From positions 1 through 64,000 of the forward strand of contig NZ_BPUO01000011.1 in the NCBI RefSeq assembly GCF_022179805.1: a DNA stretch of 64,000 nucleotides, read 5' to 3'. The notes below the pieces were generated by a model that was not told the origin of the DNA, ran no database searches, and was given only the letters and a program-made list of their open reading frames with translations. The translations under genes were made by a program, and so were the position numbers. This stretch comes from Cupriavidus pauculus. Its GTDB lineage: Bacteria; Pseudomonadota; Gammaproteobacteria; Burkholderiales; Burkholderiaceae. Below are positions 1 through 64,000 of the stretch, piece by piece; within the stretch, counting starts at the first letter, position 1, and every line of letters starts with the position of its first letter.

Positions 1-65
1 CGTGAAACGACTTTGCGCCGATGATAGTGCGGACTACCCGTGTGAAAGTAGGTCATCGCCAGGCT
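1..65 (+). rRNA. rrf: 5S ribosomal RNA, 3' part
   Basis: The first bases match the conserved 3' half of bacterial 5S rRNA: the CGTGAAACGA element, then CCGATGATAGTGCGG and the GTGAAAGTAGGTCATCG stretch, ending near CAGGCT. The 5' half lies before the window. An intrinsic terminator follows about 12 bases later, so this is the end of an rRNA operon. The exact 3' end (about 63-66) is estimated. Confidence 0.9.
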
Positions 66-76
66 CTTATACCCAG

Positions 77-113
77 AACCCCCAAGCCCGAAAGCTTGGG
101 GGTTTTGCTTTTG
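77..113 (+). terminator. rRNA operon terminator
   Basis: An 11-bp perfect stem (77-87 with 94-104, AACCCCCAAGC/GCTTGGGGGTT) with a 6-nt loop runs into TTTTGCTTTT. This is a classic intrinsic terminator directly after the 5S gene. The following stretch to about 300 shows no gene. Confidence 0.93.
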
Positions 114-300
114 CGCGAGCGAAACGCGCAAGCTCTCGCCCAAGCCGCTGGAATGCCACCTGGCCCGTTTCTGCGGACCCCTATAGGGTGAGAGCGTCGA
201 TTTCAGATCGATGATTCTGGTCCCGGCAAACACGGCCTCAGCGCTGTGATTGCAGGCTTCCAGGGCAAACCGCAAAGCCGCTTACCGACAAGGAAAGCGC

Positions 301-329
301 TTGACAGCCCCGGTAAGTTGCACCATAAT
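301..329 (+). promoter_or_regulatory. Sigma70-type promoter of the tRNA-tuf unit
   Basis: A perfect -35 box TTGACA (301-306), a 17-bp spacer and the -10 box CATAAT (324-329) place the start near 336, a few bases before tRNA-Tyr. The strength of the match fits a stable-RNA and translation-factor promoter. It probably drives the three tRNAs and the first tuf gene. Confidence 0.85.
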
Positions 330-343
330 CACAAGTTCTCTGC

Positions 344-429
344 GGAGAGGTGCCCGAGTGGCTAAAGGGGGCAGACTGTAAATCTGTTGGCTTACGCCTA
401 CGCTGGTTCGAATCCAGCCCTCTCCACCA
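344..429 (+). tRNA. tRNA-Tyr (anticodon GTA)
   Basis: The acceptor arm GGAGAGG (344-350) pairs with CCTCTCC (419-425), followed by discriminator A and encoded CCA (427-429). The anticodon GTA is at 378-380. The 86-nt length reflects the long variable arm of a class II tRNA, as expected for bacterial tRNA-Tyr. First gene of the tRNA-tuf unit. Confidence 0.97.
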
Positions 430-479
430 GAATGCAAGACAGCAACCAGGCGAAAGCCTGTGAAGCAGGAAGTAACCGG

Positions 480-553
480 GCGGGTGTAGCTCAATGGTAG
501 AGCAGAAGCCTTCCAAGCTTACGACGAGGGTTCGATTCCCTTCACCCGCTCCA
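480..553 (+). tRNA. tRNA-Gly (anticodon TCC)
   Basis: Acceptor GCGGGTG (480-486) pairs with CACCCGC (543-549), followed by T and encoded CCA (551-553). The seven-base anticodon loop CTTCCAA carries anticodon TCC at 512-514. T-loop TTCGATT is present. Length 74 nt. Confidence 0.97.
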
Positions 554-590
554 CCGCTTCGGTTGCCGTCGCAATAGTAAGTCAAGTTTC

Positions 591-665
<75 letters not shown>

Positions 666-709
666 TCTATACCCGCACTGGCAATTGCTACCGAGACAGG
701 AGTCGCGAA

Positions 710-1900
710 ATGGCAAAAGAAAAGTTCGAGCGGACCAAGCCGCACGTGAACGTAGGTACGATCGGTCACGTTGACCACGGTAAGACGACGCTGACGGCAG
801 CGATTGCCACGGTGCTGGCCGCGAAGTTCGGTGGTGCAGCCAAGAAGTACGACGAAATCGACGCAGCACCGGAAGAAAAGGCACGCGGTATCACGATCAA
901 CACCGCACACGTGGAATACGAGACGGCCAACCGTCACTACGCCCACGTTGACTGCCCGGGCCACGCTGACTATGTGAAGAACATGATCACGGGCGCTGCG
1001 CAGATGGACGGCGCAATCCTGGTGTGCTCGGCCGCTGACGGCCCGATGCCGCAGACGCGTGAACACATCCTGCTGGCCCGCCAGGTTGGCGTGCCTTACA
1101 TCATCGTGTTCCTGAACAAGTGCGACATGGTGGACGACGCCGAGCTGCTCGAGCTGGTGGAAATGGAAGTGCGCGAGCTGCTGAGCAAGTACGACTTCCC
1201 GGGCGACGACACCCCGATCGTGAAGGGTTCGGCCAAGCTGGCGCTGGAAGGCGACAAGGGCGAGCTGGGCGAAGTGGCGATCATGGCCCTGGCCGACGCA
1301 CTGGACACGTACATCCCGACGCCGGAGCGCGCCGTTGACGGTACGTTCCTGATGCCGGTGGAAGACGTGTTCTCGATCTCGGGCCGCGGTACCGTGGTGA
1401 CCGGTCGTATCGAGCGTGGCGTTGTGAAGGTCGGCGAAGAAATCGAAATCGTGGGTATCCGCCCGACGGTGAAGACGATCTGCACCGGCGTGGAAATGTT
1501 CCGCAAGCTGCTGGACCAAGGTCAAGCTGGCGACAACGTGGGTCTGCTGCTGCGCGGCACGAAGCGCGAAGACGTGGAACGTGGTCAAGTCCTGTGCAAG
1601 CCGGGCTCGATCAAGCCGCACACGCACTTCACGGGTGAGGTGTACATCCTGTCGAAGGACGAAGGTGGCCGTCACACGCCGTTCTTCAACAACTACCGCC
1701 CGCAGTTCTACTTCCGTACGACCGACGTGACTGGCTCGATCGAGCTGCCGAAGGACAAGGAAATGGTCATGCCGGGTGACAACGTGTCGATCACCGTCAA
1801 GCTGATCGCCCCGATCGCCATGGAAGAAGGCCTGCGCTTCGCTATCCGCGAAGGTGGCCGTACCGTCGGCGCCGGCGTTGTGGCAAAGATCCTCGACTGA
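710..1900 (+). CDS. tuf: Elongation factor Tu (first copy)
   Basis: A 396-residue EF-Tu, full family length. It is the GTPase that delivers aminoacyl-tRNA to the ribosomal A site. The N-terminal G domain shows the P-loop GHVDHGKT (about residues 19-26), the switch motif [14 protein letters not shown] and NKCD; domains II and III follow. The ATG at 710 was chosen because it gives the conserved [14 protein letters not shown] start and follows AGACAGGAG; the open frame continues upstream through tRNA-Thr but that part is not coding. The protein is identical to the second copy at 22217-23407, and the genes appear to differ only at a silent position near the start (GCAAAAGAA versus GCAAAGGAA) and in the stop codon (TGA here, TAA there). 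Confidence 0.98.
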
Positions 1901-1988
1901 TTCGTCAGTTGAACTGGCGAGCGCGACACCAACCGGTCGCGTTCGTTTGCCAGAGGGGTTGGCTTAATGCCGGCCCCGAAGTTGTTTT

Positions 1989-2064
1989 AGGGGTATAGCT
2001 CAACTGGCAGAGCGTCGGTCTCCAAAACCGAAGGTTGGGGGTTCGATTCCCTCTGCCCCTGCCA
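1989..2064 (+). tRNA. tRNA-Trp (anticodon CCA)
   Basis: Acceptor AGGGGTA (1989-1995) pairs with TGCCCCT (2054-2060), then G and encoded CCA (2062-2064). Anticodon CCA is at 2022-2024. It lies between tuf and secE, its usual place in proteobacteria, and is probably cotranscribed with secE. Confidence 0.97.
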
Positions 2065-2123
2065 AATCAATCAGCCGCGTCGCGAGAAAGAATCGTGACG
2101 CGGCTTAGTCTCGTTTGCGAAAC

Positions 2124-2504
2124 ATGGCTAATCCCAATGTCGAAACCGTAGGCGCCTCGAGCGGCAAGTGGATGCTCGTGGTAGCGGTGCTCCTGGTAGT
2201 TGCCGGAGTCATCGGTTTCTACGCGCTGGCTCAGCAGCCGTCGTACGTCCGTGGCGCCGCTCTCTTTGCGGGCCTCGCGGCTGGCGTCGTCGTGGCTCTG
2301 GTGTCCGCGCCCGGTAAGGACTTTGTTGGATTTGCTCGTGAGTCGTACCGGGAAGTTCGCAAGGTCGTCTGGCCGACGCGCAAGGAAGCTGGCCAGATGA
2401 CTGGCCTCGTGTTTGCCTTTGTGGTGATCATGGCGCTGTTCCTGTGGTCGGCCGACAAGCTCATAGAGTGGGTAATCTTCTCGCTCGTCCTGGGCTGGAA
2501 ATAA
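2124..2504 (+). CDS. secE: Preprotein translocase subunit SecE
   Basis: A 126-residue inner-membrane protein, the clamp subunit of the SecYEG translocon. Two N-terminal hydrophobic helices (about residues 13-34 and 41-64) are followed by the diagnostic amphipathic segment ESYREVRKVVWPTRKEA and a C-terminal membrane helix. The three-helix form is typical of proteobacteria. ATG 2124 gives the family start MANPNVETV; an in-frame TTG nine bases upstream is less likely. nusG follows after 10 bp, so the two genes form an operon. Confidence 0.95.
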   Translation: MANPNVETVGASSGKWMLVVAVLLVVAGVIGFYALAQQPSYVRGAALFAGLAAGVVVALVSAPGKDFVGFARESYREVRKVVWPTRKEAGQMTGLVFAFVVIMALFLWSADKLIEWVIFSLVLGWK

Positions 2505-2514
2505 GAGGTAGCAC

Positions 2515-3096
2515 ATGACGGATAACGCTCAGCAGGAAACCACGGCCGCAGAATCGCCTTCGTCGAAGAAGCGCTGGTACGTGGTGCACGCCTACTCCGG
2601 CATGGAAAAGAGCGTGCAGCGTGCGCTGCAGGAGCGCATCGAGCGCGCAGAGATGCAGGACAAGTTTGGCCGCATCCTCGTGCCCTCGGAAGAAGTCGTC
2701 GAAATCAAGGGCGGCCACAAGTCGGTGACCGAACGTCGTTTCTTCCCTGGCTACGTGCTGGTGGAAATGGAAATGACCGACGAAACGTGGCACCTGGTGA
2801 AGAACACCAGCAAGGTGACCGGTTTCGTGGGTGGTGCACGTAACCGCCCGAGTCCGATTTCGCAGCGCGAAGTCGACAAGATCATGACCCAGATGCAGGA
2901 AGGGGTCGAGAAGCCGCGTCCCAAGACGCTGTTCGAAGTGGGCGAAATGGTGCGCGTCAAGGACGGCCCGTTCACCGACTTCAATGGCAACGTCGAAGAA
3001 GTGAACTACGAAAAGTCGCGCCTGCGCGTGACGGTCACGATCTTCGGACGTGCGACGCCGGTCGAGCTCGAGTTCGGCCAGGTCGAGAAGGTTTAA
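2515..3096 (+). CDS. nusG: Transcription elongation/termination factor NusG
   Basis: A 193-residue protein that binds RNA polymerase, suppresses pausing and couples transcription to Rho or to the ribosome via S10. The NGN domain carries [12 protein letters not shown] (about residues 20-31) and the FPGYVLVEM motif. The C-terminal KOW domain includes [16 protein letters not shown] and the [11 protein letters not shown] strand region. An AGAGGTAG stretch precedes the ATG. Confidence 0.97.
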
Positions 3097-3141
3097 GGAT
3101 TTTTGTTTGTTGGCGCCGGATACGGTGCTGGCAGACGGATA

Positions 3142-3162
3142 GGGCGGCCGAAAGGCCTGCCC
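3142..3162 (+). promoter_or_regulatory. Hairpin in the rplKA leader
   Basis: GGGCGGCC-GAAA-GGCCTGCCC forms an 8-bp stem with one bulged T and a GNRA-type tetraloop, in the 165-nt gap between nusG and rplK. The L11 leader of enterobacteria carries the site where L1 represses its own operon. This structure is a candidate for that role, but the match to the L1 binding site was not established. Confidence 0.4.
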
Positions 3163-3261
3163 GAAGAGGAGCGTGAGGCTGTGCCCCGGCATGGCGATAG
3201 CGCGTTACGACTCAACAGGATCTGAATTTCCGAACAGGAACGGATCCGGATTGGAGTAAAG

Positions 3262-3693
3262 ATGGCCAAGAAGATCATTGGCTTTATCAAGCTGCAGATT
3301 CCGGCTGGTAAGGCAAATCCCTCCCCGCCCGTTGGTCCCGCACTGGGTCAGCGTGGTCTGAACATCATGGAGTTCTGCAAGGCGTTCAACGCCCAGACCC
3401 AGGGTATGGAACCCGGTCTGCCGGTGCCGGTGGTGATTACCGCCTTCGCCGACAAGAGCTTCACCTTCGTGATGAAGTCGCCGCCCGCGACCGTGCTGAT
3501 CAAGAAGGCAGCAGGCATCACCAAGGGTTCGCCCAAGCCCCATACCGACAAGGTAGGCAAGATCACCCGCGCCCAGGCTGAAGAAATCGCCAAGGCCAAG
3601 AATGCCGACCTGACCGCCGCCGACATGGACGCCGCCGTGCGTACGATCGCTGGTTCGGCGCGTTCGATGGGCATCACCGTGGAGGGTCTGTAA
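3262..3693 (+). CDS. rplK: 50S ribosomal protein L11
   Basis: A 143-residue protein of the GTPase-associated centre of 23S rRNA. The N-terminal domain shows [20 protein letters not shown], including the proline-rich stretch linked to thiostrepton action. The C-terminal RNA-binding domain ends with the conserved [12 protein letters not shown]. The stop codon is immediately followed by the rplA start, so the two are translationally coupled. Confidence 0.98.
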
Positions 3694-4389
3694 ATGGCTA
3701 AGGTTTCCAAGCGCGTCGCCGCCAACAAGGCGAAGATCGAGCGTACCAAGTTCTACCCGATCGACGAGGCCCTGGGCCTGGTCAAGAGCTGCGCCTCGGC
3801 GAAGTTCGACGAATCGATCGACGTGGCCGTGCAACTGGGCATCGACGCCAAGAAGTCGGACCAGGTTGTGCGTGGTTCCGTGGTGCTGCCGGCTGGTACC
3901 GGCAAGTCGGTTCGCGTTGCCGTGTTCGCCCAAGGCGAAAAGGCTGAGGCCGCCAAGGCTGCTGGTGCCGATATCGTCGGTATGGAAGACCTGGCCGAGC
4001 AAGTCAAGGCCGGTAACCTGAACTTCGACGTCGTGATCGCTTCGCCGGACACGATGCGTATCGTCGGTACGCTGGGCCAAATCCTCGGCCCGCGCGGCCT
4101 GATGCCGAACCCGAAGGTTGGCACCGTGACGCCGGACGTGGCCCAGGCAGTGAAGAACGCCAAGGCTGGTCAGGTGCAGTTCCGTGTCGACAAGGCCGGT
4201 ATCATCCACGCCACCATCGGCCGCCGTTCGTTCGAAGACGCAGCGCTGAAGAGCAACCTGAGCGCCCTGCTGGACGCACTGGTCAAGGCCAAGCCGGCAA
4301 CGAGCAAGGGTGTCTACCTGCGCAAGATCGCCGTGTCGTCCACGATGGGCGTTGGCGTTCGCGTCGAACAGACTTCGCTGTCGGCCTAA
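3694..4389 (+). CDS. rplA: 50S ribosomal protein L1
   Basis: A 231-residue protein of the L1 stalk that helps release E-site tRNA and, in characterised bacteria, represses the rplKA mRNA. The signature [16 protein letters not shown] sits in the middle of the protein and [12 protein letters not shown] near the C terminus. It starts directly after rplK with no gap. A 368-bp leader separates it from rplJ. Confidence 0.98.
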
Positions 4390-4757
4390 GCTGACGGCAA
4401 TCCTCTGACCGGAACCCGATAACGCCGGCTAGGGCAGGAATTGAGGATCGTGGCGATGCCGCGATCGTCGCAAGGCTTTGGGCAGTGGCATCTTCGGCGC
4501 GCATGGCGCACGGGAGATGTTGCTGGTTATCAAAGACCGCTGGTGTTCACACCGCCTTCTGGCAGCGTGGACTTAATCGGTCGGCACATGCGGGGCTTGC
4601 CCCGATGGCAGCCGGCCCGCCAGCGCAGATGGCGCACCCGAAGGGATTGATGATGCCGGAGCAATCCGGTGGATTCGGGCCAATCGGACGCCGTTCGTTT
4701 GGACTGATGTGTCTGCACTGGCCCGCCAGCGCAAGCGCATCGTTTTGGAGCTTAACC
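4390..4757 (+). promoter_or_regulatory. L10 (rplJL) leader region
   Basis: A 368-bp stretch without a gene between rplA and rplJ, where L10(L12)4 autoregulation of translation acts in characterised bacteria. It contains the hairpin CGGGGC-TT-GCCCCG (4591-4604) and an exact 14-bp direct repeat GGCCCGCCAGCGCA at 4614-4627 and 4720-4733. No clear sigma70 promoter was found by eye. Assignment as the L10 leader comes from position, not from a recognised structure. Confidence 0.55.
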
Positions 4758-5279
4758 GTGCCACTTAATATTGAAGATAAGAAGGCCGTCGTTGCTGAGG
4801 TTTCGGCGCAAGTCGCCAAGGCCCAGACCATCGTCGTGGCCGAATATCGCGGCATTGCGGTTGGCGATCTGACCAAGCTGCGTGCCACCGCTCGTCAGCA
4901 AGGCGTGTACCTGCGTGTTCTGAAGAACACGCTGGCCCGTCGTGCTGTCGAAGGTACGTCGTTTGCAGGCCTCGCAGAGCAGATGACGGGTCCGCTGATC
5001 TACGGTATTTCCGAAGATGCAGTGGCCTCGGCCAAGGTTCTGAACGACTTTGCCAAGACCAACGACAAGCTGGTCCTGCGCGCAGGTTCGTACAACGGCA
5101 ACGTTCTCGATGCTGGCGCCGTCAAGGCCCTGGCTTCGATCCCGAGCCGCGAAGAACTGATCTCTCAGCTGCTTGGCGTCATGCAGGCACCGGTGTCGGG
5201 CTTTGCCCGTCTGCTGGCCGCACTGGCTGCCAAGAACGCCGAAGGCGCCCCCGCGGAAGCGGAAGCCCCGGCTGCCTAA
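4758..5279 (+). CDS. rplJ: 50S ribosomal protein L10
   Basis: A 173-residue protein that anchors L7/L12 dimers at the stalk base. It starts at GTG 4758, supported by GGAG at 4747-4750 with a 7-nt spacing and by the family start [12 protein letters not shown]; the open frame continues upstream into the leader. The conserved [15 protein letters not shown] and LKNTLARRA motifs are in the N-terminal RNA-binding domain. The C-terminal helix ([17 protein letters not shown]...) is the L12 dock. Ends with an Ala/Glu-rich tail. Confidence 0.96.
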
Positions 5280-5339
5280 GCTGTCGCATATACAGATCGC
5301 ATTACCGATCCCGAATCAAATCTAGTAGGAGTAATCCAA

Positions 5340-5714
5340 ATGGCAATCACTAAAGACGACATCCTGGAAGCCGTAGGCGCGATGTCCGTGATGGAACTGA
5401 ACGACCTGGTCAAGGCGTTCGAAGAGAAGTTTGGCGTGTCGGCTGCTGCCATGGCTGTGGCTGCTGCCCCGGGCGCTGGCGGTGCTGCCGCTGCTGAAGA
5501 AAAGACCGAATTCAACGTGATTCTGGCCGAAGTTGGCTCGAACAAGGTTGGCGTGATCAAGGCCGTTCGCGAAATCACCGGTCTGGGCCTGAAGGAAGCC
5601 AAGGACCTGGTCGATGGCGCACCGAAGGCCGTGAAGGAAGGCGTGGACAAGGCTGCTGCCGACGACGCCAAGAAGAAGCTGGAAGACGCCGGCGCGAAGG
5701 TCGAAGTCAAGTAA
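5340..5714 (+). CDS. rplL: 50S ribosomal protein L7/L12
   Basis: A 124-residue stalk protein that recruits translational GTPases. It has an N-terminal dimerisation segment ([22 protein letters not shown]), an Ala/Gly-rich hinge (about residues 37-55) and the globular C-terminal domain ([23 protein letters not shown]). It follows rplJ by 60 bp with AGTAGGAG before its ATG. An attenuator hairpin follows. Confidence 0.98.
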
Positions 5715-5749
5715 GTGGTGCCGCGCGTGCCTCTGTGGCACGCAGCAGG

Positions 5750-5786
5750 GGCTGGCAAAGGGAAAATCCCGGCGCCAGCCTTTTTG
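5750..5786 (+). terminator. rplL-rpoB attenuator
   Basis: The outer stem GGCTGGC/GCCAGCC (5750-5756 with 5774-5780) encloses an inner stem GGGA/TCCC (5760-5763 with 5767-5770) and runs into TTTTTG. In enterobacteria partial termination at this position keeps RNA polymerase subunit synthesis below ribosomal protein synthesis. The placement here argues for the same role. Confidence 0.8.
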
Positions 5787-6151
5787 CGCTTGTGAAAGGT
5801 GTGTTTTAAGGCGCACCTCGGCGTGGCGCAAACCGGCCCGGACGGGCTAAATGTGATTCAGGATATGCTTGGCATGCGACAATCCATCGCTGCCCCAGCA
5901 GAAGCCAAACATCAGTGGCACACTAAGTGGTTGCTGATGTTTGTCTTCTGAACCGACTGCAGAAGACAAGTTTGGTCGGGTGCCCCCCGGACGTGTGCAG
6001 GCATTGCGCCGTGCAATGACCACACCGTCCGCAGCGTGCGGGTACCGTCAGCCAGAGGTTGGTAGCGGCCAACCGCCAAATCCCCTCCCAGTCGCTGAAC
6101 ACCTCAGGTGCCGGCCAGGTCCAGCCAGCCCTGCGATGATTCGGAGATCCC
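5787..6151 (+). other. rplL-rpoB intergenic leader, no gene seen
   Basis: About 365 bp after the attenuator without a convincing coding frame. Short frames here show no family resemblance. The rpoB ribosome binding site GGAG is at 6143-6146. No strong sigma70 promoter was recognised by eye, so rpoB expression probably depends on read-through and possibly a weak internal promoter. Confidence 0.5.
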
Positions 6152-10258
<4,107 letters not shown>

Positions 10259-10378
10259 TCCCAGGTTTGATGCGGGTGCCGGGCGATAACCCGGTACCCA
10301 CCAGCGAAGGTTTTCCCACAGGATTGAATGCCGCTGCTCCGGACAAACTCCGGACCGGCGGCGATACAAGGAGTTGCA

Positions 10379-14620
<4,242 letters not shown>

Positions 14621-14647
14621 TCGCTAGCCTCTCAGTAGGTCTGTAGC

Positions 14648-14681
14648 AAAAAGCCCGGCTCGAAAGAGCCGGGCTTTTTTT
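14648..14681 (+). terminator. rpoBC terminator
   Basis: A perfect stem AAAAAGCCCGGCTC/GAGCCGGGCTTTTT (14648-14661 with 14666-14679) with a GAAA tetraloop and a T7 tail. It marks the end of the rplJL-rpoBC unit. Confidence 0.96.
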
Positions 14682-14770
14682 ATGCGCGTTTTAACCGTGC
14701 GAATCTTGCTTCGTGTCAGTAGTCCGGGCGGAGATGGGAGATATGGTTGGTCATCAGAGAGCGATACGCC

Positions 14771-15127
14771 ATGCCATTGCCACTAACTTTCCGGATAGAT
14801 CGATGCAAACGCATCGTCCAGCATATTGTTGTCGCCAGCGGCGTCCTGCCGCTGCCCGCATATGCGGCAGCCGACGATTTCCGGCTTGATCTGACGCCAA
14901 AGCCTTCAACCACCACGGTGGAGGAATATCGCCGTGAGCAATTCGAGCAGCATTACGACTGCCTGGCCGGCCGTGATGACCCGGCGCAGTGCGAGATGCT
15001 CGAGCAGCAGGCGCGGCAAAAGCAGATGGACGCGGTGCGCCAAAGCGCCTCACCAGCGCCGATCACTTCGCCGGAACGGCCAGATGAGTTGCGACAACGC
15101 GGGATCCCGCTGCCAGGAGGTCGGTGA
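14771..15127 (+). CDS. Small secreted protein of unknown function
   Basis: A 118-residue open frame starting at ATG 14771; an in-frame TTG at 14747 with GGGAG upstream is an alternative. The N terminus looks like a signal peptide (basic FRIDRCKR, hydrophobic IVQHIVVASGVLPL, then PAYA|AADD as a likely cleavage site). The mature part is polar, with two cysteines (HYDCLAGRDDPAQCEML) spaced for a possible disulfide, and a Pro-rich tail. I do not recognise the family. It stands alone after the rpoC terminator and is convergent with the hotdog gene. Codon use resembles its neighbours. Confidence 0.6.
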   Translation: MPLPLTFRIDRCKRIVQHIVVASGVLPLPAYAAADDFRLDLTPKPSTTTVEEYRREQFEQHYDCLAGRDDPAQCEMLEQQARQKQMDAVRQSASPAPITSPERPDELRQRGIPLPGGR

Positions 15128-15145
15128 ATGCGCCAGCGAATCAAG

Positions 15146-15613
15146 CTATTGCGGTGCAATCATGACCACAAGACCGCCTACTTCGATCACGGGCTCGTTA
15201 TCGATCAGAATGTTTCCGCCGAACACCACCATGTTTGACCGGAGTCGGTCGATGCGTACGTCGAGCGTCAGCACCGCGTCGTAAGGAATGGGGCGATGCA
15301 GGGTTACGTCGCGCATGACGCCCACCAACGCGTGCGAGGGGGCGCCATCGGGTTGGCTCAGATAGAACAGCGCGACGCCGGCCTGCCCAAATGATTCAAT
15401 CGCCAGCGACGCCGGATAGCTATCCGGCGGGCAGCGGCCAAGGATCGGCGATTCCTGATTGACTACCTTCGTGGCGACGATGTGTTCGTTCGGGCGGAAG
15501 GCTTGAATCGTGTCCATCAGCAGGAACGGATAGCGGTGCGGCAGCAGTTGCCCGATCTCGCGGTGCGTCAGCGCAGGCGCTTCGGGCAGGGCAGGCGCGG
15601 CCGCGATTCGCAT
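15146..15613 (-). CDS. FabZ/ApeP-like hotdog-fold protein
   Basis: About 155 residues resembling 3-hydroxyacyl-ACP dehydratases. The family opening motif is clear (LLPHRYPFLLMD, about residues 24-35), as is the helix glutamate in AIESFGQAG. However, the place where FabZ has the catalytic His (GHFP) reads GRCPPDSYP, so the His appears replaced by Arg. It may be a non-FabZ hotdog such as an ApeP-type dehydratase or thioesterase, or inactive. ATG 15613 was preferred; GTG 15616 is adjacent. It lies downstream of the broken MocR regulator on the same strand. Function is unassigned. Confidence 0.65.
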   Translation of the reverse strand: MRIAAAPALPEAPALTHREIGQLLPHRYPFLLMDTIQAFRPNEHIVATKVVNQESPILGRCPPDSYPASLAIESFGQAGVALFYLSQPDGAPSHALVGVMRDVTLHRPIPYDAVLTLDVRIDRLRSNMVVFGGNILIDNEPVIEVGGLVVMIAPQ

Positions 15614-15785
15614 CACGTAAGCTATTCAACGCGCCGACGCGCTGTACCAGGCCAACTGCGCGATGTGACATTCGGCCAGTCGGGGCGACTACGTCGGCCC
15701 GGCTTTGCACAAGGACAGGCTTGTGCAGAGTGAGGCCGCATTGCGCGGCAATCTGTCTGGCACGCAATAAACGTGGGAGATTGCA

Positions 15786-16464
15786 GAAGCCGGCATATCC
15801 CGGAGACTCCACGACGACGCGGTCGCCATCCTGAATGAGCAGGTCAGCAATCAGATGCAGTGCTTCCTGGACGCCCCCCGACGATCAGTATCTGCTGCGG
15901 CTCGACGGCGAGCGCCCGTGTCGCCGCCAGGTAATCGGCGATCTGCATACGCAGGCCCCAGAGTCCTTCCGCCGGCGTGTATTCGCTGAGCGCGTGCCGC
16001 ATCTGGCGCAGTAGCGGGTTCGAGATGCTGGCCCAGCGTCGAGCGGGAAACGCATCCGGCGCGGGGCGCCCAATCTTGAAGTCGAAACGCACGGGCGAGC
16101 GTGGTGGCATGGCGTGGACGCCGGGCGATGAGACGCCAATGCCGGCCCTGGATGGCATGGCCGCCGCACTGACAATTCGGGAGGTCGGTGCAGGCGCGCG
16201 CGGGGGAGCATCCGCTACGTAGAATCCGCGCCCCGGCTTGCCGCGCAGCAGGCCGGCGTCGGTCAGGCATTCGTAGGCGCCAACCACCGTGTTGCGCGAT
16301 ACATGCAGCATGGCGACGAGGCAGGCGATGGACGGCAGCCTGTCGCCAGGCTGCAACTGGCCGGAGAGGATCAGTTGCTCCACCTGCCGCATGATCCGCC
16401 GCTTGTACGGCTCCGTGCCATCGCGTGCGATCGCGATGGGCAGGGAAAACGAATGGCGCTGCAT
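15786..16464 (-). pseudogene. Frameshifted, truncated MocR-type (GntR + aminotransferase-like) regulator
   Basis: The intact N-terminal part (from ATG 16464) is a GntR winged helix: [20 protein letters not shown], then LQPGDRLPSIACLVAMLHVSRNTV and a YECL...GKPGRGFYV wing. It continues into the start of a class I aminotransferase-like domain (FKIGRPAPDAFPARRW, EYTPAEGLWGLRMQIADYL, ILIVGG). Within a run of six G/C (15874-15879) the frame shifts; removing one base restores GVQEALHLIADLLIQDGDRV and VVVESPGYAGF. After that point (near 15786) the resemblance stops, so the rest of the domain, including the PLP lysine region, is missing. Two independent lesions make a functional regulator unlikely. 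Divergent from recQ. Confidence 0.8.
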
Positions 16465-16667
16465 GGTGTCGTGTGGGGATCGTTTGCGCCATCGTAGGGC
16501 GGGCACGTGCCGTGGCGGTTTGCGCTGGCGCAAGGCCGTGGGAGAGTGGGGCAAATTCTCATGCACGGGTTGGCATGCGTGCCACATCGGAGCGTGCACA
16601 TGGGGCCTGGCTGCCCACGGAGTGGTATGGTTACGCCTTTCCCGGCTTTCCACATCGTTGCTGTCTC

Positions 16668-18518
16668 ATGTCGCGCGCCCTGGCGATCCTCAAAGAAGTC
16701 TTCGGCTACCACGCATTTCGTGGCACGCAGGCCGAAATCATCGACCATGTTGCGGACGGTGGCGATTGCCTGGTGCTGATGCCTACGGGTGGCGGCAAGT
16801 CGCTCTGCTACCAGATTCCGGCGTTGCTGCGTCAGCAGGCTGGGCTGGGCGTGGGCATTGTGGTGTCACCGCTGATCGCGCTGATGCAGGACCAGGTGGC
16901 GGCGCTGACCGAAGCCGGCGTGCGCGCGGCAGTGCTGAATTCGACATTGAGCAGCAGCGAGGCCTCGGCCGTCGAGCGTGACCTGCTGGCGGGCCGGGTC
17001 GATGTCCTGTATGTGGCGCCGGAGCGCCTCATGACCCCGCGCTTCCTGGATCTGCTGGACCGCACTCGTGTGGGTTTGTTCGCCATCGACGAAGCGCACT
17101 GCGTGTCGCAGTGGGGTCACGATTTCCGTCCCGAGTACATCCAGCTGACAGTGCTGCACGAGCGTTTTCCGAACGTGCCGCGCATCGCGCTGACGGCTAC
17201 GGCCGACTCGCTCACGCGCAACGAGATCATCGAACGGCTGGCGCTCGACGATGCGCGCGTCTTCATTTCCAGCTTCGATCGACCCAACATCCGCTATCGC
17301 ATTGTCGAAAAGGACAACGCGCGGCAGCAGTTGCTGGCCTTCATCAAGGCCGAGCACATGAATGGCGATGGCGGCCACGACAGCGGCATCGTGTACTGCC
17401 TGTCGCGCAAGAAGGTGGAGGACACCGCCGAGTGGCTGGCAGGCCATGGCATCCAGGCGCTGGCCTACCACGCCGGCATGGATGCACAGGTGCGGCAACG
17501 TCACCAGGCGCGGTTCCGGGAAGAAGAGGGCATCGTGATGGTGGCGACGATCGCGTTCGGCATGGGTATCGACAAGCCGGACGTGCGCTTCGTGGCCCAC
17601 CTGGACCTGCCCAAGAGCATGGAAGGCTACTACCAGGAAACCGGGCGCGCCGGCCGGGACGGCCTGCCGGCCAACGCCTGGATGGCGTACGGGCTGGGCG
17701 ATGTGGTGCAGCAAAAGCGCATGATCGATGAATCGGAGGCCGACGATGCGCACAAGCGCGTGTCGTCTTCCAAGCTTGATGCGCTGCTGGGCCTGTGCGA
17801 GACGGCCGGCTGCCGGCGTGTACGGATCCTGGCCTATTTCGAGGAAGCGGCGGAACCGTGCGGCAATTGCGACACCTGTCTTGAGCCGCCCGCTACCTGG
17901 GACGGCACGCGCGAGGCGCAGATGGCACTGTCGTGCGTGTATCGCACCGCGCAGGCCAGTCGCGTGCATTTCGGCGCCACGCACCTGATCGAAGTGCTGC
18001 GCGGCAACGCCAACGAGAAAATCCGGCAGTGGGGCCATGACAAAGTGTCGACTTTCGGCATCGGCAAGGACAAGTCCGTGTCCGAGTGGCACGCCATCTT
18101 CCGGCAACTGATTGCCCACGGCCTGCTGGTGATCGACCACGGCGGCCACGGCGCGTTGCTGCTTGGCGAACCGGCGCGCAACGTGCTCAAAGGCGGGGAA
18201 TCGGTAACGCTGCGGCGCCAGGCCAGCAAGCCAGGCAAGTCCGGCGACCGTGGCGGTCGCAGTGGCACGCGCACCGATCACACGGCGACGATGGATGCGG
18301 ACACGCTGGCCAACTGGGAGGCGCTGCGGAACTGGCGCACGGCAACTGCCAAGGCGCACGGCGTGCCGGCCTACGTCATCTTCCACGACGCCACACTGGC
18401 CGAACTGGCCCGCAGCGCGCCGGAGTCGATCGAAGAGCTGGCCGAGGTGCCCGGAATTGGTGCGTCGAAGCTCGAACGCTACGGCGACGAAATCCTGGAA
18501 ACGCTGCGCGGCGTCTGA
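16668..18518 (+). CDS. recQ: ATP-dependent DNA helicase RecQ
   Basis: A 616-residue 3'-5' SF2 helicase acting in recombination and fork repair. It shows Walker [10 protein letters not shown] (residues 41-49), the DEAHC box (141-145), SATADSL-equivalent LTATADS, and motif [12 protein letters not shown]. Zinc-binding cysteines are seen in the RQC region ([12 protein letters not shown]...CGNCDTC). A C-terminal HRDC domain closes the protein (about 535-616: [21 protein letters not shown]). ATG 16668 begins [19 protein letters not shown]; upstream in-frame sequence overlaps the divergent regulator and is not family-like. Confidence 0.96.
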
Positions 18519-18567
18519 CCATGCCAGCCGGGATCCGGGGCGCACGGCGGCCATATGGTGGTGACAA

Positions 18568-18586
18568 GGTATACGTCGCGTATACC
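18568..18586. promoter_or_regulatory. Inverted repeat, possible operator upstream of the str promoter
   Basis: GGTATAC-GTCGC-GTATACC is a perfect 7-bp inverted repeat with a 5-bp spacer; each arm contains the palindrome GTATAC. It ends 2 bp before the -35 box of the rpsL promoter. It has no T tail, so it is not a recQ terminator. The geometry fits a dimeric repressor or activator site; the regulator is unknown. Confidence 0.5.
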
Positions 18587-18588
18587 CC

Positions 18589-18617
18589 TTGACCGTTGCC
18601 ATTACCACTGCTAGAGT
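18589..18617 (+). promoter_or_regulatory. Candidate str operon promoter
   Basis: TTGACC (18589-18594), a 17-bp spacer, then TAGAGT (18612-18617). It lies about 240 bp upstream of rpsL and is the best sigma70 match in the 338-bp recQ-rpsL gap. The -35 box matches 5/6 and the -10 box 4/6. Confidence 0.6.
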
Positions 18618-18799
18618 GCCAGATTCGAGTTTTTGGCTTCGGATTTCGCTCGCCCGTCGGATTTGTGGCGCTTCAGGTGCTCAACTAGGCAGGACGACAG
18701 CGGGATCCAGGCGAGCTCGCGCTCTTTTGGCAAGTCTGTCACTTCACAGCCCTTCCTTCAGAGCGTCCGCTCACCTTTCCCGTCCAAAACCCGTAGTTG

Positions 18800-18835
18800 C
18801 CCCTTGGCCAGCCTCTGGCGAAGGGGTGTTTTTGT
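18800..18835 (+). terminator. Attenuator-like hairpin in the rpsL leader
   Basis: CCCCTT pairs with AAGGGG (18800-18805 with 18821-18826) and GCCAG with CTGGC (18807-18811 with 18815-18819), with one G-G mismatch and a 3-nt loop. TGTTTTTGT follows. It sits only about 20 nt upstream of the rpsL start, inside the leader of the str transcript, so it is likely regulatory attenuation rather than an operon end. Confidence 0.7.
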
Positions 18836-18856
18836 AAAACCAAGCTGGATTGAACA

Positions 18857-19234
18857 ATGCCAACTATCAACCAACTGGTTCGCAAGCCGCGCGTCTCTGA
18901 AGTCATCAAGAGCAAGAGCCCGGCGCTTGAGAACTGCCCCCAGCGTCGTGGCGTGTGCACCCGCGTGTACACCACTACGCCGAAGAAGCCGAACTCGGCA
19001 CTGCGTAAGGTCGCCAAGGTGCGCCTGACCAACGGTTTCGAAGTCATTTCGTACATCGGCGGTGAAGGCCACAACCTGCAGGAACACTCGGTCGTGCTGA
19101 TCCGCGGCGGCCGTGTGAAGGATCTGCCGGGTGTGCGTTACCACATCGTCCGTGGTTCGCTGGACCTGCAAGGCGTGAAGGATCGCCGTCAGGCCCGTTC
19201 GAAGTACGGTGCAAAGCGTCCGAAGGCTGCCTAA
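18857..19234 (+). CDS. rpsL: 30S ribosomal protein S12
   Basis: A 125-residue decoding-centre protein. The conserved loops [13 protein letters not shown] (Lys43) and [14 protein letters not shown] (Lys88, Pro91) carry the residues usual for streptomycin-sensitive ribosomes. First gene of the str cluster; 206 bp separate it from rpsG. Confidence 0.98.
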
Positions 19235-19440
19235 GCTTCTACGCAAAGCGTTTATCCGACAGCCGTGGCGCGAAGTCATGGAGCTGTCACCAGGCGGCGG
19301 TAAAACGGAGCGTTTTTTGTGCGCCGTGCCGTCGAGTAAGTGGTCACCCGGCGAATTTGCCCAGACAGTTGGCAAGCTAGTTGGTGGCCGGAGATGCGGA
19401 AATATTGACCCGCCTCTCAACTGAATCTTAAGGAAAGAAG

Positions 19441-19911
19441 ATGCCACGTCGTCGTGAAGTCCCCAAGCGGGACGTTCTGCCTGATCCGAAGTTCGGCAAT
19501 GTTGAAGTTGCCAAGTTCATGAACGTGCTGATGCTGGACGGCAAGAAGTCGGTTGCCGAACGTATCGTTTATGGCGCGTTTGACCAGATCGAAAAGAAGG
19601 CAGGCAAGGCCCCCATCGAAGTGTTCTCCGTTGCCATCAACAACGTGAAGCCGGTGGTGGAAGTGAAGAGCCGTCGCGTGGGCGGCGCCAACTATCAGGT
19701 TCCGGTCGAAGTCCGTCCGTCGCGTCGTTTGGCATTGGCGATGCGTTGGCTGCGCGAGGCCGCGAAAAAACGCAGCGAGAAGTCGATGGCGCTGCGCCTG
19801 GCAGGTGAGCTGATGGAAGCTGCAGAAGGCCGCGGTGGCGCAATGAAGAAGCGCGACGAAGTGCACCGCATGGCCGAAGCCAACAAGGCGTTCTCGCACT
19901 TCCGCTTCTAA
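19441..19911 (+). CDS. rpsG: 30S ribosomal protein S7
   Basis: A 156-residue head protein of the 30S subunit that nucleates 3'-domain assembly and contacts E-site tRNA. It begins [19 protein letters not shown] and includes [20 protein letters not shown] and the [19 protein letters not shown] segment. AAGGAAAG precedes the start. Followed by a terminator-like hairpin before fusA. Confidence 0.98.
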
Positions 19912-19937
19912 AGCGCGCGAAAAACGTTGTTGGTTGC

Positions 19938-19974
19938 CGGGCGGGTTGTGTTTTCACACATCTCGCCCGTTTGT
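19938..19974 (+). terminator. Terminator-like hairpin between rpsG and fusA
   Basis: An 8-bp GC-rich stem with one G-U pair (19938-19945 with 19962-19969) continues after one mismatch into a 5-bp stem (TTTC loop) and is followed by TTTGTGTT. It is probably a partial terminator that tunes fusA-tuf expression, since no promoter was recognised after it. Confidence 0.6.
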
Positions 19975-20029
19975 GTTAAGGGCGCAGACCATGAGATGTC
20001 TGCGCCTCACGGACGAATAGAGGATTAAA

Positions 20030-22138
<2,109 letters not shown>

Positions 22139-22146
22139 TAAAGATT

Positions 22147-22175
22147 CACCGCCACGCACGACCTGCGTGGCGGTG
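22147..22175 (+). other. Strong hairpin in the fusA-tuf spacer
   Basis: A perfect 12-bp stem CACCGCCACGCA/TGCGTGGCGGTG with a 5-nt loop begins 8 bp after the fusA stop. No T tract follows, so it is not an intrinsic terminator. It may protect or mark a processing site in the fusA-tuf mRNA. Confidence 0.6.
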
Positions 22176-22216
22176 TGACGAATTGAATCAGACTGTATTC
22201 CATTAGGAGCTGAAAC

Positions 22217-23407
22217 ATGGCAAAGGAAAAGTTCGAGCGGACCAAGCCGCACGTGAACGTAGGTACGATCGGTCACGTTGACCACGGTAAGACGACGCTG
22301 ACGGCAGCGATTGCCACGGTGCTGGCCGCGAAGTTCGGTGGTGCAGCCAAGAAGTACGACGAAATCGACGCAGCACCGGAAGAAAAGGCACGCGGTATCA
22401 CGATCAACACCGCACACGTGGAATACGAGACGGCCAACCGTCACTACGCCCACGTTGACTGCCCGGGCCACGCTGACTATGTGAAGAACATGATCACGGG
22501 CGCTGCGCAGATGGACGGCGCAATCCTGGTGTGCTCGGCCGCTGACGGCCCGATGCCGCAGACGCGTGAACACATCCTGCTGGCCCGCCAGGTTGGCGTG
22601 CCTTACATCATCGTGTTCCTGAACAAGTGCGACATGGTGGACGACGCCGAGCTGCTCGAGCTGGTGGAAATGGAAGTGCGCGAGCTGCTGAGCAAGTACG
22701 ACTTCCCGGGCGACGACACCCCGATCGTGAAGGGTTCGGCCAAGCTGGCGCTGGAAGGCGACAAGGGCGAGCTGGGCGAAGTGGCGATCATGGCCCTGGC
22801 CGACGCACTGGACACGTACATCCCGACGCCGGAGCGCGCCGTTGACGGTACGTTCCTGATGCCGGTGGAAGACGTGTTCTCGATCTCGGGCCGCGGTACC
22901 GTGGTGACCGGTCGTATCGAGCGTGGCGTTGTGAAGGTCGGCGAAGAAATCGAAATCGTGGGTATCCGCCCGACGGTGAAGACGATCTGCACCGGCGTGG
23001 AAATGTTCCGCAAGCTGCTGGACCAAGGTCAAGCTGGCGACAACGTGGGTCTGCTGCTGCGCGGCACGAAGCGCGAAGACGTGGAACGTGGTCAAGTCCT
23101 GTGCAAGCCGGGCTCGATCAAGCCGCACACGCACTTCACGGGTGAGGTGTACATCCTGTCGAAGGACGAAGGTGGCCGTCACACGCCGTTCTTCAACAAC
23201 TACCGCCCGCAGTTCTACTTCCGTACGACCGACGTGACTGGCTCGATCGAGCTGCCGAAGGACAAGGAAATGGTCATGCCGGGTGACAACGTGTCGATCA
23301 CCGTCAAGCTGATCGCCCCGATCGCCATGGAAGAAGGCCTGCGCTTCGCTATCCGCGAAGGTGGCCGTACCGTCGGCGCCGGCGTTGTGGCAAAGATCCT
23401 CGACTAA
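22217..23407 (+). CDS. tuf: Elongation factor Tu (second copy)
   Basis: A 396-residue EF-Tu identical in protein sequence to the copy at 710-1900. This is the str-operon copy, following fusA as in most proteobacteria, with AGGAGC before its ATG. The near-identity over 1.19 kb at DNA level, ending sharply at the start and stop codons, is the signature of ongoing gene conversion between the two tuf loci, which lie 21.5 kb apart in the same orientation. Confidence 0.98.
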
Positions 23408-23419
23408 GCAACCTTTTTC

Positions 23420-23446
23420 CGGGACGTGCCTTCGGGCATGTTCCCG
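23420..23446 (+). other. UUCG hairpin between tuf and rpsJ
   Basis: An 11-bp stem with one bulged T (23420-23430 with 23435-23446) is closed by the very stable C-TTCG-G tetraloop. ATAATCC follows rather than a T tract, so transcription probably continues into rpsJ. Confidence 0.6.
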
Positions 23447-23488
23447 ATAATCCGGGCACATTGCCCATCGCTCTTTTAAGGAACAATC

Positions 23489-23797
23489 ATGCAGAACCAG
23501 AAGATCCGTATCCGCCTGAAGGCTTTCGACTATCGCCTGATCGACCAGTCGGCTGCCGAAATCGTGGATACCGCCAAGCGTACCGGCGCGATCGTCAAGG
23601 GTCCCGTGCCCCTGCCGACCCGCATCCAGCGCTTTGACATCCTGCGTTCGCCGCACGTCAACAAGACCAGCCGCGATCAGTTCGAGATCCGCACTCACCA
23701 GCGCCTGATGGACATCGTCGATCCGACGGACAAGACCGTCGACGCGCTGATGAAGCTCGACCTGCCGGCCGGCGTGGACGTCGAGATCAAGGTGTAA
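23489..23797 (+). CDS. rpsJ: 30S ribosomal protein S10
   Basis: A 102-residue 30S protein, also the NusE partner of NusB and NusG. The family motif [20 protein letters not shown] and the C-terminal [12 protein letters not shown] are present. Here it closes the str transcript instead of opening the S10 operon: a strong terminator follows 35 bp later and a catabolic island separates it from rplC. Confidence 0.98.
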
Positions 23798-23832
23798 ATA
23801 TGTTTTGGGCTGCTTCGGCAGTCTGATACAGC

Positions 23833-23870
23833 AAAACGGCGAACCGCTCGGTTCGCCGTTTTTGTTTTGG
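23833..23870 (+). terminator. Terminator after rpsJ
   Basis: A 13-bp perfect stem AAAACGGCGAACC/GGTTCGCCGTTTT (23833-23845 with 23850-23862) with a GCTC loop and TTTTTGTTTT tail. It ends the rpsL-rpsG-fusA-tuf-rpsJ unit and could also insulate the minus-strand araC gene, which ends at 23896. Confidence 0.95.
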
Positions 23871-23895
23871 AGATGGACGCCGCGCTACGCGCCCC

Positions 23896-24963
23896 TCAGC
23901 CGCGCCCCCGCCGCCGCAAGGTTTCGGCCGGGCATTCTCCAAACGCACGTCGATATTCGGCGCTGAATCTTCCGAGGTGCGCGAATCCCCAGCGCAATGC
24001 GGCCGCTGTCACCGACGACAGTGTCGCGTCGTTGAGCAGATCGTGCCGCACCCGTTCCAGCCGTACCGTGCGCAGGTAAGCCATCGGGCTCAGGCCGCGA
24101 TGCTCGCGGAATCCCGCATAAAGGCTGCGCAGGCTGACCCCTGCCATTTCCGCCAACCAGGCCGGTGTCAGCGCCGCGTCGGCGTGTGCGTGGATATATT
24201 CCTCGACTACCTTCACGTGCCGCGGAGCCAGCGGCTTGCCATGCCGGCCCAGCGCATCCGACAGGCTGTGGGGCTGCGATGTCAGTAGCGCGCCAATCAC
24301 GAACTGTTCCAATTGGCAGGCAGTCAGCGGATGGGTGGAGATCGACGGCGCCAGGCGCAGCATGTCGGCCAGATATTGCACGAGTGCCTGCCAGCCGGCC
24401 GTGCGCCAGTCCATGCCGAGTTGGAACCGTAGCGGCTGGACTGGCTTGCGCCCCAGGTATGCAGCGCAGACACGTTCCAACGCGCTGCGCTCGATGCGAA
24501 CGATGAGCTGGTCGTTGTCAGCGCTCCAGCGCATGCGCAACGGCTCGCTCGGTGTCAGCACCGAGGCCAGGTCCGGGTCAGAAACGATGTGCTGGCCGCC
24601 GCAATGGATGTCGGCCTCGCCGGCGATCGGCATCTGCACCAGCAGGAAGTCGCCAAGCGGGCCCGGATCGATCGTCACGTCGCCGCCATAGGCTAGCCGG
24701 TTGAAGGAGACGGCCTCCAACGGTGCGTGATGCATGCGTGCATGCAATGCGTTGCCGTGCAACGTCAGCCGATGGGGTTTGAAAACGGCGCCGACGTGCG
24801 CTCGCGTGGTGTCGAGGTCGTCCGAATCGAACACCAGCCTTGCGGCGTCGTGAAGCAGGGCACCCGCCAACGGCGCGGTGGCCGGGGCGGTGGGGGGCAA
24901 CTGCGGCATGTCTCGCTCCTGGCGGGCCGGCCCCGGTGCTGCCGCTTTGGTCCGGATCGACAT
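23896..24963 (-). CDS. AraC-family transcriptional regulator of the adjacent catabolic genes
   Basis: A 355-residue regulator; an in-frame ATG at 24909 (MPQLPPTAP) is an alternative start. The N-terminal half resembles the AraC-binding-like effector domain (HRLTLHGNALHARMHHAPLE, then FLLVQMPIAGEADI and LTPSEPLRMRW). The C-terminal double helix-turn-helix is clear: EYIHAHADAALTPAWLAEMA, then GVSLRSLYAGFREHRGLSPMAYL and LRWGFAHLGRFSAEYRRAFGECP. It is divergent from the oxygenase cluster, so it most likely activates it in response to the substrate or an intermediate. In known indole clusters the regulator is also of AraC type; the identity here is inferred. Confidence 0.9.
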   Translation of the reverse strand: MSIRTKAAAPGPARQERDMPQLPPTAPATAPLAGALLHDAARLVFDSDDLDTTRAHVGAVFKPHRLTLHGNALHARMHHAPLEAVSFNRLAYGGDVTIDPGPLGDFLLVQMPIAGEADIHCGGQHIVSDPDLASVLTPSEPLRMRWSADNDQLIVRIERSALERVCAAYLGRKPVQPLRFQLGMDWRTAGWQALVQYLADMLRLAPSISTHPLTACQLEQFVIGALLTSQPHSLSDALGRHGKPLAPRHVKVVEEYIHAHADAALTPAWLAEMAGVSLRSLYAGFREHRGLSPMAYLRTVRLERVRHDLLNDATLSSVTAAALRWGFAHLGRFSAEYRRAFGECPAETLRRRGRG

Positions 24964-25028
24964 ACCGGCAGAGCGTGCGCGCCGCTTGATTCCGGCGGCG
25001 ATTCGGCCGGCCGGCGTGGCGTGCGGCG

Positions 25029-25112
25029 GCGGATTCGCTGGCCACCACTATAGCGGATTCGCCTGTCCCCCCCTCGCGCCCCTTGAACAGGCGCGCATTT
25101 TCCTGCACTAAT
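25029..25112 (+). promoter_or_regulatory. Divergent control region of the catabolic island
   Basis: Two exact copies of GCGGATTCGC (25029-25038 and 25053-25062), 24 bp apart, lie upstream of a candidate promoter TTGAAC (25083-25088) - 18 bp - ACTAAT (25107-25112). Direct repeats just upstream of a poor -35 box are the usual layout for AraC-type activation. The repeats are seen; their role as operator is inferred. Confidence 0.45.
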
Positions 25113-25228
25113 CGGATAGCCGTGGCATTGGACGGCTAGTTTGCTGCGGTGCGGGCCTCCCATCATGGACTCAAGGGCGACGGCACGCATGGCGGCCATA
25201 TCGACGCAACCCACAGGAGACAACAGGC

Positions 25229-26458
25229 ATGGGCCAGACCATCCAGATCGAATCCCCGGACGGCAGTTTCAGCGGATACCTCGCCATTCCGGCGTCGGGC
25301 AAGGGGCCCGGCATCGTGTTGTGCCAGGAGATCTTTGGCATCAACGCCACGATGCGGCAGGTCGCGGACTATTACGCCGAGGAGGGCTACACCGTGCTGG
25401 TGCCGGACCTGTTCTGGCGCATTGCACCGGGAATCGAACTGACCGACCGTGGCGAAGACTTCCAGCGTGCGCTCGGGCTGTACCAGCAATTCAACGAAGA
25501 CACTGGCGTGCAGGATGTGGGGGCCGCACTGGCGGCACTGCGCCGGCGCCCCGAGTGTGTGGGCCAGACCGGTGTGCTTGGATTTTGCCTGGGCGGAAAG
25601 CTCGCCTACCTAGCGGCGTGCCGACTGTCGGACGTGGCCTGCGCGGTGGCCTACTACGGCGTGGGCATCGAGCATGCGCTGGCCGAGGCGGACAACATCC
25701 GAGGTCGGCTGGTGTTGCATGTGGCGGAGCAGGATGGCTTTTGCCCGCCCGAGGCACAGGGTCACATCCGCGAAGCACTGGGCGGCCGGCCCAACACCGA
25801 GCTGTACGTGTATCCGGGTATGGACCACGCGTTCGCACGGGTTGGCGGCGAGCACTTCGACAGGGCCTCGGCGCTGATGGCGCACCAGCGCTCCATCGCG
25901 GCACTGCGCGCCGAAATGGGTCCGCACTACGACTTCTCGGCCCTGTGGGACAAGCACTGCGAATACGAATTCGCCACCCGCGATGTGGATGCCACGATGG
26001 CGACGATGGTGCCCCAGCCCTACGTCAACCACATTCCGACGATGACCGGCGGCGTGGGCCATCGCGAGCTCCGGCGCTTCTATCAGCACCACTTCGTCCA
26101 CAGCAACCCTCCCGATACCACCCTGATTCCGCTGTCGCGCACGATTGGTGCCAGCCAGGTGGTGGACGAGATGCTGTTCTGCTTCACCCACACCTGCGAA
26201 ATCGACTGGATGCTGCCGGGCGTGCCGCCGACGGGCAAGCGGGTCGAAATTCCACTGATCGCCATCGTAAAGTTCCGGGGCGACAAGCTGTACCACGAGC
26301 ATATCTATTGGGACCAGGCCAGCGTGCTGGTACAGGTGGGCCTGCTCGATCCAAAGGGTTTGCCGGTGGCTGGTGTAGAGACCGCCCGCAAGCTACTCGA
26401 CGAGACGCGGCCGTCGAACACGCTGATGGCGAGCTGGAGCAAAAGCGAAGGCAAGTAG
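25229..26458 (+). CDS. Dienelactone hydrolase-like protein fused to a SnoaL/NTF2-like domain
   Basis: A 409-residue two-domain protein. Residues 1-225 form a DLH-type alpha/beta hydrolase with Glu34 (CQEIFG), nucleophile Cys120 (GFCLGG), Asp169 (EQDGF) and His200 (GMDHAF), so the Cys-Asp-His triad is complete. Residues about 235-400 look like a SnoaL/NTF2 fold (LWDKHCEYEFATRDVDATM, IPTMTGGVGHRELRRFY, PLSRTIGASQVVDEM). First gene of the oxygenase operon, 63 bp before the SDR. In related indole clusters the third step opens the ring of 3-hydroxyindolin-2-one to give anthranilate; this protein is the candidate, but whether it is homologous to the enzyme described there could not be checked. Confidence 0.85.
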   Translation: MGQTIQIESPDGSFSGYLAIPASGKGPGIVLCQEIFGINATMRQVADYYAEEGYTVLVPDLFWRIAPGIELTDRGEDFQRALGLYQQFNEDTGVQDVGAALAALRRRPECVGQTGVLGFCLGGKLAYLAACRLSDVACAVAYYGVGIEHALAEADNIRGRLVLHVAEQDGFCPPEAQGHIREALGGRPNTELYVYPGMDHAFARVGGEHFDRASALMAHQRSIAALRAEMGPHYDFSALWDKHCEYEFATRDVDATMATMVPQPYVNHIPTMTGGVGHRELRRFYQHHFVHSNPPDTTLIPLSRTIGASQVVDEMLFCFTHTCEIDWMLPGVPPTGKRVEIPLIAIVKFRGDKLYHEHIYWDQASVLVQVGLLDPKGLPVAGVETARKLLDETRPSNTLMASWSKSEGK

Positions 26459-26521
26459 CCGCACGCATCACGGCACGGGCGGCACGATGAGGCCGCCCGG
26501 CACACAACGAGGAGACACACC

Positions 26522-27310
26522 ATGAAGGGCTTGCAGGACAAGGTTGCCATCGTCACCGGTGGCGCCACGCTGATCGGTGCGGGCGTTGCGCGCGCCTTCG
26601 TCGAACAGGGCACGCGCGTGGCCATTCTTGACATTGATGCGGCAGGCGGCGAGCGCGTCGCGGCCGAGCTGGGTTCGATGGCGGTGTTCGTGCCAACGGA
26701 CATCACGCAGGACACACAGGTCCGCAGTGCCGTGACAACCGTGGCAAGCCGCTTCGGGCGCGTCGACTTTTTGGTCAATCTGGCGTGCACGTACCTGGAC
26801 GATGGCTTCCGTTCGACGCGCGCCGACTGGCTGGCCGCGCTAGATGTGAACGTGGTCTCCGGGGTGATGCTCGCCCAGGCCGTGCATCCGTATATGCGCG
26901 AGCAGGGCGGCGGCGCCATCGTCAATTTCACGAGCATCTCGGCGCGGGTTGCCCAGACCGGGCGCTGGCTCTATCCGGTGTCGAAGGCCGCCATCGCGCA
27001 GCTGACGCGCAGCATGGCGATGGATCTGGCACCTGATCGGATCCGCGTCAACGCCGTGTCGCCGGGATGGACCTGGTGCCGCCTGATGGACGAAGTCAGT
27101 GGCGGCAACCGGGCTCGCACCGATGCCGTGGCCGCGCCATTCCATCTGCTCGGCCGGGTCGGTGAGCCCGACGAAGTCGCGCAGGTCGTCCTGTTCCTGT
27201 GCTCCGACCACGCCAGCTTTGTGACCGGCGCCGACTATGCCGTGGATGGCGGCTACGCGGCGATGGGTCCCGAACAGAGCGTGCCCGCCATCGGCAAGCT
27301 CGCGGGCTGA
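26522..27310 (+). CDS. Short-chain dehydrogenase/reductase (candidate dihydrodiol dehydrogenase)
   Basis: A 262-residue Rossmann-fold SDR. The cofactor loop TGGATLIG is at residues 12-19 and the catalytic set is Asn110 (DVNVVSG), Ser138 (FTSIS), Tyr151 and Lys155 (YPVSK). The usual NNAG structural motif reads NLAC. SPGW after the sixth strand and the C-terminal ADYAVDGGYAAMG are typical. Acidic LDIDA after the second strand suggests NAD rather than NADP. GAGGAGAC precedes the ATG. Between the DLH and monooxygenase genes it would oxidise the product of the monooxygenase, for example indole-2,3-dihydrodiol; this substrate is inferred from gene context. Confidence 0.88.
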   Translation: MKGLQDKVAIVTGGATLIGAGVARAFVEQGTRVAILDIDAAGGERVAAELGSMAVFVPTDITQDTQVRSAVTTVASRFGRVDFLVNLACTYLDDGFRSTRADWLAALDVNVVSGVMLAQAVHPYMREQGGGAIVNFTSISARVAQTGRWLYPVSKAAIAQLTRSMAMDLAPDRIRVNAVSPGWTWCRLMDEVSGGNRARTDAVAAPFHLLGRVGEPDEVAQVVLFLCSDHASFVTGADYAVDGGYAAMGPEQSVPAIGKLAG

Positions 27311-27341
27311 GCCATTCCTGATTACAACCACGGAGACAACC

Positions 27342-28583
27342 ATGAGCCAACGCATTGCCATTGTCGGCGCCGGCCAGTCGGGTTTGCAGATGGCGCTGGG
27401 GCTGCAGGCCCACGGCTATCGGGTGACGCTGCTGTCGAACCGCTCGCCGGACCAGATCCGCGCAGGCAAGATCATGTCCAGCCAGTGCATGTTCGACCGT
27501 GCGCTGCAGACCGAGCGGGACCTGAATCTCAATTGGTGGGATGACGCGTGTCCGCCCGTGGAGGGCATCGGACTCGCGGTTCCGCACCCCGAACAGGCGA
27601 GCGCGACAGCGATCGACTGGGCAGCCAGGCTGGACCGCCCGGCGCAGGCCGTGGACCAGCGGCTGAAAATGCCGGCGTGGATGGAGGCATTCACGGCCCG
27701 TGGTGGTGACCTCCGGCTGATGGATGTCGGTATCGACGAACTCGAAGCACTGACGCAGGAACACGATCTGGTGCTGCTGGCGGCAGGCAAGGGCGAGATC
27801 GTCGGCCGCTTTGAGCGCGACGCGGCGCGCAGCCCCTTCAGCGCGCCTCAACGGTCGCTGGCGCTGACGTACGTCACGGGCATGACGCCCCGCATGCCGT
27901 TCTCGCGGGTTTGCTTCAACCTGATTCCCGGCATTGGGGAGTACTTCGTCTTTCCGGCGCTGACGTTGTCCGGCCCCTGCGAGATCATGGTATTCGAAGG
28001 CATTCCGGGCGGCCCGATGGATCGCTGGTCCGAGGCACGCACACCCGAGGCGCATCTGGAAGAAAGCCTGCGCATCCTGCAAACGTGGCTGCCGTGGGAG
28101 GCTGAGCGCTGCGAGAAAGTGGCGTTGACCGACGCCAACGGCATCCTGTCCGGCCGCTTCGCACCGACAGTACGCAAGCCGGTGCTGACACTGCCGTCGG
28201 GCCGCATGGTGTTCGGCATGGCCGATGCAGTGGTGGTCAATGATCCGATCACCGGGCAGGGGTCGAACAACGCGGCGAAATGCTGCAAGGTCTATCTCGA
28301 TGCGATCCTGGCGCGTGGCGAGCAGCCGTTCGACGCCGCATGGATGTACGACACGTTCGAACGCTACTGGGACTACGCGCAGGACGTAGTGGGCTGGACC
28401 AACTCTTTGCTGACGCCACCGCCGCCGCATATCCTCGGCTTGCTGGGCGCGGCCGGCCAGTCGCCGGCGCTGGCAGCACGCATCGCCAACGGCTTCGACA
28501 ACCCGCCAGACTTCTTTCCGTGGTGGACCGATCCGGCAGCGTGCCAGCAGTTGATTGACCACCATATGGCTCAGGCGGCCTGA
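27342..28583 (+). CDS. StyA-type two-component FAD monooxygenase (candidate indole/styrene monooxygenase)
   Basis: A 413-residue protein, the length of styrene monooxygenase StyA (group E flavoprotein monooxygenases, which epoxidise styrene or indole using reduced FAD from a separate reductase). GAGQSGLQ (residues 9-16) is the FAD-binding turn. The StyA-like segments RPAQAVDQRL, EARGG-equivalent FTARGGDL, DLVLLAAGKGE and NDPITGQGSNNA (second FAD motif) are in the expected order, and WTN near the C terminus matches. ATG 27342 was chosen for MSQRIAIVGAG and GGAGAC upstream. The flavin reductase gene begins one base after its stop, supporting a two-component enzyme. Styrene, indole or another aryl alkene cannot be distinguished from sequence alone. 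Confidence 0.88.
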   Translation: MSQRIAIVGAGQSGLQMALGLQAHGYRVTLLSNRSPDQIRAGKIMSSQCMFDRALQTERDLNLNWWDDACPPVEGIGLAVPHPEQASATAIDWAARLDRPAQAVDQRLKMPAWMEAFTARGGDLRLMDVGIDELEALTQEHDLVLLAAGKGEIVGRFERDAARSPFSAPQRSLALTYVTGMTPRMPFSRVCFNLIPGIGEYFVFPALTLSGPCEIMVFEGIPGGPMDRWSEARTPEAHLEESLRILQTWLPWEAERCEKVALTDANGILSGRFAPTVRKPVLTLPSGRMVFGMADAVVVNDPITGQGSNNAAKCCKVYLDAILARGEQPFDAAWMYDTFERYWDYAQDVVGWTNSLLTPPPPHILGLLGAAGQSPALAARIANGFDNPPDFFPWWTDPAACQQLIDHHMAQAA

Positions 28584-28584
28584 C

Positions 28585-29100
28585 ATGGAATCCGGGACCC
28601 TGAAGGGCGCGCCCGCGCCCGCCGCCACTGCCGACCCGCGTGCCCTGCGGCGGGTTTGCGGACGCTTCGCAACGGGCGTGGCGATCATCGGCGCAGTGGG
28701 GCAGGCAGGCAATGCGGTGGGGCTGACCGTCAACTCGTTCGCGTCGCTGTCGCTGGAGCCGCCGCTGATTCTGTGGAGCCTGGCCCGGCACTCGCCGAAC
28801 GCCGGCCTGTTTGCGCCAGGGGCAGCTTTCGGCGTGAGCATCCTGCGCGCCGGGCATGGTGAACTGGCTCGCCGCTTTGCCACGCCGCAGCCGGACAAGT
28901 TCGCCGGCGTGCCGCACTGGCGGTGCACACATGGCGTGCCGTACATCGACGAAGCGCTGGCCACGCTGTCGTGCCGCGTGGAGCGGGCCGATCCGCTCGG
29001 CGATCACCTGCTGATCGTCGGCGCGGTCCACGATTTCGCCGCCTCCGAAGGTGAGCCGCTGGTCTTTTACGGCGGAGATTTCATCAGCGTAGCCGCCTGA
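28585..29100 (+). CDS. Flavin reductase (StyB/HpaC-like)
   Basis: A 171-residue FMN-binding split-barrel reductase that supplies reduced flavin to the preceding monooxygenase. RRVCGRFATGVAIIGA, VGLTVNSFASLSLEPPLILW and FGVSILRAGHGELARRFA are the family motifs. ATG 28585 lies one base after the monooxygenase stop, so the genes are translationally coupled. An earlier in-frame ATG inside the previous gene is less likely. Last gene of the island; rplC starts 268 bp later. Confidence 0.9.
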   Translation: MESGTLKGAPAPAATADPRALRRVCGRFATGVAIIGAVGQAGNAVGLTVNSFASLSLEPPLILWSLARHSPNAGLFAPGAAFGVSILRAGHGELARRFATPQPDKFAGVPHWRCTHGVPYIDEALATLSCRVERADPLGDHLLIVGAVHDFAASEGEPLVFYGGDFISVAA

Positions 29101-29208
29101 ATTGCCGGCTTCGGCCGCCATCGCGCCTCCCGAAGTCGGCTTCACGTCGCTATTTCGCCGAATCTTGCTCGTCCACGCGGGCTCTGGCGTCCAATTCGGC
29201 AAATGGAC

Positions 29209-29237
29209 TTGCCCTTTCCAAATGGCTGGGTTATATT
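29209..29237 (+). promoter_or_regulatory. Candidate promoter for the truncated S10 operon
   Basis: TTGCCC (29209-29214), a 17-bp spacer and TATATT (29232-29237) lie about 130 bp before rplC. With the rpsJ terminator upstream and the catabolic island between, the S10 genes need their own promoter. This is the best match in the gap. Confidence 0.65.
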
Positions 29238-29243
29238 GTAAGG

Positions 29244-29263
29244 CTACCCGTTTCCCCGGGTAG
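29244..29263 (+). promoter_or_regulatory. Hairpin at the 5' end of the rplC leader
   Basis: CTACCCG-TTTCCC-CGGGTAG (7-bp perfect stem, 6-nt loop) would sit at the very start of the transcript from the promoter at 29209-29237. No T tract follows directly. It could stabilise the mRNA 5' end or take part in L4-type autoregulation; neither is shown. Confidence 0.45.
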
Positions 29264-29368
29264 TGGGGGCCATTTTGGTCAGCGCAATCCTTTTCGCGCA
29301 ACCCGCAAATCGCACAGTTTCGTGTATCAATCAGCCCCGGCCAATCGCAGCTGGGAATGGAGCAAACC

Positions 29369-30013
29369 ATGAGCCTTGGCCTTGTAGGTCGCAAGGTTGG
29401 CATGACCCGTATTTTCACGGACGACGGTGATTCGATTCCCGTTACCGTGGTCGAGGTCGGCGACAACCGCGTGACGCAAATCAAGACGGACGAGACCGAC
29501 GGTTATACCGCGGTTCAAGTCACCTTTGGCAGCCGACGCGCAAGCCGCGTCACCAAGCCGCTGGCGGGTCATCTCGCCAAAGCCGGCGTGGAAGCTGGCG
29601 AAATCATCAAAGAATTCCGCATCGATGCAGCCAAGGCTGCCGAACTGCAAGCTGGTGGTTCGCTGTCGGTCGACCTGTTCCAGGTTGGCCAGAAGATCGA
29701 CGTGCAGGGCGTGTCGATCGGTAAGGGCTACGCCGGTACCATCAAGCGCTACCACTTCGCTTCGGGTCGTGCCACCCACGGTAACTCGCGTTCGCACAAC
29801 GTGCCGGGTTCCATCGGTATGGCGCAGGATCCGGGTCGCGTGTTCCCGGGTAAGCGCATGACGGGTCACCTCGGTGACGTTACCCGTACCGTGCAAAACC
29901 TCGAGATCGCCAAGATCGACGCAGAGCGCAAGCTGCTGCTGGTCAAGGGCGCCATCCCCGGTTCCAAGGGCGGCAAGGTCATCGTGACCCCGGCCGTCAA
30001 GGCCAAAGCTTAA
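29369..30013 (+). CDS. rplC: 50S ribosomal protein L3
   Basis: A 214-residue protein that reaches toward the peptidyl-transferase centre. It begins [16 protein letters not shown] and contains [21 protein letters not shown] followed by [22 protein letters not shown] (29359-29362) supports ATG 29369 over an upstream ATG. It opens the S10 operon here because rpsJ has been separated from it. Confidence 0.98.
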
Positions 30014-30025
30014 GGAGCGCATGTA

Positions 30026-30646
30026 ATGGAACTCAAGCTCCTCCAGGACAACGGTCAAATCGGCGCCGGCGTTGATGCCTCGCCCGAAGTGTTCGGCCGT
30101 GACTACAACGAAGCTCTGGTCCACCAGATCGTCGTTGCGTATCAGGCGAACGCCCGTAGCGGTAACCGCAAGCAGAAGGACCGCGAAGAGGTCAAGCACA
30201 CGACCAAGAAGCCGTGGCGCCAGAAGGGTACGGGCCGTGCTCGTGCCGGTATGTCGTCCTCGCCTCTGTGGCGTGGCGGTGGCCGTATCTTCCCGAATTC
30301 GCCGGAAGAGAACTTCAGCCAGAAGGTCAACAAGAAGATGTTCCGTGCCGGTATGCGCTCGATTTATTCGCAGCTCGCACGTGAAGGTCGTATCAACGTA
30401 GTGGACGGTTTCGCTGTCGACGCGCCCAAGACCAAGCTGCTGGCCGACAAGTTCAAGGCCATGGGCCTGGACTCGGTGCTGATCATTACCGACAGCCTCG
30501 ACGAAAACCTCTACCTGGCTTCGCGCAACCTGCCGAACGTGGCAGTCGTGGAGCCGCGTCACGCTGACCCGCTGTCGCTGGTGCACTACAAGAAGGTGCT
30601 CGTGACGAAGGCAGCTGTCGCGCAGATCGAGGAGTTGCTGAAATGA
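30026..30646 (+). CDS. rplD: 50S ribosomal protein L4
   Basis: A 206-residue tunnel-wall protein. The extended loop shows [15 protein letters not shown] and [13 protein letters not shown]. In enterobacteria L4 also represses the S10 operon via the mRNA leader. Its last 4 bases overlap rplW (ATGA), giving translational coupling. Confidence 0.98.
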
Positions 30647-30957
30647 CGCAAGTAGCCAAGAACGATCATCGTTTGATGCAGGTGCTGCTCGCGCCGGTGG
30701 TTTCCGAAAAGGCAACCCTGGTAGCCGACAAGAATGAACAAGTCGTGTTCGAAGTGGCTCGCGATGCCAACAAGGCAGAAGTGAAGGCCGCCATCGAACT
30801 GCTGTTCAAGGTCGAGGTGCAGTCCGTTCAGATCCTGAACCAGAAGGGCAAGCAAAAGCGCTTTGGCCGCTTCATGGGCCGTCGCAACCACGTCAAGAAG
30901 GCATACGTGTCGCTGAAGCCGGGTCAGGAAATCAATTTTGAAGCGGAGGCCAAGTAA
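30643..30957 (+). CDS. rplW: 50S ribosomal protein L23
   Basis: A 104-residue tunnel-exit protein that docks trigger factor and [19 protein letters not shown] and [20 protein letters not shown] are typical, as is the basic [20 protein letters not shown] loop. Overlaps rplD by 4 bases; 2 bases separate it from rplB. Confidence 0.97.
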
Positions 30958-30959
30958 TC

Positions 30960-31790
30960 ATGGCACTCGTCAAGACCAAGCCGACTTCCCCGGGTCGTCG
31001 CTCGATGGTGAAGGTTGTCAACAAGGACCTTCACAAGGGCGCCCCGCACGCTCCGCTGCTGGAAAAGCAATTCCAGAAGTCGGGTCGTAACAACAATGGT
31101 CACATCACCACCCGTCATAAGGGCGGTGGTCATAAGCACCACTACCGCGTGGTCGACTTCAAGCGCAACGACAAGGACGGCATCGCCGCCAAGGTCGAGC
31201 GCCTGGAATACGATCCGAACCGCAGCGCAAACATCGCGCTGGTGCTGTTCGCCGACGGCGAGCGCCGCTACATCATCGCCACCAAGGGCATGGTAGCTGG
31301 CCAAGCCCTGATGAACGGCTCGGAAGCCCCGATCAAGGCCGGTAACAACCTGCCGATCCGCAACATCCCGGTTGGTACCACGATCAACAACGTGGAAATC
31401 CTGCCTGGCAAGGGCGCGCAAGTTGCCCGTGCCGCCGGTGGTTCCGCCGTGCTGCTGGCCCGTGAAGGCCTGTACGCTCAGGTGCGTCTGCGCTCCGGTG
31501 AAGTGCGTCGCGTGCATATCGAATGCCGCGCCACCATCGGTGAAGTGGGCAACGAAGAGCACAGCCTGCGTGTTATCGGCAAGGCCGGTGCAACGCGCTG
31601 GCGCGGTATTCGCCCGACCGTTCGCGGCGTGGTGATGAACCCGGTGGACCACCCGCATGGTGGTGGTGAAGGCAAGACTGCTGCTGGTCGCGATCCCGTG
31701 TCGCCGTGGGGTACCCCGGCCAAGGGTTACCGTACTCGCAGCAACAAGCGCACGGACAGCATGATCGTCCAGCGCCGCCACAAGCGCTAA
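30960..31790 (+). CDS. rplB: 50S ribosomal protein L2
   Basis: A 276-residue protein near the peptidyl-transferase centre and needed for subunit joining. The central RNA-binding part includes [17 protein letters not shown]. The C-terminal [14 protein letters not shown] contains the conserved histidine associated with peptidyl transfer. Rich in Lys/Arg/Gly at both ends as usual. Confidence 0.98.
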
Positions 31791-31812
31791 TCGGTAGGTA
31801 GGAGCTAAAGAT

Positions 31813-32088
31813 ATGACTCGTTCCGCAAAAAAGGGTCCGTTCTGCGACGACCACCTGCTGAAGAAGGTGGAAACGGCCGTAGCCGGCAAGGACAAGAAGC
31901 CCATCAAGACATGGTCGCGTCGTTCGACGATCATGCCTGACTTCATCGGCCTGACGATCGCCGTGCACAACGGCCGTCAACACGTGCCGGTGTACGTGAC
32001 GGAAAACATGGTTGGCCACAAGCTCGGCGAATTTGCGATCACTCGCACGTTCAAGGGCCACGCGGCTGACAAGAAAGCGAAGAGGTAA
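31813..32088 (+). CDS. rpsS: 30S ribosomal protein S19
   Basis: A 91-residue head protein binding 16S rRNA with S13. [18 protein letters not shown] and [22 protein letters not shown] are diagnostic, as is [22 protein letters not shown] precedes the ATG. Confidence 0.98.
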
Positions 32089-32097
32089 GGTGCCATC

Positions 32098-32427
32098 ATG
32101 GAAGTGAAAGCGATTCATCGCGGTGCCCGCATCTCCGCCCAGAAGACGCGTCTGGTCGCCGACCAGATTCGCGGTCTGCCGATCGAGCGCGCGCTCAACA
32201 TCCTGGCCTTCAGCCCGAAAAAGGCTGCCGGGATCGTGAAGAAGGTGGTCGAATCGGCCATCGCCAACGCCGAGCACAACGAAGGCGCCGACATCGACGA
32301 ACTGAAGGTCAAGGCCATCTTCGTCGACAAGGCAACCTCGCTCAAGCGCTTCACCGCACGGGCGAAGGGCCGCGGCAACCGCATCGAGAAACAAACCTGT
32401 CACATCACTGTGACGCTCGGCAACTAA
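32098..32427 (+). CDS. rplV: 50S ribosomal protein L22
   Basis: A 109-residue protein whose beta hairpin lines the exit tunnel. [20 protein letters not shown] at the start and the C-terminal hairpin [19 protein letters not shown], where macrolide-resistance changes occur in other species, are intact. Nine bases follow S19 and nine precede S3. Confidence 0.97.
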
Positions 32428-32436
32428 GGAGTCACG

Positions 32437-33234
32437 ATGGGACAGAAGATTCATCCGACTGGCTTCCGTCTGGCCGTCAGCCGTAACTGGGCTTCGCGTT
32501 GGTACGCCAACAACACGAAGTTCGCCGGCATGCTGAAAGAAGACATCGAAGTTCGCGAGTTTCTGAAGAAGAAGCTCAAGAACGCATCGGTTGGCCGCGT
32601 TGTTATCGAGCGCCCGGCCCGTAATGCACGTATCACCATTTACAGCTCGCGTCCGGGCGTGGTGATCGGCAAGAAGGGTGAGGACATCGAACTGCTGAAG
32701 GCCGAGCTGCAACGTCGCATGGGTGTGCCCGTGCACGTGAACATCGAGGAAATCCGCAAGCCGGAAACCGATGCGCAGCTGATCGCCGATTCGATCACGC
32801 AGCAGCTCGAGCGCCGCATCATGTTCCGTCGCGCCATGAAGCGTGCGATGCAGAACGCGATGCGTCTGGGTGCCCAAGGCATCAAGATCATGAGCTCGGG
32901 TCGTCTGAACGGTATCGAAATCGCACGTACCGAGTGGTACCGCGAAGGCCGTGTGCCCCTGCACACCCTGCGTGCCGACATCGACTACGGCTTCTCGGAA
33001 GCCGAAACCACCTACGGCATCATCGGTGTCAAGGTGTGGGTCTACAAGGGCGATCACCTGGGCCGCAACGATGCGCCGGTGGTGGAAGAGCCGCAAGAAG
33101 ACCGTCGTCGTCGTCCGGGTCGCCCGGAAGGCCGCCGCCGTGAAGGCGAAGGCCGTCCGTCGGGTAACCGCCGCGGTGGTGCCGGTGCTGGTCGTCGTGC
33201 TGCGCCTGGCGCAGACGCGAAGAGTGGAGAATAA
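32437..33234 (+). CDS. rpsC: 30S ribosomal protein S3
   Basis: A 265-residue protein at the mRNA entry site. The KH domain shows [20 protein letters not shown]; the C-terminal domain has [21 protein letters not shown] and [20 protein letters not shown]. The last 40 or so residues form an Arg/Gly-rich extension beyond the E. coli length of 233, a feature seen in beta-proteobacteria. Two bases separate it from rplP. Confidence 0.98.
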
Positions 33235-33236
33235 CA

Positions 33237-33653
33237 ATGCTGCAACCGAAGCGTAGGAAGTATCGCAAGGAGCAGAAGGGCCGCAACACGGGTAAGGCTA
33301 CCCGTGGCAACGCCGTGTCTTTTGGCGAATTCGGCCTGAAGGCAATGGGCCGTGGCCGTCTGACCGCTCGTCAGATCGAGTCGGCACGTCGTGCGATGAC
33401 CCGTCACATCAAGCGTGGCGGCCGCATCTGGATCCGGATTTTCCCGGACAAGCCGATTTCGAAGAAGCCTGCTGAAGTCCGTATGGGTAACGGTAAGGGC
33501 AATCCGGAATACTACGTGGCTGAAATTCAGCCGGGCAAGATGCTGTACGAAATGGATGGCGTGACCGAAGAGCTGGCACGTGAGGCCTTCCGCCTCGCGG
33601 CCGCCAAGCTGCCGATCGCCACGAATTTCGTGGTGCGTCAGGTCGGTACGTAA
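33237..33653 (+). CDS. rplP: 50S ribosomal protein L16
   Basis: A 138-residue protein near the A-site tRNA elbow. It begins [19 protein letters not shown] and includes [19 protein letters not shown] and [19 protein letters not shown]. The RMGNGKG stretch holds the arginine hydroxylated in E. coli L16. Confidence 0.98.
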
Positions 33654-33663
33654 GGAGATTGGG

Positions 33664-33858
33664 ATGAAAGCATCCGAACTGCGCGGCAAGGACGCCGCAG
33701 GCCTGAACCAGGAGCTCTCCGAGCTGCTGAAGGCCCAATTTAGCCTGCGCATGCAAAAGGCAACCCAACAGCTGCAGAACACCAGCCAGCTGAAGAAGGT
33801 TCGCCGCGACATCGCGCGTGTGCAAACCGTGCTGAACGAGAAGGCGAACGCGAAATGA
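33664..33858 (+). CDS. rpmC: 50S ribosomal protein L29
   Basis: A 64-residue helical protein beside the tunnel exit. [20 protein letters not shown] and the [16 protein letters not shown] segment are typical. ATG 33664 follows AAGGAG; the longer open frame upstream overlaps rplP and is not coding. The last four bases overlap rpsQ. Confidence 0.96.
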
Positions 33859-34133
33859 CTGAAGCTGCGAAGACTGAAGCGAAGCTTCGCCGGACCCTCG
33901 TGGGCCGTGTCGTGAGCGACAAGATGGACAAGACCGTCACGGTCCTGATCGAAAACCGCGTCAAGCATCCTCTGTACGGCAAGTACGTGCTGCGTTCCAA
34001 GAAGTACCACGCACACGACGAAGCCAACCAGTACAAGGAAGGCGATAAGGTTGAAATCCAGGAAACGCGTCCGCTGTCGCGGACCAAGTCCTGGGTGGTT
34101 TCCCGGCTGGTAGAAGCTGCGCGCGTCATCTAA
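33855..34133 (+). CDS. rpsQ: 30S ribosomal protein S17
   Basis: A 92-residue OB-fold protein of the 30S body. [19 protein letters not shown] and [19 protein letters not shown], then [13 protein letters not shown], match the family. Overlaps rpmC by ATGA. It is the last gene before the internal promoter at 34155-34183, so this marks the S10/spc boundary. Confidence 0.98.
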
Positions 34134-34154
34134 GTACAACAGTACTAAGCTGAC

Positions 34155-34192
34155 TTGCAAGTCCAGGATTGTGTTGCTATAATCCTGGACTT
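34155..34192 (+). promoter_or_regulatory. spc promoter embedded in a perfect palindrome
   Basis: TTGCAA (34155-34160), 17-bp spacer, consensus TATAAT (34178-34183). A perfect 12-bp inverted repeat AAGTCCAGGATT/AATCCTGGACTT (34159-34170 with 34181-34192, 10-bp centre) covers the end of the -35 box, most of the spacer and half of the -10 box. The start would fall near 34190, inside the right arm, leaving a leader of about 215 nt to rplN. The dyad could be a repressor site or, as RNA from the upstream genes, a stem that ends or processes the S10 transcript. Confidence 0.8.
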
Positions 34193-34405
34193 CCGCTTTA
34201 TTGCGTCCGCCTTAGCAGTACCAACCGGGCAGGCCTGTAGAGCGAGCAAGGGCTTGTATCCAGTAGTTTCGGGTGCAAGCGCTACCGACTTCCAAGTTGA
34301 TCAACCCAAGCGGTGCTGGCGCAATGCCTGGCTCCGACGGGACCAAGACTGACCGGCAGTCCTCAATTTTGAGGGTGTGGCGGATTAAGTTGGGAAGATA
34401 ACACC

Positions 34406-34774
34406 ATGATTCAGACAGAAAGCCGGCTCGAAGTGGCCGATAACACCGGTGCGCGTGAAGTGCTGTGCATCAAGGTACTGGGTGGGTCCAAGCGCCGCTA
34501 CGCGAGCGTGGGCGACATCATCAAAGTGACCGTGAAGGACGCAGCGCCGCGCGGTCGCGTGAAGAAGGGCGACATCTACAACGCAGTCGTCGTGCGTACC
34601 GCCAAGGGCGTACGTCGCGCTGACGGTTCGCTCGTCAAGTTCGACGGCAATGCCGCCGTACTGCTGAACAACAAGCTCGAGCCGATCGGCACCCGTATCT
34701 TCGGGCCGGTGACTCGTGAACTCCGTACCGAGCGCTTCATGAAGATCGTGTCGCTCGCTCCGGAAGTGCTGTAA
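34406..34774 (+). CDS. rplN: 50S ribosomal protein L14
   Basis: A 122-residue subunit-interface protein. [20 protein letters not shown] and [20 protein letters not shown] are diagnostic, with [18 protein letters not shown] at the end. First gene of the spc unit, 213 bp after the end of the palindromic promoter. Confidence 0.98.
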
Positions 34775-34783
34775 GGAGCCGCC

Positions 34784-35092
34784 ATGAACAAGATTCGCAA
34801 AGGCGACGAAGTCATCGTGCTGACCGGCAAGGACAAGGGCAAGCGCGGTGTCGTCCAGGCAGTGCAAGGCGAGAAGCTCGTGGTTGAAGGCGTGAACGTT
34901 GCCAAGAAGCACGCTCGCCCGAACCCGATGCTGGGCACCACCGGTGGTGTGGTCGACAAGCTGATGCCGCTGCATATTTCCAACGTTGCGCTCGTGGATG
35001 CCAATGGCAAGCCGTCGCGTGTCGGTATCAAGGTCGAAGATGGCAAGCGCGTGCGCGTGCTGAAGACGACCGGTGCCGTCCTGGCCGCTTGA
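34784..35092 (+). CDS. rplX: 50S ribosomal protein L24
   Basis: A 102-residue assembly-initiator protein with an N-terminal KOW motif ([19 protein letters not shown]). [13 protein letters not shown] and [15 protein letters not shown] follow. AAGGAG precedes the start. Confidence 0.97.
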
Positions 35093-35117
35093 TTCTGGGC
35101 ACAGATAGGAGTTGAGC

Positions 35118-35660
35118 ATGACAGCACGTCTGCAAGAGTTTTACAAAGAACAAGTTGTGCCGGCGCTGATGAAGCAGTTCGGCTACAAGTCGGTCATGGA
35201 AGTGCCGCGTTTCACCAAGATCACCCTGAACATGGGCCTGGGCGAAGCGATCAATGACAAGAAGGTCATTGAGCTGGCAGTTGGTGACCTGACCAAGATC
35301 GCCGGTCAGAAGCCCGTAGTGACGAAGGCCAAGAAGGCCATCGCTGGCTTCAAGATCCGTCAGGGCTACCCCATCGGTGCGATGGTGACCCTGCGCGGCG
35401 AGCGCATGTTCGAATTCCTCGATCGTTTCGTGACCGTGGCCCTGCCGCGCGTGCGTGACTTCCGTGGTGTGTCGGGCCGCTCGTTTGACGGTCGTGGCAA
35501 CTACAACATCGGTGTGAAAGAGCAGATCATTTTCCCCGAAATCGAGTACGACAAGATCGACGCACTGCGTGGTCTGAACATCAGCATCACGACGACGGCT
35601 AAGAACGACGAGGAAGCCAAGGCTCTCCTGAACGCGTTCAAGTTCCCGTTCCGTAATTAA
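35118..35660 (+). CDS. rplE: 50S ribosomal protein L5
   Basis: A 180-residue 5S rRNA-binding protein that forms bridge B1b. [20 protein letters not shown] and the [20 protein letters not shown] loop are typical. ATG 35118 with AGGAG upstream was chosen over a TTG six bases earlier. Confidence 0.98.
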
Positions 35661-35669
35661 GGGGTAACC

Positions 35670-35975
35670 GTGGCTAAACTGGCTCTGATTGAACGTGAGA
35701 AGAAGCGCGCAAAGCTCGTGGCGAAGTACGCCGACAAGCGCGCAAACCTCAAGGCCATTATTGACGACCAAGAAAAGTCGGAAGAAGAGCGTTATCTGGC
35801 GCGTCTCGAGCTGCAAAAGCTCCCGCGCAACGCGAACCCGACTCGCCAGCGTAATCGCTGCGCGATCACCGGTCGTCCCCGCGGTACCTTCCGCAAGTTT
35901 GGCCTGGCGCGTAACAAGATCCGCGAAATCGCCTTCAAGGGCGAAATCCCGGGTCTGACGAAAGCCAGCTGGTAA
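35670..35975 (+). CDS. rpsN: 30S ribosomal protein S14
   Basis: A 101-residue S14 of the long, zinc-free type: it lacks paired CxxC motifs and has only one cysteine ([12 protein letters not shown]). The start is GTG 35670 after AAGGGG. The C-terminal [23 protein letters not shown] is conserved. Confidence 0.97.
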
Positions 35976-36002
35976 TTACGCACAGGCTACAGGAGAAACA
36001 GT

Positions 36003-36398
36003 ATGAGCATGAGCGATCCTATCGCCGATATGCTGACGCGCATTCGCAACGCCCAAGGCGTGCAGAAGGCGTCGGTGGTCATGCCCTCGTCCAAACTGAA
36101 GGTTGCGATCGCCAAAGTCCTGAAGGACGAAGGCTATGTCGAAGACTTCTCGGTGCAGGAAGATGGCGGCAAGGCGCAACTGACCATTGGTCTGAAGTAT
36201 TACGCCGGCCGTCCGGTGATCGAGCGCATCGAGCGCGTTTCGAAGCCCGGTCTGCGCGTGTACAAGGGCCGCAGCGACATCCCCCAAGTGATGAACGGCC
36301 TGGGTGTGGCAATCATCTCGACCCCCAAGGGTCTGATGACTGACCGCAAGGCACGTGCCACTGGCGTGGGCGGCGAAGTTCTCTGCTACGTCGCGTAA
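36003..36398 (+). CDS. rpsH: 30S ribosomal protein S8
   Basis: A 131-residue central-domain protein; in enterobacteria it represses the spc m[20 protein letters not shown] and the C-terminal [20 protein letters not shown] are diagnostic. AGGAG at 35991-35995, seven bases before, supports the first ATG (MSMSDP). Confidence 0.98.
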
Positions 36399-36407
36399 GG
36401 AGCAAAC

Positions 36408-36941
36408 ATGTCCCGTGTAGGTAAGGCTCCCATCGCGCTGCCGAAAGGCGCGGAAGTAAATGTGGCGGCTGGCGTGCTCTCCGTTAAGGGCCCGCTCGGT
36501 ACGCTGTCCCAGCCGATTCACAGCCTGGTGAAGGTCAACGTTGCTGAAGGCAACCTGACGTTCGAGCCGGCTGACGAATCGCGTGAAGCTAACGCCCTGC
36601 AAGGCACCATGCGCGCCCTGGCGGCAAACATGGTCAAGGGCGTGACCACCGGTTTCGAGCGCAAGCTGAACCTGGTTGGCGTGGGTTACCGCGCTCAACT
36701 GCAAGGCTCCGCGCTGAAGCTCCAGCTTGGTTTCTCGCACGACGTGATTCACGAAATGCCGGAAGGCGTCAAGGCCGAAACGCCGACGCAGACGGAAATC
36801 GTGATCAAGGGTGCTGACAAGCAGAAAGTCGGTCAGGTTGCTGCGGAAGTCCGCGCGTACCGTCCGCCCGAGCCCTATAAGGGCAAGGGTGTTCGTTACA
36901 GCGACGAGCGCGTCATCCTGAAGGAAACCAAGAAGAAGTAA
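36408..36941 (+). CDS. rplF: 50S ribosomal protein L6
   Basis: A 177-residue two-repeat protein close to the sarcin-ricin loop. [18 protein letters not shown] opens it; [20 protein letters not shown] and the C-terminal [18 protein letters not shown] are family motifs. Confidence 0.98.
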
Positions 36942-36952
36942 GGGGTCCAATG

Positions 36953-37309
36953 ATGAACAAGAAAGACGCTCGTTTGCGCCGTGCACGTCAGACCCGCGCG
37001 AAAATCGCGGAACTGAAGATCAATCGTCTGACCGTGTTCCGTACGAATACGCACATTTACGCTCAGGTGTACTCGCCGTGCGGCACGCAAGTGCTGGCTT
37101 CGGCTTCGACCGCCGAGGCAGAAGTGCGCAAGGAACTGACTGGCAGCGGTGCTACCGTTGCAGCCGCCACCCTGGTGGGCAAGCGCGTTGCCGAAAAGGC
37201 AAAGGCAGCTGGCGTGGAAACCGTCGCGTTCGATCGCGGTGGCTTCCGCTTCCACGGCCGCGTGAAGGCCCTGGCTGATGCCGCGCGTGAAGCCGGCCTC
37301 AAGTTCTAA
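36953..37309 (+). CDS. rplR: 50S ribosomal protein L18
   Basis: A 118-residue 5S rRNA-binding protein with a basic N terminus ([17 protein letters not shown]) and [21 protein letters not shown] at the end. Two ATG codons are adjacent; the second (36953) lies seven bases after the GGGG motif and was chosen. Confidence 0.97.
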
Positions 37310-37330
37310 GCGCTCAGAGAGAGATACGTC

Positions 37331-37849
37331 ATGGCAAAGATGCAAGCAAAAGTCCAACAGGACGAACGCGACGACGGCCTCCGCGAGAAGATGATCTCGG
37401 TCAACCGTGTCACCAAGGTGGTGAAGGGTGGCCGTATCCTCGGTTTCGCTGCGCTGACCGTGGTTGGTGACGGCGATGGCCGCATCGGCATGGGCAAGGG
37501 CAAGGCCAAGGAAGTTCCGGTGGCCGTGCAGAAGGCAATGGACGAAGCCCGTCGCAAGATGGTCAAGGTCGCCCTGAAGAACGGCACGCTGCAACACGAA
37601 GTCGTTGGTCGTCACGGCGCCGCCAAGGTGCTGATGATGCCCGCCAAGGAAGGTACCGGCGTGATCGCCGGCGGTCCGATGCGCGCGATCTTCGAAGTGA
37701 TGGGTGTGACGAACGTTGTGACCAAGTCGCACGGTTCGACGAACCCGTACAACATGGTTCGCGCCACCCTCGATGGTCTGACCAAGATGAGCACGCCGGC
37801 AGAAATCGCTGCCAAGCGCGGCAAGTCGGTCGAAGACATCCTCGGCTAA
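37331..37849 (+). CDS. rpsE: 30S ribosomal protein S5
   Basis: A 172-residue protein involved in decoding fidelity. The N-terminal dsRNA-binding-like domain reads [20 protein letters not shown], and the loop [19 protein letters not shown] follows; [18 protein letters not shown] lies in the C-terminal domain. Confidence 0.98.
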
Positions 37850-37859
37850 GGTGAACGAA

Positions 37860-38042
37860 ATGTCGCAGAAAACCGTAAAAGTGCAACTCGTGCGCAGCCT
37901 GATCGGCACGCGCGAGGATCATCGCGCCACCGTACGTGGCCTGGGCCTGCGTCGTCTGAACTCCGTTTCGGAGCTGCAGGACACGCCCGCCGTGCGCGGC
38001 ATGATCAACAAGGTCTCGTACCTGGTGAAGGTTCTGGCCTGA
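37860..38042 (+). CDS. rpmD: 50S ribosomal protein L30
   Basis: A 60-residue protein: [20 protein letters not shown] and [20 protein letters not shown] are diagnostic. The ATG at 37860 gives [11 protein letters not shown] 37851 in the same frame is too close to the rpsE stop to have a ribosome site of its own. Confidence 0.96.
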
Positions 38043-38061
38043 TCGGGACTTGGAGAGCAAC

Positions 38062-38496
38062 ATGCAACTGAACAACCTGAAACCGGCCGCCGGTTCGAAG
38101 CACGCCAAGCGTCGCGTCGGCCGCGGTATCGGCTCCGGCCTGGGCAAGACGGCTGGTCGCGGTCACAAGGGTCAGAAGTCGCGTTCGGGCGGCTTCCACA
38201 AGGTTGGCTTCGAAGGCGGTCAAATGCCGCTGTATCGTCGCCTGCCGAAGCGTGGTTTTACCTCGCTGACCAAGGCCTTCAATGCCGAAGTGACCCTGCG
38301 TGACATCGAACGCCTGGAAGCTGCTGAAGTGGACCTGCTGGTCCTGAAGCAAGCTGGCCTGGTGGGCGAGCTGGTCAAGAGCGCAAAGGTCATCAAGGCT
38401 GGCGAACTGTCCCGCAAGGTGACGATCAAGGGTCTGGGTGCCACCGCTGGTGCCAAGGCTGCGATCGAAGCCGCTGGCGGCCAGATCGCAGCGTAA
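38062..38496 (+). CDS. rplO: 50S ribosomal protein L15
   Basis: A 144-residue late-assembly protein. [33 protein letters not shown] and [17 protein letters not shown] form the extended Gly/Arg-rich N-terminal part. TTGGAGAG precedes ATG 38062. Confidence 0.98.
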
Positions 38497-38545
38497 TTAC
38501 GCAGTAGCATTCGCAGCATAGGCGAAGTCACAGTCGGAGCATCGT

Positions 38546-39889
38546 TTGGCCACGGCGAAACCCAATGCAAGCGCGCAGGCCAGGAACACGGCGAAGTACG
38601 GCGATCTCAAGCGCCGGCTGATGTTCCTGGTGCTGGCTTTGATCGTCTACCGCATCGGTGCACATATTCCGGTGCCGGGGATCGATCCGGACCAGCTTGC
38701 GAAGCTTTTCCAGAGTCAGTCGGGTGGCATCCTCGGGATGTTCAACCTGTTCTCAGGCGGTGCGCTGTCGCGCTTTACCGTCTTCGCGCTCGGCATCATG
38801 CCGTACATCTCGGCGTCGATCATCATGCAATTGCTGACGATCGTGCTGCCGCAGCTGGAGTCGTTGAAGAAGGAAGGGCAGGCAGGGCAACGTAAGATCA
38901 CGCAGTACACGCGCTACGGCACCGTGGTTCTGGCCACGTTCCAGGCGCTGTCGATTGCGGTGGCCCTGGAGTCGCAGCCGGGTCTGGTCATCGACCCTGG
39001 CCTGATGTTCCGGGCTACGGCGGTGATCACGTTGGTGACGGGCACGATGTTCCTGATGTGGCTGGGTGAGCAGATCACCGAGCGTGGTCTGGGCAACGGC
39101 ATCTCGATCATCATCTTCGGTGGTATCGCGGCGGGCTTGCCCAATGCGATCGGCGGACTGTTTGAACTTGTCCGTACGGGTTCCATGAGCATCATCGCGG
39201 CGATCCTGATCGTGGCGATCGTGGCTGGTGTGACCTACGCCGTGGTGTTTATCGAACGTGGCCAGCGCAAGATCCTGGTGAACTATGCCAAGCGTCAGGT
39301 CGGCAACAAGGTGTACGGCGGTCAGTCGTCGCACCTGCCGCTGAAGCTGAACATGGCAGGGGTGATTCCGCCGATCTTTGCATCGTCGATCATTCTGTTC
39401 CCGGCGACGATTGCGGGCTGGTTCACGTCTGACTCGACAGGCACGGTTGGCCGGGTGATCAAGGATCTGGCCGCCACGCTGTCGCCGGGTCAGCCGGTGT
39501 ACATCCTGCTGTATGCGACTGCAATTGTATTTTTCTGCTTCTTCTATACGGCTCTGGTCTATAACAGCCGTGAAGTGGCAGACAACCTGAAGAAAAGTGG
39601 AGCCTTCATTCCGGGCATCCGTCCGGGCGAGCAAACGACGCGCTATATCGACAAGATCCTGGTGCGCCTGACGCTGGCTGGTGCGATTTACATCACACTG
39701 GTTTGCCTGTTGCCGGAATTCCTGGTGCTGCGCTGGAACGTTCCGTTCTATTTCGGCGGAACCTCGCTGCTGATCATCGTGGTCGTCACGATGGACTTCA
39801 TGTCACAGGTACAGTCCTATGTCATGTCGCAGCAGTACGAGTCGCTGCTGAAGAAGGCGAATTTCAAGGGTAACCTGACCCTGCGTTAA
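38546..39889 (+). CDS. secY: Preprotein translocase subunit SecY
   Basis: A 447-residue ten-helix channel of the SecYEG translocon. The start is TTG 38546, supported by GGAG (38536-38539) and the family start [50 protein letters not shown] (plug and gate region), [19 protein letters not shown] and the cytoplasmic loop [20 protein letters not shown] are visible. The C terminus [17 protein letters not shown] is intact. Confidence 0.98.
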
Positions 39890-39920
39890 GAAGTATGCGG
39901 GGTTGGGACGGGCACCAGGT

Positions 39921-40037
39921 ATGGCAAAAGACGACGTCATCCAGATGCACATCCGGATTCTTCCGGGTGACAAGGTGACGGTTGAGCTGACTCCATATGA
40001 TCTGTCACGCGCACGTATCGTCTTCAGGACGAGGTGA
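39921..40037 (+). pseudogene. infA: Translation initiation factor IF-1 with a large in-frame internal deletion
   Basis: A 38-codon frame in the normal infA position between secY and rpmJ. It starts MAKDDVIQM and ends [29 protein letters not shown], that is, the two ends of IF-1. The usual protein has 72 residues, so about 34 codons (QGEVIENLPNATF... to ...GKMRMHY) are missing while the frame is kept. The junction is the codon CAC at 39948-39950. The lost part corresponds to most of the OB-fold barrel, so the product is unlikely to work as IF-1. IF-1 is essential, so a second full copy would be expected elsewhere; several beta-proteobacteria carry two infA genes. A sequencing artefact seems less likely because the frame is intact, but is not excluded. 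Confidence 0.85.
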
Positions 40038-40068
40038 CGCGAACTGGAATTGAAGGAAGAGGAAAATC

Positions 40069-40185
40069 ATGAAAGTGCTGGCTTCTGTGAAGCGCATTTG
40101 CCGCAACTGCAAAATCATCAAGCGCAACGGTGTCGTGCGCGTGATCTGCTCGTCGGATCCCCGCCACAAGCAACGCCAAGGCTAA
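40069..40185 (+). CDS. rpmJ: 50S ribosomal protein L36
   Basis: A 38-residue protein of the zinc-binding type: Cys11, Cys14, Cys27 and His33 are present (CRNC, then [14 protein letters not shown]). GGAAGAGG precedes the ATG. It lies 31 bp after the shortened infA and 19 bp before rpsM. Confidence 0.97.
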
Positions 40186-40204
40186 TCGGAAAGAGGATTG
40201 ACGA

Positions 40205-40570
40205 ATGGCACGTATCGCAGGGGTTAACATCCCGAACCACAAGCACACCGAAATCGGCCTGACGGCTATTTATGGTGTCGGCCGCTCGCGCGCCCGCAAG
40301 ATTTGCGAGGCTACCGGTGTACCGTTTGACAAGAAGGTCAAGGACCTGACCGACGCTGACCTGGAAAAGCTTCGTGACGAAGTGGGCAAGGTCACGGTTG
40401 AGGGTGACCTGCGTCGTGAAACCACGATGAACATCAAGCGTCTGATGGACCTTGGTTGCTATCGTGGCATGCGTCACCGCAAGGGTCTGCCGCTCCGCGG
40501 CCAGCGTACCCGCACCAATGCACGTACCCGTAAGGGTCCGCGCAAGGCCGGCGTGGCACTGAAGAAGTAA
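40205..40570 (+). CDS. rpsM: 30S ribosomal protein S13
   Basis: A 121-residue head protein that forms intersubunit bridges. [34 protein letters not shown] and the C-terminal [20 protein letters not shown] are diagnostic. In enterobacteria it opens the alpha operon. Confidence 0.98.
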
Positions 40571-40594
40571 TGCCGAAGGCAGAGGAATAGACGA

Positions 40595-40996
40595 ATGGCA
40601 AAAGGTCCGAATAACGCCGCCCAACGCGCGCGTAAGAAGGTCAAGAAGAACGTTGCCGACGGCATTGCGCACGTCCACGCTTCGTTCAACAACACCATCA
40701 TCACCATCACCGATCGCCAGGGTAACGCCCTGTCGTGGGCAACCGCCGGTGGCCAGGGCTTCAAGGGTTCGCGTAAGTCGACCCCGTTTGCAGCTCAGGT
40801 CGCTGCCGAGAACGCCGGCCGCGTTGCGCAAGACCAGGGTATCAAGAACCTGGAAGTGCGCATCAAGGGCCCGGGCCCGGGTCGCGAATCGGCTGTCCGT
40901 GCGCTGAACGCGCTGGGCATCAAGATCGCCATCATCGAAGATGTGACGCCGGTGCCGCACAACGGCTGCCGTCCGCCGAAGCGCCGCCGTATCTAA
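40595..40996 (+). CDS. rpsK: 30S ribosomal protein S11
   Basis: A 133-residue platform protein. [36 protein letters not shown] and the C-terminal [16 protein letters not shown] are conserved. A 279-bp gap with a terminator-like hairpin separates it from rpsD. Confidence 0.98.
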
Positions 40997-41068
40997 GCGC
41001 CCGGCTTTCCGGGGACCTAGCAGGGGTTAAACCCTGTGTCTCCGGACTGTGGTAGTATCCCGCGTTGG

Positions 41069-41102
41069 CCTGCTGCAATTTTTTGCGGCGGGCTTTCGTT
41101 TT
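41069..41102 (+). terminator. Terminator-like hairpin between rpsK and rpsD
   Basis: A 10-bp stem with two G-U pairs (41069-41078, CCTGCTGCAA, with 41083-41092, TTGCGGCGGG) and a TTTT loop is followed by CTTTCGTTTTG. It lies in an unusually long gap inside the alpha operon and probably attenuates transcription into rpsD-rpoA-rplQ. Confidence 0.65.
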
Positions 41103-41275
41103 GCGTCCGCGCTTTGAGATCGTTATCTCGGTGAGGACGATAGTCATGCTTTTGCGTTGCCTCCGCGTGGCCCAGGCCATGGCGGATGAAGAACCATAAG
41201 CCCACCGTCCGTCACAGTTGGTGACGGACTCGCGGCGCGTCTTGACGGCGTCGTGATCGATCAAAGGAAGATAAA

Positions 41276-41899
41276 GTGGCACGTTATACCGGCCCGAAGG
41301 CCAAACTTTCCCGCCGCGAAGGCACCGATCTGTTCCTGAAGAGCGCTCGTCGCTCGCTGGCCGACAAGTGCAAGCTGGACAGCAAGCCTGGTCAGCACGG
41401 CCGCACCTCCGGCGCTCGTACGTCCGACTACGGCAACCAACTGCGCGAAAAGCAGAAGGTCAAGCGCATTTACGGCGTGCTGGAGCGTCAATTCCGCCGT
41501 TACTTCGCTGAAGCCGACCGCCGCAAGGGCAACACCGGTGAAAAGCTGCTGCAACTGCTGGAATCGCGCCTGGACAACGTCGTCTACCGCATGGGCTTTG
41601 GCTCGACCCGCGCTGAAGCGCGTCAGCTGGTTTCGCACAAGGCAATTCTGGTGAACGGTCAGGCCCTGAACGTTCCTTCGGCTCAAGTGAAGGCTGGCGA
41701 CATCGTGTCGATCCGCGAGCAGTCGAAGAAGCAGGTCCGTATCGCCGAGGCCCTGTCGCTGGCCGAGCAGTCGGGCTTCCCGACCTGGGTGAGCGTCGAT
41801 TCGAAGAAATTCGAAGGCACGTTCAAGCAGGCTCCGGATCGCGCCGATATCTCTGGCGACATCAACGAAAGCCTGATCGTCGAACTGTATTCGCGTTAA
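41276..41899 (+). CDS. rpsD: 30S ribosomal protein S4
   Basis: A 207-residue primary 16S-binding protein; in enterobacteria the repressor of the alpha operon. It starts at GTG 41276 ([18 protein letters not shown]), after AAGGAAG. The S4 RNA-binding domain reads [20 protein letters not shown], then [14 protein letters not shown] pair of perfect palindromes follows before rpoA. Confidence 0.98.
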
Positions 41900-41956
41900 T
41901 CGCGAACCGACAGTCGAACGGTTCAGCGCTTGCCTGATTCGAAGGCTTCGCTTTCA

Positions 41957-41984
41957 GCCCGGCGCGCCACGTGGCGCGCCGGGC
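41957..41984. terminator. 28-bp perfect palindrome after rpsD
   Basis: GCCCGGCGCGCCAC followed by its exact reverse complement (centre CACGTG). As RNA it forms a very stable hairpin; TTATTG follows, a weak T tract. It probably acts as a partial terminator or RNA stabiliser between rpsD and rpoA. Confidence 0.6.
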
Positions 41985-41990
41985 TTATTG

Positions 41991-42010
41991 CCCATCGTAC
42001 GATGGGTTTT
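41991..42010. terminator. 16-bp palindrome with T tail before rpoA
   Basis: CCCATCGTACGATGGG is a perfect palindrome and is followed by TTTTC. It lies 6 bp after the 28-bp palindrome. Together they make a tandem pair of hairpins about 65-115 bp before the rpoA start. Confidence 0.55.
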
Positions 42011-42071
42011 CAGGTTCCAAACGTCAGCCTTATCGGTGTAACGAGCCGAGGGTATTGAAAAGGACAACCTA

Positions 42072-43052
42072 ATGCAAACAGCACTCCTCAAGCCAAAAAT
42101 CATCGCCGTCGAACCGCTGGGCGACCACCACGCCAAAGTCGTGATGGAGCCATTTGAGCGCGGTTATGGCCATACGCTTGGCAACGCGCTGCGTCGCGTC
42201 CTGCTGTCGTCGATGGTCGGCTACGCGCCGACGGAAGTCACGATCGCTGGGGTCGTCCACGAGTATTCCACCATCGATGGCGTGCAAGAAGACGTCGTCA
42301 ACCTGCTCCTCAACCTGAAGGGCGTGGTGTTCAAGCTGCACAACCGCGACGAAGTCACGGTGTCGCTGCGCAAGGATGGCGAAGGCGTGGTCACGGCTGC
42401 CGATATCGAGCTGCCGCACGACGTCGAGATCATCAATCCGGGTCACGTCATTGCACACCTGTCCGCAGGTGGCAAGCTGGACATGCAGATCAAGGTCGAG
42501 CAAGGCCGTGGTTATGTTCCGGGTAACGTGCGCAAGTTTGGCGACGAAGCGGGCAAGGTTATCGGCCGTATCGTGCTGGACGCCTCGTTCTCGCCGGTGC
42601 GCCGCGTTTCGTACGCCGTGGAATCGGCTCGTGTGGAACAGCGTACCGACCTGGACAAGCTGGTGATGAACATCGAAACCGACGGCGTGATCTCGCCCGA
42701 GGAAGCGATTCGCCAGTCGGCCCGCATCCTGGTTGACCAGCTGTCGGTGTTCGCCGCGCTGGAAGGCACGGAGTCGGCTGCCGAGGCTGCTTCGAGCCGC
42801 GCTCCGCAGATCGATCCGATCCTGCTGCGCCCGGTGGACGACCTCGAACTGACGGTGCGTTCGGCCAACTGCCTGAAGGCCGAAAACATCTACTACATCG
42901 GCGACCTGATCCAGCGTACCGAGAACGAACTGCTCAAGACCCCGAACCTGGGTCGCAAGTCGCTCAACGAGATCAAGGAAGTCCTGGCTTCGCGTGGTCT
43001 GACGCTCGGCATGAAGCTCGAGAACTGGCCGCCCGCAGGTCTGGAGAAGTAA
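42072..43052 (+). CDS. rpoA: DNA-directed RNA polymerase subunit alpha
   Basis: A 326-residue subunit. The N-terminal assembly domain shows [20 protein letters not shown] and [18 protein letters not shown]. After a flexible linker the C-terminal domain ([38 protein letters not shown]) carries the DNA UP-element and activator surface. Full length for the family. Confidence 0.99.
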
Positions 43053-43212
43053 TTGGCTGGGTGGGGCCGTCGCAAGACGATCCCACCCGTCGTAGCGCCC
43101 CAGGCAATTCGCCTGTGGCACCGTAGCACTACCGGCCCGCGCCCAAGCCCGCATCGAGCAGGCGACAAGCGATAGAAGAGCTGGTCAAACACTGTAATCG
43201 AAAGGAATCATC

Positions 43213-43608
43213 ATGCGTCACCGTCATGGTTTGCGGAAACTGAACCGCACCTCGTCGCACCGTCTCGCGATGCTGCGCAACATGTCCAACTCGCTGTTCC
43301 AGCACGAGCTGATCAAGACCACCGTGCCCAAGGCCAAGGAACTGCGCAAGGTTGTCGAGCCGCTCATCACGCTGGCCAAGAAGGACACCGTTGCCAACCG
43401 TCGTCTGGCTTTCGCCCGTCTGCGCGACCGCGACATGGTCACCAAGCTGTTCACCGAACTGGGCCCGCGCTACGCCACCCGTCCGGGCGGCTACACCCGT
43501 ATCCTGAAGTTCGGTTTCCGTCAGGGCGACAACGCGCCGATGGCGCTGGTCGAACTCGTGGATCGTCCGGAAATCACCGAAGCCCCGGCAGAAGAAGCTG
43601 CGGAATAA
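43213..43608 (+). CDS. rplQ: 50S ribosomal protein L17
   Basis: A 131-residue protein. [20 protein letters not shown] and [20 protein letters not shown] are diagnostic; [19 protein letters not shown] follows. It closes the alpha operon, with a terminator 53 bp after its stop. Confidence 0.98.
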
Positions 43609-43660
43609 GTGAGAGCCGGCCCGTCGTCACTGACGGGTTATCGGTCACAGCACTACAATC

Positions 43661-43691
43661 GAGCCAGGCTTATGCCTGGCTCTTTTGTTTT
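43661..43691 (+). terminator. alpha operon terminator
   Basis: GAGCCAGGC-TTAT-GCCTGGCTC (9-bp perfect stem, 43661-43669 with 43674-43682) is followed by TTTTGTTTT. Confidence 0.94.
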
Positions 43692-43707
43692 GTGCCTCAA
43701 TCCAGCC

Positions 43708-44088
43708 ATGACTGTTTCAGATCCTGCTCAACGAGCGACCCCGACGGACCCCGCCGATCCGGTCTGGATCGCGATGACCAACCTGCCTGACGAGGCTTCG
43801 GCCGCCCGCGTGGCCCGCGCCGTGCTCGAGGCGCGCGTGGTGGCATGTGTGAACCGGCTCGCGCCCTGCCAGTCGGAGTACTGGTGGCAAGGGAAGCTGG
43901 AGCAGGCGCAGGAGTGGCCTCTGCTGATGAAGACCACGCAGCGCCAGTATGCGGCGCTCCAGGCCGTCATCAGCGCAGAGCATCCGTACGACGTGCCGGA
44001 GCTCGTGGCATGGCCTCTGGCGGCGGGATTGCCGGCCTATCTGGGCTGGGTTCGTGAAGAAGCGGCCGGGACAGCCAACAGACCTTGA
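43708..44088 (+). CDS. cutA: CutA1-like divalent cation tolerance protein
   Basis: A 126-residue small cytoplasmic protein of the CutA1 family (trimeric, PII-like ferredoxin fold), linked genetically to copper and other divalent cation tolerance; its biochemical role is unsettled. VWIAMTNLPDEASAARVARAVLEARVVACVNRL, split here as two adjoining parts: VWIAMTNLPDEASAARVA and RAVLEARVVACVNRL, plus SEYWWQGKLEQAQEWPLLMKT and HPYDVPELVAWPLAAG, are family motifs. ATG 43708 was chosen; upstream in-frame sequence overlaps the terminator. dsbD follows with no clear terminator between them, in keeping with the frequent cutA-dsbD pairing. Confidence 0.93.
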   Translation: MTVSDPAQRATPTDPADPVWIAMTNLPDEASAARVARAVLEARVVACVNRLAPCQSEYWWQGKLEQAQEWPLLMKTTQRQYAALQAVISAEHPYDVPELVAWPLAAGLPAYLGWVREEAAGTANRP

Positions 44089-44135
44089 ACAGGGCTTGGA
44101 CAGGTCTTGAACTAGAACAAGTATCGGAACGACTT

Positions 44136-46103
44136 ATGGGAATGACGGGGATCGGTGCGAATGGTGGGCGTCGCAATGACGCCACAACCGGCTTTTTTCG
44201 TTGGTGCGATGTGCGGCATATCGTCGCATTCGCCCTGACCCTTCTCGTCTGCCTCGTTTCCTGGTCGGGTGCTCACGCGGCGACCGATGACGATTTCCTG
44301 CCGCCGGAGCAAGCGTTCAAGTTTGCGGCCCGACAGCTCGACCCAAAGACCATCGAGGTGCGCTTCGACGTCGCGGACGGTTACTACCTGTACCGCGAGC
44401 GCTTTGCCTTTGCTGCGCAACCGGCCGGGGTGAAACTTGGACCGCCCGCCATGCCGCAGGGCAAGGTGCATTTCGATGAGACCTTCGGCAAGGACATGGA
44501 AACCTACCGCGGCGCGGTGATCGTCAAGGTGCCGGTCGAGCAGGCGCCGGAAGATGGTCGCTGGACGCTGACCGTGACCTCGCAAGGCTGCGCTGACAAG
44601 GGCCTGTGCTACCCGCCGATGGAGAGCGTGTACAAGGTGGGCGGCTCGATGCTGGGCAACCTGTTTGCCGACCGCAATGCGGCGCCGCGCTCCAGCCCCG
44701 CTACGCCGCAGCAGAATGTGCCATCGGCCGAAGCGCCGGCGGGCGAATCGCCCAGGACTCCCGCGTTGCGCGGTCCCCAGATCGACGAAAACGACCGCAT
44801 CGCGGGCGCGCTGGCCAGCCGCAATCTGGCGCTGATCGCCGGTCTGTTCTTTGGGCTGGGGCTGCTGCTGACGTTCACGCCGTGCGTGTTACCGATGGTG
44901 CCGATCCTGTCGTCGATCGTGGTCGGCGAGCACGTCACGCGAGGGCGGGCGCTCATCGTATCGCTGGCCTACGTGCTCGGCATGGCCGTGGTCTACACCG
45001 CTGTGGGTGTGGCGGCTGGGCTGGCGGGCGAAGGTCTTTCGGCGGCGCTCCAGACGCCCTGGGTGCTCGGCGTGTTTGCCCTGCTGATGATCGCGTTGTC
45101 GCTGTCGATGTTCGGTGTTTATGAACTGCAGTTGCCGCAACGCTGGCAGAACCGTTTGACCGAGTCGTCCAATCGCCGGCAGGGTGGCCAGATCGTCGGC
45201 GCGGCAGCCATGGGCGCGATATCGACGCTGATCGTGGGGCCTTGCGTAACGGCCCCGCTGGCCGGTGCGCTGGCCTATATCGCCCAGACTGGGGACGCGT
45301 TGACCGGTGGCGCAGCGCTGCTGGCGATGGCGCTAGGCATGGGCGTGCCGCTGGTTCTGGTGGGCGTGGGTGCGGGCAACTTGCTGCCGCGCGCCGGCAA
45401 GTGGATGGAGGCGACCAAGCGCTTCTTCGGCTTCCTGCTGCTGGGTGTGGCGATCTGGATGGTGACGCCGGTGCTGCCCGCCTGGGTGGTCATGCTGGCG
45501 TGGGCGGCATTGCTGATCGTTGCATCGGTGTACCTGGGCGCGTTCGATGCGCTGGGCCCCGATCCGCGCGGGTTGCTGCGTCTGGGCAAGGGCCTTGGCC
45601 TGCTGGCGGCGCTGGCCGGTGCGATCCAGATCGTCGGCGTGGCATCGGGTGGTCGCGATCCACTGCAGCCGTTGTCGCACCTGAGCGGCCCGACAGCTCT
45701 CTCGGGCGTCTCGGCGGCAAAGGAAGGCGTCCGGTTCGAACGCGTACGAAGCGTGGCCGAACTCGACGCACGTATCGCGCAGGCCGCCGCAGCTGGCCGG
45801 CCGGTGCTGCTCGATTTCTACGCGGACTGGTGTGTCAGCTGCAAGGAAATGGAAAAGCTGACGTTCCCCGATGCCAAGGTGCGGGCACGACTGGCCAACG
45901 TGGTGCTGCTGCAGGCGGATGTCACCGCAAACAATGCTGACGACAAGGCATTGCTGAAGCGTTTCGGATTGTTCGGTCCGCCGGGAATCATCCTGTTCGG
46001 GCCCGATGGCCGTGAGCGCCCGGTGCGAGTGATTGGCTACCAGTCGGCAAACCGTTTCCTGGATAGCCTGGAGCGCGCGTTCGGCAAGGCTCCTCAGACC
46101 TGA
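44136..46103 (+). CDS. dsbD: Thiol:disulfide interchange protein DsbD
   Basis: About 655 residues. This inner-membrane protein moves electrons from cytoplasmic thioredoxin to periplasmic DsbC and cytochrome c maturation. Visible are a signal segment (IVAFALTLLVCLVSWSGAHA), the N-terminal periplasmic domain with its Cys pair (GCADKGLCYPP), a central multi-helix domain with FTPCVLPM and GPCVTAPLAG cysteines, and a C-terminal thioredoxin-like domain with DWCVSCKEME. The start is uncertain: ATG 44136, ATG 44142, or a later GTG nearer the signal peptide; a TTG at 44085 overlaps cutA. It supports the System II cytochrome c genes found at 50.5-54.1 kb. Confidence 0.93.
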   Translation: MGMTGIGANGGRRNDATTGFFRWCDVRHIVAFALTLLVCLVSWSGAHAATDDDFLPPEQAFKFAARQLDPKTIEVRFDVADGYYLYRERFAFAAQPAGVKLGPPAMPQGKVHFDETFGKDMETYRGAVIVKVPVEQAPEDGRWTLTVTSQGCADKGLCYPPMESVYKVGGSMLGNLFADRNAAPRSSPATPQQNVPSAEAPAGESPRTPALRGPQIDENDRIAGALASRNLALIAGLFFGLGLLLTFTPCVLPMVPILSSIVVGEHVTRGRALIVSLAYVLGMAVVYTAVGVAAGLAGEGLSAALQTPWVLGVFALLMIALSLSMFGVYELQLPQRWQNRLTESSNRRQGGQIVGAAAMGAISTLIVGPCVTAPLAGALAYIAQTGDALTGGAALLAMALGMGVPLVLVGVGAGNLLPRAGKWMEATKRFFGFLLLGVAIWMVTPVLPAWVVMLAWAALLIVASVYLGAFDALGPDPRGLLRLGKGLGLLAALAGAIQIVGVASGGRDPLQPLSHLSGPTALSGVSAAKEGVRFERVRSVAELDARIAQAAAAGRPVLLDFYADWCVSCKEMEKLTFPDAKVRARLANVVLLQADVTANNADDKALLKRFGLFGPPGIILFGPDGRERPVRVIGYQSANRFLDSLERAFGKAPQT

Positions 46104-46124
46104 CGAAGCCGGCGGCGACGCAGC

Positions 46125-47366
46125 CTATTTGTCCAGCCAGCGTCCAAGCACCCAGATACCTGCGATGGTGGCCACCACGCCGCCCATGAGCCCGATCGAC
46201 CACCAGAACCCGTTTGGATCCTGCAGCCACGGCATGCGCGCGAAGTTCATGCCGAACACGCCCGTGATCAACGTCAGCGGCATGAACAATGCCGTGATGA
46301 TAGTCAGTGCTCGCATCGTGCGATTCGTACGGTGCGCGACCGCCGAGAAGTGGATCTGCACCGCCGATTCGATCGAATCTTCCAGGCGCCGCGCGTGTGC
46401 CAGCACGCGCAGGATGTGTTCCATCAGATCCGTCAGCCGCACGAGCAGGACTTCGTCGCGATTGGCGGCGCTGGCATCCGCGTCGCCAGTGCTGTAGCGG
46501 TTGTCCAGCAGGCTGTCGCGGAATTCCTGCAGCGCGTCGCGTTGCTCCTCGCTCAGGTTTTCCAGCCGGCGTAGCTGGATGCGCGCATCGAGCAGCCCTT
46601 CCCAACTCGAAAAACTCTGCCGTGCACTCAGCAGTGCCCGCTGCCAGCGATCGAGCTGGCGGGTCAGCGGCGTCCGCAGGTCGAGGTAGCGGTCGACCAT
46701 GGCGTTCAGCAACCGCAGCATCAGGTCTTCCGGGCGAGTGGGCGGCCGCACGCCATGCAGCAGCGACGCGCTGCCGTTGGTGCGCCCCGTGGACGGCGGA
46801 GGTGCGCCGCAGGTGTCCAGCAGTCGCTGCCGCACCTGATCGACGGTGCGCGACGGTGACGGACGAACCGTGACCAGCACATTGTCGAATACGAAGAACG
46901 TAACCGGTTGGGTGTCGATCCGTGCCAGCGCCGGCAGGAAGCCAGCGGGATACTTGCGCGCTGCCTTGCGTGGGCCCGGCATCGGTGGCGTTCCCGCTGC
47001 CGGTGCAGACGAAGCCGGGGCGGTGCCGGGTGCGCCCGCTTCGGCGGGTGCGGCGTCGGCCTCGGCGAACTGCCGGCTGGTCTCGAAGGTCAGCTTGCGG
47101 AAGATGACCATGTCGTACGCATTGGTCGTGTCGAAGAACGACGGATGCGCTGGATTGGTGGCATCGGCCAGATGCAGGTCGAGAATCGGCGAGCCGGTCA
47201 ACGCCATCAGACCGTCACGCCACGCGCCGGGTGCGGGCGCGACCTCGTCGGTGGCGAAGTCGGCCCAGACAAAGCGCGCCGCGGCGTTGCCGGAAAGGAA
47301 GTCCTGCGCCGCGTCGAGTGTCGCGAGCGGATGGACCTGGCTGGCCGAGAAACCGAGCAGCTGCAT
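46125..47366 (-). CDS. corA: CorA-family magnesium/divalent cation transporter
   Basis: A 413-residue protein with a long cytoplasmic N-terminal domain and two C-terminal membrane helices. The selectivity motif appears as FGMNF just after the first helix (ALTIITALFMPLTLITGVFGMNF), and the second helix is WSIGLMGGVVATIAGIWVLG. An Ala/Pro-rich insert (about residues 105-132) is unusual for the family. It starts 17 bp after the hemB stop on the same strand, so the two probably share a transcript. Substrate could also be another divalent ion. Confidence 0.9.
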   Translation of the reverse strand: MQLLGFSASQVHPLATLDAAQDFLSGNAAARFVWADFATDEVAPAPGAWRDGLMALTGSPILDLHLADATNPAHPSFFDTTNAYDMVIFRKLTFETSRQFAEADAAPAEAGAPGTAPASSAPAAGTPPMPGPRKAARKYPAGFLPALARIDTQPVTFFVFDNVLVTVRPSPSRTVDQVRQRLLDTCGAPPPSTGRTNGSASLLHGVRPPTRPEDLMLRLLNAMVDRYLDLRTPLTRQLDRWQRALLSARQSFSSWEGLLDARIQLRRLENLSEEQRDALQEFRDSLLDNRYSTGDADASAANRDEVLLVRLTDLMEHILRVLAHARRLEDSIESAVQIHFSAVAHRTNRTMRALTIITALFMPLTLITGVFGMNFARMPWLQDPNGFWWSIGLMGGVVATIAGIWVLGRWLDK

Positions 47367-47383
47367 GCGGCGGTGTCAGCCGG

Positions 47384-49358
<1,975 letters not shown>

Positions 49359-49689
49359 GCGCAAATGCGGTAGGGCGGGCGGACGAAGGGGCACTGGCGA
49401 GCGTGCCAGTGCAGACGTCGCCACAGAGAATGACCTAAGTCAATCCGGAAAGCGATTTATTGTACAATAACCCGGTTTACGGTCTCCTGTGCGGGTGACG
49501 TGTGGCATCCTTGCCGGATGTCATCAGCGAAGTCTGAAATCGGATCCGGGTTATTGTCCCCGATCAAGAATCAGTCGACGCGCATACCCGTTACCCGTTC
49601 TGCGACAAGGCGTTCCTCACCGCTGGGCAGGGCAAGAAAGGCGACCGGCATGCATACGGTGTTCATAACAAATCTGACAAGGTGTAAGG
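49359..49689. other. engB/cytochrome c4 divergent spacer
   Basis: A 331-bp gap without a coding frame of note. It contains a 14-bp perfect palindrome TTATTGTACAATAA (49457-49470), which offers a TACAAT -10-like box on both strands. Neither direction has a good -35 box. The remainder shows nothing recognisable. Confidence 0.45.
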
Positions 49690-50349
49690 ATGAACCGCAT
49701 TGCGAAACTTTTGGGTGTCATGGCACTGGCTGTTCCGCTGGGCGCAATGACAGGGTTGGCATCTGCCGCAGAGCAGGCCCCCGCCAAGGCTGATCCCGCC
49801 CGGGGCGAGACGCTATACACGCAAGGTGTCCCCGATCGCAATGTTCCAGCATGCTTCTCCTGCCATGGTACCGCCGGCAACAGCACGGCCGCCGTCAATC
49901 CCAAACTGGCGGGCCAGCAGGGCGAATATACGCACAAGCAGCTGGCGGACTTCAAGGCCAAGGCACGCGAAAACCCCATCATGTCCCTGTATGCCCAGGC
50001 GCTGAGCGACCAGGACATGAAGGACATTGGCGCGTACCTGGCCAAGCAGCAGCTCAAGCCCGCCACGGCCAAGAACAAGAATACGATCGAGGAAGGTCAG
50101 AAGATCTACCGCGGGGGCATTGCCGCCAAAGGCGTGCCGGCGTGCGCCGGTTGCCACGGGCCTACCGGCGCCGGCATCCCGGCCCAGTATCCGCGTATTG
50201 GAGGCCAGTATTCCGAGTACACCGAAGCGCAACTGGTGGCATTCCGCCAGGGCACCCGAAAGAACAATTCGGTCATGAGCACGATTACCGCCAGGATGTC
50301 GGATAACGAGATCAAGGCGGTGGCGGATTACGTCGCCGGCGTCCGCTAA
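49690..50349 (+). CDS. Dihaem cytochrome c4
   Basis: A 219-residue periplasmic electron carrier with a signal peptide (MNRIAKLLGVMALAVPLGAM, cleavage near ASA|AEQ) and two class I haem c domains. Haem motifs are Cys55-Cys58-His59 (CFSCH) and Cys152-Cys155-His156 (CAGCH); axial methionines are likely in ENPIMSLYA and NSVMSTITA. It probably carries electrons to a terminal oxidase. It has its own terminator before resB, but lies next to the genes that attach its haem. Confidence 0.95.
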   Translation: MNRIAKLLGVMALAVPLGAMTGLASAAEQAPAKADPARGETLYTQGVPDRNVPACFSCHGTAGNSTAAVNPKLAGQQGEYTHKQLADFKAKARENPIMSLYAQALSDQDMKDIGAYLAKQQLKPATAKNKNTIEEGQKIYRGGIAAKGVPACAGCHGPTGAGIPAQYPRIGGQYSEYTEAQLVAFRQGTRKNNSVMSTITARMSDNEIKAVADYVAGVR

Positions 50350-50420
50350 GTCGTATCGCAGCACGCGTGTCCGGGGATTCCCGCAGGGGATGAACTGGGC
50401 GTGCGGGCAACAATCGAAGA

Positions 50421-50462
50421 GGGTGGCCTGCTTGCCAAAGCATGTCCACCCTTTTTCATTTT
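50421..50462 (+). terminator. Cytochrome c4 terminator
   Basis: GGGTGG/CCACCC (50421-50426 with 50446-50451) encloses a second stem TGCTT/AAGCA (50429-50433 with 50438-50442) and is followed by TTTTTCATTTT. Confidence 0.8.
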
Positions 50463-50549
50463 CGGCGCCACCACTTCGCGTCACATCGGCGCGTAACACT
50501 GGCGCCACAGATAAATAGCGCCAAACAGGCTTCCCAGGCTTTACCGCAC

Positions 50550-52802
50550 ATGTCGACCCCTTCCACTTCAGGGCTGCACCTGAAGACCCAACACCGCGTG
50601 CTGCGCGATGCCGTCGAGCTGCTGTCCTCGATGCGGTTCGCCATTACGCTGCTGACGGTGATTGCCATCGCCAGCATCATCGGCACGGTGCTCAAACAGA
50701 ACGAACCGTATCCGAACTATGTGAACCAGTTCGGACCATTCTGGGCGGACCTGTTCCACACGCTGTCGCTGCAGAAGGTGTACAGCTCGTGGTGGTTCCT
50801 GGTGATCCTGGCGTTCCTGGTCATCTCCACCTCGCTGTGTATTGCGCGCAACGGTCCGAAGATGATCGTCGACATGCGGTCGTGGAAAGACCACGTTCGC
50901 GAACGCAGCCTGCGTGCGTTCCATCATCGCGGGGAATACGACGCGCCACGCGGCCGAGCCGATGCCGTGGCGCGGCTTGGCGCGCTGCTGCGCAACCGTG
51001 GATTCCGCGTGAAGCCGGTGGAGCACGACGGCGCCACGCTGCTGGCAGCCAAGGCCGGCGCGGCCAACAAGCTGGGCTACATCCTGGCGCACACGGCCAT
51101 CGTGGTGATCTGCATCGGCGGGTTGCTGGACGGCGACATGCTGATCCGCGCGCAGATGTGGTTTGGCGGCAAGTCGCCCATTTCGGGCAATGCCATCATC
51201 AGCGAGATTCCTGCCAAGCACCGGTTGTCGGCTTCCAATCCCGGGTTCCGGGGCAACGCGTTCGTGCCGGAAGGCGCCACCGTGTCGACGGCGATCCTGA
51301 ACATTGCCGATGGTGCGCTGGTGCAGGACCTGCCGTTCACCATCACGCTCAAGAAGTTCACCGTCGACTACTACTCCACGGGCATGCCCAAGCTGTTCGC
51401 GTCGGATGTGGTGGTGACCGACCGTGCCACGGGCAAGAAGACCGAGGCGACCATCAAGGTCAACGAGCCACTGATTGTCGATGGCGTGGCCATCTATCAG
51501 TCGAGTTTCGAGGACGGCGGTTCGCGACTGAAGTTCGTCGGGTATCCGATGACGGGCGCCAGGCACGACACGTTTACGCTTGCCGGCACGGTGGGCGGCA
51601 ACGTGCAACTGGCCGGCACGGGCACCGCCGCCGACCAGGACAGCCTGACGGTGGAGTTCAGCGACTTCCGGCAGATCAACGTCGAGACCGTGACCGATGC
51701 ATCGGGCAAGGCCGATGCGCGTGGCGTGGCGCGCAAGTCGTCGCTGGGCGCGCTGGAGCAGCACCTGGGCGCAGCAGCCACTCTCGACAAGGAAAAGAAC
51801 CTACGCAACGTGGGCCCGTCGGTGCAGTACAAGCTGCGCGACCGCACCGGCCAGGCGCGCGAGTTCAACAACTACATGCTGCCGGTTCAGCTCGAAGGCC
51901 AGACCGTGTTCCTGGCCGGCATGCGCGATTCGCCGAGCGAACAGTTCCGCTACTTGCGCATTCCCGCCGACGATCAGCTTAGCGTGGCCGACTGGATGCG
52001 CCTGCGCGGCGCGTTGCAGAACAGTGCGCTGCGGGGCGAGGCCGCGCGCCGATTCGCCGACGTGTCGATGCCTGGCGCCGACAAGGAAGCCTTGCGCAAG
52101 CAACTGGCCGAGAGCGCGCTGCGCGCCATGGATCTTTTTGCCGGCGTCACCCGCTCGGCGCCCGATGCGCCGCCCGGCGGCTTCACCGCGATTGCCGCCT
52201 TCCTCGAGAAATCGGTGCCACAGGGCGAACAGCAGAAAGCAGCCGATGTCCTGCTGAAGATTCTTAATGGCTCGATGTGGGAACTGTGGCAACTGGCACG
52301 TGAGCAGGACAAGCTGCCGGTCATCCCCAACGACGCGAAGAGCGGCCAGTTCCTGCAGCAGGCGATCAATGCCCTGTCAGACAGTTTCTTCTACTCGGCA
52401 CCCGTATTCCTGCAGCTCGACGACTTCCAGGAGGTCAAGGCGAGCGTGTTCCAGATGACCCGTGCGCCGGGCAAGAACATCGTGTATCTTGGCTGCCTGC
52501 TGCTGGTACTTGGCGTCTTTTCGATGTTCTATATCCGCGAGCGCCGCGTCTGGATCTGGGTCAAGGACAGGCAGCCCGACGACGCAGGAAACTCGGCGGG
52601 CAGTCACGTGCTGATGGCCATGTCCACACAGCGCCGCACGATGGACTTCGAGAAGGAATTTGTCACATTGCGCGACGATGTGGGTCGAGCGGTAGGCGCG
52701 AATGTGACGGCGGTGCCAGCCGACGCGCCGGCGTCGATGTCGCACACGGCACCGCGATCCGACGCATCAGGGTCCGATGATAAGCAGGGGCCGTCGCTAT
52801 AG
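50550..52802 (+). CDS. resB: Cytochrome c biogenesis protein ResB (System II)
   Basis: A 750-residue membrane protein, the ResB/Ccs1 half of the System II haem lyase that attaches haem to apocytochrome c. Helices are seen at MRFAITLLTVIAIASIIGTV, WWFLVILAFLVISTSLCIA, LGYILAHTAIVVICIGGLL and, near the C terminus, IVYLGCLLLVLGVFSMFYIRERR; a large periplasmic domain lies between. The ATG at 50550 was chosen since an earlier in-frame ATG (50442) lies inside the preceding terminator. ccsB follows after 105 bp. Confidence 0.92.
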   Translation: MSTPSTSGLHLKTQHRVLRDAVELLSSMRFAITLLTVIAIASIIGTVLKQNEPYPNYVNQFGPFWADLFHTLSLQKVYSSWWFLVILAFLVISTSLCIARNGPKMIVDMRSWKDHVRERSLRAFHHRGEYDAPRGRADAVARLGALLRNRGFRVKPVEHDGATLLAAKAGAANKLGYILAHTAIVVICIGGLLDGDMLIRAQMWFGGKSPISGNAIISEIPAKHRLSASNPGFRGNAFVPEGATVSTAILNIADGALVQDLPFTITLKKFTVDYYSTGMPKLFASDVVVTDRATGKKTEATIKVNEPLIVDGVAIYQSSFEDGGSRLKFVGYPMTGARHDTFTLAGTVGGNVQLAGTGTAADQDSLTVEFSDFRQINVETVTDASGKADARGVARKSSLGALEQHLGAAATLDKEKNLRNVGPSVQYKLRDRTGQAREFNNYMLPVQLEGQTVFLAGMRDSPSEQFRYLRIPADDQLSVADWMRLRGALQNSALRGEAARRFADVSMPGADKEALRKQLAESALRAMDLFAGVTRSAPDAPPGGFTAIAAFLEKSVPQGEQQKAADVLLKILNGSMWELWQLAREQDKLPVIPNDAKSGQFLQQAINALSDSFFYSAPVFLQLDDFQEVKASVFQMTRAPGKNIVYLGCLLLVLGVFSMFYIRERRVWIWVKDRQPDDAGNSAGSHVLMAMSTQRRTMDFEKEFVTLRDDVGRAVGANVTAVPADAPASMSHTAPRSDASGSDDKQGPSL

Positions 52803-52907
52803 TAGAAAGAGAGCTTGCCGGCGGCCCGGCGCGCCATGCCCGGACCGCCGCGTCACATTGACACAGCAGACATAACAGGTGTTGCACACCGCAAGAGCAG
52901 GAATGCC

Positions 52908-54131
52908 ATGTCCTCCAATCTCCATCACGCCAACCCCGGACTGACGCCGCGGCCATCCGCCCAGGCCAACGACATCCCCCATGACGCGACCGCGCTGGAT
53001 GCCGACTATCTGGAGCCTTCGTTCCTGCGCAGGCTGACCTGGGTCGACTGGGCCTTTGCCTTGCTGCTGGTACTGGGCGCGGGGTTTGCACTGGCCCGGT
53101 ACGGGCACTGGATGAACGTGTACGACAAGGCTGTGCTGATCGGCGCCGTGCCGACGTTCGCACTGCTTGGCTGGCACTGGAAAGCGGTGCGGCCGCTGAT
53201 GCTGGGCATCGCGGTACTGTCGCTGTTTGCCATCCAGCTGTACCAGGGCAGCCTGGCGCGGGCCGAGCAGGCGTTCTTCCTCAAGTACTTCCTGTCGAGC
53301 CAGTCGGCCATCCTGTGGATGAGCGCGCTGGTGTTCCTGTCGACACTGTTCTACTGGGTGGGGTTTGCCGCGAGGTCGGACACGGGCTCCAGCATTGGCA
53401 GCAAGATGTGCTGGGCAGCCGTGGTGCTGGGTTTCACGGGCCTGATGGTGCGCTGGTACGAGTCGTATCTGATCGGTGCCGACATCGGCCACATTCCTAT
53501 CTCGAACCTGTACGAGGTCTTCGTCCTCTTCACGCTGATCACGTCATTGTTTTACCTGTACTACGAACGCCGCTACGCCACGCGCGCGCTGGGGCCGTTT
53601 GTGATGCTGGTGGTGTCCGCGGCCGTGGGCTTCCTGCTGTGGTACACGGTCAGCCGCAATGCGCAGGAAATCCAGCCGCTGGTGCCGGCGCTGCAAAGCT
53701 GGTGGATGAAGATCCACGTCCCGGCCAACTTCATTGGCTATGGCACGTTCGCGCTGGCGGCGATGGTGTCGGTGGCGTACCTGCTCAAGCAGCGCGGCAT
53801 CCTGGCGGAACGCCTGCCGTCGCTGGAGTTGCTGGATGACGTGATGTACAAGGCGATCGCGGTGGGCTTTGCGTTCTTCACGATCGCAACCATCCTGGGC
53901 GCGCTGTGGGCCGCCGAGGCATGGGGTGGCTACTGGAGCTGGGACCCGAAGGAAACCTGGGCGCTGATCGTCTGGCTCAACTACGCCGCATGGCTGCACA
54001 TGCGCCTGATGAAGGGGCTGCGCGGCACGGTAGCGGCCTGGTGGGCGCTGGTCGGCCTGCTGGTCACCACCTTCGCTTTCCTGGGGGTGAACATGTTCCT
54101 GTCGGGCTTGCACAGCTACGGCGAACTCTGA
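52908..54131 (+). CDS. ccsB: Cytochrome c biogenesis protein CcsB/ResC (System II)
   Basis: A 407-residue multi-helix partner of ResB that carries haem across the membrane. The tryptophan-rich haem-handling motif AWGGYWSWDPKETWALIVWL is near residues 345-364, with conserved histidines in flanking loops (KIHVPANFIGYG, LHSYGEL). ATG 52908 follows AGCAGGAA. With resB and dsbD it supplies periplasmic cytochromes such as the neighbouring c4. Confidence 0.94.
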   Translation: MSSNLHHANPGLTPRPSAQANDIPHDATALDADYLEPSFLRRLTWVDWAFALLLVLGAGFALARYGHWMNVYDKAVLIGAVPTFALLGWHWKAVRPLMLGIAVLSLFAIQLYQGSLARAEQAFFLKYFLSSQSAILWMSALVFLSTLFYWVGFAARSDTGSSIGSKMCWAAVVLGFTGLMVRWYESYLIGADIGHIPISNLYEVFVLFTLITSLFYLYYERRYATRALGPFVMLVVSAAVGFLLWYTVSRNAQEIQPLVPALQSWWMKIHVPANFIGYGTFALAAMVSVAYLLKQRGILAERLPSLELLDDVMYKAIAVGFAFFTIATILGALWAAEAWGGYWSWDPKETWALIVWLNYAAWLHMRLMKGLRGTVAAWWALVGLLVTTFAFLGVNMFLSGLHSYGEL

Positions 54132-54161
54132 TTCGCGACGGCTCCGGCCACGCGGAATACC

Positions 54162-54190
54162 AAAAAGCCTGTCTTCGCGACAGGCTTTTT
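54162..54190. terminator. Bidirectional terminator between ccsB and the DUF1120 gene
   Basis: AAAAAGCCTGTC/GACAGGCTTTTT (54162-54173 with 54179-54190) with a 5-nt loop; the A and T runs let it work in both directions. It lies between the convergent ends of ccsB and the minus-strand gene at 54216. Confidence 0.93.
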
Positions 54191-54215
54191 GCATTGGACG
54201 CACTGCGAGACGGCG

Positions 54216-54926
54216 TTACAGATATACGAGCGAAATCGTTGCCAGGCCATCGAGCGCGATGCCCTCGGCGACGGGTGCCATCGCCTGGCTGGTAAGCAGC
54301 GTGGGTAGCACGGCAAGCGGAACCACCACGGTGGTGAAGGCCGTGGGTGCAGTACCGGCTGCCGACCATGACAGCAGGTATCCGTTGCGCGCGGAGACCT
54401 CGGGACTGCTTGTGTTCATCTGCAACCAGATGCCGCTGCGCGTGAGCTCGATGGTCTGGACGCCATTGCCATCGGCTACCACGTCGCCGGCGCCGCGCTG
54501 GATCTGGAAGGCGCCTATCGGGCGGCCGCGTGCCTCGCCCAGGCCGAACCAGGTCTGCGCGCTCATCGCATCGTCGCCCTCGGTGCCAGCCCGGTTGTCC
54601 TGGAATTCCAGCGCCGTCACTGCTGGACCATCGCATTGAATGACAGCCTGGAAGGGCATGGCGTGAAGCGTGGTCAATGCATCCCGGCCGAGCGAATTGG
54701 CGGGGATGGTGCCGAAGTCGATGGCGTCTTGAGAGAGCGCGATCGTGCAGGCACTCGGACGAATCTGACCGCCAATACGCATGTCCGCCGACTCGGCGGC
54801 GTGCAGGCCGGTCGCACCGCCCAGCGTCGTGGCGAAGACAAGGACGGTGACAATGGCGGTGGCAATGGCGGTGGCAAGACGTGCACCGACGCGTATGTCC
54901 AGGTTTTCGGTTGCGGAGGATTCCAT
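54216..54926 (-). CDS. Secreted DUF1120-type (fimbria-like) protein
   Basis: A 236-residue exported protein. The N terminus carries a long signal-like segment (LATAIATAIVTVLVFATTLGGATGLHA, cleavage near HAAES). The mature part begins ADMRIGGQIRPSACTIALSQDAIDFGTI, a pattern typical of DUF1120 proteins, which resemble pilin subunits. Two cysteines (SACTI and IQCDGP) would form the pilin-like disulfide. No chaperone or usher gene is nearby, so it is a lone member. ATG 54926 has AAGGAAGGG upstream; a GTG at 54968 is possible. Confidence 0.7.
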   Translation of the reverse strand: MESSATENLDIRVGARLATAIATAIVTVLVFATTLGGATGLHAAESADMRIGGQIRPSACTIALSQDAIDFGTIPANSLGRDALTTLHAMPFQAVIQCDGPAVTALEFQDNRAGTEGDDAMSAQTWFGLGEARGRPIGAFQIQRGAGDVVADGNGVQTIELTRSGIWLQMNTSSPEVSARNGYLLSWSAAGTAPTAFTTVVVPLAVLPTLLTSQAMAPVAEGIALDGLATISLVYL

Positions 54927-55138
54927 CGTCGTGCCCTTCCTTGTGCTGTCTTCAGTCCGTCTGACCAAAATTCGGAAGTTTCTGGTTATTCGGCGCGCTT
55001 GCTCATCGCTGTTCCATGGCTATTGCTCAAAAGACGCGCCGTTTCTAGCCAGGCTACGTAGCAGTGGTGTCTATGGACATAGCCGATGCACTAAAAGGCA
55101 CTTATCTTGAGGGGATGCCACTTTTTTTGCACTCAATC

Positions 55139-55146
55139 GGAATAAA
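55139..55146 (+). promoter_or_regulatory. GGAATAAA, possible ECF sigma -35 element
   Basis: GGAATAAA lies 75 bp before the lipoprotein gene that heads the ECF sigma unit. GGAA(T/C)-type -35 elements are common for ECF sigma factors that control their own operon. A matching -10 element could not be fixed by eye. Confidence 0.35.
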
Positions 55147-55220
55147 GGCGTCACATCAGGTGTTTACTGAGGGTGAACGGCGCCGACTGTCGGCCCGCCC
55201 CCGGAGAAGGAGACCTGAAG

Positions 55221-55649
55221 ATGAATACTCGTCACACTGCTGTATCCGCACTTCGTCCGTTTGCACTGGCCGTCGGCGCCGCCGCCGTGCTGCTGGCCGG
55301 CTGTTCCAGCATGGGAATGGGTTCGGGGGGCGGTGAGATGCCGCCGACGGTGAAGGTGACCAATGGCGTGTTGACCGATCCGCAGGGCTTGACGCTCTAC
55401 ACGTTCGATCGCGATCCCGCCAATGGCGGAAAGAGCGTCTGCAATGGCATGTGCGCCACCAACTGGCCGCCGTTGCTGGCCGAGCCGGGCAAGTCCGCCT
55501 CTGGGAGCTTCTCGGTGATCACGCGTGACGATGGTGCGCGCCAGTACGCCTACAAGGGCATGCCGCTGTACCGCTTTGCCAAGGACGCCAAGCCCGGCGA
55601 CCGCACGGGTGACAACCTCAACAACGTCTGGCACGTGGCCAAGCCCTGA
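55221..55649 (+). CDS. Lipoprotein with secreted-repeat (Lipoprotein_15-like) domains
   Basis: A 142-residue lipoprotein. The lipobox is LLAGC (acylated Cys31). Two copies of the family repeat follow: GLTLYTFDRDPANGGKSVC with NGMCATNWPPL, and MPLYRFAKDAKPGDRTGDN ending NNVWHVAKP. The biochemical role of this family is not known. ATG 55221 follows GGAGAAGGAGAC. It is 32 bp before the ECF sigma gene, an association common in proteobacteria. Confidence 0.88.
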   Translation: MNTRHTAVSALRPFALAVGAAAVLLAGCSSMGMGSGGGEMPPTVKVTNGVLTDPQGLTLYTFDRDPANGGKSVCNGMCATNWPPLLAEPGKSASGSFSVITRDDGARQYAYKGMPLYRFAKDAKPGDRTGDNLNNVWHVAKP

Positions 55650-55681
55650 TCACCCACTGAGCTGATCGCAGCCATTCCGGT

Positions 55682-56215
55682 ATGGACGGATTCGAGCGCC
55701 AGCTGGTGGCGCTGGCGCCGCGGCTGCGGCGCCATGCGCGTGGCCTGACTGGCGACACCGCGCTGGCCGACGACCTGGTGCAGGACACGCTGGAGCGTGC
55801 CCTGCGCTACCGCTGGCGGTTCCGTCTTCGCCCCGGTGCGCTGTGGGGCGACAGCGCGGACGGCCTGTTGCCGTGGTTGCTGACGCTGATGCATCGGTTG
55901 CGCCTGAATGGGCTGCGCAGGTCCGACGTGGTCACCACCACCGACGAATTGCCGGACGTGGCCGCGCCTGTGGTGGATCCCGGTTTGCGGCGCGATCTGC
56001 TGCAGGCGCTGGGCGCATTGCCCGAAGCCCAGCGCGCGGTGTTGCTGCTGGTCAGCCTGGAGCAGTTTTCCTATGCGGAGGCGGCGCAGGTCCTGGCAGT
56101 GCCGATTGGCACGGTCATGTCGCGCCTGGCGCGGGCCCGAGAACATATGCGCCGCCTGCTTGAAGGCGGTACGAAGGACGCTGCGGCGCCGAACGTGCTG
56201 CAACGGGTGAAATGA
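55682..56215 (+). CDS. ECF-family RNA polymerase sigma factor
   Basis: A 177-residue sigma factor with region 2 (ALADDLVQDTLERALRYRW...LPWLLTLMHRLRLNGLRR) and region 4 (LLQALGALPEAQRAVLLLVS, then FSYAEAAQVLAVPIGTVMSRLARAR, the DNA-binding helix-turn-helix). Regions 1.1 and 3 are absent, as in group 4 sigmas. It overlaps the anti-sigma gene by four bases, so the two proteins are made together. Confidence 0.92.
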   Translation: MDGFERQLVALAPRLRRHARGLTGDTALADDLVQDTLERALRYRWRFRLRPGALWGDSADGLLPWLLTLMHRLRLNGLRRSDVVTTTDELPDVAAPVVDPGLRRDLLQALGALPEAQRAVLLLVSLEQFSYAEAAQVLAVPIGTVMSRLARAREHMRRLLEGGTKDAAAPNVLQRVK

Positions 56216-57045
56216 TGAGCCCCCAGACACCGGTGAGCGAAGCCGATCTCCACGCCTACGCGGATGGCCAGCTGCACGGCCCGCGCCGCGCGGAGGTCGA
56301 GGCGTTCCTGGCGGCCGACCCGGAAGCGGCGCGCAAGGTGGATGCCTGGCGCCAGCATGCCGCCGCGCTGCACGCCAGGCTGGACGGCGTGCTCAACGAG
56401 GCCGTGCCAATGGCCGCGCTGCCGCGCCGGATGCACGTGCCGCGTGGTCACGGTGCGGCGTGGCGCCCGGCGTGGCCCGTCGCCATGGCGGCCAGCCTGT
56501 GCGCGCTGGCGGTGGGTATCGCTGGCGGATGGTTTGCACGCGACCGCGCCGGCGCCGATCCCGTAGCAGCCGCGCCAATGGAGCGCTTTGCCCGCGAGGC
56601 GCTCGCCAGCTACGTGGTCTATGCGCCCGAGGTGCGGCATGTGGTCGAGGTGCCGGCCAGCGACGAGGCCCATCTGGTGGCCTGGCTGTCGAAGCGACTC
56701 GGCACCTCGTTGCAGGTCCCCGACCTGCGCCCGCAGGGGTTCCGGTTGATCGGCGGCCGTCTTGGTGCCTCCGAAGGCGGCCCGATGGCCATCCTGATGT
56801 ACGAAGACGACGCCGGCACGCGGCTGTCGCTGCAACTGCGGCGCATGGCGCAAGGTACGCCGGACACCGCATTCCGGCTCGAGCGTCTGCCGGCCCGGAC
56901 TCCGGCGCGGCAACCGGCCGGTGCCGCCACGATGGCGTTCTACTGGGTGGACCGCGACCTGGGCTTCGCGCTGGCGGGGCCGCTGGAGCGCGAGCGGCTG
57001 CTGGCGCTGGCCCAACTGGTCTACCAGCAGTACCAGCGCGGATAG
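56212..57045 (+). CDS. Transmembrane anti-sigma factor (RsiW-like)
   Basis: A 277-residue protein. The cytoplasmic N terminus has the anti-sigma pattern SEADLHAYADGQLHGPRRAEVEAFL and ALHARLDGVL, without the HxxxCxxC zinc motif of ZAS proteins. One membrane helix (about residues 83-108, AWPVAMAASLCALAVGIAGG) leads to a periplasmic domain of about 165 residues that could sense envelope damage. It starts in ATGATGA overlapping the sigma stop; the second ATG (56215) is also possible. msrP begins 84 bp after it. Confidence 0.88.
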   Translation: MMSPQTPVSEADLHAYADGQLHGPRRAEVEAFLAADPEAARKVDAWRQHAAALHARLDGVLNEAVPMAALPRRMHVPRGHGAAWRPAWPVAMAASLCALAVGIAGGWFARDRAGADPVAAAPMERFAREALASYVVYAPEVRHVVEVPASDEAHLVAWLSKRLGTSLQVPDLRPQGFRLIGGRLGASEGGPMAILMYEDDAGTRLSLQLRRMAQGTPDTAFRLERLPARTPARQPAGAATMAFYWVDRDLGFALAGPLERERLLALAQLVYQQYQRG

Positions 57046-57129
57046 TTGTCCGATGCCAAACCGAAGCCCGCGCACCTAATCCGCTGCTTTGGTGTCCAAT
57101 GATGCAAGTCCCACCCAACGTTGCGAAAC

Positions 57130-58140
57130 ATGCTGATTCCTTCTCCCAAATGGCTGCGCGGCGACGACATCGCCGCCTCGGAAATCACGCCTGAACGGCT
57201 CTACCTGTCGCGCCGCCGCCTGCTGACCTTAGGCGGTGCGGCTGCCGCCACGGGTTTGGCGTCGCCATGGTTCGCGCGACGTGCCTTCGCGCAGGACGCG
57301 CCGGGCAAGCTGGCAAAGCTGCCGGCCACGCTCAACAACACCTTCGTGGTGACAGACAAGCGCACGCCGTATGCCGATGTCACCACGTACAACAACTTCT
57401 ACGAATTCGGTACGGACAAGTCCGATCCGGCCCGCAACGCGGGCACGCTGCGCCCGCGTCCGTGGCAGGTGGCGGTGGAAGGGCTGGTCAAGCAGCCCAA
57501 GGTCTATGACATCGACGAACTGCTGAAACTGGCGCCGATGGAAGAGCGCGTGTACCGCCTGCGCTGCGTCGAAGGCTGGTCGATGGTGATTCCGTGGATC
57601 GGCTACTCGCTGGCCGAACTGATCAAGCGCGTGGAACCGCAACCGGGCGCCAAGTTCGTGCAGTTCATCACGCTGGCCGACAAGAAGCAGATGCCCGGCC
57701 TGGGTAGCGGCGTGCTCGACTGGCCCTATAGCGAGGGGCTGCGCATGGACGAAGCCATGCACCCGTTGGCCTTGCTGACGTTCGGCCTGTACGGCGAGGT
57801 GCTGCCGAACCAGAACGGCGCGCCGGTGCGCATGGTGCTGCCGTGGAAGTACGGCTTCAAGAGCGCCAAGTCGATCGTGAAGATCCGCTTTGTCGACAAG
57901 CAGCCGCCCACGAGCTGGAACCTCGCCGCGGCCAACGAGTACGGCTTCTATTCGAACGTGAACCCGGACGTGGATCACCCGCGCTGGAGCCAGGCCACCG
58001 AGCGCCGAATCGGCGAGGACAAGGGCGGCGGTGGCTTCTCGGCGCTGTTCGCGCCCAAGCGCAAGACGCTGCCGTTCAACGGCTACGCCGCGCAGGTGGC
58101 GTCGCTGTACCAGGGCATGGATCTCAAGAAGAATTTCTGA
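57130..58140 (+). CDS. msrP: Periplasmic methionine sulfoxide reductase catalytic subunit MsrP
   Basis: A 336-residue molybdopterin enzyme that repairs oxidised methionines in envelope proteins. A Tat signal is present ([20 protein letters not shown], then ARRAFAQ). The Mo-ligand cysteine is Cys146 in [15 protein letters not shown]. Other matches are [14 protein letters not shown] and [20 protein letters not shown] 57130 was chosen; a TTG nine bases earlier is in frame. Its stop overlaps the msrQ start by one base. Confidence 0.95.
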
Positions 58141-58826
58141 TGGCCGAACGCGATCTACGGGGGACGCAGCCGGCTGCAGGCCGTCGTACGCCTGGCGGGC
58201 TGGCCACGCTGACGCCGGCGCACGTGCGGCGCGTGAAGGTCCTGGTGTGGATTCTGGCGTTACTGCCATTCCTGCGCCTGATGTACCTGGGCGCGACTTC
58301 ACAGTTCGGTGCCAACCCGCTGGAATTCGTGACCCGTTCGACGGGCACGTGGACGCTGGTCATGCTGTGCATGACGCTGGCCGTCACACCGCTGCGTCGG
58401 CTCACGGGCTGGAACTGGCTGCAGCGACTGCGCCGCATGCTGGGGCTGTTCACGTTCTTCTACGCCGTGCAGCACTTCCTGCTCTGGCTCGCGGTGGACC
58501 GTGGATTCGACGTGGCGTACATGATCAAGGACATCGGCAAGCGGCCCTTCATCACCGTGGGGTTCGCCGCGTTCGTGCTGATGGTGCCGCTGGCGGCCAC
58601 GTCGATGAACGTGATGGTGCGCTGGCTCGGTGGCAAACGCTGGCAGGCGTTGCACCGGTCCATCTATGCCATCGCCGTGCTGGCGATCCTGCACTACTGG
58701 TGGCACAAGGCCGGCAAGAACGACTTTGGCGAGGTATCGATCTACGCGGCGGTGGTGTTCGTGCTGCTGGGCATGCGGCTATGGTGGTGGGCGCGCCGGC
58801 CGCGCACGGCGGAGCAGGCGGGATGA
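58140..58826 (+). CDS. msrQ: MsrQ haem-binding membrane subunit
   Basis: A 228-residue b-type haem membrane protein that passes electrons from the respiratory chain to MsrP. About six helices are visible (VLVWILALLPFLRLMYLG, TLVMLCMTLAVTPLRRLTG, MLGLFTFFYAVQHFLLWL, FAAFVLMVPLAATSMNVMV, LHRSIYAIAVLAILHYWWH, IYAAVVFVLLGMRLWWWA). Haem-ligand histidines are likely in AVQHFL, ALHRSI and ILHYWW. The start is in TGATG with the msrP stop. Confidence 0.94.
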   Translation: MAERDLRGTQPAAGRRTPGGLATLTPAHVRRVKVLVWILALLPFLRLMYLGATSQFGANPLEFVTRSTGTWTLVMLCMTLAVTPLRRLTGWNWLQRLRRMLGLFTFFYAVQHFLLWLAVDRGFDVAYMIKDIGKRPFITVGFAAFVLMVPLAATSMNVMVRWLGGKRWQALHRSIYAIAVLAILHYWWHKAGKNDFGEVSIYAAVVFVLLGMRLWWWARRPRTAEQAG

Positions 58827-58890
58827 AAAAAGGGCGGCACCGAGGTGTCGCCCATTCATTGGTGCCGCGTCATGCGTGCAGCCGTGTTGC

Positions 58891-60153
58891 TCAACCCTTC
58901 AGAAGATGTTCGCTGCGGAACAGGTCGGCCGGCAGTTCGCGGTCGCGCACCACGTGCACGGCGTCGCCGTCCACCATGACTTCGGCGGCACGGCCGCGCG
59001 TGTTGTAGTTGGAGCTCATGACAAAGCCGTACGCGCCAGCCGACATCACGGCCAGCAGGTCGCCCGACTGCACCGCCAGCGCGCGATCACGGCCGAGCCA
59101 GTCGCCCGATTCGCAGACCGGACCGACCACGTCGTAGGTCACCGCGGCATCACCGCGCGGCGCCACCGGCTCGATGCGGTGATAGGCCTCGTACATGGCG
59201 GGACGTGCCAGATCGTTCATCGCCGCATCGACGATGCAGAAGTTCTTGGCAGCGCCCGGCTTCAGGAACTCCACGCGCGTCAGCAGCGCGCCCGCGTTGC
59301 CCACCAGCGAGCGGCCCGGCTCGAACAGCACCTCGCGGTGACCATGTCCGCGCGCGGCCACGCGATCGATCAGCGTCGTGGCAAAGCCAGTGATGTCTGG
59401 CGGCGTTTCGTCGTCATAGGTAATGCCCAGTCCGCCGCCCACGTCGATGTGCGCGAGCTTGATGCCTTCGGCCTCCAGCGCTTCCACCACGTCCAGCACC
59501 TTGTCCAGCGCTTCCAGGTACGGCGCCACTTCGGTGATCTGCGAGCCGATATGGCAGTCAATGCCGGTCACTTCGATATGCGGCAGCGCGGCGGCGGCGC
59601 GATAGGTCGGCAGCACGTCGTCGAACGCCACGCCGAACTTGTTGCCCTTGAGGCCCGTGGAAATGTACGGGTGCGTCTTCGCGTCGACGTCCGGGTTGAT
59701 GCGCAGCGACACGCGCGCGCGCTTGCCCATGCGGCCGGCCACGGCGTTCAGGCGGTCCAGCTCGGGAATCGACTCCACGTTGAAGCCGCGCACGTCGTGT
59801 TCGAGCGCCAGCGCCATGTCGGCCTCGCTCTTGGCGACGCCCGAGAACACTACCTTGCGCGGATCGCCGCCAGCGGCCAGTACGCGCAGCAATTCGCCGC
59901 CCGACACGATGTCGAAGCCTGCGCCCAGTTGCGCGAACACTTGCAGCACGGCCAGGTTCGAGTTGGCCTTCACCGCGTACTGCACATGCGCGTTGCGGCC
60001 CTTGCAGGCCGCCGCGTACGCGTTGTAGGCGGCGGTCAGTGCTGCGCGCGAGTAGATGTAGGTCGGCGTGCCGAATTCCGCGGCAATGCGTGCCAGCGGT
60101 ACCTGTTCGACGGTCAGGGCGCCGTCGTCACGGCGATGGAAAAAATCAGTCAT
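58891..60153 (-). CDS. lysA: Diaminopimelate decarboxylase
   Basis: A 420-residue PLP enzyme catalysing the last step of lysine synthesis (meso-diaminopimelate to lysine). The PLP lysine is Lys62 (YAVKANSN); HIGSQ, VGGGLGI and EPGRSLVGNAG bind the cofactor phosphate; PVCESGDWLG carries the active-site cysteine from the partner subunit. ATG 60153 (MTDFFHRRDDGAL) was chosen. It follows lptM by 15 bp on the same strand, the standard lptM-lysA pair. Confidence 0.97.
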   Translation of the reverse strand: MTDFFHRRDDGALTVEQVPLARIAAEFGTPTYIYSRAALTAAYNAYAAACKGRNAHVQYAVKANSNLAVLQVFAQLGAGFDIVSGGELLRVLAAGGDPRKVVFSGVAKSEADMALALEHDVRGFNVESIPELDRLNAVAGRMGKRARVSLRINPDVDAKTHPYISTGLKGNKFGVAFDDVLPTYRAAAALPHIEVTGIDCHIGSQITEVAPYLEALDKVLDVVEALEAEGIKLAHIDVGGGLGITYDDETPPDITGFATTLIDRVAARGHGHREVLFEPGRSLVGNAGALLTRVEFLKPGAAKNFCIVDAAMNDLARPAMYEAYHRIEPVAPRGDAAVTYDVVGPVCESGDWLGRDRALAVQSGDLLAVMSAGAYGFVMSSNYNTRGRAAEVMVDGDAVHVVRDRELPADLFRSEHLLKG

Positions 60154-60168
60154 GTTCGAGGCGTGCAC

Positions 60169-60435
60169 TCAACGTGCGGAAGGGGCGGAACTGCTCTTTG
60201 CGGGGTCGGCGACCACCGGGGTGGAGGTGGCCGGTTCACCCATCGGACGGGCTGCCGGGGGCGTCGCACCCGGCTGGCCCAGGCCCGGATCGGCCACTTC
60301 AGGCGGCGTGGGCGCAGGTGGCACGCGGGGATAGTACAGCGGGCCACGAATACCGCACCCGGCCAGGGGCATCGCGAGCAGGATCGCAAAGGCCGATACA
60401 ATCGCACCACGACGCAGCATCGGGGAGTCTTTCAT
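60169..60435 (-). CDS. lptM: LptM/YifL-like lipoprotein
   Basis: An 88-residue lipoprotein (83 if started at ATG 60420). The lipobox is PLAGC, directly followed by the diagnostic GIRGPLYYP motif of LptM, which helps disulfide maturation of the LptD-LptE translocon in E. coli. The tail is Pro/Ala-rich. Upstream of lysA and divergent from cyaY, as in many proteobacteria. Confidence 0.88.
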   Translation of the reverse strand: MKDSPMLRRGAIVSAFAILLAMPLAGCGIRGPLYYPRVPPAPTPPEVADPGLGQPGATPPAARPMGEPATSTPVVADPAKSSSAPSAR

Positions 60436-60553
60436 GGTTTGGATGGCTTCCGGATGGCTCTGGAAAGCGCGTGGCTTTCCGTATTTCCCATCAATTTGAT
60501 TGCCGGCCCGAATGCCCTGTCGGAATGGGCTGCCGGCGGCCTTGGAGTGTAGC

Positions 60554-60889
60554 ATGCCCCCCCTCAGCGAGACCGACTTCCTGGCACTGGCCGGCGCGGC
60601 CCTGGACCAGCTTGAAAGCGCCATCGAATCCGCCGCCGACGCGGCCGATGCCGACGTGGAGATCAACCGCACCGGCAACGTGATGGAGCTGGAATTCGAG
60701 GATGGTTCGATGATCATCGTCAACAGCCAGGCGCCGATGCAGGAACTGTGGGTCGCGGCCAAGGCCGGCGGTTTCCATTTCCGTCACGACGGCGCCAAGT
60801 GGGTGGACACGCGCAGCGGCACCGAGCTGTATGCGGCACTGTCTGGCTATCTGAGCCAGCAGGCGGGCGCCACGCTGACCCTGAAGTAA
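60554..60889 (+). CDS. cyaY: Frataxin homologue CyaY
   Basis: A 111-residue iron-binding regulator of Fe-S cluster assembly. The first helix is acidic (LSETDFLALAGAALDQLESA, then IESAADAADADVEI), and the sheet contains NVMELEFEDGSMIIVNSQAP and MQELWVAAKAGGFHF, matching the family. ATG 60554 gives MPPLSETDF. Convergent with mrcA. Confidence 0.95.
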   Translation: MPPLSETDFLALAGAALDQLESAIESAADAADADVEINRTGNVMELEFEDGSMIIVNSQAPMQELWVAAKAGGFHFRHDGAKWVDTRSGTELYAALSGYLSQQAGATLTLK

Positions 60890-60909
60890 CGGGCGGTCCA
60901 GCACCCCGC

Positions 60910-60952
60910 CAGAAACGAAAAACCGGCCACGCAGGCCGGTTTTTCGTTTCTG
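60910..60952. terminator. Bidirectional terminator between cyaY and mrcA
   Basis: A 19-bp perfect stem (60910-60928 with 60934-60952) with a 5-nt loop; A-rich and T-rich outer parts allow termination in both directions for the convergent genes. Confidence 0.95.
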
Positions 60953-60965
60953 GGGCAGGCAGCCG

Positions 60966-63344
60966 TCAGGCACCGCCGAACATTTCCAGGATCTTCTTCT
61001 TTTCCTGCTCGGTGTCCTGCGGCGGACGCGAGCTTTCTTCCGGCTTGCCCGGCCACGGATCGCCCAGGCCCACCGAAGCCACGCCGGCGCCGCCCGCGTT
61101 TTCTTCCAGTGTCCAGTCGCCGGCCACCATGACCACGCCTTCGGGCGCCTGGCGATCGGGGCTCTCGGGCACGCCCTTGAGCGCCTTGCTCATGTACCCG
61201 ACCCAGATCGGCAGCGCCAGGCCGCCACCGGTTTCGCGCACGCCCAGGCTCTTGGGCTGGTCGTAGCCCATCCAGGCGATAGCCACGAGCTTCGGCGTGT
61301 AGCCGGCAAACCAGGCATCCACGGCATCGTTGGTAGTACCGGTCTTGCCCGCCATGTCGTTGCGGCCCAGGCGCTGCTTGGCCGGGTTGGCCGTACCGCT
61401 GCGCACCACCTCGCGCAGCATGCTGTCGGCGATGAACGCGGTGCGTGCATCGAGCACACGGACGGCATCCTCGCCGGCCTTCTGCGGATGGGTTTCCGAG
61501 ATGACCTTGCCGCGCGAATCTTCCACGCGCTGGATCAGGTACGGATTCACGCGGTAGCCGCCGTTGGCAAAGACCGAGTAGGCGCCCGCCATTTGCAGCG
61601 GCGTGACGCTACCCGCGCCCAGCGCCATCGGCAGGTAGGCCGGGTGCTTGTCGGCCTCGAAGCCGAAGCGCGTAATGTAGTCTTGGGCGTACTGCGTGCC
61701 AATCGCGCGCAGGATGCGCACCGACACCAGGTTCTTGGACTTGGCCAGCGCGCGGCGCATGGTCATCGGGCCCTCGAACTTGCCGTCGTAGTTCTTAGGT
61801 TCCCAGACCTGGCCGCCGGTATCCGGGCCGATGGTCAGCGGGGCATCGTTGATCACCGTGGCCGGCGAGAAGCCTTTTTCCAGTGCCGCCGTATAGATGA
61901 ACGGCTTGAAGCTGGACCCCGGCTGGCGCCAGGCCTGCGTCACGTGGTTGAACTTGTTGCGGTTGTAGTCGAAGCCGCCGACCATCGAGCGGATGGAACC
62001 GTCCTCGGGGCTCAGCGAAATAAACGCCGCCGCCACTTCGGGCAGTTGCGTCACCGACCACGTGTTGTCCTTGGCGTCCTGCGTCACGCGGATGATCGCG
62101 CCCGGGCGGATCTTCACCTTCGGCTGCGCATTGGCCGACAGCGACGGCGCGATGAAGCGCAGTGCCGTGCCTTCGATGGTGGCGACTTCACCCGACAGCA
62201 GTGTCGCCTTGACCTGCTTGGGCGTCACGCTGGTCACCACCGCGGATCGCAGGTCGTCGCTACCCGGGTGCTCCACCAGCGCATCGTCGATGGCCTGTTC
62301 GCGCTCGGCGGAATCCGACGGCAAGTCGATGAACGCCTCGGGACCACGATAACCGTGCTTGCGCTCGTAGGTCATGATGCCGCTGCGCACGGACTCGTAG
62401 GCGGCGTCCTGGTCGGCCTTGTTCAGCGTGGTGTACACGGTCAGGCCACGCGTGTAGGTTTCCTCGCGATATTGTGCGTACATCAGCTGGCGCACGATCT
62501 CGGCCACGTACTCGGCGTGCGTGGAGAACTCGTTGCCCTCGCTGCGCACCTTCAGTTCCTCGCGCACGGCCTGGTCATACTGCTCGGGCGTGATGTAGCG
62601 CAGGTCGCGCATGCGCTGCAGGATGTATTCCTGGCGCACCTTGGCGCGGCGCGGATTCACCACCGGGTTGTAGGCCGACGGCGCCTTGGGCAGCCCTGCC
62701 AGCATCGCGGCCTCGGCCGGCGTCACGTCCTTGATCGATTTGCCAAAGTACACGCGCGCCGCGCTGGCAAAGCCATACGCGCGCTGGCCCAGGTAGATCT
62801 GGTTCATGTACAGCTCGAGGATCTGGTCCTTGCTCAGGTTGGCCTCGATCTTGTACGCCAGCAGCATCTCGTAGATCTTGCGCGTGTAGGTCTTCTCGCT
62901 GGACAGGAAAAAATTGCGGGCGACCTGCATCGTGATCGTCGATGCGCCCTGCGACAGGCCGCCCCGCAGGTTGGCCAGCCCCGCGCGCAACACGCCCACG
63001 AAGTCGACACCACCGTGTTCGTAAAAACGGTCGTCCTCGATGGCCAGCACGGCCTTCTTCATGACGTCGGGAATCTCGTTGATCGGCACGAAGTTGCGAC
63101 GCTCCTCGCCGAACTCGCCGATCAGTACGTTATCGGCGGTGTAGATGCGCAGCGGAATCTTCGGCCGATAGTCGGTGATGGTGTCCAGCGACGGCAGGTT
63201 CGGTGCCGCCACGACCAGTGCATAGCCCACCAGCAGCGCCACGGCGACGACACCCGCAGCAAGCAGCCCGAGCACCCAGAACATGATGCGCGCCCACAAC
63301 GGGCGGCGGACGGGGAGGGACGGCTTCTGTTGTGCTGTGGCCAT
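60966..63344 (-). CDS. mrcA: Penicillin-binding protein 1A (bifunctional murein polymerase)
   Basis: A 792-residue class A PBP. One N-terminal anchor helix (about 18-45) is followed by the GT51 glycosyltransferase domain with catalytic Glu103 (AIEDDRFYEHGG) and QGASTITMQVARN. After an OB-like linker the transpeptidase domain shows SxxK with Ser477/Lys480 (PGSSFKP), SKN (AKSKNLVSV) and KTGT (AGKTGTTNDA). Divergent from pilM, the standard arrangement in proteobacteria. Confidence 0.97.
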   Translation of the reverse strand: MATAQQKPSLPVRRPLWARIMFWVLGLLAAGVVAVALLVGYALVVAAPNLPSLDTITDYRPKIPLRIYTADNVLIGEFGEERRNFVPINEIPDVMKKAVLAIEDDRFYEHGGVDFVGVLRAGLANLRGGLSQGASTITMQVARNFFLSSEKTYTRKIYEMLLAYKIEANLSKDQILELYMNQIYLGQRAYGFASAARVYFGKSIKDVTPAEAAMLAGLPKAPSAYNPVVNPRRAKVRQEYILQRMRDLRYITPEQYDQAVREELKVRSEGNEFSTHAEYVAEIVRQLMYAQYREETYTRGLTVYTTLNKADQDAAYESVRSGIMTYERKHGYRGPEAFIDLPSDSAEREQAIDDALVEHPGSDDLRSAVVTSVTPKQVKATLLSGEVATIEGTALRFIAPSLSANAQPKVKIRPGAIIRVTQDAKDNTWSVTQLPEVAAAFISLSPEDGSIRSMVGGFDYNRNKFNHVTQAWRQPGSSFKPFIYTAALEKGFSPATVINDAPLTIGPDTGGQVWEPKNYDGKFEGPMTMRRALAKSKNLVSVRILRAIGTQYAQDYITRFGFEADKHPAYLPMALGAGSVTPLQMAGAYSVFANGGYRVNPYLIQRVEDSRGKVISETHPQKAGEDAVRVLDARTAFIADSMLREVVRSGTANPAKQRLGRNDMAGKTGTTNDAVDAWFAGYTPKLVAIAWMGYDQPKSLGVRETGGGLALPIWVGYMSKALKGVPESPDRQAPEGVVMVAGDWTLEENAGGAGVASVGLGDPWPGKPEESSRPPQDTEQEKKKILEMFGGA

Positions 63345-63794
63345 AAGGGTTTACCTAACAAGAGTGCCCGGGATTATATCGTCGCTATCTCGACGCCCCG
63401 GCCGGGTAGTGCCCCGAAAGGCTCTACGGTGCTGTTACAAGATGTAATGTCGTTGAGATCAGCCTGTCACGCCATGCAGTTCGCAGTGCTGGCGCGGGCT
63501 GGCGGCATGGCCGAATGACTAAGTGAAGGCTGACGAGGCTTGGGCCGTGAGGGCATGGCAAGCGCATGTCAGTACGACGCATGGCAGTGGCGCCATGATC
63601 GACCGTCGGATTTTGGCAACGGATTGGCAGGGACCTTCCGAAAAAGAAAGCGTGGTCAAACCGGCACATTGCCAGCGCCTCCGGTTTTTGTGAGAATCCA
63701 CGAACATAAAAGAGCAAACGTTTCATCCAAGAAACTGGCTCGCACCATTAGAGCAAACAAGCCGTGGGCGAGTTCAAATGTCAGGGGGTCAACC
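63345..63794. other. mrcA/pilM divergent control region
   Basis: A 450-bp gap. On the minus strand TATAAT (63373-63378) is a -10 candidate for mrcA with a poor -35 box. Other features are the dyad TTACA-AGA-TGTAA (63435-63447) and a direct repeat AGAGCAAAC (63711-63719 and 63750-63758), 39 bp apart, in the pilM leader. No coding frame of note was seen. Confidence 0.45.
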
Positions 63795-64000
63795 TTGCGA
63801 CGGGGCATCTTGTCGGGTCTTCTACGCCGGACTACGGTCGGCGTGGATATTGGTTCGTCCAGCGTAAAGGTCGTTGAGCTGTCCGTCGGGACAAGCAAGA
63901 ACGACTTCAGGCTGGAGAAATGCGCCAGCGAACTGCTGGACCGCAACGCCGTTGCCGATGGCAACGTGGTCAACATCGAGGCCGTGGGCATCGCGCTCAA
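63795..64000 (+). CDS. pilM: Type IV pilus assembly protein PilM (5' part)
   Basis: An actin-like protein of the inner-membrane PilMNOP alignment complex of type IV pili; only the first 68 codons are in the window. TVGVDIGSSSVKVVELSVG is the conserved nucleotide-binding start. The start is taken as TTG 63795, since AGGGGG (63783-63788) sits six bases before it; the nearby ATG at 63778 is out of frame. A later TTG (63810) is the alternative. The gene runs off the window. Confidence 0.88.
   Translation, partial: MRRGILSGLLRRTTVGVDIGSSSVKVVELSVGTSKNDFRLEKCASELLDRNAVADGNVVNIEAVGIAL

Follow-up and report, generated by a model that had tools for sequence, protein, structure and literature searches.

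The window examined here is a stretch of 64,000 nucleotides of Cupriavidus pauculus (contig NZ_BPUO01000011.1, positions 1 to 64,000). It includes the part of the spc operon in which infA, the gene for IF-1, lies between secY and rpmJ. Both neighbors are intact and infA has been reduced to a short, open remnant. The features of this region are:

38546..39889, + strand: secY, intact, the upstream neighbor
39921..40037, + strand: infA (spc copy), very probably a pseudogene; 38-codon open remnant with an ATG start and a TGA stop at 40035-40037
39945..39951, + strand: deletion junction, placed by an alignment with nine relatives; the exact breakpoint is ambiguous by a base or two
40014..40068, + strand: final 24 nt of infA and the rpmJ leader, the best-kept part of the dead genes of the family; a possible cis element for rpmJ
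40069..40185, + strand: rpmJ (L36), intact, the downstream neighbor

The frame of the remnant consists of infA codons 1–9 fused to the last 29 codons of the gene. Alignment with the intact gene of a relative (G046) and the difference in length show that 102 bp, or 34 codons, are missing in frame. The resulting 38-residue product lacks residues 10–43 in the alignment and falls short of a complete, single OB domain of approximately 70 residues. PF01176 matches the remnant at profile positions 38–64 of 64 only, and the IF-1 equivalog model TIGR00008 matches the 38-codon frame at positions 41–68 of 69, with a score of 48.3 bits against a cut-off of 61.15. The original prediction, which described an internal loss of about 34 codons with the frame kept and 38 codons instead of 72, was correct in every detail tested. 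It also placed the remnant at the usual position of infA between secY and rpmJ, and this is where 50 of the 58 readable loci of the genus have a 72-codon gene. The coding sequence is disrupted while orthologs at the same place in relatives are intact, and the spc infA of the window is very probably dead, that is, a pseudogene. Its 38-residue product is presumably functionless. Structure prediction gave a pLDDT of only 42 for the full-length control, and the model of the remnant is hence uninformative.

The retained codons were compared with those of intact genes. The codon scan covered 138 spc loci, of which 126 were taken as intact and 8 are the broken ones. Two intact loci missed by the search pattern (L073 and L116) and two that were not resolved (L111 and L119) were left out, and the 126 intact sequences mix two collections in which some genomes are probably present twice. 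The last sense codon of the remnant is AGG and this codon is AAG in 126/126 intact gene sequences. Relative to seven intact relatives, the remnant shows 2–5 synonymous changes and one nonsynonymous change, which sits at this otherwise invariant last codon. Four pairs of intact spc infA genes differ by 2–6 synonymous versus 0 nonsynonymous changes. The remnant has so few sites that its sequence does not distinguish a recent deletion from weak constraint.

The genome from which the window comes (G000) has four matches to PF01176, two of which are intact, full-length genes. The copies outside the spc operon are:

G000:C6 from 431278 (L001): infA-B, intact, TTG start
G000:C1 from about 296627: infA-C, intact, TTG start
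G000:C19:29496-29681 (L002): fourth IF-1 copy, of full length apart from an in-frame TGA at the codon for Trp in infA-C

The full-length infA-B and infA-C score 102.0 and 96.1 bits, respectively, and both pass the TIGR00008 cut-off of 61.15. In addition, infA-B matches solved IF-1 chains across residues 1–72, with a best E of 6.8e-22. The original prediction that another infA must carry the function is supported, as the search of the genome for a full-length copy found two intact genes on other contigs. The dN/dS ratio is 0.014 for infA-B (20 genomes), 0.020 for infA-C (6 losers) and 0.025 for intact spc infA (50 genomes), and the values of the two paralogs indicate that they are under strong purifying selection. 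Both are presumably expressed and would serve the 30S subunit as IF-1. As the remnant lies under the equivalog cut-off and two intact IF-1 genes lie above it, the operon copy is read as a pseudogene, with its function probably carried by the others.

The genus set comprises 60 genomes, of which 58 have a readable secY–rpmJ locus. Neither spc DNA nor SecY had a match in G047 (54% complete) or G051, and IF-1 had none in G051 either. Among named sequences, the closest loci belong to Cupriavidus. The 72-codon gene is present at 50 of the 58 loci and is broken at eight. Thus, a check for the same deletion in relatives, as originally proposed, found the same gene broken, but each of the seven other loci carries another lesion. 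The lesions are:

G000 (the genome of the window): 34 codons lost in frame
G001: deletion plus scrambled sequence
G029 and G041: single-base frameshifts plus missense changes
G024 and G033: near-complete deletion, alike in both
G048: in-frame remnant of 10 codons left
G058:C9:3004523-3004702 (L242): one base absent from a G run in an otherwise intact spc infA

The one-base lesion in G058 may be genuine and recent, or it may be a sequencing error. In a tree of nine neighboring genes, genomes with a broken infA are interspersed with intact ones. A single clade of the losers G000, G029 and G041 was rejected (p-AU 0.005), as was the same clade with G001 added (p-AU 1e-79), for groups that were chosen after the first tree was known. 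One clade of G029 and G041 was not rejected (p-AU 0.365), and the nine-gene tree separates them. These two genomes have two derived amino-acid changes in common, and a second tree, made from the flanks of infA-B in 20 genomes, resolves their group weakly. Because one clade was not rejected and the two derived changes are shared, G029 and G041 were counted as one loss; G024 and G033 were also counted once and G058 was left out. Counted in this way, and with recombination in the operon ignored, the genus appears to have lost spc infA at least five separate times. Instead of separate losses, a common ancestor may have lost the gene, which recombination then restored. A plasmid search found no close relative.

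The family set comprises 398 genomes that are at least 90% complete, 341 of them from other genera. In 13 of the 341, the spc protein finds nothing better than a weak match (E weaker than 1e-25), and one of these, the 0.2-Mb genome G063, was left uncounted. The other 12 are without a full spc infA: all 12 loci are broken, and the control loci are intact in 6/6 cases. These genomes fall into four genera and, counted once per genus rather than on a tree, would add four losses or more. In 11 of the 12, PF01176 finds no intact IF-1 other than a divergent paralog. Eight of these 11 have a single PF01176 match, and three have the paralog together with a spc remnant. The same situation is seen within the genus of the window in G041, where both the spc copy and the C12 copy are broken and the paralog is the only intact IF-1 found. 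There are thus 12 losers of this kind (G041, G067, G068, G093, G101, G135, G191, G234, G314, G322, G366 and G378). The paralog lies on a different contig from the spc locus in G135 and G191, which are two-contig assemblies, and in G322. In the g9, g20 and g15 losers (L250-L259), the sole IF-1 has a Gly/Arg-rich C-terminal tail of approximately 15–20 residues and VYDL replaces PYDL. In the twelfth loser of the other genera, G209, the PF01176 search gave only pieces of a frameshifted spc infA and no paralog. Its contig C312 (L260, L269) belongs to a 2.8-Mb genome of 640 contigs that is called complete. This case may reflect missing data, a sequencing error or a genome without an intact IF-1.

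The wider sample of the order consists of 150 genomes, 145 of them outside the family. Among these 145, the match is no more than weak in 23 (E 2.9e-26 or weaker), and there is none in three. SecY was located in 22 of these 26 genomes, and an intact infA was not seen at 21 of the 22 SecY loci read. G504 has a full-length open frame at the locus, which is only about 68% identical and is without the usual 12-residue stretch. The gene has decayed in G479, G512 and G519, its last codons are kept in G514, and nothing was recognised as infA at the remaining loci by the search used. The secY–rpmJ gap of G490, G454, G496 and G417 (L277, L278, L285, L286) is 10–17 bp, which is too short for infA. As genomes with strong and with weak matches co-occur in nine families, at least nine further losses are suggested if infA was ancestral in the operon. 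This is a lead and not a count, as it comes from the loci of weak- and no-match genomes and from the mix of match strengths within families.

The explanation that we favor, and hold to be highly likely, is that the spc infA became a pseudogene by an internal in-frame deletion, that divergent paralogs supply IF-1 and that a redundant operon copy has been lost repeatedly. Here, infA-B on contig C6 and infA-C on contig C1 would provide the factor. Genomes of the genus have more than one gene for IF-1, which would make the operon copy dispensable and lead to its repeated loss. Redundancy is thus presumably what permits the loss of spc infA. G209, with its frameshifted spc copy and no paralog found, counts against this explanation, and is a misfit unless its data are missing or wrong. 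An assembly or sequencing error, such that the genome truly has a 72-codon spc infA, would also account for the remnant, as the deletion is known from a single draft assembly of 38 contigs and the base missing from the G run of the relative G058 is possibly such an error. This is very improbable, however, because different lesions in the same gene occur in seven more genomes of the genus and in 12 from other genera, and because the remnant is changed at its last codon, which is otherwise invariant. In addition, a clean, in-frame loss of 102 bp is atypical of homopolymer error.

The original prediction regarded this copy as either dead or repurposed. The first alternative is upheld by the 38-residue product, which scores under the TIGR00008 cut-off; the second is not, as the remnants of relatives vary in both length and frame, several of them having no open frame. 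A repurposed product might, for example, act as a decoy or as a regulator that still contacts the 30S A site via the retained C-terminal half of IF-1. The open frame of the remnant, the single nonsynonymous change in its retained codons and the 10-codon in-frame remnant retained by a second genome, G048, are all in line with such a role. We nevertheless give it hardly any credence, and it was rejected as the leading reading, because the remnants of relatives agree in neither frame nor length: in other losers the gene carries frameshifts or stops, or has almost vanished, so that there is no conserved product. Furthermore, residues 10–43 of a single-domain factor are absent, and the one residue that has changed, the last, is otherwise invariant.

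IF-3 regulates its own synthesis through an AUU start. The start codons of the IF-1 genes allow a related idea to be considered, namely that infA-B is a self-adjusting backup whose TTG start would raise translation when IF-1 is short and start-site selection is lax. The spc infA begins with ATG in 126/126 intact gene sequences. In contrast, infA-B begins with TTG in 20/20 loci read and in all 59 of the 60 genomes with a match, using a pattern that allowed A, G or T at the first base. The start is followed by GCT AAG GAA GAA CT in all 59 matches, codons that the search pattern itself fixed. The start codon of infA-C is variable, and in the other genera the paralog begins with ATG in 10/11 losers and with TTG in G068. 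We regard the backup idea as doubtful. If true, such feedback would free the canonical operon infA for repeated loss in the genus. Paralogs with an ATG start in losers show that feedback is not required for the loss.

Compatible with the favored explanation is a further proposal, that the translation leader of rpmJ includes the 3' end of infA, so that this stretch persists as DNA when the gene is dead. Among seven g9 losers, the divergence (uncorrected for relatedness, as are all values given here) is 0.024 per site in the terminal 24 nt of the dead infA and 0 in the 20-nt leader, compared with 0.168 at the four-fold sites of secY. Two g20 losers have 0/24 differences in the last 24 nt, and their leader diverges by 0.10 versus 0.495 for secY four-fold sites. 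This comparison excludes G029/G041, and the tail of G366 is without one base, which inflates its −66 to −48 value. In the 126 intact gene sequences, codons 61–72 have the lowest synonymous diversity among six blocks, and the end of infA is recognisable in G514, which belongs to another family. The low divergence in dead genes and the low synonymous diversity are the reasons to think that the end of infA may act as a leader for rpmJ. However, seven Cupriavidus-like genomes with an intact infA show no slowing at this end: divergence is 0.058 in the last 24 nt versus 0.044 and 0.053 in the preceding 42 nt, and all of these values are below the 0.150 of secY four-fold sites. In other families, the end has gone along with the gene where secY and rpmJ are 10–17 bp apart (G490, G454, G496 and G417), and no such end is seen in G466, G468 and G483. 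We consider the proposal possible, at somewhat less than an even chance.

In E. coli, infA lies outside the spc operon. A passage of one study infers that infA was ancestral in the spc operon of Proteobacteria (PMC8046335). The loss of infA from the operon in that case is an old, class-level change, whereas the events described here are recent, fall within one genus and have left lesions that are still readable. A close precedent is found in chloroplasts, where a passage of PMC4329224 describes repeated, independent loss of infA with transfer of its function to the nucleus. In both settings, an IF-1 gene is lost many times, frameshifted pseudogenes remain and the function comes from another genomic place. 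Unlike in chloroplasts, the replacement here comes from a divergent paralog within the same bacterial cell, and neither transfer from an organelle nor a targeting signal is involved. Repeated loss of infA is thus already known, and the version that involves bacterial paralogs resembles it.

Two reports concern the genus itself. In Cupriavidus metallidurans CH34, infA2 is listed as a second copy on the second replicon (PMC2864759), so that another member of the genus has an additional IF-1 gene, located on a second replicon; this gene is probably of the infA-C class. Unlike the present case, the CH34 passage is silent on loss of the operon copy. In CO-adapted, evolved isolates of C. necator H16, an infA acquired a Trp-to-stop mutation; the authors were unable to engineer this mutation and call the gene most likely essential (PMC10164946), a point against the favored explanation. 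Trp occurs in 0/126 intact spc proteins and is present in infA-B and infA-C, which probably places the H16 mutation in a paralog and suggests that loss of one copy is tolerated there. As in the genome of the window, where the C19 copy has TGA at the Trp of infA-C, a Trp-bearing IF-1 paralog is lost; in H16 it is the paralog that was hit and not the spc copy, and the authors treat infA as one gene. Copy names differ between papers; in PMC7742992, infA2 denotes the spc gene of another genus. Passages of PMC7019866, PMC10782701 and PMC13030852 supply general background. Among the literature covered, mainly titles and few subscription journals, no paper on the loss of spc infA in Burkholderiales was recognised.

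On its own, the case in the window is an ordinary pseudogene. It is more interesting as one instance of the recurrent displacement of the canonical IF-1, as replacement of the spc gene by divergent paralogs appears to have happened repeatedly among relatives. IF-1 is regarded as indispensable and its operon as among the most stable, and the canonical copy has nonetheless been dropped repeatedly. A distant paralog seems to be sufficient in its place. Annotations of infA and claims of its essentiality in the order need the copy specified. Pairs of close relatives provide a natural experiment on an essential factor, which bears on what distinguishes the types of IF-1.
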